Of a stretch of 48,225 bases of DNA, positions 1-48,225 are shown piece by piece. Source of the DNA: Collinsella aerofaciens (GTDB taxonomy: Bacteria; Actinomycetota; Coriobacteriia; Coriobacteriales; Coriobacteriaceae); contig NZ_JAQLFJ010000013.1 in assembly GCF_028206795.1 (NCBI RefSeq), forward strand, positions 449 through 48,673, read 5' to 3'. Position 1 is the first letter of the stretch. Each line of letters begins with the position of its first letter. The notes below the pieces were generated by a model that was given only the letters and a program-made list of their open reading frames with translations, did not search any database and was not told the DNA's origin. Made by a program: the position numbers and the translations under genes.

Positions 1-3
1 AAA

Positions 4-79
4 TGGAGCGGACAACGGGGCTCGAACCCGCGACCCCAACCTTGGCAAGGTTGTGCTCTACCAACTGAGCCATGTCCGC
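4..79 (-). tRNA. tRNA-Gly (anticodon GCC), copy 1
   Basis: The 76-nt gene folds as a standard cloverleaf: acceptor GCGGACA pairs with TGTCCGC, followed by T and an encoded CCA. The anticodon loop carries GCC between the arms AACCTT and AAGGTT. The sequence is identical to the genes at 2291-2366 and 2518-2593. It is preceded by its own promoter at 92-120 and seems to be transcribed alone towards the left window edge. Confidence 0.97.
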
Positions 80-84
80 TTACG

Positions 85-141
85 AGGATTAATCTTACGT
101 GATACCCGCATCCTATGCAAGAACTTTTTTTGAAAAGTTTT
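85..141 (-). promoter_or_regulatory. Promoter of tRNA-Gly copy 1 with upstream A/T palindrome
   Basis: On the minus strand there is a -35 TTGCAT (115-120), a 17-bp spacer and a -10 TAAGAT (92-97), placing transcription start about 6 nt before the tRNA. Directly upstream lies AACTTTT-CAAA-AAAAGTT (about 122-139), matching the A/T-rich palindromes found at the same position in the other two tRNA promoters. It resembles an UP element, which is known to raise stable-RNA transcription in bacteria; the function here is inferred. Confidence 0.7.
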
Positions 142-221
142 GCGACGCCCTCTCGAACCTCGCGAAGACATCAGCCACCATGGAAAGCGCGGGCAAACGC
201 AAACTCGCCGCAAGAGGCCCC

Positions 222-1955
222 CTACAACTCAGCGAGCATGATCCAGGCAGAGCTGTCCTGCGCAAGCCTGCCGTCTGCAAGCGGTGATGAGGTGAGCAGG
301 ACCTTGCCCGCCGGCAGCTCCACGGGTGCTGCACCGAAGTTCGTCACACACGCCCAGCCGTTGTCGCGGCGATAGGCGATGACGCCGCCCTCAGCGCCCT
401 CGGCACCATCCGCAAGGCCGGTGCGCCCGTCAAGATCGAGCCACGCAAGATCGTTAGCGCACCCGCGCAGCTTGCGCCGCAGCCAGAGGGCGTCACGATA
501 GAGCGCAAGCATCGATGTCGGGTCCGCCTCTTCCCTATCGGCAGCGTAATCGGAAAACCATGCAGGCTGCGGCAGATGGGGCGCCGCATCGGCGTCCATC
601 GGCGAAAATCCAAACGATCCGCCCTGCGCGGGATCGTCCGTCGCCACCCACGGCAGGGGCACACGACAGCCGTCGCGCCCCTTCTCGCGCTTCGATCCGT
701 GCGTATTGGTCGCAGTGGGATCTTCGAGTGCAGCCCACGGGATATCGGCCACCTCAAAAAGGCCGAGCTCCTCACCCTGATACACGTATGCCGAGCCCGG
801 AAGCGCCAGCTCAAGCAAAAGGGCCGCCCGCGCGCGGCGCTCGCCGAGTTCACGGTCCTCGTCATAAGACGACCCGTCGCGTAAGAGCCAGTCGAGCGCA
901 ATCTGGTGGTAGCGCGTCGCCTTGATCTGCGGCAGGGCGAAGCGCGTCGCCACACGAGGCACGTCGTGGTTGGAAAGTACCCAGGTCGAGGCGGAATCGG
1001 ATTCGATGGCCGCCTTCAAGCCCTCCTCGATTGCAGCGTGCATGTCATCATAGGTCCAAGTGGCCTTGGCGAACTCAAAGTTAAATGTCTGGCCAAGCTC
1101 GCTGGGGCGCGCGTAGAGATACTGGCGCTCGGGCAGCACCCACGCCTCGGCAACAGCGCTGCGCGGCGGATTATAGCGGTCGAACACGCGGCGCCACTCG
1201 CGATAGATCTCGTGAACCTCGTTGCGATCCCACAGCGGATGGGTGCCGTCGTCAACCATGTCATCGCCCTCGGCGAGATGCCACTGGTCGAGATCATCGC
1301 GGTCGAGATCCTTGGCGAGACCGTGTGCCACATCAATGCGAAAGCCATCAACGCCTCGATCGCTCCAATACGCCAGGACGTCGCAAAAGAACGCGCGAAC
1401 CTCGGGGCATGACCAGTCAAAGTCCGGCTGCTCGGGCGTAAACATGTGCAGATACCACTGACCGTCCGCAACACGCGTCCAGGCACGGCCGCCAAAGTTG
1501 GCATTCCAATTGGTGGGAGGCAGCTCGCCATGCTCGCCGCGACCATCGCGGAAGATATAGCGGGCGCGCTCGGGCGATCCGGGGCCGGCAGCAAGAGCGG
1601 CTTTGAACCAGGGGTGCTGGTTGGACGAATGGTTGGGTACGATGTCGACGATGACCTTGATGCCGCGCGCGTGAGCCGCGGCGATCATGTCATCGAAGTC
1701 GTCAAGCGAGCCGAGACGTTGGTCGACATCGCAGTAGTCCGCCACATCATAGCCGCCATCGACAAGAGGCGATGGGTAAAACGGACTCAGCCAGATGGCC
1801 TCGATACCCAGCCGCTCAAGATAGTCCATCTGCTGGGTAATGCCCGCGATATCGCCCAAACCCGAACCAGTCGAGTCCTTAAACGAGCGCGGGTAAATCT
1901 GATAGATCGCGGCATCGGACATCCATGAGCGCGAGGAGGACTTTTCTGTAGCCAT
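222..1955 (-). CDS. GH13 alpha-glucosidase (oligo-1,6-glucosidase type)
   Basis: A 577-residue cytoplasmic glycoside hydrolase of family 13 that would release glucose from the non-reducing end of short alpha-glucosides such as isomaltose or maltose-type sugars. All four GH13 regions are visible: DIVPNH (104-109), GFRIDVAH with nucleophile Asp208, VAEAW with acid/base Glu270, and LSNHD with Asp331. There is no signal peptide. The ATG at 1955 is chosen because it follows AGGGAGAC at good spacing; an open extension to 2090 lacks family similarity. The gene stands alone between tRNA genes, with no transporter or regulator beside it. Exact linkage preference (alpha-1,4 or alpha-1,6) cannot be read from the sequence. 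Confidence 0.9.
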   Translation of the reverse strand: MATEKSSSRSWMSDAAIYQIYPRSFKDSTGSGLGDIAGITQQMDYLERLGIEAIWLSPFYPSPLVDGGYDVADYCDVDQRLGSLDDFDDMIAAAHARGIKVIVDIVPNHSSNQHPWFKAALAAGPGSPERARYIFRDGRGEHGELPPTNWNANFGGRAWTRVADGQWYLHMFTPEQPDFDWSCPEVRAFFCDVLAYWSDRGVDGFRIDVAHGLAKDLDRDDLDQWHLAEGDDMVDDGTHPLWDRNEVHEIYREWRRVFDRYNPPRSAVAEAWVLPERQYLYARPSELGQTFNFEFAKATWTYDDMHAAIEEGLKAAIESDSASTWVLSNHDVPRVATRFALPQIKATRYHQIALDWLLRDGSSYDEDRELGERRARAALLLELALPGSAYVYQGEELGLFEVADIPWAALEDPTATNTHGSKREKGRDGCRVPLPWVATDDPAQGGSFGFSPMDADAAPHLPQPAWFSDYAADREEADPTSMLALYRDALWLRRKLRGCANDLAWLDLDGRTGLADGAEGAEGGVIAYRRDNGWACVTNFGAAPVELPAGKVLLTSSPLADGRLAQDSSAWIMLAEL

Positions 1956-2144
1956 GGGGTGTGTCTCCCTTGCAACGAGGTTTTGTGAGATGCCCACGAT
2001 GATACGCCCAAAGCTGACATTCACGGCAATCAACGCCGCAGCCACGCCCCAAACGCTCGCCCCCTCTCGGGCTCGAGCCTCCTGGGACAAATCGATCGAT
2101 TAGTGAAAAGAACGGAAGACTTACTCCCCCGGCCACGACAGCGA
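1956..2144. other. Upstream region of the alpha-glucosidase gene
   Basis: About 190 nt between the glucosidase start and the palindromic repeat at 2145. It contains the AGGGAGAC ribosome binding site (about 1962-1970). No convincing promoter with both -35 and -10 boxes, operator or small gene could be seen. Confidence 0.4.
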
Positions 2145-2244
2145 GCGGGCTCCGGGTGCCCCAGGTTGCCGCGAAAGAGGAGGGAAGCGTACTTTATGTA
2201 CGCGACCGACGATTGAGGGGCAAGATGGGGTGCCCGGGGCCCGC
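2145..2244. repeat. Palindromic repeat, 100 nt, copy A of the GCGTAC-core family
   Basis: Imperfect inverted repeat with 26-nt outer arms (2145-2170 and 2219-2244, about 21 matching pairs) and an inner hairpin GCGTAC-TTTAT-GTACGC (2187-2203) on the same axis. The central 44 nt (2173-2216) are nearly identical to 20833-20876 on the opposite strand, starting GAAAGAGGAG and ending in CGACG-TTGA-like sequence. The outer arms differ between copies. It lies between the glucosidase promoter side and the tRNA terminator. Confidence 0.8.
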
Positions 2245-2255
2245 GCAGCGTCAAC

Positions 2256-2281
2256 AAAAAACGCGGTTCGTTAGAACCGCG
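2256..2281 (-). terminator. Rho-independent terminator of the tRNA Gly-Cys-Gly cluster
   Basis: Reading the minus strand, CGCGGTTC-TAAC-GAACCGCG (2262-2281) forms an 8-bp stem followed by six T. It starts 9 nt after the CCA end of the last tRNA-Gly. Confidence 0.92.
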
Positions 2282-2290
2282 TAAGATAGT

Positions 2291-2366
2291 TGGAGCGGAC
2301 AACGGGGCTCGAACCCGCGACCCCAACCTTGGCAAGGTTGTGCTCTACCAACTGAGCCATGTCCGC
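2291..2366 (-). tRNA. tRNA-Gly (anticodon GCC), copy 2
   Basis: Identical over 76 nt to the copies at 4-79 and 2518-2593, with encoded CCA. It is the last gene of the transcript Gly-Cys-Gly, read leftwards from the promoter at about 2606-2634, and is followed by the terminator at 2256-2281. Confidence 0.97.
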
Positions 2367-2408
2367 ATATGTAAAACAAAACGGGCGCCGGAGCGCCCGG
2401 ATGTTGCC

Positions 2409-2482
2409 TGGAGGCGAAGCCCGGATTCGAACCGGGGGTAAAGGCTTTGCAGGCCTCTGCCTTACCACTTGGCCACTTCGCC
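2409..2482 (-). tRNA. tRNA-Cys (anticodon GCA)
   Basis: A 74-nt cloverleaf with acceptor GGCGAAG/CTTCGCC, anticodon GCA in the loop between GCCT and AGGC, and encoded CCA. It lies between two identical tRNA-Gly genes and shares their transcript. Confidence 0.96.
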
Positions 2483-2517
2483 GAAAAAGGACCGCTTGAG
2501 ACGGTCCGGAAATGCAA

Positions 2518-2593
2518 TGGAGCGGACAACGGGGCTCGAACCCGCGACCCCAACCTTGGCAAGGTTGTGCTCTACCAACTGAGCCATGTCCGC
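2518..2593 (-). tRNA. tRNA-Gly (anticodon GCC), copy 3
   Basis: Identical to the other two tRNA-Gly(GCC) copies, with encoded CCA. It is the first gene of the three-tRNA transcript, starting about 7 nt downstream of the predicted transcription start. Confidence 0.97.
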
Positions 2594-2598
2594 TTGTG

Positions 2599-2654
2599 GG
2601 TTATTAATTTACGCGAGTTACCCAAAAGACGCAAGTACTTTTTTCAAAAAAGTT
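2599..2654 (-). promoter_or_regulatory. Promoter of the tRNA Gly-Cys-Gly cluster with upstream A/T palindrome
   Basis: On the minus strand: -35 TTGCGT (2629-2634), 17-bp spacer, -10 TAAATT (2606-2611). Two bases upstream of the -35 is the palindrome ACTTTTTT-G-AAAAAAGT (2637-2653). Spacer sequence around GGGTAAC and the ATTAAT after the -10 also resemble the promoter of tRNA-Gly copy 1, so promoter and gene were probably duplicated together. Confidence 0.78.
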
Positions 2655-2698
2655 GTTGACCACATGCTCTTGGCAGATAAACATGCCAAAACGATTTA

Positions 2699-3445
2699 CT
2701 AGGCGCATGATTCCAACATTCCGCTAAACAGCTTTACCATCCGAACGCGCGTACCGGCACCATCAGTACGACGGGCAACCTCCACGTTGTCGACCAACAT
2801 GCGCATGAGCTTGATTCCACGCCCGCGTTCCTCAGTCGTAACCGGTTCACTCGACCCGTCGATCGAATAGCCCGCCCCACGGTCGACAACCTCAATCACG
2901 ACACGATCGCCATAGGCCTGAACCGTCAGGATGCATCCGATACCACCCGCATGGTCATACGCGTTGCCCAGCGCCTCGCCCGATGCCAATGCGACGTCAT
3001 AGCGCTCATCACGCCTCAGGGGAAGCGATTCGAGTAGCTCGGCAATACGATGACGATAGTATGGAAGGTTCTCGATACCCTGGCGCACCTCGACACTCTT
3101 GCTCCAGCGAGGCAATTCCCCCACCGGAATGGCAGGAATCGACTCCCGAGCGAAGCCCGCAACATGGAGGATGTCGACAAGTCGGGCAATCTCCAAAAAG
3201 CGAATGACCTCATCGGAGGCGTTAACGAGCGAAAGCAGGCCCTCTCGCCTCATGAGCTCTCTGGCGCGTGTAAGCAAAAACGCCAAACCCGTCGAGTCGA
3301 TAAAGCCCACGGCCTGGCAATTGATGACAACGCGGCGCACGCCCCGGTCGATCAAATTATCCAACCGTCGGCGCAGCGCGGGCACCGAGGCGATGTCGAC
3401 ATCACCCGGTGGCGTCAAAACCGCTATGTCATTCCACTCATTCAT
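2699..3445 (-). CDS. STAS domain fused to HATPase: anti-sigma-factor antagonist/kinase fusion
   Basis: A 248-residue soluble protein that joins the two halves of a partner-switching module. Residues 1-105 are a STAS domain with the phosphorylatable serine in FIDSTG (Ser51). Residues 125-245 are an RsbW/SpoIIAB-type HATPase with an intact N box (Glu157, Asn161), DRGAG (188-192) and ERGRG (206-210). In known systems the kinase phosphorylates a separate STAS protein and releases or traps a sigma factor; here both are in one chain. It lies 81 nt downstream of a PP2C phosphatase that probably dephosphorylates it. The ATG at 3445 is preferred, with GGGGA upstream; a GTG at 3484 is open but has no ribosome binding site. 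No sigma factor lies nearby. Confidence 0.85.
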   Translation of the reverse strand: MNEWNDIAVLTPPGDVDIASVPALRRRLDNLIDRGVRRVVINCQAVGFIDSTGLAFLLTRARELMRREGLLSLVNASDEVIRFLEIARLVDILHVAGFARESIPAIPVGELPRWSKSVEVRQGIENLPYYRHRIAELLESLPLRRDERYDVALASGEALGNAYDHAGGIGCILTVQAYGDRVVIEVVDRGAGYSIDGSSEPVTTEERGRGIKLMRMLVDNVEVARRTDGAGTRVRMVKLFSGMLESCA

Positions 3446-3526
3446 ACGACCATGGTTCCCCAAAAGAGCTCGCTCGATGCACACATATCTACAACCGCGT
3501 AGGTTTCGCCCCTCAAGCGTCGCAGC

Positions 3527-5872
3527 CTACGATCGGCCCCGTAAAAACTCAAGGGACACCAACGCGATATCATCGTCCAGCGCCGACTCGGTAAAGCGGT
3601 CAAGCTCGCTCAAGACCTTACCGCAGATTCCCGATACGCCCTCACCCGAAACAGAGAGCAAAAGATCGCGAAGGCGTTGCTCGCCAAAGAAAGCACCAGA
3701 GCGATCGCGCGCTTCGATCGTTCCGTCGGTATACATAAAGAGCATGTCACCAGGAGCGAACGTAAAGACGCCCGTCTCGTACACCATGCTCTCAAAGGCA
3801 CCGATTACCCCCGATTGGCATCCAAGCAGCTCGACCTCTCCCCCACGAGCCTCGTCGCCACCCAGCGGCATCGACTCTGGCCTGATGACCATGGTCGGAG
3901 GATGGCCCGCCGAACAATACGTTGCGCGTCCGGCTTTAAGGTCAATCTTGGCGATAAAGGCCGTCACGAACGTCTCGACCCTCGAAAAGCCCATGAGCAT
4001 GCTGTTAAGGGAGCGTGCCATGCGGGCCGGTCCAGCGCCCTCCCAGGCATATGCCGTCAGGGCCGTCTTGACGAGCGCGGACATCGATGCAGCCTCAATG
4101 CCTTTGCCAGACACATCGCCCAGAATCATGACGGCGCAATCGTCGGGAAGACGGATGAGCGTATAGAAATCGCCGCCGACCAACGCCGAGTTCGTGGCCG
4201 ACAGGTACACCGAATCGGCGGCGATTCCCGGAACATCCCCCAGTGAATTTCTCATGCCAATCTGGAGGGTCTGAGCGATATGGCGCTCCTCACGCTTTTG
4301 AGATTCGCCTTCATAGATCAGTTCAAAGTCATGAGCCAAGTGCACCAAGTAATCATATTCAAGGTCATCAATCGGCTCTTGGCTACCATCACGAAGCAGC
4401 AGCGCGCGCGTCGTCGGGCCCTTCGCAACAGAAGCAGGAACGATCGCGTCGTTACTGTGCTTGCCATCGCCCTCAGAGCGCGGGCGCCCCGCCTCGATGC
4501 CGGCGTCGACGTAGAGACCCTGGCAAGGCAGGCCATGCGCTCTAAGCCAGCCTCCCATAGGCATCGATTCGTCAACGCGAGTTATACGGACGTGTTTAAG
4601 GTCCTCGGCACTCGTGCCGCCCAAAACAGATGCCTCAAAGCCATCAGGGGCAGCCCCCAAACGTGCCGTTGGCGCCGTCGTGGAAAAGAAAAGCTTCTCG
4701 GGATCGTCCGGCAAAGCAACGCGACTGCCGCCTTCAAAATCTATGACGTAGGAATCCAGACTGGCGTCATACTCAATAGGGCAAAAATGGCAGTTGAGCA
4801 TATTGCAGATCTCGGACGATACCGCCTGGGTAGCCGCGGCGGAATCGTCTAGAAAGGTAAACAACTCATCCCGCAAGACATTGAGCGAGCGGCCAAGCTC
4901 GGCCGTGCGACGGGAGCGAAGGCTCGATGCCATGCCGACCAGCTGGATAGACAGGTAATCGCAAATGACCTCGAGCACATTAACGTCATAGGCGAGCGGT
5001 GCCTGGGGGCGTTTCCAACCAACTTCCAGCACGCCAAGGATCTGCGTACCGTAAAAAACGGGAAGACAGATTTCACTGCGGTACGGAGGCATATCCTGCA
5101 TGCGCAACAGGTGCTTAGAACGATTATCCAGGTCCATGAACATACCGGAGGCGGCCTTATCGCCCTCAAGGTCCTGTTGAATCGACAAGCGACAAGCACG
5201 CGACTCGCGAAGAACATACGTCGGAATGCCAGCGCCATACGGCAAAAACTCGGGCAGGTAGCTGTCGAGCAGCTCCTTGGAAACACCGCGAAGCTTAAAG
5301 CCGCCGCTCTCAGAAAAATAGATAGCGGCACCCGAAGCATCGAGCGTTCCTACAAGCTGGTTCAAAACGGTATCAAGCAGGCTGGGTAACTCATCGGAGC
5401 CCACAGTGCTCATAATGACCGAGAGCGTGCCAGAGAGACGCTTGTTCGCCACTCTAAGCTCCGATAACGCACGCTTGAGTTGCCGGTCGTGAGAATACTG
5501 TTCCTCGATACTGTGAAGCGCCACCAGGACACGTGGTGCGCGGCGCCCAAAGATGCGTGGAGGCGTTACGGAGCCCGCACGAACCAAGACGGGAATAAAA
5601 GAGCCGTCACTCAGTTTGAGCATCAGTTCGTTCTCGGAGCCATCAGTTTCAAATGGCAGACGATGTTCCGTCGCACGTTCAAAAGAGGACGAGTACAGGA
5701 CGTCTTTAACATCTCCACCGATGACGTCGGCGCGTTCCTCGCACATCAAACCAAGTAAGCGATTATTCACATGCAGAATGGTTCCGTCGAGCTCGCAGAT
5801 GATGACAGCATCGCTCGTGATCTCGACTAGTTGGGCAACGTCTGCCCACTCGTTGCGTTCAAGCGTTTCCAT
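3527..5872 (-). CDS. PAS-GAF-PP2C serine phosphatase (RsbU/SpoIIE family)
   Basis: A 781-residue cytoplasmic sensor phosphatase. The order is a PAS domain (about 10-125, DAVIICELDGTILHVNN), a short coiled segment, a GAF domain (about 160-325), a second GAF-like region (about 335-510), then a PPM/PP2C catalytic domain (about 530-778). Metal-binding aspartates are seen in GGDFY and GDVSGKG, and near the C-terminus in DDDIAL. Such proteins dephosphorylate STAS proteins, and the STAS-kinase fusion downstream is the obvious substrate. The ATG at 5872 has GGTGGGG upstream; an in-frame GTG at 5884 does not. The signal sensed is unknown. The gene follows tRNA-Leu and its terminator, so it probably has its own promoter. 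Confidence 0.88.
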   Translation of the reverse strand: METLERNEWADVAQLVEITSDAVIICELDGTILHVNNRLLGLMCEERADVIGGDVKDVLYSSSFERATEHRLPFETDGSENELMLKLSDGSFIPVLVRAGSVTPPRIFGRRAPRVLVALHSIEEQYSHDRQLKRALSELRVANKRLSGTLSVIMSTVGSDELPSLLDTVLNQLVGTLDASGAAIYFSESGGFKLRGVSKELLDSYLPEFLPYGAGIPTYVLRESRACRLSIQQDLEGDKAASGMFMDLDNRSKHLLRMQDMPPYRSEICLPVFYGTQILGVLEVGWKRPQAPLAYDVNVLEVICDYLSIQLVGMASSLRSRRTAELGRSLNVLRDELFTFLDDSAAATQAVSSEICNMLNCHFCPIEYDASLDSYVIDFEGGSRVALPDDPEKLFFSTTAPTARLGAAPDGFEASVLGGTSAEDLKHVRITRVDESMPMGGWLRAHGLPCQGLYVDAGIEAGRPRSEGDGKHSNDAIVPASVAKGPTTRALLLRDGSQEPIDDLEYDYLVHLAHDFELIYEGESQKREERHIAQTLQIGMRNSLGDVPGIAADSVYLSATNSALVGGDFYTLIRLPDDCAVMILGDVSGKGIEAASMSALVKTALTAYAWEGAGPARMARSLNSMLMGFSRVETFVTAFIAKIDLKAGRATYCSAGHPPTMVIRPESMPLGGDEARGGEVELLGCQSGVIGAFESMVYETGVFTFAPGDMLFMYTDGTIEARDRSGAFFGEQRLRDLLLSVSGEGVSGICGKVLSELDRFTESALDDDIALVSLEFLRGRS

Positions 5873-5898
5873 CGTGGACCCCACCGTCTATCGGTAAC

Positions 5899-5920
5899 AA
5901 AAAAGCCTCCGAAGAGGCTT
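5899..5920 (-). terminator. Terminator of tRNA-Leu
   Basis: The minus strand reads AAGCCTC-TTCG-GAGGCTT (5903-5920), a 7-bp stem with a stable TTCG tetraloop, followed by further T (to 5899). It begins 12 nt after the CCA end of tRNA-Leu. Confidence 0.93.
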
Positions 5921-5931
5921 CTCAAATGCGA

Positions 5932-6021
5932 TGGTGTCGGAGGCGGGACTTGAACCCGCATGACCAAAAAGCGGTCACTAGCACCTCAAGCTAGCGCGTC
6001 TGCCAATTCCGCCACTCCGAC
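5932..6021 (-). tRNA. tRNA-Leu (anticodon GAG)
   Basis: A 90-nt class II tRNA with acceptor GTCGGAG/CTCCGAC, long variable arm, anticodon GAG within GCTTGAGGT, and encoded CCA. It is a single-gene transcript with promoter at 6079-6108 and terminator at 5899-5920. Confidence 0.96.
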
Positions 6022-6071
6022 ATGCTATGTTGTTGATTCGCGCTTCGTTTTGTTGGACCCGCGCGTTCAAC

Positions 6072-6128
6072 GAGGAAGATAATAACCTATGATTCGAGAA
6101 CTGTGCAAGCACTTTTTTCAAAAAAGTT
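6072..6128 (-). promoter_or_regulatory. Promoter of tRNA-Leu with upstream A/T palindrome
   Basis: Minus strand: -35 TTGCAC (6103-6108), 18-bp spacer, -10 TATTAT (6079-6084). Two bases upstream of the -35 lies ACTTTTTT-G-AAAAAAGT (6111-6127), the same palindrome at the same distance as in the tRNA-Gly promoters. The 5' leader would be about 50 nt. Confidence 0.75.
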
Positions 6129-6165
6129 TACGAATTTGTAATTGCGCAGGTAGATCCGCATGTCC

Positions 6166-6290
6166 GGCCCCGAATCGGTGCTGCCTCCCGGCGCGTCCTC
6201 GGGCATGAGCGATATTTTGCTGCGCACTTCGTGCTGCAAAATATCGCTCCCCCTGCGGAATGCGCCGGGAGGCAGCAACGATTCGGGGCC
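6166..6290. repeat. Long intergenic palindrome, 125 nt
   Basis: Outer arms of 29 nt (6166-6194 and 6262-6290) pair with a single mismatch, and inner arms GAGCGATATTTTGC (6207-6220) and its complement (6236-6249) pair perfectly on the same axis, with GCAC-TTC-GTGC at the tip. No protein is encoded. It lies upstream of tRNA-Leu and 328 nt downstream of oppF. Function is unknown; it could be a non-autonomous mobile repeat or a structured RNA. Confidence 0.75.
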
Positions 6291-6350
6291 TACCAACACA
6301 TACTCCAAGCACAGTTCTCAAACATGTTCTGGGGCTGATGCAAATTTGGT

Positions 6351-6405
6351 GGCTCGGCAAAGCCGAGCCCTTATATGGGGAGGCCGGAGCTAAAGCTCCG
6401 GCCTC
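6351..6405. repeat. Two adjacent small hairpins
   Basis: GGCTCGGC-AAA-GCCGAGCC (6351-6369) and GAGGCCGGAGC-TAAA-GCTCCGGCCTC (6380-6405) are perfect stem-loops only 10 nt apart. Neither is followed by a good T-run on either strand, so termination is uncertain. They fall between two larger palindromes in a gene-free stretch of about 600 nt. Confidence 0.6.
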
Positions 6406-6469
6406 GCTCAATTTCCTATTAGATTAAGTGAGCGATCAAGGAATCTCACCCCTCTACAGTGGTAACACA

Positions 6470-6601
6470 GGGCCCGTGCTGGACTTAGTTTTCAGAACAT
6501 TCCGCAGACCAGGAAACCCCCTTATCCGCAGCTCCGAAGGAGCAGGATAAGGGGGTTTCCATGGTCGAGGACGTTCTAAAAACTAAGTCCAGCACGGGCC
6601 C
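6470..6601. repeat. Long palindrome, 132 nt, downstream of oppF
   Basis: Arms of about 57 nt pair almost throughout: the outer 23 nt from GGGCCCGTGCTGG onwards are identical, a looser part follows, then the inner GGAAACCCCCTTATCC pairs perfectly, with GCTCC-GAAG-GAGC at the tip. It begins 16 nt after the oppF stop. It could terminate or stabilise the opp transcript, or be a mobile repeat. No clear target-site duplication was seen. Confidence 0.75.
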
Positions 6602-6617
6602 GGACGATAACAACCGG

Positions 6618-7646
6618 CTACAGGTCGATGTGCGATTCCTTGATCGGGAACGGCTCCGCGAAGTGACAGGCGCAGCAGTGGCCCGGGGCAACTTCCTTAA
6701 ACTCAGGAAGCTTCTCGGAGCAGATGCCCTGCGCGATCGGGCAGCGCGTGTGGAAACGGCAGCCGGTCGGCGGATCCAGCGGCGACGGCGGGTCGCCAGC
6801 GAGGATGATGCGTTTGCGGGTCTTCTGGATATCCGGATCGGGCACCGGCACGGCAGACAGCAGCGACTGCGTGTACGGATGGTGAGGCTCGCTATAGAGC
6901 GTCTTCCAATCCGAAACCTCGACCATCTTACCCAGATACATAACGGCAACGCGATCGGAGATGTGCTGCACGACGGACAGGTCGTGGGCGATAAAGAGAT
7001 ACGCCGTACCAAACTTGTCCTGCAGTTCCTTAAGCAGGTTCAGAACCTGGGCCTGAATGGAAACATCCAGAGCGGATACCGGCTCGTCACAGATAATCAG
7101 CTTGGGCTTCAGCGCAAAAGCGCGGGCGATGCCGACACGCTGACGCTGGCCGCCCGAGAACTCATGCGGATAGCGGTTGATGTGCTCGGGGTTCAGACCG
7201 ACGACATCCAGCAGCTCACGGACGCGCTCGATACGCTCTTCCTTGGTGCCCACACCATGAATGGTCATGGGCTCGGAGACGATCTCACCAATCGTCATAC
7301 GAGGGTTGAGCGAAGCATAAGGATCCTGGAAGATAAACTGCATCTCACGACGCATGTCCTTGATCTCATGCTTGCTCATCTCGGCAACATCTTTGCCCTG
7401 GAAGAACACCTTACCTGCCGTCGGCTTGGTCAGACGCATGATGGTGCGGCCCGTGGTGGACTTACCGCAACCAGACTCGCCGACCAGGCCAAAGGTCTCG
7501 CCCGGATAAATCTCGAACGAAATGTCATTCACAGCAGAGACGACACGCTTAGAGAAGCGCTTGGCGAACATGCCGGACTCTGCGGGGAACTCCTTAGAAA
7601 GGTGCTCGACCTTCAGCAGCGGAGTGCGCTCGTTATTGTCTGCCAT
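6618..7646 (-). CDS. oppF: Oligopeptide ABC importer ATPase
   Basis: A 342-residue ATPase of the Opp/Dpp family that powers peptide import with OppD. It shows Walker A GESGCGKST, Q-loop, signature LSGGQRQ, Walker B LIICDEP and the switch His in LFIAHD. The C-terminal oligopeptide-transporter domain is present with the cysteine motif GCRFHTRCP and later Cys residues (GICSEK, GHCCACH); related OppDF proteins use such cysteines to hold a metal centre. The ATG directly abuts the oppD stop and follows GGGAGG. It is the last gene of the operon. Confidence 0.93.
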   Translation of the reverse strand: MADNNERTPLLKVEHLSKEFPAESGMFAKRFSKRVVSAVNDISFEIYPGETFGLVGESGCGKSTTGRTIMRLTKPTAGKVFFQGKDVAEMSKHEIKDMRREMQFIFQDPYASLNPRMTIGEIVSEPMTIHGVGTKEERIERVRELLDVVGLNPEHINRYPHEFSGGQRQRVGIARAFALKPKLIICDEPVSALDVSIQAQVLNLLKELQDKFGTAYLFIAHDLSVVQHISDRVAVMYLGKMVEVSDWKTLYSEPHHPYTQSLLSAVPVPDPDIQKTRKRIILAGDPPSPLDPPTGCRFHTRCPIAQGICSEKLPEFKEVAPGHCCACHFAEPFPIKESHIDL

Positions 7647-8738
7647 TTACGCCTCGCCTCCCTTCTTGGAATCTTTGCGCGTGCGGGACGTCTCGGGGGC
7701 GTTCTTGAGGAACTCGGGGTCACCGGAATAATGGCACGCAGAATAGTGACCGGACTCGGTGACAACGCGCTCGGGGCGCTGCTTGCGGCACTTGTCCGTC
7801 GCATAGGGGCAACGAGGAGAGAATACGCAGCCCTCAGGCAAGTTCATGAGCGAAGGCGGGTTGCCGTGAATCGGCGTTAGCGGCTTCTTCTCCTCGATGG
7901 CCTGCTCCGGGATGGAGCGGATAAGGCCCCAGGTGTAGGGGTGGCGGCTCTCGTAGAAGATTTCCTCGGCAGTACCGAACTCGACGGGACGGCCGGCGTA
8001 CATAACCATGATTTTGTCGGCCATATCGGCGACAACGCCCAGGTCATGGGTAATCATGATAATGGCGTTGCCGTTCTTCTGCTGCATCTCCTGCATGAGC
8101 TCGATAATCTGAGCCTGAATGGTAACGTCCAGAGCCGTCGTGGGCTCGTCGGCAATCAGGATATCGGGATCGCAGGCAAGGGCCATAGCAATCATGACGC
8201 GCTGACGCATACCGCCGGAGAACTGGTGCGGATACTCATTGACGCGCTTCTCGGGCTCGGGGATACCCACGAGGTCCAAAAGCTCGGTGGCGCGCTTGAG
8301 CGCCTCCTGCTTGGAGTAGCCACGGTGCAGACGAAGGCCCTCGCCCACCTGCTTGCCGATCTTATAGACCGGGTTCAAGGAGGTCATAGGATCCTGGAAG
8401 ATCATCGCGATATCGTTACCGCGAATGTGCTGCATCTCTTCCTCGGTCATCTCGAGGATAGAACGACCGCGATAGCGAACGTCGCCGCCCTCAATCTTTC
8501 CCGGAGGCATCGAGATAAGACCCATGATGGTCATGGCGGTCACGGACTTACCGGAGCCGGACTCACCGACGACACCCAGGGTCTCGCCGCGATCGAGCGT
8601 GTAGGAAACACCGTCGACAGCGCGAACGACGCCATCCTCGGTGTGGAAATACATCTTAAGGTCATCGACCTCGAGCAGATGCTGGCCCTCAGGAACCGGC
8701 TGATCCTTCAGGTCCACATAGTTCTTGTTCTTCTTCAT
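7647..8738 (-). CDS. oppD: Oligopeptide ABC importer ATPase
   Basis: A 363-residue ATPase partner of OppF. Walker A GESGSGKS, signature FSGGMRQR, Walker B LIADEP and switch His in MITHD are intact. The C-terminal domain has the cysteine motif GCVFSPRCP and CRKQRPE. It starts 2 nt after the oppC stop. Order D then F matches standard opp operons, which supports a heterodimeric ATPase. Confidence 0.93.
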   Translation of the reverse strand: MKKNKNYVDLKDQPVPEGQHLLEVDDLKMYFHTEDGVVRAVDGVSYTLDRGETLGVVGESGSGKSVTAMTIMGLISMPPGKIEGGDVRYRGRSILEMTEEEMQHIRGNDIAMIFQDPMTSLNPVYKIGKQVGEGLRLHRGYSKQEALKRATELLDLVGIPEPEKRVNEYPHQFSGGMRQRVMIAMALACDPDILIADEPTTALDVTIQAQIIELMQEMQQKNGNAIIMITHDLGVVADMADKIMVMYAGRPVEFGTAEEIFYESRHPYTWGLIRSIPEQAIEEKKPLTPIHGNPPSLMNLPEGCVFSPRCPYATDKCRKQRPERVVTESGHYSACHYSGDPEFLKNAPETSRTRKDSKKGGEA

Positions 8739-8740
8739 CC

Positions 8741-9676
8741 TTATGCGTCCTTCATCTTGACGTCGAGGGCGTCGCGCAGACCGTCACCCAGCAGGGTGAA
8801 GGCGAGCACCGTCGAGAGAATTGCCAGACCGGGCATGATCATCATCCAGGGAGCGGTCAGAAGATACTGCTGACCGTCCTGAATCATGGAGCCCCACGAA
8901 GGCGTAGGCGGAATAACGCCCATGCCGAGGAAGGACAGAGCGGACTCGGTCAGAATGGCGCCACCAATGTTCATGGTCGCGTAGACCACGATGGAGGCGA
9001 CGGAGTTCGGGAAGATGTGACGCACGACGATACGAGCATCAGATGCACCCATCGCGCGCGCTGCATCAACATAGTCGTTTTCCTTGACCGTCAAGATTGC
9101 AGAGCGGAAGACGCGCGCAATCGAAGGCCAGCCAAGAATGCCGATGGCGATAAAGACGTTCTGAAGACCACGGCCGATAACGGCGATCATGGCGACAACG
9201 AACAGCACGTACGGGAACGCCAGGAAGATGTCCGCACAGCGCATGATGATCGTATCCCAAATGCCGCCGTAGAAACCGGCCAGGGCGCCCATGACCAGGC
9301 CGATCAATGTGGAGATGGCGGTGGCCATGATACCGACAGAAAGCGAAACGCGTGCACCGTAGATAACGCGGACGAGAATGTCGCGACCGAGGGCATCGGT
9401 GCCAAACGGGTGCTCGGCACACGGAGCCAGTAGCGATGTCTCGGCCATGGTGGTCGAATCGGAAGCCGTCGGCGAACCGAGCCAGGGCTTAGCCCACAGA
9501 TCTGCGGTCAGGGCAACCACAACGACGATGATGATCCAGCAGACACCGATAACGGCGAGCTTGTTCTTACGAAGACGCTTAAAAGCGTCGCCCCACAGCG
9601 TGCGGGACTTGGCGGGAGCAGATGCGACCTTGGTGGCGGTAGCCTGCTCCTGAGACTGAGAATCAGTTTCCTGCAT
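8741..9676 (-). CDS. oppC: Oligopeptide ABC importer permease
   Basis: A 311-residue inner-membrane permease. A cytoplasmic N-terminal tail rich in Gln, Ser and Ala is followed by the OppC N-terminal domain (LWGDAFKRLRKNKLA), a membrane segment, an extracytoplasmic loop with HPFGTDALGRD, and a BPD_transp_1 domain with the EAA loop (RAMGASDARIVVRHIFPN). GGGAGG precedes the ATG. It sits between oppB and oppD in one operon. Confidence 0.93.
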   Translation of the reverse strand: MQETDSQSQEQATATKVASAPAKSRTLWGDAFKRLRKNKLAVIGVCWIIIVVVVALTADLWAKPWLGSPTASDSTTMAETSLLAPCAEHPFGTDALGRDILVRVIYGARVSLSVGIMATAISTLIGLVMGALAGFYGGIWDTIIMRCADIFLAFPYVLFVVAMIAVIGRGLQNVFIAIGILGWPSIARVFRSAILTVKENDYVDAARAMGASDARIVVRHIFPNSVASIVVYATMNIGGAILTESALSFLGMGVIPPTPSWGSMIQDGQQYLLTAPWMMIMPGLAILSTVLAFTLLGDGLRDALDVKMKDA

Positions 9677-9690
9677 GAGACGTACCTCCC

Positions 9691-10728
9691 TTAGGCCTTA
9701 TCCGACGGACCGCCAAGGCGGATGCGCGGGTCGAGGAATGCATAGCTAATGTCGACGAGCAGGTTGATCACCATGACGACGACAACGATGAGCGTAACGC
9801 CGCCCATAACGATGGGCCAGTCACGCATGCTAATGGCGCGATAGACCTCATAGCCGATACCGGGCCAGTTGAAGACCGTCTCGGTCAGGATGGCGCCCGA
9901 AAGCATGCCGCCAAAGTCGACACCAATATAGGTAACGACGGGGATGAGTGCATTCTTAAGCGCATGCTTGACGATGATCGCACGATTGGAGAGACCCTTG
10001 GCCTTTGCCGTACGGATGTAATCCTGGTTCATGACGTCAAGCAGCTGCGAGCGCATAATGCGCGCAGCATAAGCGGTCGAAACCGAAGCCAGCGTAATGG
10101 TCGGAAGCACATAGTGCATCCAATCCTGATACTGAGAGCTGGAACCGCCGGCACCCGAGATCGGCATGGAGATTGCACCGCCCGTGGCGTCCTTGAGGAT
10201 GACGCCAAAGAACAGCTGCAGCAACATACCGAGCCAGAAGGCCGGGACCGCAACGAGGATCGACGTGGTGAGCGTTACCAAAATATCCCAGAAGGAATAA
10301 CGCTTTACCGCCGAAATGATACCCGCACCGATACCCATAATTGCCTCGAGCACGATGGCGCACGCGGCAAGTTTGACCGTATACGGATACTTCTGGGCAA
10401 AGATTTCCGTAACCGGCAGCTTGCGCTGATACGAATTGCCCAGATCGCCATGAAGCAGGCCGTTCATGTAATACAAGTAACGGTCCACGAGCGACGTTTG
10501 AACGGGGTCGCCGTTCTCGTCAAGGATCGCGTTGCCGTCATCGTTCGTCTGGACCAGGTGATAGCGAACGCGAAGCTGAAGCTCCACCTCGGGGGACAGA
10601 GCCTTGTCTCCACCGATCAGCTTGATCGGATCTCCCGGCACGATATTCTGGAGGGCGAACAGAATCAGCGTAACGCCCAAAAACACCGGGATGAACTGAA
10701 GCACACGTTTAACGATGTACTTACCCAT
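9691..10728 (-). CDS. oppB: Oligopeptide ABC importer permease
   Basis: A 345-residue permease partner of OppC, with an N-terminal membrane segment (YIVKRVLQFIPVFLGVTL), an extended extracytoplasmic region of about 80 residues and a C-terminal permease domain with the EAA loop (TAKAKGLSNRAIIVKHALKN). The ATG at 10728 follows GGGGAG. A 156-nt gap with a hairpin separates it from oppA. Confidence 0.92.
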   Translation of the reverse strand: MGKYIVKRVLQFIPVFLGVTLILFALQNIVPGDPIKLIGGDKALSPEVELQLRVRYHLVQTNDDGNAILDENGDPVQTSLVDRYLYYMNGLLHGDLGNSYQRKLPVTEIFAQKYPYTVKLAACAIVLEAIMGIGAGIISAVKRYSFWDILVTLTTSILVAVPAFWLGMLLQLFFGVILKDATGGAISMPISGAGGSSSQYQDWMHYVLPTITLASVSTAYAARIMRSQLLDVMNQDYIRTAKAKGLSNRAIIVKHALKNALIPVVTYIGVDFGGMLSGAILTETVFNWPGIGYEVYRAISMRDWPIVMGGVTLIVVVVMVINLLVDISYAFLDPRIRLGGPSDKA

Positions 10729-10758
10729 ACCACTCCCCTATCTAGGGATTAACCTAAA

Positions 10759-10788
10759 TGGGATGCCGATCGCCAGACCGGCATCCCA
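10759..10788 (-). promoter_or_regulatory. Intercistronic hairpin between oppA and oppB
   Basis: TGGGATGCCG (10759-10768) pairs perfectly with 10779-10788 around a 10-nt loop; only TTT follows on the minus strand. Hairpins after the binding-protein gene often let that gene be made in excess over the membrane subunits, by partial termination or by protecting the 3' end. That role is inferred. Confidence 0.65.
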
Positions 10789-10884
10789 AAATTACCATCA
10801 GCCAGTTTACCCCAGGTTAGGGAGAACTGTATGTTTCCCATGAGGTCTACGTAAATACTTGACCCTCACGGAAGCTGCAAACTC

Positions 10885-12561
10885 TTAGGCGAGCTCAGCG
10901 GTACCCAGATCGGCGTGCTTCTGCGGATCGACATAGAGGTGCTTAATGCGATCGGAGCCGGCGATGGTGTGCGTGTAGAACATAATCGGGATGACCGGGC
11001 AGTCGGCAGCGACCATTGCGTCGGCCTCCTGCATCTTAGCGACGCGCTCCTCGTCGTCAACAATAGTACGAGCCTCGTCGACCTTGGCGTCGAACTCGGG
11101 GTTGTTGTAACCGGAGCGGTTGTCGCCACCGAGGGAGTCGGAGTGGAACAGCGGATACAGGAAGTTGTCCATGATCGGGTAGTCGGCAATCCAACCCAGA
11201 CGACCGAACTGATAGTTAAAGTTCTGATACTGCTCGAGCAGGGCAGACCACTCAGGGGTATCGGAGACAGCGGTAACGCCAACCTTGGCGAGGTCACCGA
11301 TGATGGACTCCATGATCTCCTTGTGACCGCCGTCCTGGTTGTAGGACAGGGTCACGCTAATGCCACGATCCCCGTTAGCGCCAGCGGGAGCAACCTTGTC
11401 GAGGTACTCGTTAGCCTTGTCGACATCGTAGGCGCAGAACTCCCATGCGCCCTCCTTGTAGCCATCGATGCCCGGAGGAACAATGCCGTCGGCAGGAGTA
11501 CGGGTACCCTTGTAGATGGTCTTGCAGATGGCCTCACGGTTGATGGCCAGGGAGATACCCCTGCGCAGGTCGGCGTTGCTGAACGGCTCGGCCGTGGTGT
11601 TGCAGGTCAGATAGTACGTGGAAGGCTCGGCGCCGAGCAGCATGCGCTCGCCGTCACCCATGGTGTAGCCGTCCTTGGACACGCCGCGATCCTTCTTGGC
11701 GGCGTCGATCTGAGCGACGGGAACGTCGCAGACATCGAGGTTACCGGCCTGGAACTCCTTGTAGGCGGTCTCCATGTCCTTGATGACCTGGAAGTGGATG
11801 CCATCGATCTTGGCCTTGTCGCCATAGTAATCGTCGAACTTCTTGACGTTGATCTCCTGGCCATCCTCCCACTTGCCGTCCATCATGAACGGGCCGTTAC
11901 CGACCGGGGCGAGGTAGAAGCTCTTGACATCGGACTCGGCGCACTCGGGAACCGGGGCCAGAGCCGGGTGAGAGGCGACGAAGGGGAAGTCGGCGTAAGC
12001 GGAAGCCAGCTTGACGACGAGGGTCTCATCGTCGGGGCAGGTAACACCGCTGAGCTCGGTAGCGTTACCGGCAAGCAGATCGTCATAGCCCTCGACCATG
12101 GAAAGGTGATAGGAGACCTCGGAAGGGCCGTACTCGGTAGCGACAGCCGACTTGGTGTTGACCAGACGCTCCCAACCGAGCTTGAAGGACTTGGAGGTAA
12201 CGTCGTCACCGTTGTGGAACTTGGCCTTCTTGATCTTGAAGGTGAACTCGGTGGCGTCGTCGTTGGCCTCGAAGGACTCGCAAGCCAGCGGAACGATCTC
12301 GCCCTTCTCGGCGTCATAAGAGGTCAGAGCATCAAAGAGCTGGTACTCGACCTGAGTGCCCTGGTCCTCCTGGACATTGTAGGGGTCGATGCAGACCGGG
12401 TTGTTGATGTAGAAGTTCAGCTTCGAACCGGACTCAGAACCGGAAGCGTCGCCGCCCTTCTTGCCGCATGCGGCAAGAAAAGCCATGGAGCTCGCAGCAA
12501 GGGTACCGCCGACAAAGGCGCGACGACCCATAACGGGCTGGTGGAACATAGAATCAGCCAT
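10885..12561 (-). CDS. oppA: Oligopeptide-binding lipoprotein (family 5 solute-binding protein)
   Basis: A 558-residue extracytoplasmic lipoprotein that would deliver peptides to OppBCDF. The N-terminus has a twin-arginine-like GRRAFVGG, a hydrophobic stretch and a lipobox LAAC, so Cys would be lipidated and membrane-anchored. The mature part shows SBP family 5 features (YQLFDAL, FTFKIKKAKFHNGDDVT, LRRGISLAINREAI). AGGAGG lies 5 nt before the ATG at 12561. It is the first gene of the operon, and a family assignment to peptides rests on the complete oppBCDF set downstream; the exact ligand is not known. Confidence 0.9.
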   Translation of the reverse strand: MADSMFHQPVMGRRAFVGGTLAASSMAFLAACGKKGGDASGSESGSKLNFYINNPVCIDPYNVQEDQGTQVEYQLFDALTSYDAEKGEIVPLACESFEANDDATEFTFKIKKAKFHNGDDVTSKSFKLGWERLVNTKSAVATEYGPSEVSYHLSMVEGYDDLLAGNATELSGVTCPDDETLVVKLASAYADFPFVASHPALAPVPECAESDVKSFYLAPVGNGPFMMDGKWEDGQEINVKKFDDYYGDKAKIDGIHFQVIKDMETAYKEFQAGNLDVCDVPVAQIDAAKKDRGVSKDGYTMGDGERMLLGAEPSTYYLTCNTTAEPFSNADLRRGISLAINREAICKTIYKGTRTPADGIVPPGIDGYKEGAWEFCAYDVDKANEYLDKVAPAGANGDRGISVTLSYNQDGGHKEIMESIIGDLAKVGVTAVSDTPEWSALLEQYQNFNYQFGRLGWIADYPIMDNFLYPLFHSDSLGGDNRSGYNNPEFDAKVDEARTIVDDEERVAKMQEADAMVAADCPVIPIMFYTHTIAGSDRIKHLYVDPQKHADLGTAELA

Positions 12562-12660
12562 GCCATCCTCCTTATGAGATAGGACAAAGAAATGTTCAGT
12601 CGGACACATGTCGAGACAATCCGATCCGAACCATCAAAACGCCGCCCGTTGCTATGGCTG

Positions 12661-12689
12661 GTTATGCACAACGAACCAACGTTTCTCAA
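12661..12689 (-). promoter_or_regulatory. Candidate promoter of the opp operon
   Basis: Minus strand: TTGAGA (12684-12689), 17-bp spacer, CATAAC (12661-12666). A second possible pair further upstream (TTGACC and TAAAAT) has a spacer of 22, which is too long. The leader to oppA would be about 95 nt. Confidence 0.4.
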
Positions 12690-12802
12690 TACAGTAGCGC
12701 ATTTTATGCACGATTTGGGGCTAATTCCGGTCAACGGTCGAGAATTTCTTTAGTTGGGCGAAGTATGTGGGGATATTTTGGCTCTGTTACAAATATGTAA
12801 AC

Positions 12803-12833
12803 AAAAAGGGTCCCGCACTTGCGGAACCCTTTT
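12803..12833 (-). terminator. Terminator of secG
   Basis: Minus strand: AAAAGGGTTCCGC-AAGT-GCGGGACCCTTTTT, a stem of about 12 bp with one mismatch and a T-run, starting about 23 nt after the secG stop. Confidence 0.92.
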
Positions 12834-12855
12834 CAAGTATTTATGTGGCTCGTGC

Positions 12856-13110
12856 TTAGTAGCCGACGATACCCTGCGGGAAGAAGAACATGCACAGGAC
12901 GACACACACGGCAAAAACGACGGCCATAATTACCGTCAGGCGATCGAGGTTCTGCTCCATGACGCCCGTGGCAGAGCTGGAGTTATACAGCGAGCTAGCG
13001 ATCATATCCGAAACGCCGGTGCCCTTACCAGAGTGCATCAGGACGAGAATCGTCAGCGCCACGGCAGAGACAGCCCAAACGACAAACAGAAGAATCTGAA
13101 ACGGACCCAT
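12856..13110 (-). CDS. secG: Preprotein translocase subunit SecG
   Basis: An 84-residue membrane protein with two transmembrane segments (residues 4-24 and 58-78) and the SecG loop between them (LMHSGKGTGVSDM). It supports SecYE/SecA-driven protein export. GGAG precedes the ATG. It ends the glycolytic gene row, the same place it has in many actinobacteria, but has its own terminators on both sides and so is probably a separate transcript. Confidence 0.93.
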   Translation of the reverse strand: MGPFQILLFVVWAVSAVALTILVLMHSGKGTGVSDMIASSLYNSSSATGVMEQNLDRLTVIMAVVFAVCVVLCMFFFPQGIVGY

Positions 13111-13207
13111 AGATAAGCTCCTTAATAGAACAATTCAAACTCCAGTACTGTACCACAACCCCCAGCACTCCCCCATCAGCCATTTGGTGACGAGGTAGAA
13201 ATAGCGC

Positions 13208-13240
13208 AAAAAAAGAGGGTTGTCCGGTTGTGGACAACCC
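13208..13240 (-). terminator. Terminator of the pgk-tpiA-gpmI operon
   Basis: Minus strand: GGGTTGTCC-ACAACC-GGACAACCC (13217-13240) followed by TCTTTTTTT. It lies about 30 nt after the gpmI stop. Confidence 0.95.
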
Positions 13241-13269
13241 CCTTACTAGAAAACGGTATTTGTTTTCTA

Positions 13270-14823
13270 TTAGGCCTCGGTGGCGAGTACGCGACCCGTC
13301 ATCTCGGCGGAAGGCTCAATACCAGCCATGGTGAGCATGGTCGGAGCGATATCGGAAAGACGGCCGTCCTCGATACCGGTGAGCTGTGCCTTCTCATCAA
13401 CGATGATGAACGGCACGCGGTTGGTGGTGTGAGCCGTGAACGGATGCTTGGAACCGTCGGAAGCAACGTCAAACATGTGATCGGCGTTGCCGTGATCGGC
13501 GGTAATCAGCGCAAAGCCGCCCTTAGCGAGAATCGCCGGGACAACCTTGGACAGGGCATCGTCAACAGCCTCGACGGCCTTAACGGCAGCGTCGAAGACA
13601 CCGGTGTGACCAACCATGTCGCAGTTTGCGAAGTTCACGATGTAGAAATCAGCGCGATCCTCGTTGATGGCGGCGACAAGCTTCTCGGTAACCTCGGGAG
13701 CGCTCATCTCAGGTTGCAGGTCGTAGGTAGCGACCTTGGGAGAAGCGACGAGCACGCGCTCCTCGCCCTCCTTGGGCTCCTCGATGCCGCCGTTGAGGAA
13801 GAACGTCACGTGGGCGTACTTCTCGGTCTCGGCGGTGTGCAGCTGCTTCAGGCCATTGGCGGCGATAACGTCGGCCAGAACGTTCTCGGGGAACGTCTTG
13901 GGGAAGGCGACCTCGACGTCAAACGTCGGGTCGTACTCGGTCATCGTCACAAAGTGCGAAAGCTTGATCTGCTCGCGCTCAAAGCCGTCGAACTCCTTGT
14001 CCGTGAACACGCGAGTCATCTGACGAGCGCGGTCGGGACGGAAGTTGAAGAAGATGGCCGCGTCGCCCTCGTGGATGCCCTCGTTGTGGGCAGCGAAGGG
14101 CTCGACGAACTCGTCGCCGCGCGGATCCTTCTCGTAGTAGGCCTTGATACCGGCAACAGGGTCGGTATCGGCATCGGATGCGTTGACCATGACATCGTAG
14201 GCGCGCTGGATGCGCTCCCAACGGTTGTCACGGTCCATGGCCCAATAACGGCCCGAGACGGTGGCAACGCGAGCGTCGCAACCGGTCTCCTCGGAGATCT
14301 TAGCCAGGAAGGCGCAGAACTCACTCATGTAACCGGCACCGGACTGCGGGTCAACGTCGCGACCATCCATGAAGGCGTGGACGCGAACGGTCTTGACACC
14401 GTGCTCGGCAGCCATCTTGACCAGAGCCTCGACGTGGCTCATATGAGAATGAACACCGCCAGGGCTCATAAGGCCCATGAGGTGGAGAGTCTTGCCGTCA
14501 GCCTTGACGTCGTCCATAGCCTTGACGAAGACCTCGTTCTTGGCGATGGAGCCGTCCTTGATGGCATTGTTGATGCGCGAAAGCTCCTGGAACACGATGC
14601 GGCCGGCACCGATGTTGAGGTGACCCACCTCGGAGTTGCCCATCTGGCCATCGGGAAGACCCACGTCCTCGCCCGAAGCGCCGAGCGTGGTGTGGGGGTA
14701 CTTCTCGTACAGGCTATCGAGGAAGGGCGTCTTGGCAGCGGCGACGGCGTTCTCGCCATCGGCCGGAGCCAGGCCGCAACCATCCATGATGATCAGGAGT
14801 GCAGGAAGATGACGCTGTGCCAT
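13270..14823 (-). CDS. gpmI: 2,3-bisphosphoglycerate-independent phosphoglycerate mutase
   Basis: A 517-residue manganese enzyme that converts 3-phosphoglycerate to 2-phosphoglycerate. It has the alkaline-phosphatase-type N-terminus (LIIMDGCGLAP), the serine nucleophile in MGNSEVGH, HAFMDGRD, and the C-terminal metal-binding ITADHGNAD and PFTAHT. The length is normal. It starts 5 nt after the tpiA stop and is the last gene of the pgk-tpiA-gpmI transcript. Confidence 0.97.
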   Translation of the reverse strand: MAQRHLPALLIIMDGCGLAPADGENAVAAAKTPFLDSLYEKYPHTTLGASGEDVGLPDGQMGNSEVGHLNIGAGRIVFQELSRINNAIKDGSIAKNEVFVKAMDDVKADGKTLHLMGLMSPGGVHSHMSHVEALVKMAAEHGVKTVRVHAFMDGRDVDPQSGAGYMSEFCAFLAKISEETGCDARVATVSGRYWAMDRDNRWERIQRAYDVMVNASDADTDPVAGIKAYYEKDPRGDEFVEPFAAHNEGIHEGDAAIFFNFRPDRARQMTRVFTDKEFDGFEREQIKLSHFVTMTEYDPTFDVEVAFPKTFPENVLADVIAANGLKQLHTAETEKYAHVTFFLNGGIEEPKEGEERVLVASPKVATYDLQPEMSAPEVTEKLVAAINEDRADFYIVNFANCDMVGHTGVFDAAVKAVEAVDDALSKVVPAILAKGGFALITADHGNADHMFDVASDGSKHPFTAHTTNRVPFIIVDEKAQLTGIEDGRLSDIAPTMLTMAGIEPSAEMTGRVLATEA

Positions 14824-14828
14824 ATGTC

Positions 14829-15596
14829 CTACTCGCCTGCCTTGACGACCATAGAGGCGAAGTCGGCAGCCTTGAGCGAAGCGCCGCCCACGAGGGCGCC
14901 GTCGACGTCGGGCTTGGCGACGAGCTCGGCGATGTTGCCGGGCTTGGCAGAGCCACCATAGAGAACGCGGATGCCGTCGGCGAGCTCCTCACCGAACATC
15001 TCCTTGAGGGTCTCACGGATAGCGCCGCAGACCTCCTGAGCGTCCTCGGCGGTAGCGGTCTTGCCGGTGCCGATGGCCCAGATGGGCTCGTAGGCGACGA
15101 CGACCTGCTTGGGGCAAGTGATCTCGAGACCCTCGAGACCAGCCTTGACCTGGTTCACGACGTGCTCGACATAGGTGCCGGCCTCGCGGACCTCAAGGGA
15201 CTCGCCGCAGCAGAAGACAGGAACAAGACCGGCGGCAACGAGGGCCTTGGCCTTCTTGTTCTGATCCTCGTCGGTCTCGTGGAAGTAATCACGACGCTCG
15301 GAGTGACCGATGATGCAGTAGGTGCAGCCAGCGGACTTGAGCATGTCGCAAGAAGACTCACCGGTGAAGGCACCCTTGGCCTCCCAGTACACGTTCTGTG
15401 CACCGAGGGCGATGGGGGCAGCCTGAATACGGTCATGAACCGTGGTGATGTCGATGGTCGGAGGGCAGACGAGCACCTCGACGCCAGCCGGAACCTCGGG
15501 CAGAGCCTGAGCCAGCTCGTCGGCGAGCTTGGCGGCCTCGGCGACGTCGTTGTTCATCTTCCAGTTACCAGCGATAAGAAGGGTGCGATTAGGCAT
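14829..15596 (-). CDS. tpiA: Triosephosphate isomerase
   Basis: A 255-residue TIM barrel that interconverts dihydroxyacetone phosphate and glyceraldehyde 3-phosphate. GNWKMN (substrate Lys), CIIGHSERR (catalytic His) and VAYEPIWAIGTG (catalytic Glu and loop 6) are intact. The ATG at 15596 lies 8 nt inside the end of pgk, implying translational coupling. Confidence 0.98.
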   Translation of the reverse strand: MPNRTLLIAGNWKMNNDVAEAAKLADELAQALPEVPAGVEVLVCPPTIDITTVHDRIQAAPIALGAQNVYWEAKGAFTGESSCDMLKSAGCTYCIIGHSERRDYFHETDEDQNKKAKALVAAGLVPVFCCGESLEVREAGTYVEHVVNQVKAGLEGLEITCPKQVVVAYEPIWAIGTGKTATAEDAQEVCGAIRETLKEMFGEELADGIRVLYGGSAKPGNIAELVAKPDVDGALVGGASLKAADFASMVVKAGE

Positions 15597-16779
15597 CGAG
15601 AAGCGCCTCCACTCCGGGCAGGGCCTTACCCTCGACGAGCTCCATGGAAGCGCCACCACCGGTAGAGATCCAGCTCATCTTGTCGGCCAGGTTGAACTTG
15701 TTGACGGCTGCGACAGAGTCGCCACCACCGATGATCGAGGTGCAATCAGCCTCGGCGACAGCCTCGGCGATAGCCTGGGTGCCGTGAGCGAAGTTATCGA
15801 ACTCGAAGACGCCCATGGGGCCATTCCAGAACACAGTCTTGGCACCCTTGACAGCCTCGGCGTAGAGCTCCTCGGTCTTGGGGCCGATGTCCATACCCTC
15901 ACGGTCGTCGGGGATAGCGTCGGAAGCGACAACCTCGGGGACAGCATCCTCGCCAAAGTGATCAGCAACGCGGTTGTCGATGGGGAGCAGGATCTTGACG
16001 CCCTTCTCCTCGGCCTTCTTGAGCATCTCACCGGCGCGCTCGACCCAGTCCTCTTCCTTGAGGGACTGACCGACGGACAGGCCCTGAGCCAGGAAGAAGG
16101 TGTAGGCCATGCCGCCACCGATGATCAGGGTATCAGCGGAGTCGATGAGGTGATCGAGAACGCCGATCTTGGAGGAAACCTTGGAACCGCCGACGATGGC
16201 GACGAAGGGGCGCTCGGGCTCGGCGAAGATGCCGGTCAGCGTGTCGACCTCCTTCTCGAGCAGGAAGCCGGCGACAGCAGGCAGGTAAGCGGCGGGGCCC
16301 ACGACGGAACCCTGGGCGCGGTGTGCGGTGCCGAAGGCATCGAGAACGAAGACGTCACCATAGGAAGCGAGCTTCTTGGCGATCTCGGGATCGTTCTTCT
16401 TCTCACGCTTGTCAAAACGGACGTTCTCGAGAACGAGGACCTTGCCCGGCTCGACGGCGGCGACAGCCTCGGCGGCCTTCTCGCCATACGTGTCGGCAAC
16501 AAAAGCAACGTCAAGGCCAGAGAGCTCAGCGAGCTTCTTGGCGACAGGCTCGAGGGAAAGCTCGGGCTGGAAGCCAGTGCCCTCAGGACGGCCGAGGTGG
16601 CTCATGAGGATGACGCGAGCGTTGTGCTCAACGAGGTAGTTGATGGTGGGCAGGGCAGCCTTGATACGGGTGGTGTCGCCAACGACGCCATCCTTGATAG
16701 GCACGTTGAAGTCAACGCGGACGAGAACGCGCTTGCCGTCGACATCGATGTCGCGGACGGTCTTCTTGGTAAAGGCCAT
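15589..16779 (-). CDS. pgk: Phosphoglycerate kinase
   Basis: A 396-residue monomeric kinase that makes ATP from 1,3-bisphosphoglycerate. It has the N-terminal VRVDFNVP, SHLGRPEG, and the C-terminal nucleotide-binding GGGDSVAAV. The ATG at 16779 follows AAAGG. It begins the pgk-tpiA-gpmI operon and is separated from gap by a terminator, so gap and pgk can be expressed at different levels. Its leader holds a perfect 7-bp inverted repeat (16803-16825). Confidence 0.98.
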   Translation of the reverse strand: MAFTKKTVRDIDVDGKRVLVRVDFNVPIKDGVVGDTTRIKAALPTINYLVEHNARVILMSHLGRPEGTGFQPELSLEPVAKKLAELSGLDVAFVADTYGEKAAEAVAAVEPGKVLVLENVRFDKREKKNDPEIAKKLASYGDVFVLDAFGTAHRAQGSVVGPAAYLPAVAGFLLEKEVDTLTGIFAEPERPFVAIVGGSKVSSKIGVLDHLIDSADTLIIGGGMAYTFFLAQGLSVGQSLKEEDWVERAGEMLKKAEEKGVKILLPIDNRVADHFGEDAVPEVVASDAIPDDREGMDIGPKTEELYAEAVKGAKTVFWNGPMGVFEFDNFAHGTQAIAEAVAEADCTSIIGGGDSVAAVNKFNLADKMSWISTGGGASMELVEGKALPGVEALLDA

Positions 16780-16802
16780 GTTTGCTTCTACCTTTCGTAC
16801 GT

Positions 16803-16825
16803 GTCTGCCTCCCATTACGGCAGAC
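16803..16825. promoter_or_regulatory. Inverted repeat in the pgk leader
   Basis: GTCTGCC (16803-16809) and GGCAGAC (16819-16825) form a perfect 7-bp inverted repeat around 9 nt, 24 nt before the pgk start. It could be an operator or a leader stem-loop; the regulator is unknown. Confidence 0.45.
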
Positions 16826-16834
16826 GATTTCCTA

Positions 16835-16883
16835 TAAAAAGGGCGCGACCCTAGGGTGTAAGCCCTATGAGGCCGCGCCCTTC
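16835..16883 (-). terminator. Terminator of gap
   Basis: Minus strand: AAGGGCGCG pairs with CGCGCCCTT across an inner loop that has its own TAGGG/CCCTA pairing, followed by TTTTTA. It lies about 40 nt after the gap stop and before pgk. Confidence 0.88.
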
Positions 16884-16919
16884 TTTAGACGCTCAACGAG
16901 CTATTCGCTAAAAGCTAAA

Positions 16920-17945
16920 TTAAGCAACGAACTTCTCGAAGTACTTGATGGTGCGGACCATCTGAGAGGTGTAGGAGTTCTCGTTGTCGTACCAAGAGGT
17001 GACCTGAACGAGGGTCTGGCCGTTGCCGAGATCAGAGCACATGGTCTGAGTGGCGTCGAAGATGGAGCCGTGGGTCTCGCCGACGATGTCGCGGGAGACG
17101 ATCTGGTCCTCGTTGTAGGCGAAGGTATCGGGGATGGTCTCGGCGTAGGCCTTCATGGCAGCGTTGACCTCGTCGACGGTGACCTTCTTGTCAACGACGG
17201 CGTAGAGGTTGGTCAGCGAGCCGGTCGGCGTCGGGACGCGCTGGGCGGCACCGATGAGCTTGCCGTTGAGCTCGGGGAGAACCAGGCCGATGGCCTTGGC
17301 AGCGCCCGTGGTGTTCGGGACGATGTTCTCGGAGCAGGCGCGGGAGCGACGGAAGTTGCCCTTGCGCTGCGGGCCGTCGAGCGGCATCTGGTCGCCGGTG
17401 AAGGCGTGGATGGTGGTCATGATGCCGGAGACGATGGGAGCGAAGTCGTTCAGGCCCTTGGCCATCGGGGCGAGGCAGTTGGTGGTGCAGGAAGCAGCGG
17501 AGATGATGTTGTCCTCAGCGGTCAGCGTCTCATGGTTGACGTTGTACACGATGGTGGGCAGATCGCTGCCGGCCGGAGCGGAGATGACGACCTTCTTGGC
17601 GCCAGCGTTGATGTGGGCCTGAGCCTTAGCCTTGCTGGTGTAGAAGCCGGTGCACTCGAGAACGACGTCGACGTCGAGGTCGCCCCAAGGCAGGTTGTTG
17701 GCGTCGGCCTCCTTGTAGATCTTGATCTCCTTGCCGTCAACGGTGATGGAATCCTCGCCAGCGACGACCTCGTGATCGCGAGCATAGTTGCCCTGCGTGG
17801 AGTCGTACTTCAGCAGGTAAGCGAGCATATCGGGAGAGGTGAGGTCGTTGATAGCGACGATCTCGGAGCCCTCATGACCGAACATCTGGCGGAAGGCCAG
17901 ACGACCGATGCGACCGAAGCCGTTAATAGCAACCTTTACTGCCAT
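16920..17945 (-). CDS. gap: Glyceraldehyde-3-phosphate dehydrogenase, type I
   Basis: A 341-residue NAD-dependent enzyme of glycolysis. The Rossmann motif INGFGRIGR is at the N-terminus and the catalytic Cys lies in [19 protein letters not shown] and WYDNENSY are also present. The ATG at 17945 follows AAAGGAG. It sits between whiA and pgk as in many actinobacteria but has its own terminator. Upstream are a candidate -10 TATATT and a CG-centred palindrome at 18078-18095. Confidence 0.98.
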
Positions 17946-18017
17946 TGTGTCTCCTTTCGTAAGGCCCCCGCAAGCTACAGCGCCTGCCGTTGAGGCCCAC
18001 AAACTAACCACTCGCCT

Positions 18018-18023
18018 AATATA
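18018..18023 (-). promoter_or_regulatory. Candidate -10 of the gap promoter
   Basis: Minus strand TATATT preceded by a run of eight A. A -35 at the correct distance (TGAAAT or GTGAAA) is poor, which would suit a promoter helped by an activator bound upstream. Confidence 0.4.
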
Positions 18024-18077
18024 CCTTTTTTTTGGCTTGAATTTCACGAGAATGCTCGAAATTGAAAATCAAATTTG

Positions 18078-18095
18078 CGTTAAAACGCTTTAACG
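18078..18095. promoter_or_regulatory. CG-centred palindrome upstream of gap (LacI-family-like operator)
   Basis: CGTTAAAACGCTTTAACG is symmetric at 16 of 18 positions with a central CG, the form typical of LacI/CcpA-family operators. It lies roughly 70 bp upstream of the candidate gap start. GTTAAA half-sites recur at 18105-18110 and 18132-18137. No such regulator is encoded in the window, so assignment is by motif form only. Confidence 0.45.
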
Positions 18096-18138
18096 TATAA
18101 AACAGCAGTTAAACCACCATAAAAGCTATTGCGTTAAA

Positions 18139-19068
18139 CTACCCGCTTGCTTCAATGAGCTTTTCAAGGCGCAAAACACGGTGATACAAGGCCGACTTCG
18201 ACAAAGGAGGGTCGGCCATTTCCCCCAAATCTCGCAGTGAGAGATCGGGGTAACGCTCGCGTAAGTCACAAAAAACTGCCAGAGCGTCCGGCAGCGTTTC
18301 GCGCAAACCGCGCCGATCAAGCTCATCGATGAGCGCAAGCTGATGTTGGGCGGCACCGGCACTTCTGGTCTGGTTGGCAAGCTCTGCGTTCACGCGACGA
18401 TTCACGTCGTTCTTCACCAGCTTAACCGCGCGGGCCTCTTCAATCTCGGCAACGCTGCGCTTGGCGCCAATCAGCTGTAACAGACGTTTAATCTCCTCGG
18501 CACTCTTGATGTACACGGCATACGAGCCGCGACGCGCATTGACGCGGGCGTGAACTCCAATCTGCTCCAGAAGGTCGCAAAGTCCCTTTGCATACTCCTC
18601 GCCCTGAACCGCGATCTCCAAATGAAAATCGCCACGCGGGTCGGCAACAAAGCCTCCGGCAATCAGCGCACCGCGAATATAGGCGAGCCTGCAGCAAGGA
18701 CGGGCGACGATGTGGCGCGGCACACCCGCGACGAGCCCTCCCCTACGGTCGAGAATGCCCAGCAGCACCAGAGCCTTATCCAAATCGGGCTGATCGGGCA
18801 AGGTGATGAGATAGTTTCGTACCTTGTGCAGGACCGACTTACGAACCGTGAATTCGGTCTTGAGCTTAAGGATACGATGCGTCAGCGCAATCATCGTGCG
18901 CGCCACAGCACCCGTCTCGGTCGCGACCGTCAAGCGGTACCGTCCCGAGCCCGCCAGCGAAAGCGTGCCGCTCACACGCGTTAGCGCAGCAAGCGTCGAC
19001 AAATCGCAGTATTCGCATTCTGGTTCGCAGCGCGCAAGCTCGTCACGCACCTCAGCGGTAAACGACAT
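18139..19068 (-). CDS. whiA: DNA-binding protein WhiA
   Basis: A 309-residue regulator with an N-terminal LAGLIDADG-type homing-endonuclease-like fold (about 1-200; CCRLAYIRGALIAGG) and a C-terminal helix-turn-helix (about 220-300; LSLRDLGEMADPPLSKSAL). WhiA controls sporulation genes in Streptomyces and cell-cycle or division genes in other Gram-positives; the role in non-sporulating Coriobacteriia is not established. The start lies 6 nt after rapZ, whose stop codon overlaps its AGG ribosome binding site, so the two are coupled. Confidence 0.95.
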   Translation of the reverse strand: MSFTAEVRDELARCEPECEYCDLSTLAALTRVSGTLSLAGSGRYRLTVATETGAVARTMIALTHRILKLKTEFTVRKSVLHKVRNYLITLPDQPDLDKALVLLGILDRRGGLVAGVPRHIVARPCCRLAYIRGALIAGGFVADPRGDFHLEIAVQGEEYAKGLCDLLEQIGVHARVNARRGSYAVYIKSAEEIKRLLQLIGAKRSVAEIEEARAVKLVKNDVNRRVNAELANQTRSAGAAQHQLALIDELDRRGLRETLPDALAVFCDLRERYPDLSLRDLGEMADPPLSKSALYHRVLRLEKLIEASG

Positions 19069-19074
19069 GTAAAC

Positions 19075-19995
19075 CTATGCCTTCGTGTTGGCACGCGACA
19101 GGTCACGGTGGGAGATGCTCACATGATACTGAGCACCCTCCAGGTAGCGGGCCGTGGCCTCGGCAATGGCGACGCTACGGTGCTGTCCGCCTGTGCAGCC
19201 GATAGCAATGGAAAGCTGCGGCTTGCCCTCTGCGATATAACCCGGCATGACCGTATCGAGCAGCTGAGTCCAGGCCTTCCAGAACTCCTGGGTCTTGGGG
19301 TGGTCCAAGACAAAATCGGAGACCTTCTTATCGAGACCGGTCATGGTGCGCATCTCGGGATCGTAGAAAGGATTGGGCAAGAAGCGAACATCGATCATGA
19401 TATCCGCCTCGATGGGCATGCCATGCTTAAAGCCAAACGAGAACACGTGGACATCCATAAGCTGCTGGTCGGACAGCTCGGAAAAAGCCATGCGCAGCTT
19501 GTTGCGCAAGGCAGAAGTGCGCAAGCGGCTCGTGTCGATAATCATATCGGCTCGATCGCGAACGCCCTGCAGCTGCAGACGTTCACGCTGAATAGCGTCG
19601 GCCGTGGTCTCCCCCGGCTTTGCAATGGGATGGCGACGACGGTTTTCGCTATACCGGCGAATCAGCACCTCGTCAGACGCCTCGAGAAACACAATGTCGC
19701 AGCTCATCTCGCGCTCTTCCAGTGCGGCAACAGCATCGAGCAGTTCATCGAACAAGCCCTGGCTACGCAGGTCGCAGGTAACGGCAAGGTGCCTGCCCAC
19801 GCCCGTATTGATGCCAACGAGCTCAGCAAGCTGGGCAATCAGGCGTGGGGGCAGGTTGTCGATACAAAAATAGCCCATGTCCTCAAACACATGCATGGCT
19901 TGCGTTCGGCCCGAGCCGGACATTCCGGTGATGATAACGATATCGGGGATACGCTCCGAGCGCTCCGCCGCATCCATGGCATCTCCCTTTTGCAT
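19075..19995 (-). CDS. rapZ: RapZ/YvcJ family nucleotide-binding protein
   Basis: A 306-residue protein with an N-terminal P-loop domain (GMSGSGRT, where Arg replaces the usual Lys, as is common in actinobacterial members), DNLPP, and the conserved C-terminal IGCTGGQHRSV and SHRDL. In enteric bacteria RapZ steers small-RNA decay in amino-sugar metabolism; in Gram-positives its role is less clear. Two starts are plausible: ATG 19995 with AGGAGG at 5 nt (used here) and ATG 19977 with AGGGAG. In most actinobacteria yvcK lies between rapZ and whiA; it is missing here. Confidence 0.92.
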   Translation of the reverse strand: MQKGDAMDAAERSERIPDIVIITGMSGSGRTQAMHVFEDMGYFCIDNLPPRLIAQLAELVGINTGVGRHLAVTCDLRSQGLFDELLDAVAALEEREMSCDIVFLEASDEVLIRRYSENRRRHPIAKPGETTADAIQRERLQLQGVRDRADMIIDTSRLRTSALRNKLRMAFSELSDQQLMDVHVFSFGFKHGMPIEADIMIDVRFLPNPFYDPEMRTMTGLDKKVSDFVLDHPKTQEFWKAWTQLLDTVMPGYIAEGKPQLSIAIGCTGGQHRSVAIAEATARYLEGAQYHVSISHRDLSRANTKA

Positions 19996-20006
19996 GTGTG
20001 CCTCCT

Positions 20007-20042
20007 AAAATAAGCGCGGGACCCGGCCAGCGGATCCCGCGC
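20007..20042 (-). terminator. Terminator-like hairpin between nanE and rapZ
   Basis: Minus strand: GCGCGGGAtCC and GGgTCCCGCGC form an 11-bp stem, followed by TTATTTT and then the rapZ AGGAGG. It probably ends the nan operon. A TATACT hexamer at 20061-20066 lies upstream of it, so it might also fall within the rapZ leader. Confidence 0.7.
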
Positions 20043-20093
20043 GATCAATTGCCTTTATTGAGTATACCGCCCCAAGCGGATACAAGGCCCGTC

Positions 20094-20780
20094 TTACGCC
20101 TCAAGCGCAGCCTTGAACCAACTTGTAATACTCGTGGGGTGCGTGATAGCGGTGCCGACGACAACGGCCCACGCGCCGGCGTCGATTGCAGCGCGAGCCT
20201 TCTCGGGCGTATGCACGCGACCCTCGCAAATGATGGGAAGGCCGGGAAATTCCTCGGTCGCCTGACGCAGGAGCGGCAGGTCGGGGCCATCGGCCATGGT
20301 GCAGTCGATGGCGGCGACACCGTGAGAGAGTGTGGTGGATACCAGGTCGAAGCCCATATCAACCGCACGGCGAATGTCCTCGATGGTGGCACAATCCGCC
20401 ATCAGGAGCACACCCTCCTCGTGCAGCGGGCGGAAGGTATCCTCGACCGACTTGCCATCGGGACGCGGACGATCGGTGGCGTCGATCGCCACGATATCGG
20501 CACCCGCAGCAACGCAGGCACGAGCGTGACGCAGCGTCGGCGTGATGTAAACGCCCTCGTGCCCGTCCTTCCACAGACCGATGACGGGAACCTCACAGCG
20601 ACCCTTAATGGCGGCAATGTCGGCAAGGCCCTGGCAGCGAATGGCGGCGGCGCCGCCAAGCTCGCAAGCGCGAGACATTTGAGCCATGGTCTCGGGCGTA
20701 CGAAGCGGCTCGCCCATATACGCCTGAACGCTCACGACGAGTTTGCCCTTCAGGGACTGGATCAAAGGATCAACGGTCAT
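20094..20780 (-). CDS. nanE: N-acetylmannosamine-6-phosphate 2-epimerase
   Basis: A 228-residue TIM-barrel enzyme that converts ManNAc-6-P to GlcNAc-6-P. Family features include VSVQAYMGEPLR, AIRCQG, GLWKDG (catalytic Lys), IDATDRPRP and ICEGRVHTPEKA. The ATG at 20780 follows AAAGG; an open 13-residue extension to 20819 has no support. It is the last gene of the sialic acid operon and is separated from the ROK kinase by a long palindrome. Confidence 0.93.
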   Translation of the reverse strand: MTVDPLIQSLKGKLVVSVQAYMGEPLRTPETMAQMSRACELGGAAAIRCQGLADIAAIKGRCEVPVIGLWKDGHEGVYITPTLRHARACVAAGADIVAIDATDRPRPDGKSVEDTFRPLHEEGVLLMADCATIEDIRRAVDMGFDLVSTTLSHGVAAIDCTMADGPDLPLLRQATEEFPGLPIICEGRVHTPEKARAAIDAGAWAVVVGTAITHPTSITSWFKAALEA

Positions 20781-20805
20781 GTTCGACTCAACCTTTCTCA
20801 AAACA

Positions 20806-20903
20806 GCCTTCTGAGACACCGCACCTTGACGTTCAAACCGTCGCTCGCGTACCGAAGTACGCTTCGCTCCTCTTTCACGTCAATCTGCGGCACCTCAGAA
20901 GGC
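20806..20903. repeat. Palindromic repeat, 98 nt, copy B of the GCGTAC-core family
   Basis: Outer arms of 27 nt (20806-20832 and 20877-20903, starting GCCTTCTGAG) pair at about 22 positions, with a central perfect hairpin GCGTAC-CGAA-GTACGC (20847-20862) on the same axis. The inner 44 nt (20833-20876) match 2173-2216 in reverse orientation. It lies between the ROK kinase gene and nanE, inside the nan operon. Confidence 0.8.
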
Positions 20904-20920
20904 GCACTTGGTAGTTATGT

Positions 20921-21886
20921 TTACTTCAACGATGCAAGAAGGTGTTCGGCGGCACCGATGAGCGGCGCGTCGCCCTCCAGAGAGCCGATGAGAATCGGCG
21001 TGTCCTGAAGCGGGTCGAGCGCCTGGCTGGCATAGCCCTCGTGCACCGAGTCCTTCCACGTCTGTGAACGCCAATCGGGACCTTGGTGAATCACGCCGCC
21101 CGAAAGCACGATGACCTCAGGGTCCAGGATGTTAGCGAGCGAGCCCAGGCTGGCGCCCAGCGCAAAGCCGGCGTCATGAATGACCTCGGTCGCCTTTGCG
21201 TCGCCTGCGCGGCACAGGTCGTTCACGTCACGGCCGACCGAAGGACGGCTGGGGTCGACGCGGCCAAAACGCTCATCGTACATGCGCCCGATTGATGTTC
21301 CGGAAGCAACCGACTCCAGATGGCCGGAACGCCCGCAGGCGCAGGGAATGCCGGCGGCAGCCGAGCACTCGATGTGGCCCATATGGCCGGCAGCACCATG
21401 GAAGCCCTGCATCACGCGGCCGTTCTCGACATATGCGCCGCCGATGCCCGTACCGATGCCCAAACACAAGACGGAGAACTTGCCCTTGCCGACGCCCCAG
21501 TGGGCCTCGCCCAGAGCATGAGCCTGCACGTCGCCTACAACGGCAACGGGAAGGCCGAGGTCCTCGCGCAGACGCGGCCCCAACTGAACGCCGGACCAGC
21601 CGGGCATAATCTCATTGGCATACGCGATGGCGCCCGTCTTGGGGTCGACGACACCGGCAGCGCCGATGCCAACTCCGAGGACCTCGACATCGGGATTTGC
21701 CTCAAGAGCTGCCTTGATAGACGCCTCGATGCGCTGGAAGACCGCTTCACCACCCTCCTGGGCCTCGGTGGGAACCTCAGCCTCAAAAACGGGATGGGGC
21801 ACACCGCCGTCAGCCGGGTACTCCATGATGGCAGTCGCGATCTTAGTTCCGCCGATATCGACAGAGCAGACGTACTTGTTCTCCAT
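20921..21886 (-). CDS. nanK: ROK family kinase, probable N-acetylmannosamine kinase
   Basis: A 321-residue sugar kinase of the ROK family, expected to phosphorylate ManNAc. It has the ATP motif DIGGTK (10-15), the catalytic Asp in VGDVQAHALGE (Asp119), GIGTGIGG (143-150) and a zinc-binding region. That region reads His171, CACG (182-185), then His189 where most ROK proteins have a third Cys (CxCGxxGCxE). GGAG precedes the ATG at 21886. Its place between nanA and nanE supports ManNAc as substrate, but ROK members also include glucokinases. Confidence 0.82.
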   Translation of the reverse strand: MENKYVCSVDIGGTKIATAIMEYPADGGVPHPVFEAEVPTEAQEGGEAVFQRIEASIKAALEANPDVEVLGVGIGAAGVVDPKTGAIAYANEIMPGWSGVQLGPRLREDLGLPVAVVGDVQAHALGEAHWGVGKGKFSVLCLGIGTGIGGAYVENGRVMQGFHGAAGHMGHIECSAAAGIPCACGRSGHLESVASGTSIGRMYDERFGRVDPSRPSVGRDVNDLCRAGDAKATEVIHDAGFALGASLGSLANILDPEVIVLSGGVIHQGPDWRSQTWKDSVHEGYASQALDPLQDTPILIGSLEGDAPLIGAAEHLLASLK

Positions 21887-21958
21887 GTCGTTCTCCTTCG
21901 GAGACAAAACAACTACAGGAAATGCGCCGTCAGGCTAGCCATCACAGCGCGGTAAAGG

Positions 21959-22054
21959 TTTTCCAGGTGCCCGAGATCGCCGAGAAACCGTGCGGCCATT
22001 GGCCTAATGGGTCATGGCCGCACGGTTGAACGGCGAGGTCGGGTGCCTGGGAAA
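21959..22054. repeat. Long palindrome, 96 nt, between nanA and the ROK kinase gene
   Basis: Outer 24-nt arms (21959-21982 and 22031-22054) pair with a few mismatches, and the inner arms AACCGTGCGGCCAT (21986-21999) and its complement (22014-22027) are perfect, on one axis. It starts 3 nt beyond the nanA stop. It shares layout but not core sequence with the repeats at 2145 and 20806. Confidence 0.75.
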
Positions 22055-22057
22055 GCT

Positions 22058-22978
22058 TTAAAGGAGACCGTTGTCCTGGAGGACCTTGCGAATCGCCTCG
22101 ACGTTCTCACCGGTCATGGCCTTCACCGGGCGCGGCATGGTCGGGCTGTCGAAGATGCCCATGAGGTTCATAGCGGTCTTGAAGGCGCCGACGCCACCGG
22201 CATAGCCCTGGACGCCCGAGGTGACATCCCAGATGTGCGAAATCTCATTGAGGCGATCCTGCTCGGCCTTGACGGTAGCCCAGTCACCAGCCTGAGCGGC
22301 CTTCCACTGACGAACGTAGCCCTCGGGCTCAACGTTGGCGAGGCCCGGAACGGAACCGTCGGCGCCACCGAGATAGGCACCGTCGACGACGACCTCATGG
22401 CCGGTAAGGATGCTCATCGGATGGCCGTTCTTCTCGTTCTCCTGAATGAGGTAGCGGAACGAGATGTCATCGCCCGAGGAATCCTTGACGCCAGCCAGGA
22501 CGCCCTCGGCGCCGAGCTTAGCAAGGAGCTTCCAGGGGAGCTTGGTGTGGACGCACACGGGGATGTCGTAGGCGAAGATGGGCAGGTCGAGTTCCTCGTG
22601 AAGGATGCGGAAGTGCTCCTCGACCTCGGTCATGCCCTGCAGGGCATAGAACGGGCAGGTGGCGACGAGCGCATCGGCGCCCAGCTCCTGAGCGACCTTG
22701 CCGTGCTCGATCATGCGCTCGGTCTCGGTGTCGATGATGCCGACCAGAACGGGAACGCGGTGGTCGACGATACGGACGGCCTCTGCGACAATCTGGCGAC
22801 GGCGCTCGTCGGTGGAGAAGACGACCTCGCCCGAGGAGCCCAGGAAGAACAGGCCATCGACGCCGGCATCGATCATGCGGTTGATGCTGCGCTCAAAGGA
22901 GGCAACGTCGAGCTGGTGGTCTTCGGTATCGGGAACAACGACGGGAGGGATAACGCCGGTGAATTTCTGAGTTGCCAC
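22058..22978 (-). CDS. nanA: N-acetylneuraminate lyase (DapA/NanA family)
   Basis: A 306-residue aldolase of the dihydrodipicolinate synthase/NAL family, expected to split N-acetylneuraminate into ManNAc and pyruvate. GSSGE (47-51), Tyr137 in YDIP and the Schiff-base Lys165 in AGVKDSSGD are intact. A GTG start at 22978 is chosen because AAGGAG lies directly upstream and no ATG is nearby. The family also contains other keto-acid aldolases, so the nan call leans on nanE, the ROK kinase and the transporter in the same operon. Confidence 0.87.
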   Translation of the reverse strand: MATQKFTGVIPPVVVPDTEDHQLDVASFERSINRMIDAGVDGLFFLGSSGEVVFSTDERRRQIVAEAVRIVDHRVPVLVGIIDTETERMIEHGKVAQELGADALVATCPFYALQGMTEVEEHFRILHEELDLPIFAYDIPVCVHTKLPWKLLAKLGAEGVLAGVKDSSGDDISFRYLIQENEKNGHPMSILTGHEVVVDGAYLGGADGSVPGLANVEPEGYVRQWKAAQAGDWATVKAEQDRLNEISHIWDVTSGVQGYAGGVGAFKTAMNLMGIFDSPTMPRPVKAMTGENVEAIRKVLQDNGLL

Positions 22979-23046
22979 AAGAATCTCCTTAGTTGTCTGG
23001 CGGGCAGCCCTATGCCGCCCACTCTTGTTGGCGGTGTCCAGGCCGT

Positions 23047-23898
23047 CTAGGCCAAAGAACACGAATAGAACGTTTGGTTAAAGAAGTCGACGACTTCGTT
23101 TTCGAACGCATTGATGCGCTCGTGAGCGTATTTGGCATAGATGATATGCCTCCGGTCACACTCAAGACCGTTGAATACGGCAAACTGGCCCTTGGGATCA
23201 CTCACGGTATCCATGAGCGATGTGCCCATGAGCACCGAGCCACGAACCCGAGGCGACAGCGTCTCGAGACCGCTGGGAAGCGGATTGGCAAGCGCCGTGC
23301 AGGCAAGGCCCCGCTCGTCCAGAGCAGAAACCGCCAGCGCGACACCGCCGCCAAGGCCCTCGCCCCATGCAAAGATGCGGTCGGGATCCATGCCATCAAG
23401 GTTGCGCGCCACCTTCGCCAACGCGCAGCCCCAACGGACACGCTCGACAAAAGCAGGCGAGGTAATCCCCTGCTGCAGATCGCTGGATCCAATAGTCTCA
23501 TCGTCCAGCGCAAGCACGGCATATCCCATGGCGGCAAACCGCGTCATGTGATGCCATCCCCGCACGGGTCGGTCGATGTCATGGAACATCAGACACAGCG
23601 GAACAAGCTCGGATCTTCGGGCGCAACCAGAGGGCTCAATCAAACGGCCGTGCACGACATACCCGCCGAGCTCAAAGGAAACCTCGGAGTAGCGCGCGCA
23701 CGGATTGGCGAAATCAATCGCCGTAACGGTCAGCCCGCAAACCTCAAGGTCCGAAGCGGCTGTCTCCAACTCGGAAACATCCGCAGAAGCATCGCCGCGC
23801 CAATCCCGGAAATCAGAGAGCCTTGACGAAACCGTCCCAGCAATTCCCGCAAGCTCGGGGACAATCAGCTCATCGATATTGCTCTCGCACTTAGACAT
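23047..23898 (-). CDS. CE7 acetylesterase-like protein lacking the catalytic serine
   Basis: A 283-residue alpha/beta-hydrolase paralogous to the next gene upstream (23891-24868). The C-terminal halves align well: Asp230 (LMDTVSDP) and His259 (YAHERI) match the catalytic Asp and His. The nucleophile motif GASQGG has become GEGLGG, so Ser is replaced by Gly181 (codon GGC). The RGQ-like segment is also lost (LDDETIGSSD). It is therefore predicted to have no serine-esterase activity and might be a regulatory or binding partner of its paralogue. It starts within the last 8 nt of that gene, so the two are co-translated. Confidence 0.8.
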   Translation of the reverse strand: MSKCESNIDELIVPELAGIAGTVSSRLSDFRDWRGDASADVSELETAASDLEVCGLTVTAIDFANPCARYSEVSFELGGYVVHGRLIEPSGCARRSELVPLCLMFHDIDRPVRGWHHMTRFAAMGYAVLALDDETIGSSDLQQGITSPAFVERVRWGCALAKVARNLDGMDPDRIFAWGEGLGGGVALAVSALDERGLACTALANPLPSGLETLSPRVRGSVLMGTSLMDTVSDPKGQFAVFNGLECDRRHIIYAKYAHERINAFENEVVDFFNQTFYSCSLA

Positions 23899-24868
23899 GA
23901 GCCTCCCCTCCCTTGCAGAAAAATGGAATGATCAGATCGTCAAAATCCTGAATCTCCTCGTGACCGAAGCCTTCAAAGAACTCATGACGCTTTTCACAGG
24001 TCAGGTTGTTGTAGACTGCAAACTGCGTCGCCGGAGGACAGACGATATCGGCTGTGCCCGTGCCAAACAGCACGGGGCATTTGACTATGGGGGCAAAGTT
24101 CTTGGAATCGAAGTACGCCAGCTTGGCATAGGCCTCGTCAATACGAGTCGAGTCCTCGTCAAACCAGCGAGACCAATAGCGCAGACCCTCGTAGGCAATG
24201 TCGTCGGCATCCAAATCCCAGACCAGGCGGAAATCCGACAGGAAGGGATAGAGGATGGCGGCGCGATTGATAAGCTCGCTGTTAAGCGCACAGGTCGCAA
24301 TGCCCAAACCGCCGCCCTGCGATGCGCCGTTCACAAATACACGGGCAAGATCGATGCCCTCGAGCTCACGAACAATACGGCAAAGAATGCGGATATCTTG
24401 GTGCAAGCGGACATAGTAGAGGTTGGCCGGGTCGCCGTCGATACCGGCGACGATATGGCCCGCGACCGTCGTTCCCTCAAATCCACCAATGTCCTCGGAG
24501 GGACCTCCTTGGCCGGGGCAGTCGAGGGCGATGAGTGCCATGCCCATGCCCGCAAACGACGCCTGCTCAAACCAGCTGCGGCTTGCACCCGGATACCCAT
24601 GGAACTGAAGTACCAATGGCACGGGCTCGTCCGAGACAGGTTTAAGGTACTTGGCGTGCAGGCGAGCGCCGCACATGCCGGTATACCAGAGATCGAAAAG
24701 CTGGCAGGTCACGGCATCGGTGACCGATGCCGCCTCGATCGCATAGTCAAGCCCGACGGCGTCAGCCTCGGCCATGCGATCCTTCCAAAAGAGATCGAAA
24801 TCTGATGGACGGGACATAGCGCCTCGATATTCACCAAATTGATGTTGTAGCTCCTGAGCACTTGGCAT
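23891..24868 (-). CDS. CE7 family acetylesterase, probable sialate O-acetylesterase
   Basis: A 325-residue cytoplasmic alpha/beta-hydrolase of the acetyl xylan esterase/cephalosporin-C deacetylase type. It shows the oxyanion GYPG region, CPGQGG, the nucleophile motif GASQGGG (Ser183), catalytic Asp274 in GTADIVCPP and His303 in GFGHEE. CE7 genes also occur in streptococcal sialic-acid loci, so removal of O-acetyl groups from imported sialic acid is the likely job. The start is uncertain: ATG 24868 is used, ATG 24817 with GAGG close by is possible, and TTG 24883 is less likely. Confidence 0.85.
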   Translation of the reverse strand: MPSAQELQHQFGEYRGAMSRPSDFDLFWKDRMAEADAVGLDYAIEAASVTDAVTCQLFDLWYTGMCGARLHAKYLKPVSDEPVPLVLQFHGYPGASRSWFEQASFAGMGMALIALDCPGQGGPSEDIGGFEGTTVAGHIVAGIDGDPANLYYVRLHQDIRILCRIVRELEGIDLARVFVNGASQGGGLGIATCALNSELINRAAILYPFLSDFRLVWDLDADDIAYEGLRYWSRWFDEDSTRIDEAYAKLAYFDSKNFAPIVKCPVLFGTGTADIVCPPATQFAVYNNLTCEKRHEFFEGFGHEEIQDFDDLIIPFFCKGGEAHV

Positions 24869-24904
24869 GGCTCGTGAACCCAACCTTTCGAAATCGCAAC
24901 GGAG

Positions 24905-24932
24905 GTGCGCCCGGCAAGGGAACCGGGCGCAC
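24905..24932 (-). promoter_or_regulatory. Intercistronic hairpin between transporter and esterase genes
   Basis: GTGCGCCCGG (24905-24914) and CCGGGCGCAC (24923-24932) form a perfect 10-bp stem with an 8-nt loop. There is no T-run, so it more likely protects or separates mRNA segments than terminates. It sits 16 nt beyond the stop of the ATPase gene. Confidence 0.65.
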
Positions 24933-24948
24933 GGGAGGGAAAGCGAAG

Positions 24949-25776
24949 TTACTCGCCGAGCTTGGGATGCAGCAGCGACGGCGCAGCGCCGAGCAGCATC
25001 TTAGTGTAGGGGTCTCGAGGATGCTGGAAAACCTGCTTGGCCTCGCCCTGCTCGACGATCTTGCCGCCATTCATGACGATGATGTCGTCGGAAATATAGC
25101 GGACCGTCTGGATGTCATGGCTGATGAACACCATAGCCAGGCCGAGTTCCTTCTTAAGGTCGGTCAGCAGGTTGAGAATCTGCGCGCGGACCGAAACGTC
25201 CAGAGCCGAGGTAGGCTCGTCGGCGATGATGGCATCGGGGTTCAGCGACAGGGCACGGGCAATTGCGACGCGCTGGCGCTGGCCGCCCGAAAGCTGGCCG
25301 GGAAGAACCTCGGCGGCGGAGGAGGGCAGACCGGTGAGCTCCAAGAGCTCCTTGACGCGCTTCTCCTGCTCGGCCTCGGTAGCCAGGTTGTGGACGCGCA
25401 TGGGGTCGAGCAGTTGCTCGCGAACGACCATGCGGGGGTTGAGCGCCGTGGCCGGGTTCTGGAACACGACCGAGATGACGCGACCCATGTGGCGACGGTC
25501 CTCGGCGGTACGCTTGGTGACGTCCTTGCCCTTAAAGTAGACCTTGCCGCTCGTGGGGGCCTGCAGGCCGCACATGACGTTAGCCGTGGTGGACTTTCCG
25601 CAACCGGACTCGCCGACGATGCCGATGGTCTGTCCGGGCATGAGCTTAATCGTTACACCCTGGACGGCGTGAACCAGGTTGGGGTGCAGAATCGAGCCGG
25701 TACGGGTCCTAAAGGTGACGTGGACGTCATCAAGGAAGATGATCGGCTCGACGCCGTTGACTGCGGTCTCGCTCAT
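24949..25776 (-). CDS. ABC importer ATPase, sialic-acid (Sat-like) transporter
   Basis: A 275-residue OppF-like ATPase with Walker A GESGCGKST, signature LSGGQRQ, Walker B IIADEP and switch His in FISHD. It is shorter than the oppF product in this window and stops right after the nucleotide-binding domain (LGAAPSLLHPKLGE), lacking the C-terminal cysteine-rich oligopeptide domain. Its ATG abuts the stop of the permease-ATPase fusion, with GGAGGTGATG as ribosome binding site, so the two are coupled and probably form the ATPase pair. Confidence 0.88.
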   Translation of the reverse strand: MSETAVNGVEPIIFLDDVHVTFRTRTGSILHPNLVHAVQGVTIKLMPGQTIGIVGESGCGKSTTANVMCGLQAPTSGKVYFKGKDVTKRTAEDRRHMGRVISVVFQNPATALNPRMVVREQLLDPMRVHNLATEAEQEKRVKELLELTGLPSSAAEVLPGQLSGGQRQRVAIARALSLNPDAIIADEPTSALDVSVRAQILNLLTDLKKELGLAMVFISHDIQTVRYISDDIIVMNGGKIVEQGEAKQVFQHPRDPYTKMLLGAAPSLLHPKLGE

Positions 25777-27792
25777 CTACATCACCTCCGCGTGAGGGGT
25801 CAAACCATTTGCCTTGAGCACCTCGTCGGGGAGCTCGGAATAGAAGTGCTCGGTGCCGGGCACGCGCTTGAAGACCGGACGGGTGTCCAGGCCAATGCGC
25901 GGATGGCTCGAGCGGGGCGCGAAGCGATCGCCCTTGGGGAAATCGCGCGGGCTCGGAACGGCGCCGGGCACCTGGTGCAGGCGGCCCGAACCGCTCTCGA
26001 TGGACAGGACGGAACCCAGAAGGCCGCGGGTGTACTCGTGAATCGGGTTGGTGAGCAGCTCCTTGGTGGGCGCCTGCTCAATAACCTGGCCGGCGTACAT
26101 AACCGTGATGTTGTGGGCGACCTCGGCGACCAGCGCCAGGTCGTGCGAAACGAAGATCATGGCAAAGCCGAGCTTGGCCTGAAGGTCGTTGAGCAGCTTG
26201 ATGACCTGCTTCTGGACCGTAACGTCCAGAGCGGTCGTGGGCTCGTCGCAGATAACCAGCTTGGGGTCGCGGGTAAGGGCCATAGCGATCAGAACGCGCT
26301 GACGCTGACCACCGGAAAGCTCGTGCGGATAGCTCTCGAGCGTACGCTTGGGGTCGAGGCCCACGAGCTCCAGGAGTTCCTCGGCGCTACGGGTGCCGCC
26401 GCGCTTGGTGAGCTGCTTCATCTGGGCAGAGATGAGCATGGAGGGGTTGAGCGAGGACAGGGCGTCCTGATAGACCATGGCGATATCGGTACCGCGCAGG
26501 CCGAACCACTCCTTCTTGCTCATCTTGAGCAGGTCGCGGCCCTCCCAGAGAACCTCGCCGGAAAGATGCTCGTCATCGTCGGTCAGGCCCATGATGGCCA
26601 GCGTGGTGATGGACTTACCGCAGCCGGACTCGCCTACCAGGCCCATGGTCTGGCCGGGACGGACGTCAAAGTTAACGTGGTCGACGACGTTGATATCACC
26701 GTGGTGCTCAAACTGGATGCAGAAATCGCGGACCGAAAGGATCGGCTCAACGGACTCATCGGGCACATGGCGGTCGTTACGCTTGAGCTCGACATCGCGC
26801 AGTGCGCCAAGACGGGCGGACAGGGACTGAGCCTGCTCCTTGTAGGCACGAACGGGGTCGGAAACCAGCAGGTCGGCCTCGCGGCGCTTGGAGGAATCGG
26901 TCGGATCCAGGGCGGCGGAGGGAGCAGCGGCCATGGCGTCGGTAATGCCCTCGGAGAGGATGTTGAGCGCCAGGCAGGTGATCATGATGGCCAGGCCCGG
27001 GAACAGTGCCTGCCACCAACGGCCAGCGAGCACGCCACCGCGTGCGTCGGCGAGAATGTTGCCCCAGGTAGCGGTGGGCTCCTGGATGCCGGCGCCGATG
27101 AAGGTCAGCGAGGCCTCGAAGATAATGGCGTCGGCGACCAGGGTAACGGTGAAGACCATAATCGGAGCGATGCAGTTACGCAGAACATGCTTGATCAGAA
27201 TCCACGGAGCCTTGGCGCCGGACACGATGACCGCGCGGACATAGTCCTCACCGTACTCGGACACGATGTTGGCGCGCACGATACGGGCGATCTGCGGGGT
27301 GTACATAAAGCCGATCGCAAAGATGATCGACGGCACGGAATTGCCCAGGATGGAAACGAAAACGGCTGCGAGGGCGATACCCGGGATGGACATGATGATG
27401 TCCAGGATACGCATGATCGCCTCAGAGATAGACTTGCGCGAAACCGCTGCAAGAGCGCCGACAACGGAACCACAGACCAAAGCCATGGCGGTAGCACCAA
27501 AGCCGATAATCAGCGAGTAACGTCCGCCGTAGAGCATGCGCGACAGAATGTCGCGACCCTTATCGTCGGTACCGAAGATAAATCCGTTGCCGGGAGCCTG
27601 GCGAGCCGTAAAGATCTCGACCGGGCTATAGGGGGCAAGAAGGGGCGCCAAAATCGCAGTCAGGGCGACCAGCACCAGCACGACGGCGGCAATCTTAGAA
27701 GACAGCGTCATCTTCTTCCAGCCACCGAGCTTGAGCCCCTTGGAGGCAGCCTTCTCGAGCTGCTCGGTTTGCTTCTCTCGAATCCTTACCAT
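25777..27792 (-). CDS. Fused ABC permease-ATPase, sialic-acid (Sat-like) transporter
   Basis: A 671-residue fusion. Residues 30-290 are an OppC-type permease (FGTDDKGRD near 73-81, EAA loop about 187-208), residues 291-348 a charged linker, and residues 350-600 an OppD-type ATPase with Walker A (387-394), LSGGQ (492-496) and Walker B (512-517). The C-terminal oligopeptide domain is present, but the usual GCxFxPRCP reads GDRFAPRSSH (621-630), with both cysteines lost. Family-5-type importers near nan genes in bifidobacteria and Haemophilus ducreyi (Sat) carry sialic acid; the substrate here is inferred from the operon. Confidence 0.87.
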   Translation of the reverse strand: MVRIREKQTEQLEKAASKGLKLGGWKKMTLSSKIAAVVLVLVALTAILAPLLAPYSPVEIFTARQAPGNGFIFGTDDKGRDILSRMLYGGRYSLIIGFGATAMALVCGSVVGALAAVSRKSISEAIMRILDIIMSIPGIALAAVFVSILGNSVPSIIFAIGFMYTPQIARIVRANIVSEYGEDYVRAVIVSGAKAPWILIKHVLRNCIAPIMVFTVTLVADAIIFEASLTFIGAGIQEPTATWGNILADARGGVLAGRWWQALFPGLAIMITCLALNILSEGITDAMAAAPSAALDPTDSSKRREADLLVSDPVRAYKEQAQSLSARLGALRDVELKRNDRHVPDESVEPILSVRDFCIQFEHHGDINVVDHVNFDVRPGQTMGLVGESGCGKSITTLAIMGLTDDDEHLSGEVLWEGRDLLKMSKKEWFGLRGTDIAMVYQDALSSLNPSMLISAQMKQLTKRGGTRSAEELLELVGLDPKRTLESYPHELSGGQRQRVLIAMALTRDPKLVICDEPTTALDVTVQKQVIKLLNDLQAKLGFAMIFVSHDLALVAEVAHNITVMYAGQVIEQAPTKELLTNPIHEYTRGLLGSVLSIESGSGRLHQVPGAVPSPRDFPKGDRFAPRSSHPRIGLDTRPVFKRVPGTEHFYSELPDEVLKANGLTPHAEVM

Positions 27793-27795
27793 AAT

Positions 27796-28752
27796 CTACA
27801 CCGTCCTGATGCGCGGGTTGATGAGCAGGTAGAGCATGTCAACCACGATGTTGATGATGATGAAGGCAAGAGCAACGACGATAACGACGCCCTGAACCAG
27901 GTTCGCCTCGTTGCCCTGAACGCCCTGCAGAATCGCAGTGCCCATGCCGGGGAGGTTGAAGATAACCTCGATGACGACGGCGCCGCCCATGAGGTAGCCG
28001 ATCTTAAGACCGAGGGTGGTGACCGGGGTGATCAGCGCATTGCGAAGAACGTTGATGCCGACGACGACCTTCTCGGGAACGCCGGCGCCACGAGCCATAC
28101 GGACATAGTCCTTGTCGAGCTCCTCGACCATGGCGGTACGCACGATACGAGTCATCTGGCCCGTCAGCGGAAATGCCAAGGCGATAGCGGGCATGATCAT
28201 ACGTCCCAGATAGCCAACCGGATTCGTGGTGAAGTGAGGCAGAGCACCCGATGCCGGGAGCACCTTAAGGTAGGAAGAGAACAGCAGGATCAACAGAACG
28301 GCAAGCCAGAACGACGGGGTTGCCAAGCCGGCGATGGAAAAGACGCGGATCACTTGGTCCGGCCATTTGTCGCGATACAGTGCCGCGATGACGCCGAGCA
28401 AAAACGAAACGACCGCACCGATGGCAAGACCGATGAAGGTCAGCTGCATCGTGACGGGCAGGGCCGTGGAGATGCGCTTGGCAACGGAGTTGCGGGCAGC
28501 GCCGTAGGTACCCATGTCGCCATGAATCAAATCGCCCATATAGCGCACGTAGCGCACAGGCCAGGGGTCGTCCAGACCATACTTCTCATGGTACTCGGCA
28601 ACCGCCTCGGGCGAGGCACCGTCACCCAACGCCGTGTAGGCGGGGTCGGTCTTGGAGAACGACATAAGGAAGAACACCAGGACGGTGACGCCCAATGCCA
28701 TGATCGGCAGCGCCACAAGACGCCTTCCAATCAAACGTAGCAAGTTGTTCAC
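27796..28752 (-). CDS. ABC permease (OppB type), sialic-acid (Sat-like) transporter
   Basis: A 318-residue inner-membrane permease with an N-terminal membrane segment (LIGRRLVALPIMALGVTVL), an extracytoplasmic region of about 75 residues, and the EAA loop (MARGAGVPEKVVVGINVLRN). The start is GTG 28752, since GGGGAG lies just upstream and no ATG fits. It is 3 nt from the fusion gene and would pair with the fusion's permease half. Confidence 0.9.
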   Translation of the reverse strand: MNNLLRLIGRRLVALPIMALGVTVLVFFLMSFSKTDPAYTALGDGASPEAVAEYHEKYGLDDPWPVRYVRYMGDLIHGDMGTYGAARNSVAKRISTALPVTMQLTFIGLAIGAVVSFLLGVIAALYRDKWPDQVIRVFSIAGLATPSFWLAVLLILLFSSYLKVLPASGALPHFTTNPVGYLGRMIMPAIALAFPLTGQMTRIVRTAMVEELDKDYVRMARGAGVPEKVVVGINVLRNALITPVTTLGLKIGYLMGGAVVIEVIFNLPGMGTAILQGVQGNEANLVQGVVIVVALAFIIINIVVDMLYLLINPRIRTV

Positions 28753-28792
28753 GTTCTCTCCCCTTTCTTTTGTCGGTAGGACCAACTGGTAT

Positions 28793-28847
28793 ATGAGTAC
28801 GGATACTCATTACAAGACCCGAGCGACATCGTTGCCGCCCGGGTCTT
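28793..28847 (-). promoter_or_regulatory. Two hairpins between the binding-protein and permease genes
   Basis: ATGAGTA-CGGA-TACTCAT (28793-28810) is a perfect 7-bp inverted repeat. Next to it AAGACCCG (28814-28821) pairs with 28840-28847, extended by three more pairs. T-runs are poor on the minus strand. As in the opp operon, a structure placed straight after the binding-protein gene would favour its higher expression. Confidence 0.6.
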
Positions 28848-28909
28848 TGTTTCAACTATGAGGATACGGTCCCAACGGCCGACATCCTGCATACAGACTC
28901 AAGCGAGTC

Positions 28910-30523
28910 TTATGCCTTGACGGTCGCAACGCCCCTGAAGGACATGCTCGTCGTGCCGATGCCCTTGAAGCCGTCGAGAGCCTCGCCGTTGGGCGCGGTG
29001 GACGGATCGTCCCAGGAAGCGGAGACGGTCTTGACGTGGACAACGGGGTACAGAACGGCGTTGTCGGCGATGATGTCGAAGCACTCGTTCCACTTCTTCT
29101 GCTGCTCGTCGCCCTCGGCGGCAAGAGCCTCGTCCATGAGACCGTGAAGCTTCTGCCACTCAGCGGACTCCTTCCACGGGCAACGGGTCTGCATCCAGAC
29201 GTTGTCGCCATACCACCAGTTGAGCAGCAGGTCGGGGTCAGCGCCGAAGCAGGAAGGATCGCCAGGGGCAAGGAGGATATCGTAGGCCTCGCCGCCGTCG
29301 ATGGCAGCGTAGGTGGCCGGCGAGGTATCGGTCTGGATGGTCACCTCAAAGCCGAGAGCGTCGAGGTCGTTCTTGACCTGGGCGGCCATGCCCTTGATCT
29401 GCTCGTTGTCGGTGGTGCGCAGGGTGATGGCACCCGGGGTGATGCCGGACTCCTCGATGAGCTTCTTAGCCTTCTTGGCGTCGGTCTTGTACACCGTGGA
29501 AGCCTCATGATAATTGGTGAAGCTCTTGGGCAGGTAGCAGCTGGCAGCGGTGGCAAGGCCGGCAAAGGTGTTGCTGACCATCTTCTCGGTGTCGAGCGCA
29601 TACATGACAGCCTGACGGACCTTGACGTTGTTCCAAGGCTCCTTGGCGACGTTGAACATGATGAAGCGGGTGCCGAAACCCTGAACGTTATCGATCTTGC
29701 AGCCGGCGCTCTCGAGCTGGTCGACGGCGTCAGCGGTAACGAGCTCCATAACGAGCGTGGAGCCCTCCTGCTGAGCGGTAACGCGAGCGGTGGGGTCGGT
29801 CAGGATGCTGTACTGGATCTTCTTATCCTCGGCAGCATACTCACCGTTGTACTCGGGGTTGGGAACCAGAGTGATCTCGGTATCGGAGATAGAGTCGTAC
29901 ATCCAGGGGCCGGAGCCGATCGGCTGCTTGGCGCGATCCTCCTCGGTCTGGGTGGCCGGGGTAACGCGGATGATGGCAAGACGATCCTTGAGCAGAGAGA
30001 AGTTGGGGACCTTGGTCTTGACCGTCACGGTGCTGGCGTCCTTAGCCTCGATGGACTCGAAGGGCTGGAAGAACGGAGCATAGGTAGCGGAAGCGGCGCA
30101 AGCGGTGTAGGAGGCAACGACATCGTCAGCGGTGACCTCGGTGCCATCGGAGAACTTGGCGCCCTTGCGGATGGTGACCTCGAAAGTGGTGTCGTCCACA
30201 GACTTGGGATCGTCGGTGGCGAGCTCGTTGAAGGTACTGTAGTCGTGGTAATCGATGCCGTAGAGGCCCTCGACGACGTGCCAGTTAGCACCCAGGCCCA
30301 CAGCGGAGCCGGTGCTGGCGGGATCGAAGCTGGACGGAGCGTAAGCGGAACCAGCGGTGATCACGCCGCCGCCACGGTTGGCGGAATCGGTGGAACCGGA
30401 AGCGGAACCCTCGTCGCTAGAGCTGCCACCGCAGCCGGTGAGACCAAGCCCTGCGACAGCAGCGACGCTGCCGGTGAGGCCGAGGAACGAACGCCTGGAC
30501 ATACCCTTGTTGATGATGGCCAT
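28910..30523 (-). CDS. Family 5 solute-binding lipoprotein, probable sialic-acid binding protein
   Basis: A 537-residue extracytoplasmic lipoprotein. The N-terminus has SRRSFLGLTG (twin-arginine-like) and the lipobox LTGC, followed by a Gly/Ser-rich linker. The mature domain is SBP family 5 (VTIRKGAKFSDGTEVT, VKVRQAVMYALDTEKM). AGGAGA precedes the ATG at 30523. It is the first gene of a nine-gene operon that ends with nanE, which suggests sialic acid rather than peptides as ligand. Peptides or another amino sugar remain possible. Confidence 0.85.
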   Translation of the reverse strand: MAIINKGMSRRSFLGLTGSVAAVAGLGLTGCGGSSSDEGSASGSTDSANRGGGVITAGSAYAPSSFDPASTGSAVGLGANWHVVEGLYGIDYHDYSTFNELATDDPKSVDDTTFEVTIRKGAKFSDGTEVTADDVVASYTACAASATYAPFFQPFESIEAKDASTVTVKTKVPNFSLLKDRLAIIRVTPATQTEEDRAKQPIGSGPWMYDSISDTEITLVPNPEYNGEYAAEDKKIQYSILTDPTARVTAQQEGSTLVMELVTADAVDQLESAGCKIDNVQGFGTRFIMFNVAKEPWNNVKVRQAVMYALDTEKMVSNTFAGLATAASCYLPKSFTNYHEASTVYKTDAKKAKKLIEESGITPGAITLRTTDNEQIKGMAAQVKNDLDALGFEVTIQTDTSPATYAAIDGGEAYDILLAPGDPSCFGADPDLLLNWWYGDNVWMQTRCPWKESAEWQKLHGLMDEALAAEGDEQQKKWNECFDIIADNAVLYPVVHVKTVSASWDDPSTAPNGEALDGFKGIGTTSMSFRGVATVKA

Positions 30524-30642
30524 GTCTTCTCCTATCAATAGAGAATCTTACCCGGGAGCACCTAGACGCGCCCCCGCGCAACTTGCGGACGATATATACC
30601 TTACCTACCGACGAACCCAACTGAGGTGCCGCGCTCGGCGAC

Positions 30643-30723
30643 CGATACATACATACGCTTGAACGGTATTTACTACCGTTCACCGAATTCATTGACAAAC
30701 GATTCGCCAGACAGTATGTATCG
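30643..30723 (-). promoter_or_regulatory. nan operon promoter with nested inverted repeats
   Basis: Minus strand: -35 TTGTCA (30693-30698), 17-bp spacer, -10 TAGTAA (30670-30675). The -10 is inside a perfect 8-bp inverted repeat GAACGGTA-TTTAC-TACCGTTC (30661-30681), a good repressor site. Outside it, CGATACATAC (30643-30652) and GTATGTATCG (30714-30723) form a second perfect 10-bp inverted repeat flanking the whole promoter. The leader would be about 140 nt. The regulator is not in the window. Confidence 0.6.
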
Positions 30724-30784
30724 ACGAGGTGAGATATCAGTCTTCGTCAACCCGCAGGATAGCAGGGTTGTTCACCATGGCTAG

Positions 30785-30796
30785 TCAAACGTTTTA
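30785..30796. promoter_or_regulatory. CG-centred palindrome upstream of the nan promoter
   Basis: TCAAACGTTTTA is a LacI-family-like operator half-palindrome centred on AAACGTTT, about 90 bp upstream of the -35. It overlaps a TTGACT that lacks a good -10. It is similar in form to the palindrome upstream of gap. Confidence 0.35.
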
Positions 30797-30836
30797 GCGT
30801 TAATTAAACCCGAAATCGGCTGGTAATCGCCGTGAA

Positions 30837-30867
30837 ATACATGATTGAAAATCACGCAATCATGTAT
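30837..30867. promoter_or_regulatory. AT-rich inverted repeat downstream of uvrC
   Basis: ATACATGATTG (30837-30847) and CAATCATGTAT (30857-30867) are perfect 11-bp arms around 9 nt, 21 nt after the uvrC stop. It may end the uvrC transcript, although only ATTT follows on the minus strand, or be an operator for the nan operon. Confidence 0.5.
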
Positions 30868-30888
30868 ATCAGTTGTTTAGAGGCGTGT

Positions 30889-32835
30889 TTAGTTTTCGGA
30901 TTGCTTTGCCGCCATCTCGGAGCGCTCGGCATTCCACGCAACAAGTGCCTCGTGGACCGCTTTGGCGACATCGGCCGGAACGCCTCGAACTTCTGCAATC
31001 TCCTGCTCGCTCGCCGCGCGCAAACGCTTCATCGAGCCAAAATGGCGCATAAGGGCACGTTTTCTGGTGGGCCCCACGCCAGGAACGTCATCGAGTACCG
31101 AAACTGTCATGGCCTTGTCGCGCAATTCACGATGGAACGTGATAGCAAATCGGTGGGACTCATCGCGCACCTGTTTAATTAGATAGAGCGAGGCAGACCC
31201 GGTCGGCAGCACGACGGGAGTCTCGTCCCAAGGCACAAAAACTTCCTCATCGGCCTTCGCCAAGCCACAAACTGGTATATCGAGCCCAAGAGCCTCAAGT
31301 TGCTTGATCGCAGCGGTCAATTGCGGCTTACCGCCATCGACAACGAGCAGATCGGGGCACGAGCCAAAGCGCTCGTCGGCCATGCGCTCGGGAGCATAGC
31401 GTCGTCCCAAAACCTCGGACATCGACACGAAGTCGTTTGCCTCATCCAATTCGGCCTGGATTTTAAAACGACGATACTGGCTCTTGTCGGCGCGCCCGTT
31501 GGTAAACACCACCATCGAGGCGACCGTAAAGGTGCCATGCAGTGTAGAGATATCGAAGCACTCGATACGCAACGGCGGCGATGGCAGCGCCAACGCACTT
31601 TCGAGCTCCAGGAGCGCTTGATTGGTGCGGTCGTCAGCGTACCCCGTTCGCATCATGTAGCGCATGAGGGCATGGCGCGCATTTTTGGATGCCATATCGA
31701 GCAAACGGTGCTTTTCGCCACGCTGCGGCCTATGGAGATGGCAGGAACGCTCGCGCTTGCCTGCAAGCCACTCCCCCAGCGCCTCCGCATCCTCAAGCTC
31801 GACGGAAAGGTTGACCTCAGCTGGAATATCAGCCGTCTCGTCGTAATAGCGCTTAAGAAAGCCCGACTGGAGCTCTTCCTCGTCAACATCAAGGCCCTTG
31901 TCGAGAATGAACTCGCAGGTGCGAACTGTTCGGCCCTCGCGAACGACGAAGACGCAAGCGGCAGAGATGGTCTCCTCGCGATAGAAGCCGATGACATCGA
32001 TATCGACGCTCGATGGAAAAACAACCTGTTGGCGATCGTCCAGACCCCTGATGACCTCCAAACGACGTTTGACGCGTGCCGCGCGCTCAAAGTCGAGCGC
32101 CTCGGCGGCATCCGTCATCTCGGAGGTCAGCTCATCGACGACATCCTTGCGATGGCCCGACAAAAAGCGTTCGACACGCTTGACGTTCTTGGCATAGTCC
32201 GTAGGAGAAATCGCGCCGACGCATGCACCCGGGCCACGACCGACATGGTAGTCAAAGCAGGGACGCCCGTTTTGCGCGCAAATCATATTGACGATGTCTT
32301 CCTCGCCCTTGTGGGACTCGACGATACGGCGACAACGACGCCACTCCGCACAAGAAGCCGAGCAGATCGGAATCACCTTGCGCAGCGTGTCAATGGTCTC
32401 ACGCGCCGCGCGGCTGTCAGTATAGGGACCAAAATAACGCGTTCCCGGCTTATGGCGCTCACGCGTATATTTGATAGCGGGATATAGGTCGCCCTTTGTA
32501 ATGGCGATAAAGGGGTAGCTCTTGTCATCCTTGAGGTCGACATTAAAGTACGGATGGTACTGACCAATCAAATTGCGCTCGAGCACCAACGCCTCGTGCT
32601 CGGTCTCCACCACGATATAGTCAAAGCTCGCCACCAGCTGCATCATCAGCGGGATCTTCTGGCGCTCGTCCTGCAGCGTCACGTACTGACGCATACGGGC
32701 GCGCAGGTTTTTCGCCTTGCCCACGTAGATGACATCGCCCTTGGCGTCTTTCCAAAGGTAGCAGCCGGGCTGCGTGGGAACGCGCGAAACCTGCTCGGCA
32801 AGCGTTGGAATGTTGTCGTGACCGGCCACGCGCAC
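30889..32835 (-). CDS. uvrC: Excinuclease ABC subunit C
   Basis: A 648-residue nuclease of nucleotide excision repair. It has an N-terminal GIY-YIG domain (PGCYLWKDAKGDVIYVGKAK), a Cys-rich CSASCAEWRRC segment, a UVR motif (about 220-255) that contacts UvrB, an RNase H-like nuclease domain (ECFDIS, VVDGGKPQ) and C-terminal helix-hairpin-helix motifs (DVPGVGPTRKRALMRHFG). The GTG at 32835 directly follows the murJ stop; a GTG two codons later (32829) fits the weak AGGTG site better. It is the last gene of the ybaK-murJ-uvrC run. Confidence 0.95.
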   Translation of the reverse strand: MRVAGHDNIPTLAEQVSRVPTQPGCYLWKDAKGDVIYVGKAKNLRARMRQYVTLQDERQKIPLMMQLVASFDYIVVETEHEALVLERNLIGQYHPYFNVDLKDDKSYPFIAITKGDLYPAIKYTRERHKPGTRYFGPYTDSRAARETIDTLRKVIPICSASCAEWRRCRRIVESHKGEEDIVNMICAQNGRPCFDYHVGRGPGACVGAISPTDYAKNVKRVERFLSGHRKDVVDELTSEMTDAAEALDFERAARVKRRLEVIRGLDDRQQVVFPSSVDIDVIGFYREETISAACVFVVREGRTVRTCEFILDKGLDVDEEELQSGFLKRYYDETADIPAEVNLSVELEDAEALGEWLAGKRERSCHLHRPQRGEKHRLLDMASKNARHALMRYMMRTGYADDRTNQALLELESALALPSPPLRIECFDISTLHGTFTVASMVVFTNGRADKSQYRRFKIQAELDEANDFVSMSEVLGRRYAPERMADERFGSCPDLLVVDGGKPQLTAAIKQLEALGLDIPVCGLAKADEEVFVPWDETPVVLPTGSASLYLIKQVRDESHRFAITFHRELRDKAMTVSVLDDVPGVGPTRKRALMRHFGSMKRLRAASEQEIAEVRGVPADVAKAVHEALVAWNAERSEMAAKQSEN

Positions 32836-34518
32836 CTACTTGCGACGAATCAGCGCCGAGACCTCGGGCATCTTAAGGACGACGGCAAGGCCAAAGGTAA
32901 CAGCAAGCGAGACGACACCCGCAACGCAAACGTAGCCAAGAGTAATCAGAATCGAGCCGCCAAGTGCCCCGACAAAGTGCTCAAGCGCCCACATGACGCC
33001 GGCGCCTGCGGCAGCACCCAGGCCACCGAGCAAAAGGCCAGAGAACCCGCCATGCAGGATAGATTTAACCTGAAGACCACGCAGGCGACGACGCAGCCAC
33101 CACAGCGAGCAACCGACCAAGATCACGTAGTCGACGACATACGAAAGCGCGATTGCCGGCATACCGAAGCCCAGCACAACGCCAAACAGCAAAACCGAGC
33201 CCGCCTGGCCGATGGCGGAATACAGACAATAGCGGCTATAGGGCTTCATGTCGAGCAAGGCAGAGAAGCTCTTCTGCATCAGCACGACCACGCCGTAGAG
33301 CGGCAGGGAAAGTGCCAGGTAGATAAGGAACTCCGACACCAGCGCCACACCGGACTCATCGAACTTGCCAGCGCAGTAAATCATGTTGAGCGGACGCGCG
33401 AAGACAATCAGGTACAGCGCGAATGGAATCAGGAAGAACAGCATCTGGGCGACGCCACGCGAAATGCCCGTGCGGACGCTGTCGTAATCCTTCTCCTGTG
33501 CGTCGTGAGAGAGCTCGGTATAGAGCGCCGTCGAAAGCGAGGCGGCAATCAGCGCGTAGGGCAGCGTGTACCACAGGCGCGCATAGGCGATGACGGAAGG
33601 ACCAGTCTCGGGCTGGACCACCAGCGCAGCAGCGTTGGTGATAGAAGTCGAGACAAACATGCACACCGTGGCGAGCAGCGTCGGGATACCGAGCGCAATC
33701 GTCTGGCGCAGTGCGGGGTCCTTAAAGTCGATATGGATATGGGGATGCACGCCGTGCTTGCCAAGCGCGGGGATCTGACATGCCATCTGAACAAAGACAC
33801 CGAGGGTCGTACCGGCCGCAATCAAGATGATGCCGGCACGTTCGCCAAACTGTGCGGACACGGGCGCAAAGCCCATAAAGCTCGCAATGACGATCACATT
33901 GTTGAGGACCGGGGCAAACGTCGACCAGAAGTAGTCGCGGTGTGCGTTGAGGACGCCCGAAAACACCGAGCCCAAACCATAAAACAGAATCTGGATGGCA
34001 AAGAAACGGAACATGAACGCAGCGGTATCCATGCTGCCGCCGTCACCCGAAAGAAACGATTGCGTCCAGATAAAGCCCGGGGCGAACACGGTCCCCAGCA
34101 ACGAAATGCCACCCAGCACCAAAAGCAGAATGCCGAGCAGGTTGCCCACGTACTCGTTCGAGGCCTCGCGACCCCGCTCACGTCTCACGCCCATGTACAC
34201 GGGCAAAAACGCCGTCACGAGCATGCCGCCCATCACGAGTTCGTAGAGCATATTGGGCAGGTTGTTGGCGACCTGATAGGAAGACGAGAGTAGCGACATG
34301 CCGATAGCGGCCGCCATTGCCCACGTGCGGATAAAACCGGTGACGCGAGACACGATGGTCAGGATGGTCATAAGCCCGGCGGAACGACCAACCGTGGAGT
34401 AGTCCGACGAGCCCATGTCGTCAGTGTCGTCTCGCGACGAAGAAGCTTCGGATGAGGGTGTCTGAGGCGCAGATTCTTTTGCAAAATGAGCTCCGCACTT
34501 CAATTCTTCCTGCGGCAT
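32836..34518 (-). CDS. murJ: Lipid II flippase MurJ (MviN family)
   Basis: A 560-residue polytopic membrane protein of the MOP superfamily with about 14 transmembrane segments, expected to move lipid II across the membrane for peptidoglycan synthesis. Family features include RVTGFIRTWAMAAAIG, NNLPNMLYELVMGGML and FRFFAIQILFYGLGSVFSGVLNAHRDYFW. A polar tail of about 45 residues (Ser/Asp-rich) precedes the first membrane segment. It starts 3 nt after the YbaK-like gene, with AGAGGA as ribosome binding site. Confidence 0.93.
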   Translation of the reverse strand: MPQEELKCGAHFAKESAPQTPSSEASSSRDDTDDMGSSDYSTVGRSAGLMTILTIVSRVTGFIRTWAMAAAIGMSLLSSSYQVANNLPNMLYELVMGGMLVTAFLPVYMGVRRERGREASNEYVGNLLGILLLVLGGISLLGTVFAPGFIWTQSFLSGDGGSMDTAAFMFRFFAIQILFYGLGSVFSGVLNAHRDYFWSTFAPVLNNVIVIASFMGFAPVSAQFGERAGIILIAAGTTLGVFVQMACQIPALGKHGVHPHIHIDFKDPALRQTIALGIPTLLATVCMFVSTSITNAAALVVQPETGPSVIAYARLWYTLPYALIAASLSTALYTELSHDAQEKDYDSVRTGISRGVAQMLFFLIPFALYLIVFARPLNMIYCAGKFDESGVALVSEFLIYLALSLPLYGVVVLMQKSFSALLDMKPYSRYCLYSAIGQAGSVLLFGVVLGFGMPAIALSYVVDYVILVGCSLWWLRRRLRGLQVKSILHGGFSGLLLGGLGAAAGAGVMWALEHFVGALGGSILITLGYVCVAGVVSLAVTFGLAVVLKMPEVSALIRRK

Positions 34519-34521
34519 CGC

Positions 34522-35022
34522 TCAGTCCTCTCTCGTAATCGCGGCAACCGTCGCCCCGCAAAATGCAATTAAATCATCGGGTGCAAGCTCGAGCTGATAA
34601 CCACGCTTGCCTCCCGAAATAAAAATGGTATCCCAAAGGACACATGTCTCATCAATGAGCGTCCGGTAGCGTTTTTTCATACCGACCGGACTGCAGCCGC
34701 CGCGAACGTAGCCAGTCGTCGCAAGCAAGTCCTTCACATGCATCATGGCCAAGGACTTCTCCCCCGCGGCACGCGCGGCGGACTTTAGATCGAGCTCGTC
34801 GGCAACAGGGATGCAGCACACGACGTGGTCGTTGGACGGCGTCACGCAGACCAAGGTCTTAAATCCTTGACCGGGCTCCTCGCCAAGCTGCTCCGAAATC
34901 GCGACCCCCAGGCCCGCCGACTCATCACCATCGTCTTCGTACGTATGTAGAACATAGGAAATGCCAGCGCTTTCCAGCTCGCGCATCGCATTGGTTTTTG
35001 GCGTCTTTACAGCCTTTGCCAT
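34522..35022 (-). CDS. ybaK: YbaK/EbsC family aminoacyl-tRNA deacylase
   Basis: A 166-residue editing-domain protein. Relatives hydrolyse Cys-tRNA(Pro) made in error by prolyl-tRNA synthetase. Conserved parts include KTLVCVT, DLKSAARAAGEKSLAMM and the GYVRGGCSPVG loop with ISGGKRGYQLELAPDDL. The ATG at 35022 has AAAGGA upstream; further upstream starts are unsupported. It is probably the first gene of the ybaK-murJ-uvrC transcript. Confidence 0.9.
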   Translation of the reverse strand: MAKAVKTPKTNAMRELESAGISYVLHTYEDDGDESAGLGVAISEQLGEEPGQGFKTLVCVTPSNDHVVCCIPVADELDLKSAARAAGEKSLAMMHVKDLLATTGYVRGGCSPVGMKKRYRTLIDETCVLWDTIFISGGKRGYQLELAPDDLIAFCGATVAAITRED

Positions 35023-35154
35023 GGCATATCCTTTCCCTCGCATTCGGACGCAAGGATTAAGTATATGTCCAATTCGGCTGCATACGTCACTTCGACACAG
35101 CAAGCGCCATCGAATCACAAGGAGTCGATGACGCCCATAAACTGAATCGCCTAT

Positions 35155-38034
35155 TTATTGAGCATCAAGTTGAGCCTGACGCTCCCGGTCACGCCTGAGC
35201 AACGGCGCCAAAAACTTGCCCGTATAACTCTGCGGACAGTCCGCAACCTGCTCCGGTGTGCCCGAAACCACGACGGTTCCGCCGCCGTTACCGCCCTCGG
35301 GGCCCATATCGATCAGGCGGTCGGCAACCTTGATGACATCAAGGTTGTGTTCAATCACCAGCACCGTGTTGCCCGCATCGACCAAGCGCTGCAGCACATC
35401 GAGCAGTTGGCGGACGTCCTCAAAATGAAGGCCGGTCGTCGGCTCGTCCAAAATATAGAACGTCTTGCCCGTCTGGCGTCGATGAAGCTCCTTGGCGAGC
35501 TTCACACGCTGCGCCTCGCCGCCCGAGAGCGTCGTGGCGGGCTGGCCCAGGCTCACGTAGCCCAAGCCTACATCGTACAGCGTCTGGAGCTTGCGCTTAA
35601 TCTGCGGGATATTCCCAAAGAAGGCCAGCGCCTCGGTGACGCTCATGTCGAGCACGTCCGAGATGGTCTTGCCACGGTAGGTGACCTCGAGTGTCTCGCG
35701 GTTGTAGCGTTTACCGCCGCAAACTTCGCAGGGAACGTAGATATCGGGAAGGAAGTGCATCTCGATCTTGATCTGTCCGTCGCCCTTGCACGCCTCACAG
35801 CGCCCGCCACTCACGTTGAAGGAGAAACGTCCCGGCGAGTAGCCGCGTGCCTTCGACTCCGGTGTGCTCGCAAACAGCGCGCGCAGATCATCCCACAGGC
35901 CAATGTACGTAGCGGGATTGGAACGCGGTGTACGGCCGATCGGCGACTGGTCAATGTCGATCACCTTATTGATGCACTCGATACCCTCGAGCTTTTTGTA
36001 CGGGCCCACAGGGCGCGTCGAACGGTGAATGGCATTCGTAAGGGCAGGCGCAATGGTGTCGGTAACCAGGGAGCTCTTGCCCGATCCCGACACGCCGGTA
36101 ACAACCGTAAGCGTACCAAACTCGATCTTGGCGGTAACGTTTTTGAGGTTGTTGGCGCGGGCGCCCGTGATCTTAAGGCAGCCGCGACCGGGCTTGCGGC
36201 GTTCATCGGGAACCCGAATCATTCGCTTGCCGGTCAGGTAGGCACCCGTCATCGAATCGGGGCACGCCATGATATCGGCAGGCGTTCCCGCGGCGACCAC
36301 GTGTCCGCCGTTCACGCCCGCACCGGGGCCCATGTCGATCACATAGTCGGCAGCACGAATCGTATCCTCATCATGCTCGACGACGATGACGGTATTGCCG
36401 ATATCGCGTAGGCGCTCAAGCGTCTTGATCAGGCGCTCGTTATCGCGCTGATGGAGGCCGATCGATGGCTCGTCCAAAATGTACAGGACACCCATGAGGC
36501 CGGCGCCGATCTGCGTTGCCAGGCGAATGCGCTGGGCCTCGCCTCCGGAAAGCGTCGCCGAGGCACGGTCGAGGGTCAGATAGTCGAGTCCAACATCGAC
36601 CAGAAAGCGCAGGCGCTCCAGAATTTCCTTAACGATGCGCCCGCCGATAAATTGTTGGCGCTCGGTAAGCTCCAAGCCCTCAAAAAACTCGAGCGACTCG
36701 CGGCACGATAGGCAGCAGACCTCGTAAATGGACTTACCGCCTACGGTAACGGCGAGCATCTCGGGGCGCAGACGAGCACCATGGCAACTCGAGCACGGCT
36801 CCTCGCGGATGTACTTCTCCAAGCGCGCCTTGGTGTTCTCATTCGTCGTCTCGGTATAGCGCTCGTACAGGATATTGCGCACGCCCGAGAACTTGGTGTC
36901 CCACTGGCTACGGCGCCCATCGAGCTTTTGATAGTCGACCGAAATCTTCTGGTCGCCCATGCCGTCTAAAAACGCGCGACGCACCCGCGGAGGCAGATCC
37001 TCCCACGGCGTATCGACGCTCACCTTAAAGTGTTTGCAGACCGCAGCGAAAATCTGCGGATAGTAGTTAGAGTTGCCAAACAGGCTGCCAAAAACCCCGT
37101 CGGCGATCGACTTCGAGGGGTCTTCGATTAGGGCCTCGGCATCGACCGTCTTCTTAAAGCCCAGGCCATCGCACTCGGGGCACGCGCCATAGGGCGCGTT
37201 GAACGAGAAATCACGCGGCTGCAGGTCATCGATGGAGTGCCCATGCTTCGGGCACGCTAACGCCAGCGAATACTCCAGCAACTCGCCTTCGGTCCCCTCG
37301 GGAGCGTCGCGGTCGGGCAGCAAGTATACGTTCACATTGCCGTGCGCCAACGCAGTCGCCTGTTCAACGGACTCGGCAATACGGCCCAGAGAGTTCTCAC
37401 GGATCACGATGCGGTCGACCACGACCTCGATATCGTGTTTGAATTTCTTATCCAAATCGATAGAGTCATCAAGCGAGCGAACCTCGCCGTCGACACGCAC
37501 GCGGCTAAAGCCCTCGGCGCGAAGGTCCTCAAACAGTTTGGTGTACTCGCCTTTTCGCCCGCGCACCACCGGTGCCAGCACAAACGCGCGGCGGCCCTCT
37601 CCCGCCGCCAAGACCTTGTCGGCAACCTGATCGGTCGTCTGACGCTCGATGACCCGACCGCACTCGGGGCAGTGCGGCGTACCGACGCGAGCAAACAGCA
37701 GTCGCAGGTAGTCATAAATCTCGGTTACGGTGCCCACCGTCGAGCGCGGGTTCTTGGATGTCGTCTTTTGATCAATTGAGACAGCCGGCGAAAGGCCGTC
37801 GATTGAATCCAAGTCGGGTTTGTCCATCTGGCCCAAGAACTGGCGCGCATAACTCGAAAGGCTCTCGACGTATCGACGCTGGCCCTCGGCATAGATAGTG
37901 TCGAATGCCAGCGAACTCTTGCCCGAGCCAGAAAGACCGGTAATGACCACGAGTTGGTCACGCGGAATGGAAACATCGATATCACGGAGGTTGTGCTCAC
38001 GAGCGCCGCGAATAACGATAGAAGAATCAGACAT
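35155..38034 (-). CDS. uvrA: Excinuclease ABC subunit A
   Basis: A 959-residue damage-sensing ATPase. Two ABC modules are present, each with Walker A ([12 protein letters not shown] near 30-45 and [11 protein letters not shown] near 650), signature LSGGEAQR twice, and Walker B followed by LDEPSIGLH and LDEPTTGLH. Zinc-binding cysteines appear in CPECGR, CPECDG, CSSCHG and CEVCGG. The ATG at 38034 follows GGAG; a longer frame to 38100 is open but unsupported. The gene is divergent from the LTA-synthase-like gene. Confidence 0.97.
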
Positions 38035-38096
38035 GGAAGCTCCTTGCCTCCTATTGCATCGAATCATACTGCCGATGAGTTTAGCGCACTCGACGC

Positions 38097-38108
38097 GCAC
38101 AGATGTTC
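38097..38108. promoter_or_regulatory. Candidate LexA (SOS) box upstream of uvrA
   Basis: The minus strand reads GAACATCTGTGC, one mismatch from the Gram-positive LexA form GAAC-N4-GTTC, 63 nt upstream of the uvrA start. uvrA is SOS-controlled in many bacteria. No matching site was seen at uvrB. Confidence 0.35.
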
Positions 38109-38227
38109 GTAATACAAGATTCGCAGACCTTTAGCTTTGCGTATCGGGCGCTTTGTTTCTCGAAATGCCGTGGAAAGGTTACAGTAATCTAATGCTGAAC
38201 TTAATTTGCTGTACCAGAGGAACGTCC

Positions 38228-40381
38228 ATGACCGAAGATATCCCCCTTGAAATCACTTCGAGCGACATGGCCAATCTGCCCATATTCATCGCCGTCCTTA
38301 TCGTGGCCGCCGTCGTCGTGCGCGTGTATTTTTCAATCAAACGCAACGAAAAGCCACCCATTGCCCGCGTCTTTTGGTGCGCGACGCTCCTCATCCCGCT
38401 CGGCGTGGTAGCTGCATGGGTTACGAATCAATTGCTCGTAAATGAGGGCAGCTCCCTATGGGTCCTTTCTTATTCGGCGCTCGGTGCTGCCGCCGTCATG
38501 CTTCTTGTCGAGCCCTTGGTTTCGGGACTTATCGACCAAACCGACCTTGCGACGGGAACGGTTGCCTGTATTTGCCGTGACATCCTTGTCATCGCCGCTG
38601 TTTCAGCGCTCTCGTTCGTTTCACTCGAAATTGCCTGCAACGAAACGTTCTATCGCATTCCCGCCAACTCATTCGGGTTTTCCGTCGGGCTGCTCGCGAC
38701 GGTTCTGCTCTCCCTTTATTTGGTGGGGCAGCGTCATGGAGGCGTCATGGCCCTCGTGCCCGTCGTCTGTTGCATCCTTGGCATTGCCGAGCACTTCGTC
38801 ATAACGTTTAAAGGCGAAGCCATCCTGCCAAGCGATATCTTGGCCCTTGGCACCGCAATGGAAGTGAGCGAGGGATACGAGTTTACCTTTACCGCCGGAA
38901 TCGTAACCTCTCTCGCCCTGCTGGAGATTTCCCTGGGGCTTCTTTCGCTCATCCGACCGCGAAAGCTCCGTACGCCCACCCATGTCTTCCCCGCTATCGC
39001 CGCTAACCTCTGTGCCTTTCTGCTCGTGACCGTTGTGGGGCTCTCAGGCTTTTCCAACATCGACTTGGAGCAGGCGCTGGATTTTGGATTTGACCGTTGG
39101 CAGCCCATCACCACGTATGCGTCTCAGGGTTTTATCACTTCGTTCACCGAAATGGTCAACGAGTTGCCCATTGAGAAGCCCGAAGACTATACGCCCGATG
39201 AGGCGCAGAGCATCGAGCAGGAGCTCGCCACCGTCTACGACAGCACATATGGCTCGAGCGAACAGCGCGCGGCGGCCGTTGCCCAGTTCAATGAAATCAA
39301 GCCGACGATTGTTGCCGTCATGAACGAGAGTTTTAGCGACCTTTCGTGCTTTGAGCAGCTCCAGGCGGCCGGGTACACCGGTCCCGCATTCTACAACTCG
39401 CTTCCCGACACACTTGTTCGCGGCACCATGCTCGCTTCGGTCGCCGGTGGCGGAACGGCGAACTCCGAATTCGAATTTTTGACCGGAGCGACAACGGCCT
39501 TTGTCGGATTAGGCAAAATTCCCTATCAACTGTATCAGATGAATGGCGTCAACAGCCTGGCAAAGGACCTTAAAGAGCTTGGGTATACCGCTACCGCTAT
39601 GCACCCGCAAAACCCCGTCAACTACCATCGAGATAAAATCTATCAGCAGCTGGGCTTTGGAGACTTTCTTTCAATCGGCGATTTCGAAGGTGCGCCCTAT
39701 TACCATGCCGGCGTATGCGACTACGCCACCTACGACAAGATACTCGACCTGCTTAGAACCGACGAAGCGCCGCAGTTCATCTTTGACGTCACGATGCAAA
39801 ATCACGGCGGCTACGACTATGGCACCGTTCCCGCCGAAGAGCTGACAAACTATTGGGTCGAGGGAGCCAGCGAGGGCGCCAACAGCGCGCTCAACACCTA
39901 TCTCACCTGCATCAACGCATCCGACCGGGACCTCGAGTACTTTATCAACGAGCTCCGCAATATCGGCAGACCGGTTGTTCTTGTCTTTTTTGGCGACCAT
40001 CAGCCGAGCGCCGCAACGACTCTCAACGACGAGCTGTACCCTCAGGAAGATACGGCAAGCCACGCTTTCCGTATCTATCAGTCGACATATCTCGTCTGGG
40101 CTAACTATGAGATCGCCGGCAATACCGAGCTCAACGTCTACGACACCGTCGGGGCAAACGAGATTGCAGCCATTACCCTTAATAAGATCGGCGCCCCGCT
40201 CACCAATTACCAAAAGGCCCTGCTTGCGACAAGGTCAGATGTGCCCACCATCAATGTCGCCGGCTATCTCGGTGCCGACGGGCTGCGCTACGACTTGGAA
40301 TCGGAAGACAGCCCCTACGCCTCGACGATCGACAAGCTGCAGCGCATGCAATACCTCGAGTTCGCCAGCAAAGTTCAGTAA
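38228..40381 (+). CDS. LTA synthase-like membrane phosphoglycerol transferase
   Basis: A 717-residue membrane enzyme of the LtaS/MdoB type. Residues 18-275 hold about seven or eight transmembrane segments; the rest is an extracytoplasmic sulfatase-fold domain. The nucleophile region is VAVMNESFSD (364-371), and metal or substrate residues are in TMQNHGGYDY and FFGDHQPS. Such enzymes transfer glycerol phosphate to lipoteichoic acid or a related glycolipid polymer. AGAGGAAC precedes the ATG at 38228. It opens the plus-strand block and is divergent from uvrA. The exact polymer made in Coriobacteriia is not known from sequence. Confidence 0.87.
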   Translation: MTEDIPLEITSSDMANLPIFIAVLIVAAVVVRVYFSIKRNEKPPIARVFWCATLLIPLGVVAAWVTNQLLVNEGSSLWVLSYSALGAAAVMLLVEPLVSGLIDQTDLATGTVACICRDILVIAAVSALSFVSLEIACNETFYRIPANSFGFSVGLLATVLLSLYLVGQRHGGVMALVPVVCCILGIAEHFVITFKGEAILPSDILALGTAMEVSEGYEFTFTAGIVTSLALLEISLGLLSLIRPRKLRTPTHVFPAIAANLCAFLLVTVVGLSGFSNIDLEQALDFGFDRWQPITTYASQGFITSFTEMVNELPIEKPEDYTPDEAQSIEQELATVYDSTYGSSEQRAAAVAQFNEIKPTIVAVMNESFSDLSCFEQLQAAGYTGPAFYNSLPDTLVRGTMLASVAGGGTANSEFEFLTGATTAFVGLGKIPYQLYQMNGVNSLAKDLKELGYTATAMHPQNPVNYHRDKIYQQLGFGDFLSIGDFEGAPYYHAGVCDYATYDKILDLLRTDEAPQFIFDVTMQNHGGYDYGTVPAEELTNYWVEGASEGANSALNTYLTCINASDRDLEYFINELRNIGRPVVLVFFGDHQPSAATTLNDELYPQEDTASHAFRIYQSTYLVWANYEIAGNTELNVYDTVGANEIAAITLNKIGAPLTNYQKALLATRSDVPTINVAGYLGADGLRYDLESEDSPYASTIDKLQRMQYLEFASKVQ

Positions 40382-40441
40382 GCCCGCCCATTCGCTTGGG
40401 CCCATCGTATTGCAAGCACGCTCGGCCCAAACGCATCGCAA

Positions 40442-40471
40442 ATGACTCCCGCTCGCAAACGAGGGTACAAT
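40442..40471 (+). promoter_or_regulatory. Candidate promoter of the mrp-oxidoreductase pair
   Basis: ATGACT (40442-40447), 18-bp spacer, TACAAT (40466-40471). The leader would be about 50 nt, ending in AAAGGAG before the mrp ATG. Confidence 0.5.
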
Positions 40472-40526
40472 GACGCTCGTGTCACATCGCGGGGCCCCGG
40501 CCCCAGCATATACAAAGGAGTCATAC

Positions 40527-41357
40527 ATGGGTTGCGAACACGCACAGGCCGCCGGCGGACAAACGTCGCCGTCGCAATTTGAGGAGAACACGCTGTCCGA
40601 GGTCAAGCGCGTCATCGCCGTGCTTTCCGGCAAGGGCGGTGTCGGCAAGTCATTTGTCACCGGTGCCATCGCCACCGAGCTTGCCCGTCACGGCCACAAG
40701 GTCGGCGTCCTCGATGCCGACATCACCGGTCCCTCTATCCCCAAGATGTTCGGTATGAGTGGACGCCACGTCCATGCCCTTGGCAACCTTATGCTGCCCG
40801 AAATCTCCGAGCACGGCGTCAAGGTCATGAGCTCCAACCTGCTGCTCCAAAACGAGACCGACCCCGTCCTTTGGCGCGGTCCGGTCATCGCAGGCGCCAT
40901 TAGGCAGTTCTGGAGCGAGACCTCGTGGGGCCCCATCGACTACCTGCTGGTCGACATGCCTCCGGGAACAGGCGACGTCGCGCTCACCGTCTTCCAGTCG
41001 CTGCCGGTCGACGGCATCGTCATCGTCACGAGCCCGCAGGATCTGGTCTCGATGATCGTCGCCAAGGCGGTCAACATGGCCGAGAAGATGAACGTCCCCA
41101 TTCTGGGCATTGTCGAGAACATGAGCTATATTGAGTGCCCCGACTGCGGCAAGAAGATCGAGGTCTTTGGCAAGAGCAAGCTCCCCGAGGTCGCAGAGCG
41201 CTATAACCTCGACATCTTGGGCCAGCTTCCCATTAATCCGGCACTCGCCGAGGCCTGCGATAAGGGCGAGGTCGAGACCGCGCTGCCCGATGGCATGTTG
41301 CCCAAGGCAGTCTCTGCCGTCGAGGCTATTACCCCGCACGAGACCGACGAGGCCTAA
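40527..41357 (+). CDS. mrp: Mrp/NBP35 family iron-sulfur carrier ATPase
   Basis: A 276-residue ATPase that carries or inserts iron-sulfur clusters. It has the deviant Walker A GKGGVGKS (near 35-42), DADITGPS, DMPPGTGD, and the CPDC pair that holds a bridging cluster between two monomers. The N-terminus contains one additional Cys (MGCEHAQ). AAAGGAG lies 6 nt before the ATG at 40527. Its stop codon abuts the GTG of the next gene, so both are co-translated. Confidence 0.93.
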   Translation: MGCEHAQAAGGQTSPSQFEENTLSEVKRVIAVLSGKGGVGKSFVTGAIATELARHGHKVGVLDADITGPSIPKMFGMSGRHVHALGNLMLPEISEHGVKVMSSNLLLQNETDPVLWRGPVIAGAIRQFWSETSWGPIDYLLVDMPPGTGDVALTVFQSLPVDGIVIVTSPQDLVSMIVAKAVNMAEKMNVPILGIVENMSYIECPDCGKKIEVFGKSKLPEVAERYNLDILGQLPINPALAEACDKGEVETALPDGMLPKAVSAVEAITPHETDEA

Positions 41358-42629
41358 GTGAACGCGAGCGCCCTCTATGACGTCTTGGTAATCGGCGGCG
41401 GGGCTTCAGGCCTCGCCGCCGCCATTACGGCCGCACGCGCCGGCAAAAGCGTCTGCATCGTTGAGCGCGATGTCGCCTGCGGCCTCAAGCTCCTTGCGAC
41501 CGGTAACGGCCGTTGCAACCTCTCCAACGAATCGATTGATCCTCAGCGGTATAACCACCCCGCATTCGTCGAATCCGTCATGGTCCCCCAGCCCGAACAA
41601 GAGCTTATGGGTTTCTTCTCCTCGCTGGGCATCATGACAACCTCCGAGGAAGGCCGGCTGTACCCGCGCTCCCTTCGCGCCGAATCGGTGCGCGACGCAC
41701 TTCTCAACGCTTGCGACCGCCTAGGTATCACCTTAATCTGCGGAGCCAACGTTGCCTCGGCGCGCAAAGCTTCCGAAGGCTGGGCACTCCAAATAGACCG
41801 TCCAGCGCGGGCGCTCAAGGCAAAAAAGCACGACGACCGAAAATCGGAGCTCCGCTCGCTTCGGAAGGCGCTCGCCGATGTCCCTCGCAAGAACGAGGCC
41901 CTGCAGGCACATGCCGTAATTATCGCCACGGGCGGCAACCCCACCGGTATCGCCGATATGTTTCGCTTCCCCCTCACTTCGCTACGCCCCGTCCTCTGCC
42001 CCGTATCGGCAACGGTCGTTGGCGATCGGGCAGCGCTCAAGACGTTGGATGGCCTGCGCGTCCGCGCCCGCTTGACGCTCGCCCGCAATCATAATGAGCT
42101 CTGGCACGAAGACGGTGAAGTGCTGTTTCGAACCTTCGGTATCTCGGGCGTCGCTGTCTTCAACCTCTCTCGTCGTATCCAGCACGGCGATACGATCCTG
42201 CTCGACGTTTTCCCCGACCTCTCCAAAGACGAGTTGCTCGATATGCTCAACCGGCGTGTTGAGCTGCTCGGCGGCTTTTCGCCCCGTGATCCCCGTTGGC
42301 TTGACGGCATGCTCGCCCCGCAGCTCTCACACGTCGTCTGTACGGCATTCGAGCGGTGCCATCCCGGCTCGCGCGATGTCATCCACCTGGTCTCAATCCT
42401 CAAGCACTTTAAACTGTCCGTCGAAGGGACGGCAGAGGAGCGCTCAGCACAGGTCACGCGTGGCGGCATATCTATCGAGTGCGTCTCGACACCCAATCTT
42501 TACGTGAACAGCACCACAGGCGCCCCGCTTTACGTCTGCGGAGAAGCGCTCGACATCGACGCCGATTGCGGAGGCTTTAACCTTGCGTGGGCCTGGATCT
42601 CGGGTATTCGCGCTGCAAGCAGCCTGTAG
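41358..42629 (+). CDS. NAD(P)/FAD-dependent oxidoreductase, HI0933/BaiN-like family
   Basis: A 423-residue flavoprotein. The dinucleotide motif VIGGGASGLAAAITAARAG is at the N-terminus, followed by the family hallmark GNGRCNLSN (about 50-58), and a C-terminal FAD motif (GEALDIDADCGGFNLAWAWISG). BaiN of Clostridium, a relative, acts in bile-acid dehydroxylation, but most members have no known substrate, so no reaction is assigned. The start is GTG 41358, straight after the mrp TAA, with GAGG as ribosome binding site. Confidence 0.88.
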   Translation: MNASALYDVLVIGGGASGLAAAITAARAGKSVCIVERDVACGLKLLATGNGRCNLSNESIDPQRYNHPAFVESVMVPQPEQELMGFFSSLGIMTTSEEGRLYPRSLRAESVRDALLNACDRLGITLICGANVASARKASEGWALQIDRPARALKAKKHDDRKSELRSLRKALADVPRKNEALQAHAVIIATGGNPTGIADMFRFPLTSLRPVLCPVSATVVGDRAALKTLDGLRVRARLTLARNHNELWHEDGEVLFRTFGISGVAVFNLSRRIQHGDTILLDVFPDLSKDELLDMLNRRVELLGGFSPRDPRWLDGMLAPQLSHVVCTAFERCHPGSRDVIHLVSILKHFKLSVEGTAEERSAQVTRGGISIECVSTPNLYVNSTTGAPLYVCGEALDIDADCGGFNLAWAWISGIRAASSL

Positions 42630-42639
42630 CCGCGCAGTC

Positions 42640-42645
42640 TATAAT
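42640..42645 (+). promoter_or_regulatory. Consensus -10 hexamer before the second FAD enzyme gene
   Basis: A perfect TATAAT lies 10 nt after the upstream stop. The -35 region (AAGCAG at 17 bp) is poor and there is no TG extension. Transcription would start just before the terminator hairpin at 42660. Confidence 0.35.
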
Positions 42646-42659
42646 CAAAAACGCATTCG

Positions 42660-42691
42660 GGCCGTCTGGGATACCGGACGGCCTCTTTCTT
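42660..42691 (+). terminator. Terminator or leader attenuator before the second FAD enzyme gene
   Basis: GGCCGTCTGG-GATA-CCGGACGGCC (42660-42683) is a 10-bp stem (one G-T pair) followed by TCTTTCTT. It ends the mrp-oxidoreductase transcript, and it could also attenuate any transcript started at the TATAAT 15 nt upstream. Confidence 0.8.
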
Positions 42692-42709
42692 GCCTCTAAG
42701 GAGACCTCG

Positions 42710-44350
42710 ATGATCGAAATCACCCAAGTCAACGCGACGCTCGATGAGGCCGGCGACGAAAACGCCTGCCTTGCTATTGGCAGACGCGCCGTCAAACGAG
42801 CCCTGCGATGCGAGGATTCCCAGATTAAAGCCATTGAGCTCCATCGCAAGTCAATCGACGCCCGTAAAAAGCGAGATGTTCATTTTATTTTGAGCTTTCG
42901 AGTTGAGCTGACAAGCTCCCGACTCGAACAGGAAGTGGTCGACCGCGTCGCCGAGCGCAACCGCTCGCGCATCCGCATGGTTGACGGCGAGGCTCCTTCA
43001 TTCCCCAACCCCGTCCCGAATGCACCCAAGGGGCGTCCCGTCGTTGTCGGCGCCGGTTGCGCCGGTCTCTTCGCCGCCCTGACCCTTGCCGAAGCGGGCC
43101 TTAAACCCCTGCTCATCGAGCGCGGCGACCCGGCATTTCGCCGCTCACATGCGATCGACCTCTTTCTAAAGGAGCGCATCCTCGACCCCGAGAGCAATAT
43201 CCAGTTTGGTCTGGGCGGCGCGGGGACCTTCTCGGACGGCAAGCTCAATACGGGAACCAAAAATCCCGCCCATCGCCTTATCCTCGAGACCTTCGTCGAA
43301 GCGGGCGCTCCCCGCGATATTCTATGGGATGCAAAACCGCATATTGGCTCCGACATCCTCCCCGCCGTCGTTACCAGCATCTCCCAGCGCATTGAACAGC
43401 TCGGAGGAACCGTTCGCTATCGAACGAAACTCGTTGACATTCACACTGACACATCTGGCGCCATTGTCGGTATCGACATCCAGTCGTCCCACGACGCGAC
43501 AAGCGAGTCAATCAACACAAAGCATCTCATCCTTGCTTGCGGTCATTCTGCCCGCGACGTATTCGAGGTTCTCAAAACCCATGATGTCGCCCTCGCTCAA
43601 AAGACGTTTGCCATGGGCGTTCGCATCGAACACCCGCAGTGTGATATCGATCGGGCGCAATATGGCCCCGCGGCGGGTCATCCCGCGCTCGGAGCAGCCC
43701 CCTATAAGCTCGTTACCCATCTTCCCAACGGCCGCAGCGTATTCTCATTCTGCATGTGTCCTGGCGGACAGGTTGTCGCAGCCTCTTCAGAGCCCGGCCA
43801 TCTGTGCGTCAACGGCGCCAGTCTCAACGCCCGCGCCGGCCGCAACGCAAACGCCGCTCTCCTCGTTAACGTCACGCCCGACGATCTCCCCAGCGACGAT
43901 CCTCTTGCAGGCGTAGAACTCCAGCGCATTTGCGAGCGGGCTGCCTATCGCCTTGGCGGCTCCAACTGGAACGCACCGGCACAGCTCGTCGGCGATTTCC
44001 TTGCAGAACGCGCCAGCACGACATGCGGCAAGGTAAAGCCCACCTATCCGCTCGGCGTGACTTGGACAGCAATCGATGAGTCATTGCCGCAACATATCAT
44101 CGAGTCGCTTCGTCTGGGAATTCCCTTACTCGGCAAAAAACTGCGTGGCTACGACCATCCCGATGCCGTCCTCACCGGTGTTGAGACACGCTCGAGCTCT
44201 CCGGTCACCGTTACTCGAGACCGTCAATGCCACGCTGTATCGACCCCGGGGCTCTACCCTTGCGGCGAGGGGGCCGGATATGCCGGAGGAATCATGAGCG
44301 CAGCTACCGATGGCATCCGTTGCGCCGAAGCCCTGATCGCAGACCTCTAG
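42710..44350 (+). CDS. FAD-dependent dehydrogenase (COG2509-like)
   Basis: A 546-residue flavoprotein. The first 100 residues are a small alpha/beta domain (IEITQVNATLD, IELHRKSIDARKKRDVHF), followed by FAD binding at VVVGAGCAGLFAALTLAEAG, the family segment FGLGGAGTFSDGKLNTG, the C-rich FSFCMCPGG, and the terminal GEGAGYAGGIMSAATDG. Members are widespread but have no assigned substrate. TAAGGAG precedes the ATG at 42710. It is preceded by its own hairpin and shares a bidirectional terminator with convergent uvrB. Confidence 0.87.
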   Translation: MIEITQVNATLDEAGDENACLAIGRRAVKRALRCEDSQIKAIELHRKSIDARKKRDVHFILSFRVELTSSRLEQEVVDRVAERNRSRIRMVDGEAPSFPNPVPNAPKGRPVVVGAGCAGLFAALTLAEAGLKPLLIERGDPAFRRSHAIDLFLKERILDPESNIQFGLGGAGTFSDGKLNTGTKNPAHRLILETFVEAGAPRDILWDAKPHIGSDILPAVVTSISQRIEQLGGTVRYRTKLVDIHTDTSGAIVGIDIQSSHDATSESINTKHLILACGHSARDVFEVLKTHDVALAQKTFAMGVRIEHPQCDIDRAQYGPAAGHPALGAAPYKLVTHLPNGRSVFSFCMCPGGQVVAASSEPGHLCVNGASLNARAGRNANAALLVNVTPDDLPSDDPLAGVELQRICERAAYRLGGSNWNAPAQLVGDFLAERASTTCGKVKPTYPLGVTWTAIDESLPQHIIESLRLGIPLLGKKLRGYDHPDAVLTGVETRSSSPVTVTRDRQCHAVSTPGLYPCGEGAGYAGGIMSAATDGIRCAEALIADL

Positions 44351-44376
44351 CGCACGAATTCCAGCACGCAAAAGAC

Positions 44377-44412
44377 ACAGGCCCCGAGCTCCACAGGGAA
44401 CTCGGGGCCTGT
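44377..44412. terminator. Bidirectional terminator between the FAD enzyme gene and uvrB
   Basis: ACAGGCCCCGAG (44377-44388) pairs perfectly with 44401-44412 around a 12-nt loop. On the minus strand CTTTTG follows. It lies between the converging stop codons at 44350 and 44416. Confidence 0.85.
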
Positions 44413-44415
44413 TCG

Positions 44416-46656
44416 CTATTTCTTAAACCGTGCACCCTGGCGTTTTCTGCCCGATGCGAACGTGGAACCCTTGCGGGCCTGCGAACGTAAGCGCTCGATC
44501 GTCTCGTCCTCAGACGCACCCTCGAGCATCGCCCGAATCTGAACGACAGCATCGCGCAGGCGCGCCGCCTCCTCAAAGTCCATGGCGGCAGAAGCGTTGC
44601 GCATATCCTCTTCCATGGTTTCGACGATCCGCACAAGCTCGTCATGCGGCAGTTCTTCCAACTGCTCCGCAAGTGTCTGCTCGGGTGCCACCGTTTCCGG
44701 CACGCCGCCCTCGCCCGACTCATCGGGCGTATAGAATGCGCCATGGCCAAGGGAGTCGCCCTTCGAGCGCCCCTTGGAACCCACAGTCTTTTCGGCCTCG
44801 GCAATAAAGCTCGAAATGTCGTTAATGGCCTTGCGGACCGTCTTGGGCACAATGCCATGCTCTTCGTTATATGCCATCTGAATCTCGCGACGGCGCTGCG
44901 TCTCCTCGATGGCTTCTTTCATCGAATCGGTCACAACGTCTGCATACATGATGACCTCGCCGTCGGCATTACGGGCCGCACGGCCAATCGTCTGAATCAA
45001 CGAACGGCGATTGCGCAAGAAGCCTTCCTTGTCAGCGTCGAGAATTGCCACCAGCGAGACCTCGGGGAGATCCAGACCCTCGCGGAGCAGGTTGATGCCA
45101 ACGAGAACATCAATCTTTCCCTCGCGCAGCGTTCGCAGGATCTCGACACGGTCCATCGTCGCTGTATCGGAGTGCATGTAGTTGACCTTAATGCCGGCAT
45201 CGAGCAGGTGATCGGTCAGATCCTCGGCCATGCGCTTGGTCAGCGTGGTCACCAGCACGCGCTCCTTACGGGCCACGCGCTCGCGAATCTCGTCCTCAAG
45301 ATCGTCAATCTGGCCTCGGACCGGACGAACGTCGATTTTGGGATCGAGCAGGCCGGTCGGTCGAATGATCTGTTCAACATCGTTTTGACTCACACGCAAC
45401 TCATAGTCGCCTGGCGTGGCCGAGACGTAAATGAACTGCGGAATCCTCGCCTCAAACTCATCGAAACGAAGCGGGCGGTTATCGAGCGCCGACGGAAGAC
45501 GAAAACCATGCTCAACAAGCGTAACTTTGCGCGAACGGTCGCCTTCGTGCATACCGCGAATCTGCGGCACCGTCACATGGCTCTCGTCGATGATGCAAAG
45601 CATATCCTTGGGGAAGTAGTCAATCAAGGTAAACGGCGGTTCACCCGGCTTACGTCCATCCAGATGGCGCGAGTAGTTTTCGATGCCGTTGCAAAAGCCC
45701 ATCGTCTCGAGCATCTCGAGGTCATAATCGGTCCGCTGCTGCAGACGTTGCGCCTCGAGCAACTTGTCGGTCGCCTTGAGCTCCGCCACGCGCTTCTCGC
45801 ACTCTTCGCTGATTGATTTCAGGGCCGCCTTGACCTTTGGCTTCTCGGTCACGTAGTGCGAAGCCGGCCACACGGGAATCGCTTCGTACTCACGTAGCAT
45901 TTCGCCGGTGACCTCATCGATCTCGGCAATCAGCTCGACCTCGTCGCCAAAGAACTCAAAGCGCAACGGATGCTCGGCATAGGGCGGATATACGTCGACA
46001 ACATCGCCGCGCACGCGGAAGGTGCCACGTGCCAGGTCATAGTCATTGCGGTCGTATTGAATGTCAATGAGCGCATGGATGAAGTCGTCGCGCTCGAGCG
46101 GCACCTTCTTATCGACGTTCGGCGCCAGGCCCGCATAGTCCTCGGGAGAACCGATGCCATAGATGCACGAGACCGATGCGACGACAATCACATCCCGTCG
46201 AGAAAGCAGCGATGCCGTCGCCTGATGGCGCAGCATCTCGACCTCCTCGTTAATCGAGGAGTCTTTCTCGATATACGTATCACTCTGCGGTACATATGCC
46301 TCGGGCTGATAGTAGTCGTAGTACGAGACGAAGTAGACCACGGCGTTGTTGGGAAAGAATTCTTTGAGCTCGCTCGCGAGCTGGGCGGCGAGGGTTTTGT
46401 TGGGGGCCATGACCAGCGTTGGCTTACCGAGAGCTTCGATGGTCTTGGCCATGGTAAAGGTCTTGCCCGAGCCGGTTACGCCCAGCAAAACCTGATAGCG
46501 GTCTCCGTCCCTCACACCCTGCACAAGCGACTCAATGGCCTTTGGCTGGGAACCTGCAGGCTCATAGGGAGACACGACCTCAAACGGCACCTCAGAGCCC
46601 TCAACGCCAAAGCGTTTGAGCTCTCCGCCAACACGCTCAACTTCAAAATCCGCCAT
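44416..46656 (-). CDS. uvrB: Excinuclease ABC subunit B
   Basis: A 746-residue helicase-like repair protein, longer than the usual 660-700 residues because of an extended linker before the C-terminal UVR motif. Walker [11 protein letters not shown], the beta-hairpin region ([21 protein letters not shown]), [22 protein letters not shown] and QTIGRAARN are intact. GGAG precedes the ATG at 46656. A TAGGAC/TATACT pair with 17-bp spacing (about 46682-46710) is a possible promoter, overlapping the end of the transglycosylase gene. Confidence 0.97.
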
Positions 46657-46707
46657 GGATACTCCTAACTCATATATCTGCAGTATACGCAGGCGGCAGA
46701 CATAGTC

Positions 46708-47289
46708 CTATACGAACCGATCGGGGTAGAGGGTCTTGTAGCGAACCCAGGCATTATTGACGCGAATCAGATACGCCTGCGTCTCGGGAAAGGTGATTGC
46801 ATTGTGCAGCGACGTACTTTGCTGCGCCCATCCGTCGACATTGCCCATGCCGGCGTTATAGGCGGCAATAGCGCTATCCGTCGACCCGTTGAAATACGTT
46901 AAGAGATACGAGAGGTACGCACAGCCAAACTCGATATTCGTAGCCGGATCGTTAAGGTTGTCGGCCGAATACTCCCCACCGTCGACAAGACCCTTGGCGA
47001 TCATATCCTGGGCAGTCTCGGGCATCAGCTGCATCAATCCCTGAGCACCCTGATTCGACTCAGCCTCGGGATCCCAATTCGATTCCGACTTAATGACAGC
47101 GCACACCAGATACGGATCCAGATTATGCGAAATACTCGATTGCTTTACATACGCCTCGTAGTCAATTGGATACAAAGGCTTAAAGAAGGCGGCAGGAGCA
47201 TACGAGTAGACGAGCGAAATAAGGCCGAAGGCAAAAACGGCAGCCAGCGGTATAAGGCGATACCACGCAAAGAAACGTGTCTTAGGCAT
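46708..47289 (-). CDS. Lytic transglycosylase (Slt family)
   Basis: A 193-residue envelope protein with an N-terminal membrane anchor (about 8-28; WYRLIPLAAVFAFGLISLVYS) and an SLT domain: catalytic Glu in VIKSESNWDP, GAQGLMQLMPETA and AAYNAGMGNV. It would cleave peptidoglycan glycan strands outside the membrane. The ATG at 47289 is preferred because AAGGAGG lies 6 nt upstream; ATG 47295 would touch the ribosome binding site. It overlaps the 3' end of coaE by 8 nt. Confidence 0.9.
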   Translation of the reverse strand: MPKTRFFAWYRLIPLAAVFAFGLISLVYSYAPAAFFKPLYPIDYEAYVKQSSISHNLDPYLVCAVIKSESNWDPEAESNQGAQGLMQLMPETAQDMIAKGLVDGGEYSADNLNDPATNIEFGCAYLSYLLTYFNGSTDSAIAAYNAGMGNVDGWAQQSTSLHNAITFPETQAYLIRVNNAWVRYKTLYPDRFV

Positions 47290-47923
47290 CGGCATCCTCC
47301 TTATTCGCAGTGTCTATAAACCCATGGCATGCAAGCCATGAGTCAAGCTGCTCAAAGAGCGAATTATCACCTGCGGTATTATCAATCACCGTTGTAGCGA
47401 GATTGCACAGCTCAGACTCATCGGGCTGGCAAGCAGAACGGGCATCGAAATCAGATAGCTCCATGCCACGCTGAATAGCACGCTTGCGACGAACTGACAA
47501 AGGGGCGCTGATGACCAGAATTTCATCAGCCAAGCCAAATGCATCCTCAAAACCAGTCGGGGCAGAAACCTCGACCACCGCAAAGGGGTAACGGGGAGAC
47601 GAAACCGTACAACAAACCGGATCGAGAATCCTAAGCGAAAGCTGTTCAATGAGAACGGGATGCACAAGGCCATTGAGCCGTGCGACCGAATCAGGAGAAG
47701 CGAAAGCTCGAGAAGCGAGGATGCTGCGGCGAATGCCGCCTTCCTCATCCAAAATGTCCCAACCGAATTCATCCGCGAGAGCATTGACGATATCAGAGCC
47801 CGGTACATACAGCGATTTTGCAAGCTCATCCAGATCGATAAGCATAGCGCCACGAGATTCGAAATAGCGGCAGGCAGTCGACTTACCCGAAGCAATATTG
47901 CCCAAGACAAATACGGTAAACAT
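47282..47923 (-). CDS. coaE: Dephospho-CoA kinase
   Basis: A 213-residue P-loop kinase that adds the 3'-phosphate in the last step of coenzyme A synthesis. Walker A GNIASGKST is at residues 8-16, with DLDELAK and the lid region VRRKRAIQRG. The ATG at 47923 follows GGGAGGA; an open extension to 48115 runs into the rRNA terminator and is not real. It overlaps the transglycosylase gene and probably starts the coaE-slt transcript. Confidence 0.93.
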   Translation of the reverse strand: MFTVFVLGNIASGKSTACRYFESRGAMLIDLDELAKSLYVPGSDIVNALADEFGWDILDEEGGIRRSILASRAFASPDSVARLNGLVHPVLIEQLSLRILDPVCCTVSSPRYPFAVVEVSAPTGFEDAFGLADEILVISAPLSVRRKRAIQRGMELSDFDARSACQPDESELCNLATTVIDNTAGDNSLFEQLDSWLACHGFIDTANKEDADA

Positions 47924-48050
47924 CAAGTCCTCCCTAACGCCAATGGGAGTTATTATCGCGCAAATACAAAAGAAGGACTCAAAATACAGCCAAACAGTAA
48001 GACAAGCTAAAAGAAGGCGAGTTCTTGTATTACAGCTCTTTATAAAACGC

Positions 48051-48080
48051 AAAAAAGGGGGAGGCCGCGAGGCCTCCCCC
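48051..48080 (-). terminator. Terminator of the rRNA operon
   Basis: Minus strand: GGGGGAGGCC-TCGC-GGCCTCCCCC (48057-48080), a perfect 10-bp stem, followed by six T. It lies about 36 nt beyond the 5S rRNA 3' end. Confidence 0.96.
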
Positions 48081-48116
48081 TTCTTCAAGTCATCCGACGG
48101 CTCGGTGCCGTCCACC

Positions 48117-48225
48117 GGTCAGCGGCGCCCTGGCCTCCCACGGGCTGGCCCCGCAGTACTCTCGGCGCGATGGGGCTTAGCTTCCGGGTTCGGAACGGGA
48201 CCGGGCGTGCCCCCCATGCTCTGGC
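48117..48225 (-). rRNA. rrf: 5S ribosomal RNA (5' end outside the window)
   Basis: The minus strand contains the conserved 5S core (CCCGTTCCGAACCCGGAAG and GCTAAGCCC, then GAGAGTACTGC) and ends in GCCGCTGACC near 48117. The first ten or so nucleotides lie beyond the window, as would 23S and 16S upstream. Confidence 0.93.

Follow-up and report, generated by a model that had tools for sequence, protein, structure and literature searches.

A CE7-type esterase and its probable nucleophile-less CE7-fold partner, adjacent or fused, in a sialic-acid operon of Collinsella aerofaciens and its relatives

Two overlapping CE7-like genes in a nan operon

The window analyzed here is a 48,225-nucleotide stretch of a Collinsella aerofaciens contig. 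On its reverse strand lie two genes, referred to here as A and B, that an earlier sequence-only reading had described as CE7-like and overlapping by 8 nt: the first with a full Ser183-Asp274-His303 triad, the second with GEGLGG for GASQGG, Gly (GGC) for the nucleophilic Ser, and Asp230 and His259 aligned with the catalytic Asp and His. Each of these observations was confirmed (Table 1). The Pfam profile AXE1 (PF05448) matches both products, A with 278 bits over nearly the entire profile and B with 87.6 bits. A matches the structure 3fcy, a CE7 protein of Thermoanaerobacterium (E = 1.2e-70). A carries the GxSQGG nucleophile motif and the HE dipeptide (H303-E304) at the catalytic His, and has PGQ where CE7 enzymes have RGQ. 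Profile, fold, and triad mark A as a CE7-like esterase with a variant signature. B has the CE7 fold and profile and the HE dipeptide (H259-E260) but lacks both GxSQGG and RGQ. Among the relatives examined below, PGQ replaces RGQ in 43 of 46 readable paired A sequences, with Arg in the other 3, while 12 of 12 unpaired CE7 proteins outside the A/B clade keep both Ser and the RGQ Arg. No second CE7-like frame of at least 200 aa was found in the flanks of those 12 genes (about 1.5 kb, less at contig ends).

Table 1. Features of the A/B locus and its operon (positions in the window)
Feature	Position	Strand	Properties and basis
SatA-like solute-binding protein (SBP_bac_5)	28910..30538	-	PDB 5za4/5z99/5yyb, E 3e-92 to 1e-91
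ABC permease, SatB-like (named by position)	27796..28785	-	BPD_transp_1
Fused ABC permease + ATPase, 671 aa	25777..27792	-	BPD_transp_1 + ABC_tran in a single protein
ABC ATPase	24949..25776	-	ABC_tran
A, CE7 acetylesterase	23891..24868	-	325 aa; S183/D274/H303 triad, HGY, PGQGG, GASQGG, HEE; structure match in text
Purine-rich Shine-Dalgarno-like stretch AAGGGAGGGGAGG	23902..23914	-	Inside the 3' end of A, precedes the B ATG; read directly
A stop/B start overlap, 8 nt (ATGTCTAA)	23891..23898	-	Read from sequence
B, CE7-fold pseudoenzyme	23047..23898	-	283 aa; GEGLGG (G181), D230, H259, R120, E260-R261-I-N263-x-F-E266
Codon 181 of B, GGC (Gly), nucleophile position	23356..23358	-	Homologue alignment
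N-acetylneuraminate lyase-like (DHDPS family)	22058..22972	-	Best PDB match 5c54, E 4.9e-71
ROK kinase, probable ManNAc kinase	20921..21907	-	Profile match; role from context
NanE, ManNAc-6-P epimerase	20094..20819	-	NF002231, 264.6 bits (cut-off 189)

The proposed sialic-acid context was also borne out: matches to SatA-like, NanA-like, ROK, and NanE proteins place the pair within a SatABCD/NanA/NanK/NanE-type operon, with the transporter genes upstream of A and B and the NanA-like aldolase, the ROK kinase, and NanE downstream. The SatA-like protein matches 5z99, which is SatA according to PMC10017367, with an E value of 4.7e-92 in a PDB search, the next distinct protein following at 2e-28. 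Together with its permeases and ATPases, this binding protein defines a SatABCD-type system, for which sialate transport is putative. Neither A nor B has a signal-like hydrophobic N terminus, as read directly from the translations, so both should act in the cytoplasm on sialates brought in by the Sat-type transporter.

The arrangement recurs in relatives. Beyond 21 close Collinsella loci, the full order SatA-PermB-PermC/ATP-ATP-A-B-NanA-ROK-NanE was found with all nine parts in 30 of 40 loci; the remaining 10 end at contig edges, and the genes present there agree with it in order and strand, with no contradictions. One exceptional pair, in an Oscillospiraceae bin (L103, 5171-9726), sits beside a peptide-type ABC transporter, an FAD-binding flavoprotein, and a GFO/IDH/MocA oxidoreductase. 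No NanA, ROK, or NanE matches were found in that 16.5-kb locus, and the pair there may have another sialate or sugar as its target.

Several details of the neighborhood were noted in passing. The NanA-like protein scores far under the NCBIfam cut-offs (NanA, 85.6 against 382 bits; DapA, 121 against 206 bits), and its nearest solved structure, 5c54, carries the name DHDPS/N-acetylneuraminate lyase. In Atopobium sp. UBA2090 (L052/L108) the NanA-like gene is interrupted, giving frames of 181 and 274 aa, apparently through a frameshift or an error of assembly. The permease-ATPase fusion recurs in the other Coriobacteriales loci long enough to include it, except for one split frame (L065/L109); permease and ATPase are separate frames in the Anaerococcus, Erysipelotrichaceae, and L103 loci. 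Downstream of the nan operon, at 13270 to 18047, the translations read by eye as a glycolytic row (phosphoglycerate mutase, TPI, PGK, and GAPDH).

Substituted and conserved residues in B

We next consider the nucleophile position across homologues. Among the best 120 of 280 B homologues above the cut-off, 116 are 283 aa long, and in all 116 residue 181 is Gly and D230 and H259 are invariant. In a second alignment of 48 diverse B sequences, which represent two families within the window's order together with several records labelled Bacillota, the nucleophile column contains Gly in 45, Arg in 2, Asp in 1, and Ser in none; among the 48 paired A rows, S183 is present in all but one, which has a gap, and H303 in all. 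Orthologues bearing Ser, which would have made the window strain an outlier, were thus looked for in both sets and did not appear. A recent mutation, a sequencing error, or a strain peculiarity as the source of Gly181 is ruled out, since the loss of Ser is fixed across homologues. The supposed route of the change, one transition from AGC, is not supported: in 22 Collinsella sequences the Ser codon of A is TCG (21) or TCT (1) and never AGC, and the Gly codon of B is GGC (18) or GGT (4).

Nor does B differ from A in the nucleophile only, as had been claimed from the window sequence. In the B of the window, HDI stands in place of HGY, the PGQ of A has no counterpart, the beta-interface segment measures 22 residues against a median of 40 in A, and about 42 residues are gone between nucleophile and Asp. 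Across the 48 B sequences the Gly of HGY is replaced by Asp in 45, Tyr is found at the oxyanion position in none, and RGQ in none; the catalytic Asp (D230) is kept in 43 and the His (H259) in 42. The inter-subunit features of CE7 hexamers are an N-terminal extension, a three-helix insertion, and a beta-interface loop (PMC6209228). The beta-interface segment has a median length of 25 residues in B, 40 in A, and 41 in unpaired CE7 proteins, although it reaches at least 40 residues in 9 of 48 B sequences, so that shortening is not universal. The helix-insertion segment has a median of 32 residues in B (12 in the window) against 54. Because 18 of 48 B rows retain the full 54-residue insertion, its absence is probably a later loss in the remaining lineages. 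In A, the median lengths of both segments (40 and 54) are normal. Conserved residues that distinguish paired A were not significantly enriched in these interface segments (13 of 24 conserved positions, against 14 of 43 for the other, shared conserved residues; P = 0.12), and we do not use this comparison as evidence.

B also has conserved residues of its own. R120, R261, N263, and E266 are each present in 47 of 47 B rows (L071 dropped), where A has Ser, Glu, mostly Gln, and Asp, respectively, and E260 is present in 48 of 48. In the 116 close homologues R120, E260, N263, and E266 are invariant and R261 is found in 115. Some of these counts are shaped by how the rows were found: a contig scan used the single pattern ER[IV]N[ADE]FE[ND], which guarantees E260, R261, N263, and E266 by construction in the six rows that it contributed (L101, L103, L129, L130, L131, and L133). 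In the 42 rows found without it, R120, E260, R261, N263, and Gly181 are each present in 42 and E266 in 41, with one gap. A relative of the Anaerococcus fused protein (L150), recovered by an independent protein search, reads YPKYEYERINDYED, keeping ERIN with Phe265 changed. Among 40 fused proteins, ERxNxFE is present in 38, and a G-E/D-G elbow is present in the B part of all 40.

These residues bear on whether B could be an enzyme in its own right, using Asp and His, with a new Asp107 and Glu180, for acid-base chemistry on a sialate intermediate, its fusion to A being a pathway convenience. Some nucleophile-free alpha/beta hydrolases do such chemistry, and retention of D230 and H259, Glu or Asp at position 180 in 46 of 48 B sequences, Asp at 107 in 45 of 48, and an intact AF2-predicted fold of B are all compatible with it. 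Against it stand the missing oxyanion Tyr and six diverged B sequences without the catalytic His. Three Atopobium-type sequences (L039 to L041) have Gly for Asp and Tyr for His, and three Bacillota fused forms (L130, L131, and L133) have Tyr or Arg for His and have lost GEG and Asp107; all six keep R120, E260, R261, N263, and E266, three of them being pattern-found. An Asp-His dyad as the universal function of B is therefore not supported, and we regard an independent enzymatic role as improbable. Together, though on few independent rows, these sequences suggest that selection acts on a surface or pocket distinct from the relic triad.

B could also be a ligand sensor or regulator that holds sialic acid or another metabolite in the relic pocket and either tunes A allosterically or acts separately. 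The conserved residues map to alpha3 and the C-terminal helix, which are counted among the substrate-site walls in PbAcE (PMC6209228), and the two conserved Arg residues could hold a carboxylate. However, the same residues are equally compatible with an A-B interface, and Pfam finds no DNA-binding or other output domain in B. We consider a sensor possible but on balance doubtful.

Co-occurrence, fusion, and selection

To determine how strictly B accompanies A, we searched 395 genomes of the window's order. A was matched in 65 and B in 63, with 61 common to both; the unshared matches (4 for A only and 2 for B only) were all weak (E = 2e-6 to 5e-4). The B query also matches A, and B was therefore verified at the loci themselves (40 plus 21, covering all 61). 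The order is A then B in 61 of 61 of these Coriobacteriales-order genomes; the pair, whose constant adjacency had been in question, is in each of them either separate and adjacent (48) or fused (13). The separate pairs comprise 21 Collinsella loci with an identical 8-nt overlap, the same 8-mer in 21 of 21 loci checked, and 27 others. Three of the fused loci (L063, L066, and L068) are truncated by contig ends. None of the 61 genomes has A with a frameshifted or missing B.

NanE (E ≤ 1e-20) is present in 179 of the 395 genomes, 59 of which have A and B and 120 of which have neither at strength, indicating that A and B come and go jointly; two further genomes with the pair (G033 and G126) fall outside the NanE matches. 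Judged from these genomes, A and B are an all-or-none module in a subset of nan systems.

The contig scan returned 55 loci, largely from the same genomes, with A directly before B or in-frame with it (in L110, the A end only). Among the sources are Collinsella aerofaciens, C. provencensis, Lancefieldella rimae, Parafannyhessea umbonata, Olegusella massiliensis, and Atopobiaceae bins. The scan also returned Bacillota-labelled records, of which several are metagenome bins: two from Anaerococcus and one from Erysipelotrichaceae, all three fused, two from Oscillospiraceae, and one from Clostridia. The fusions in the two Anaerococcus records and the Erysipelotrichaceae bin adjoin nan genes. In the order to which the L103 genome belongs, 28 of 295 genomes sampled had matches, and true B was present in only 2 (E = 3e-98 and 2e-97), both with A beside it and one being the L103 genome itself; twelve further loci from this search are ordinary CE7 genes with Ser. 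For the order that includes the Anaerococcus record, 4 of 199 genomes sampled had matches; 2 of these carry the fused protein, one of them being the record itself. By these counts the A/B pair is rare outside the window's order. A search for plasmid carriage gave 3 partial CE7 matches, none reaching 80% coverage. One locus (L071, 6861-7774) has a B frame at a contig end with a stray A-type GDSQGG region and is probably a chimeric assembly.

An unrooted tree was built from 21 sequences each of A and B plus 10 unpaired CE7 proteins; in it, B is split off by a branch with support of 100/99 and A by another with 97/93; three B branches are very long. Two sequences with very long branches (S_L146 and S_L147) and 27 of the 48 rows each of A and B were left out of this tree. 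Most simply, the nucleophile was lost once, long ago. A separate tree of A sequences requires the fused state to have changed at least twice on starred branches, in a Bacillota clade and a Coriobacteriales clade, which implies either two origins of fusion or the splitting of an old fusion. Two paired rows (L134 and L135, the latter being the contig of L103) are labelled "single" in that tree, and the count is independent of both. The truncated A rows L063 and L066 appear as gaps in the 48-row alignment and were dropped from the A tree, the R120/R261/N263/E266 count, and the interface-enrichment test. The L071 pair was kept in that alignment and in the oxyanion and RGQ counts; its B row, its A row, or both were dropped from the R120/R261/N263/E266 count and the enrichment test.

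Selection on the two genes was compared within Collinsella, where B has a median dN/dS of 0.186 and A one of 0.047 (222 pairs with dS > 0.05, 22 sequences). In principle B could be a tandem duplicate that is decaying and persists through its place in the operon: it evolves faster than A and has lost segments. Yet it is under purifying selection, keeps its own residues over two phyla, forms one tree group, occurs in all 61 A genomes, and is fused to A in several lineages. Its dN/dS rules out random decay, and passive carriage in the operon is hardly credible. With an essential catalytic residue conservedly lost under purifying selection, B has the sequence properties of a pseudoenzyme. The core of the sequence-only reading, a pseudoenzyme kept as a partner and not decaying, is thus strongly supported (Ser in 0 of 48, the all-or-none pattern over 61 genomes, adjacency or fusion, dN/dS of 0.19, and at least two fusion or fission changes), but the argument from loss of the nucleophile only, which had been offered for it, was wrong.

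A proposed heteromeric esterase and its relation to known systems

Since B is kept beside A or fused to it in relatives, the inactive copy probably works together with the active one. In our view B is probably a dedicated CE7-derived subunit without a catalytic role of its own, bound to A in an obligate, stoichiometric complex that acts as a cytoplasmic sialate O-acetylesterase; the substrate, an O-acetylated sialate, is inferred from the operon context. In this scheme the SatABCD-type transporter would import sialates into the cytoplasm, and the A-B complex would strip their O-acetyl groups, which would let NanA cleave them. A would contribute the triad, and B would dock on A and contribute structure, gating, or substrate contacts through a face formed by alpha3 and the C-terminal helix (R120, E260, R261, N263, and E266), with no part in the chemistry. 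The complex would replace part of the usual CE7 homohexamer, and separate A and B chains would form the same complex as the fused proteins. For one fused homologue, AF2 gives a pLDDT of 92.0 and a pTM of 0.92 over 505 residues as a single chain, and the two domains are predicted to pack as one rigid body; a single-chain pTM bears on an A-B interaction only indirectly.

The absence of a nucleophile in B, purifying selection, the failure to find B without A, the coupling by gene overlap, and the fusions all favor an obligate subunit. Against it, A keeps the homohexamer segments; CE7 enzymes being described as homohexamers, A could work alone. The L103 pair has no nan-gene matches, and a pneumococcal CE7 enzyme, discussed below, acts partnerless. 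Translational overlap with A before B and co-occurrence in 61 of 61 genomes would also suit a B that folds or stabilizes A like a chaperone, or caps and inhibits it, without a lasting role in the active complex. The fused forms, however, join both domains covalently in what is predicted to be one body, and we find a transient role of this kind quite unlikely. More speculatively, the obligate subunit could belong to a hetero-oligomeric sialate O-acetylesterase, a novel CE7 assembly in which active subunits alternate with an ancient pseudoenzyme that has shed much of the machinery for homohexamers. Its conserved Arg/Asn/Glu face would dock on A to complete or gate the sialate site, nine-carbon acidic sugars would gain access to the otherwise closed CE7 ring, and fusion in several lineages would have fixed a 1:1 ratio; we advance this fuller model only tentatively.

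The locus offers a well-bounded bacterial enzyme-pseudoenzyme pair with natural fused versions as controls, set in the pathway by which Coriobacteriia from the gut and elsewhere, C. aerofaciens among them, use sialic acid. If the heteromer is real, CE7 is more than a family of homohexamers, "acetylxylan esterase" is the wrong name for B, and activity tests on A alone would be misleading.

That CE7 esterases are tied to sialic-acid use is already known, and axe orthologues are present in many gut species (PMC3658417). Pneumococcal Axe (SPD_1506) resembles A in this respect: it is a CE7 deacetylase active on mucin that requires Ser181, and it is reported to be intracellular, with some activity also in supernatants (PMC5352144). 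No contribution of Axe to colonization, to virulence, or to the use of mucin could be measured in that study. Axe is a single protein, active alone in vitro, and the accessible text of PMC5352144 mentions no pseudoenzyme partner, whereas A is paired with B. NanS/EstA-type sialate O-acetylesterases carry out the same proposed reaction in nan systems (PMC10017367, PMC3658417); however, NanS and the P. vulgatus enzyme (PMC10017367) are SGNH-type and not CE7, and the accessible text mentions no partner for them. The SatA-like protein links the operon to SatABCD transporters through its match to 5z99; here, an A-B esterase pair follows the transporter genes. The literature searched, which left most subscription papers outside its scope, yielded no description of a CE7 pseudoenzyme or of an A/B pair, and within that literature we rate the enzyme-pseudoenzyme pair as new for CE7. 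A and B share the fold of the CE7 acetyl xylan and cephalosporin C esterases (3fcy, 6fkx, 6agq, 1ods, and TM0077), and A has their full triad. Known CE7 enzymes, of which RGQ is a motif (PMC9728288, PMC9606172), have mainly been described as homohexamers of active subunits (PMC6209228, PMC9728288); in the pair described here, by contrast, one subunit type lacks the nucleophile, the HGY tyrosine, and RGQ.
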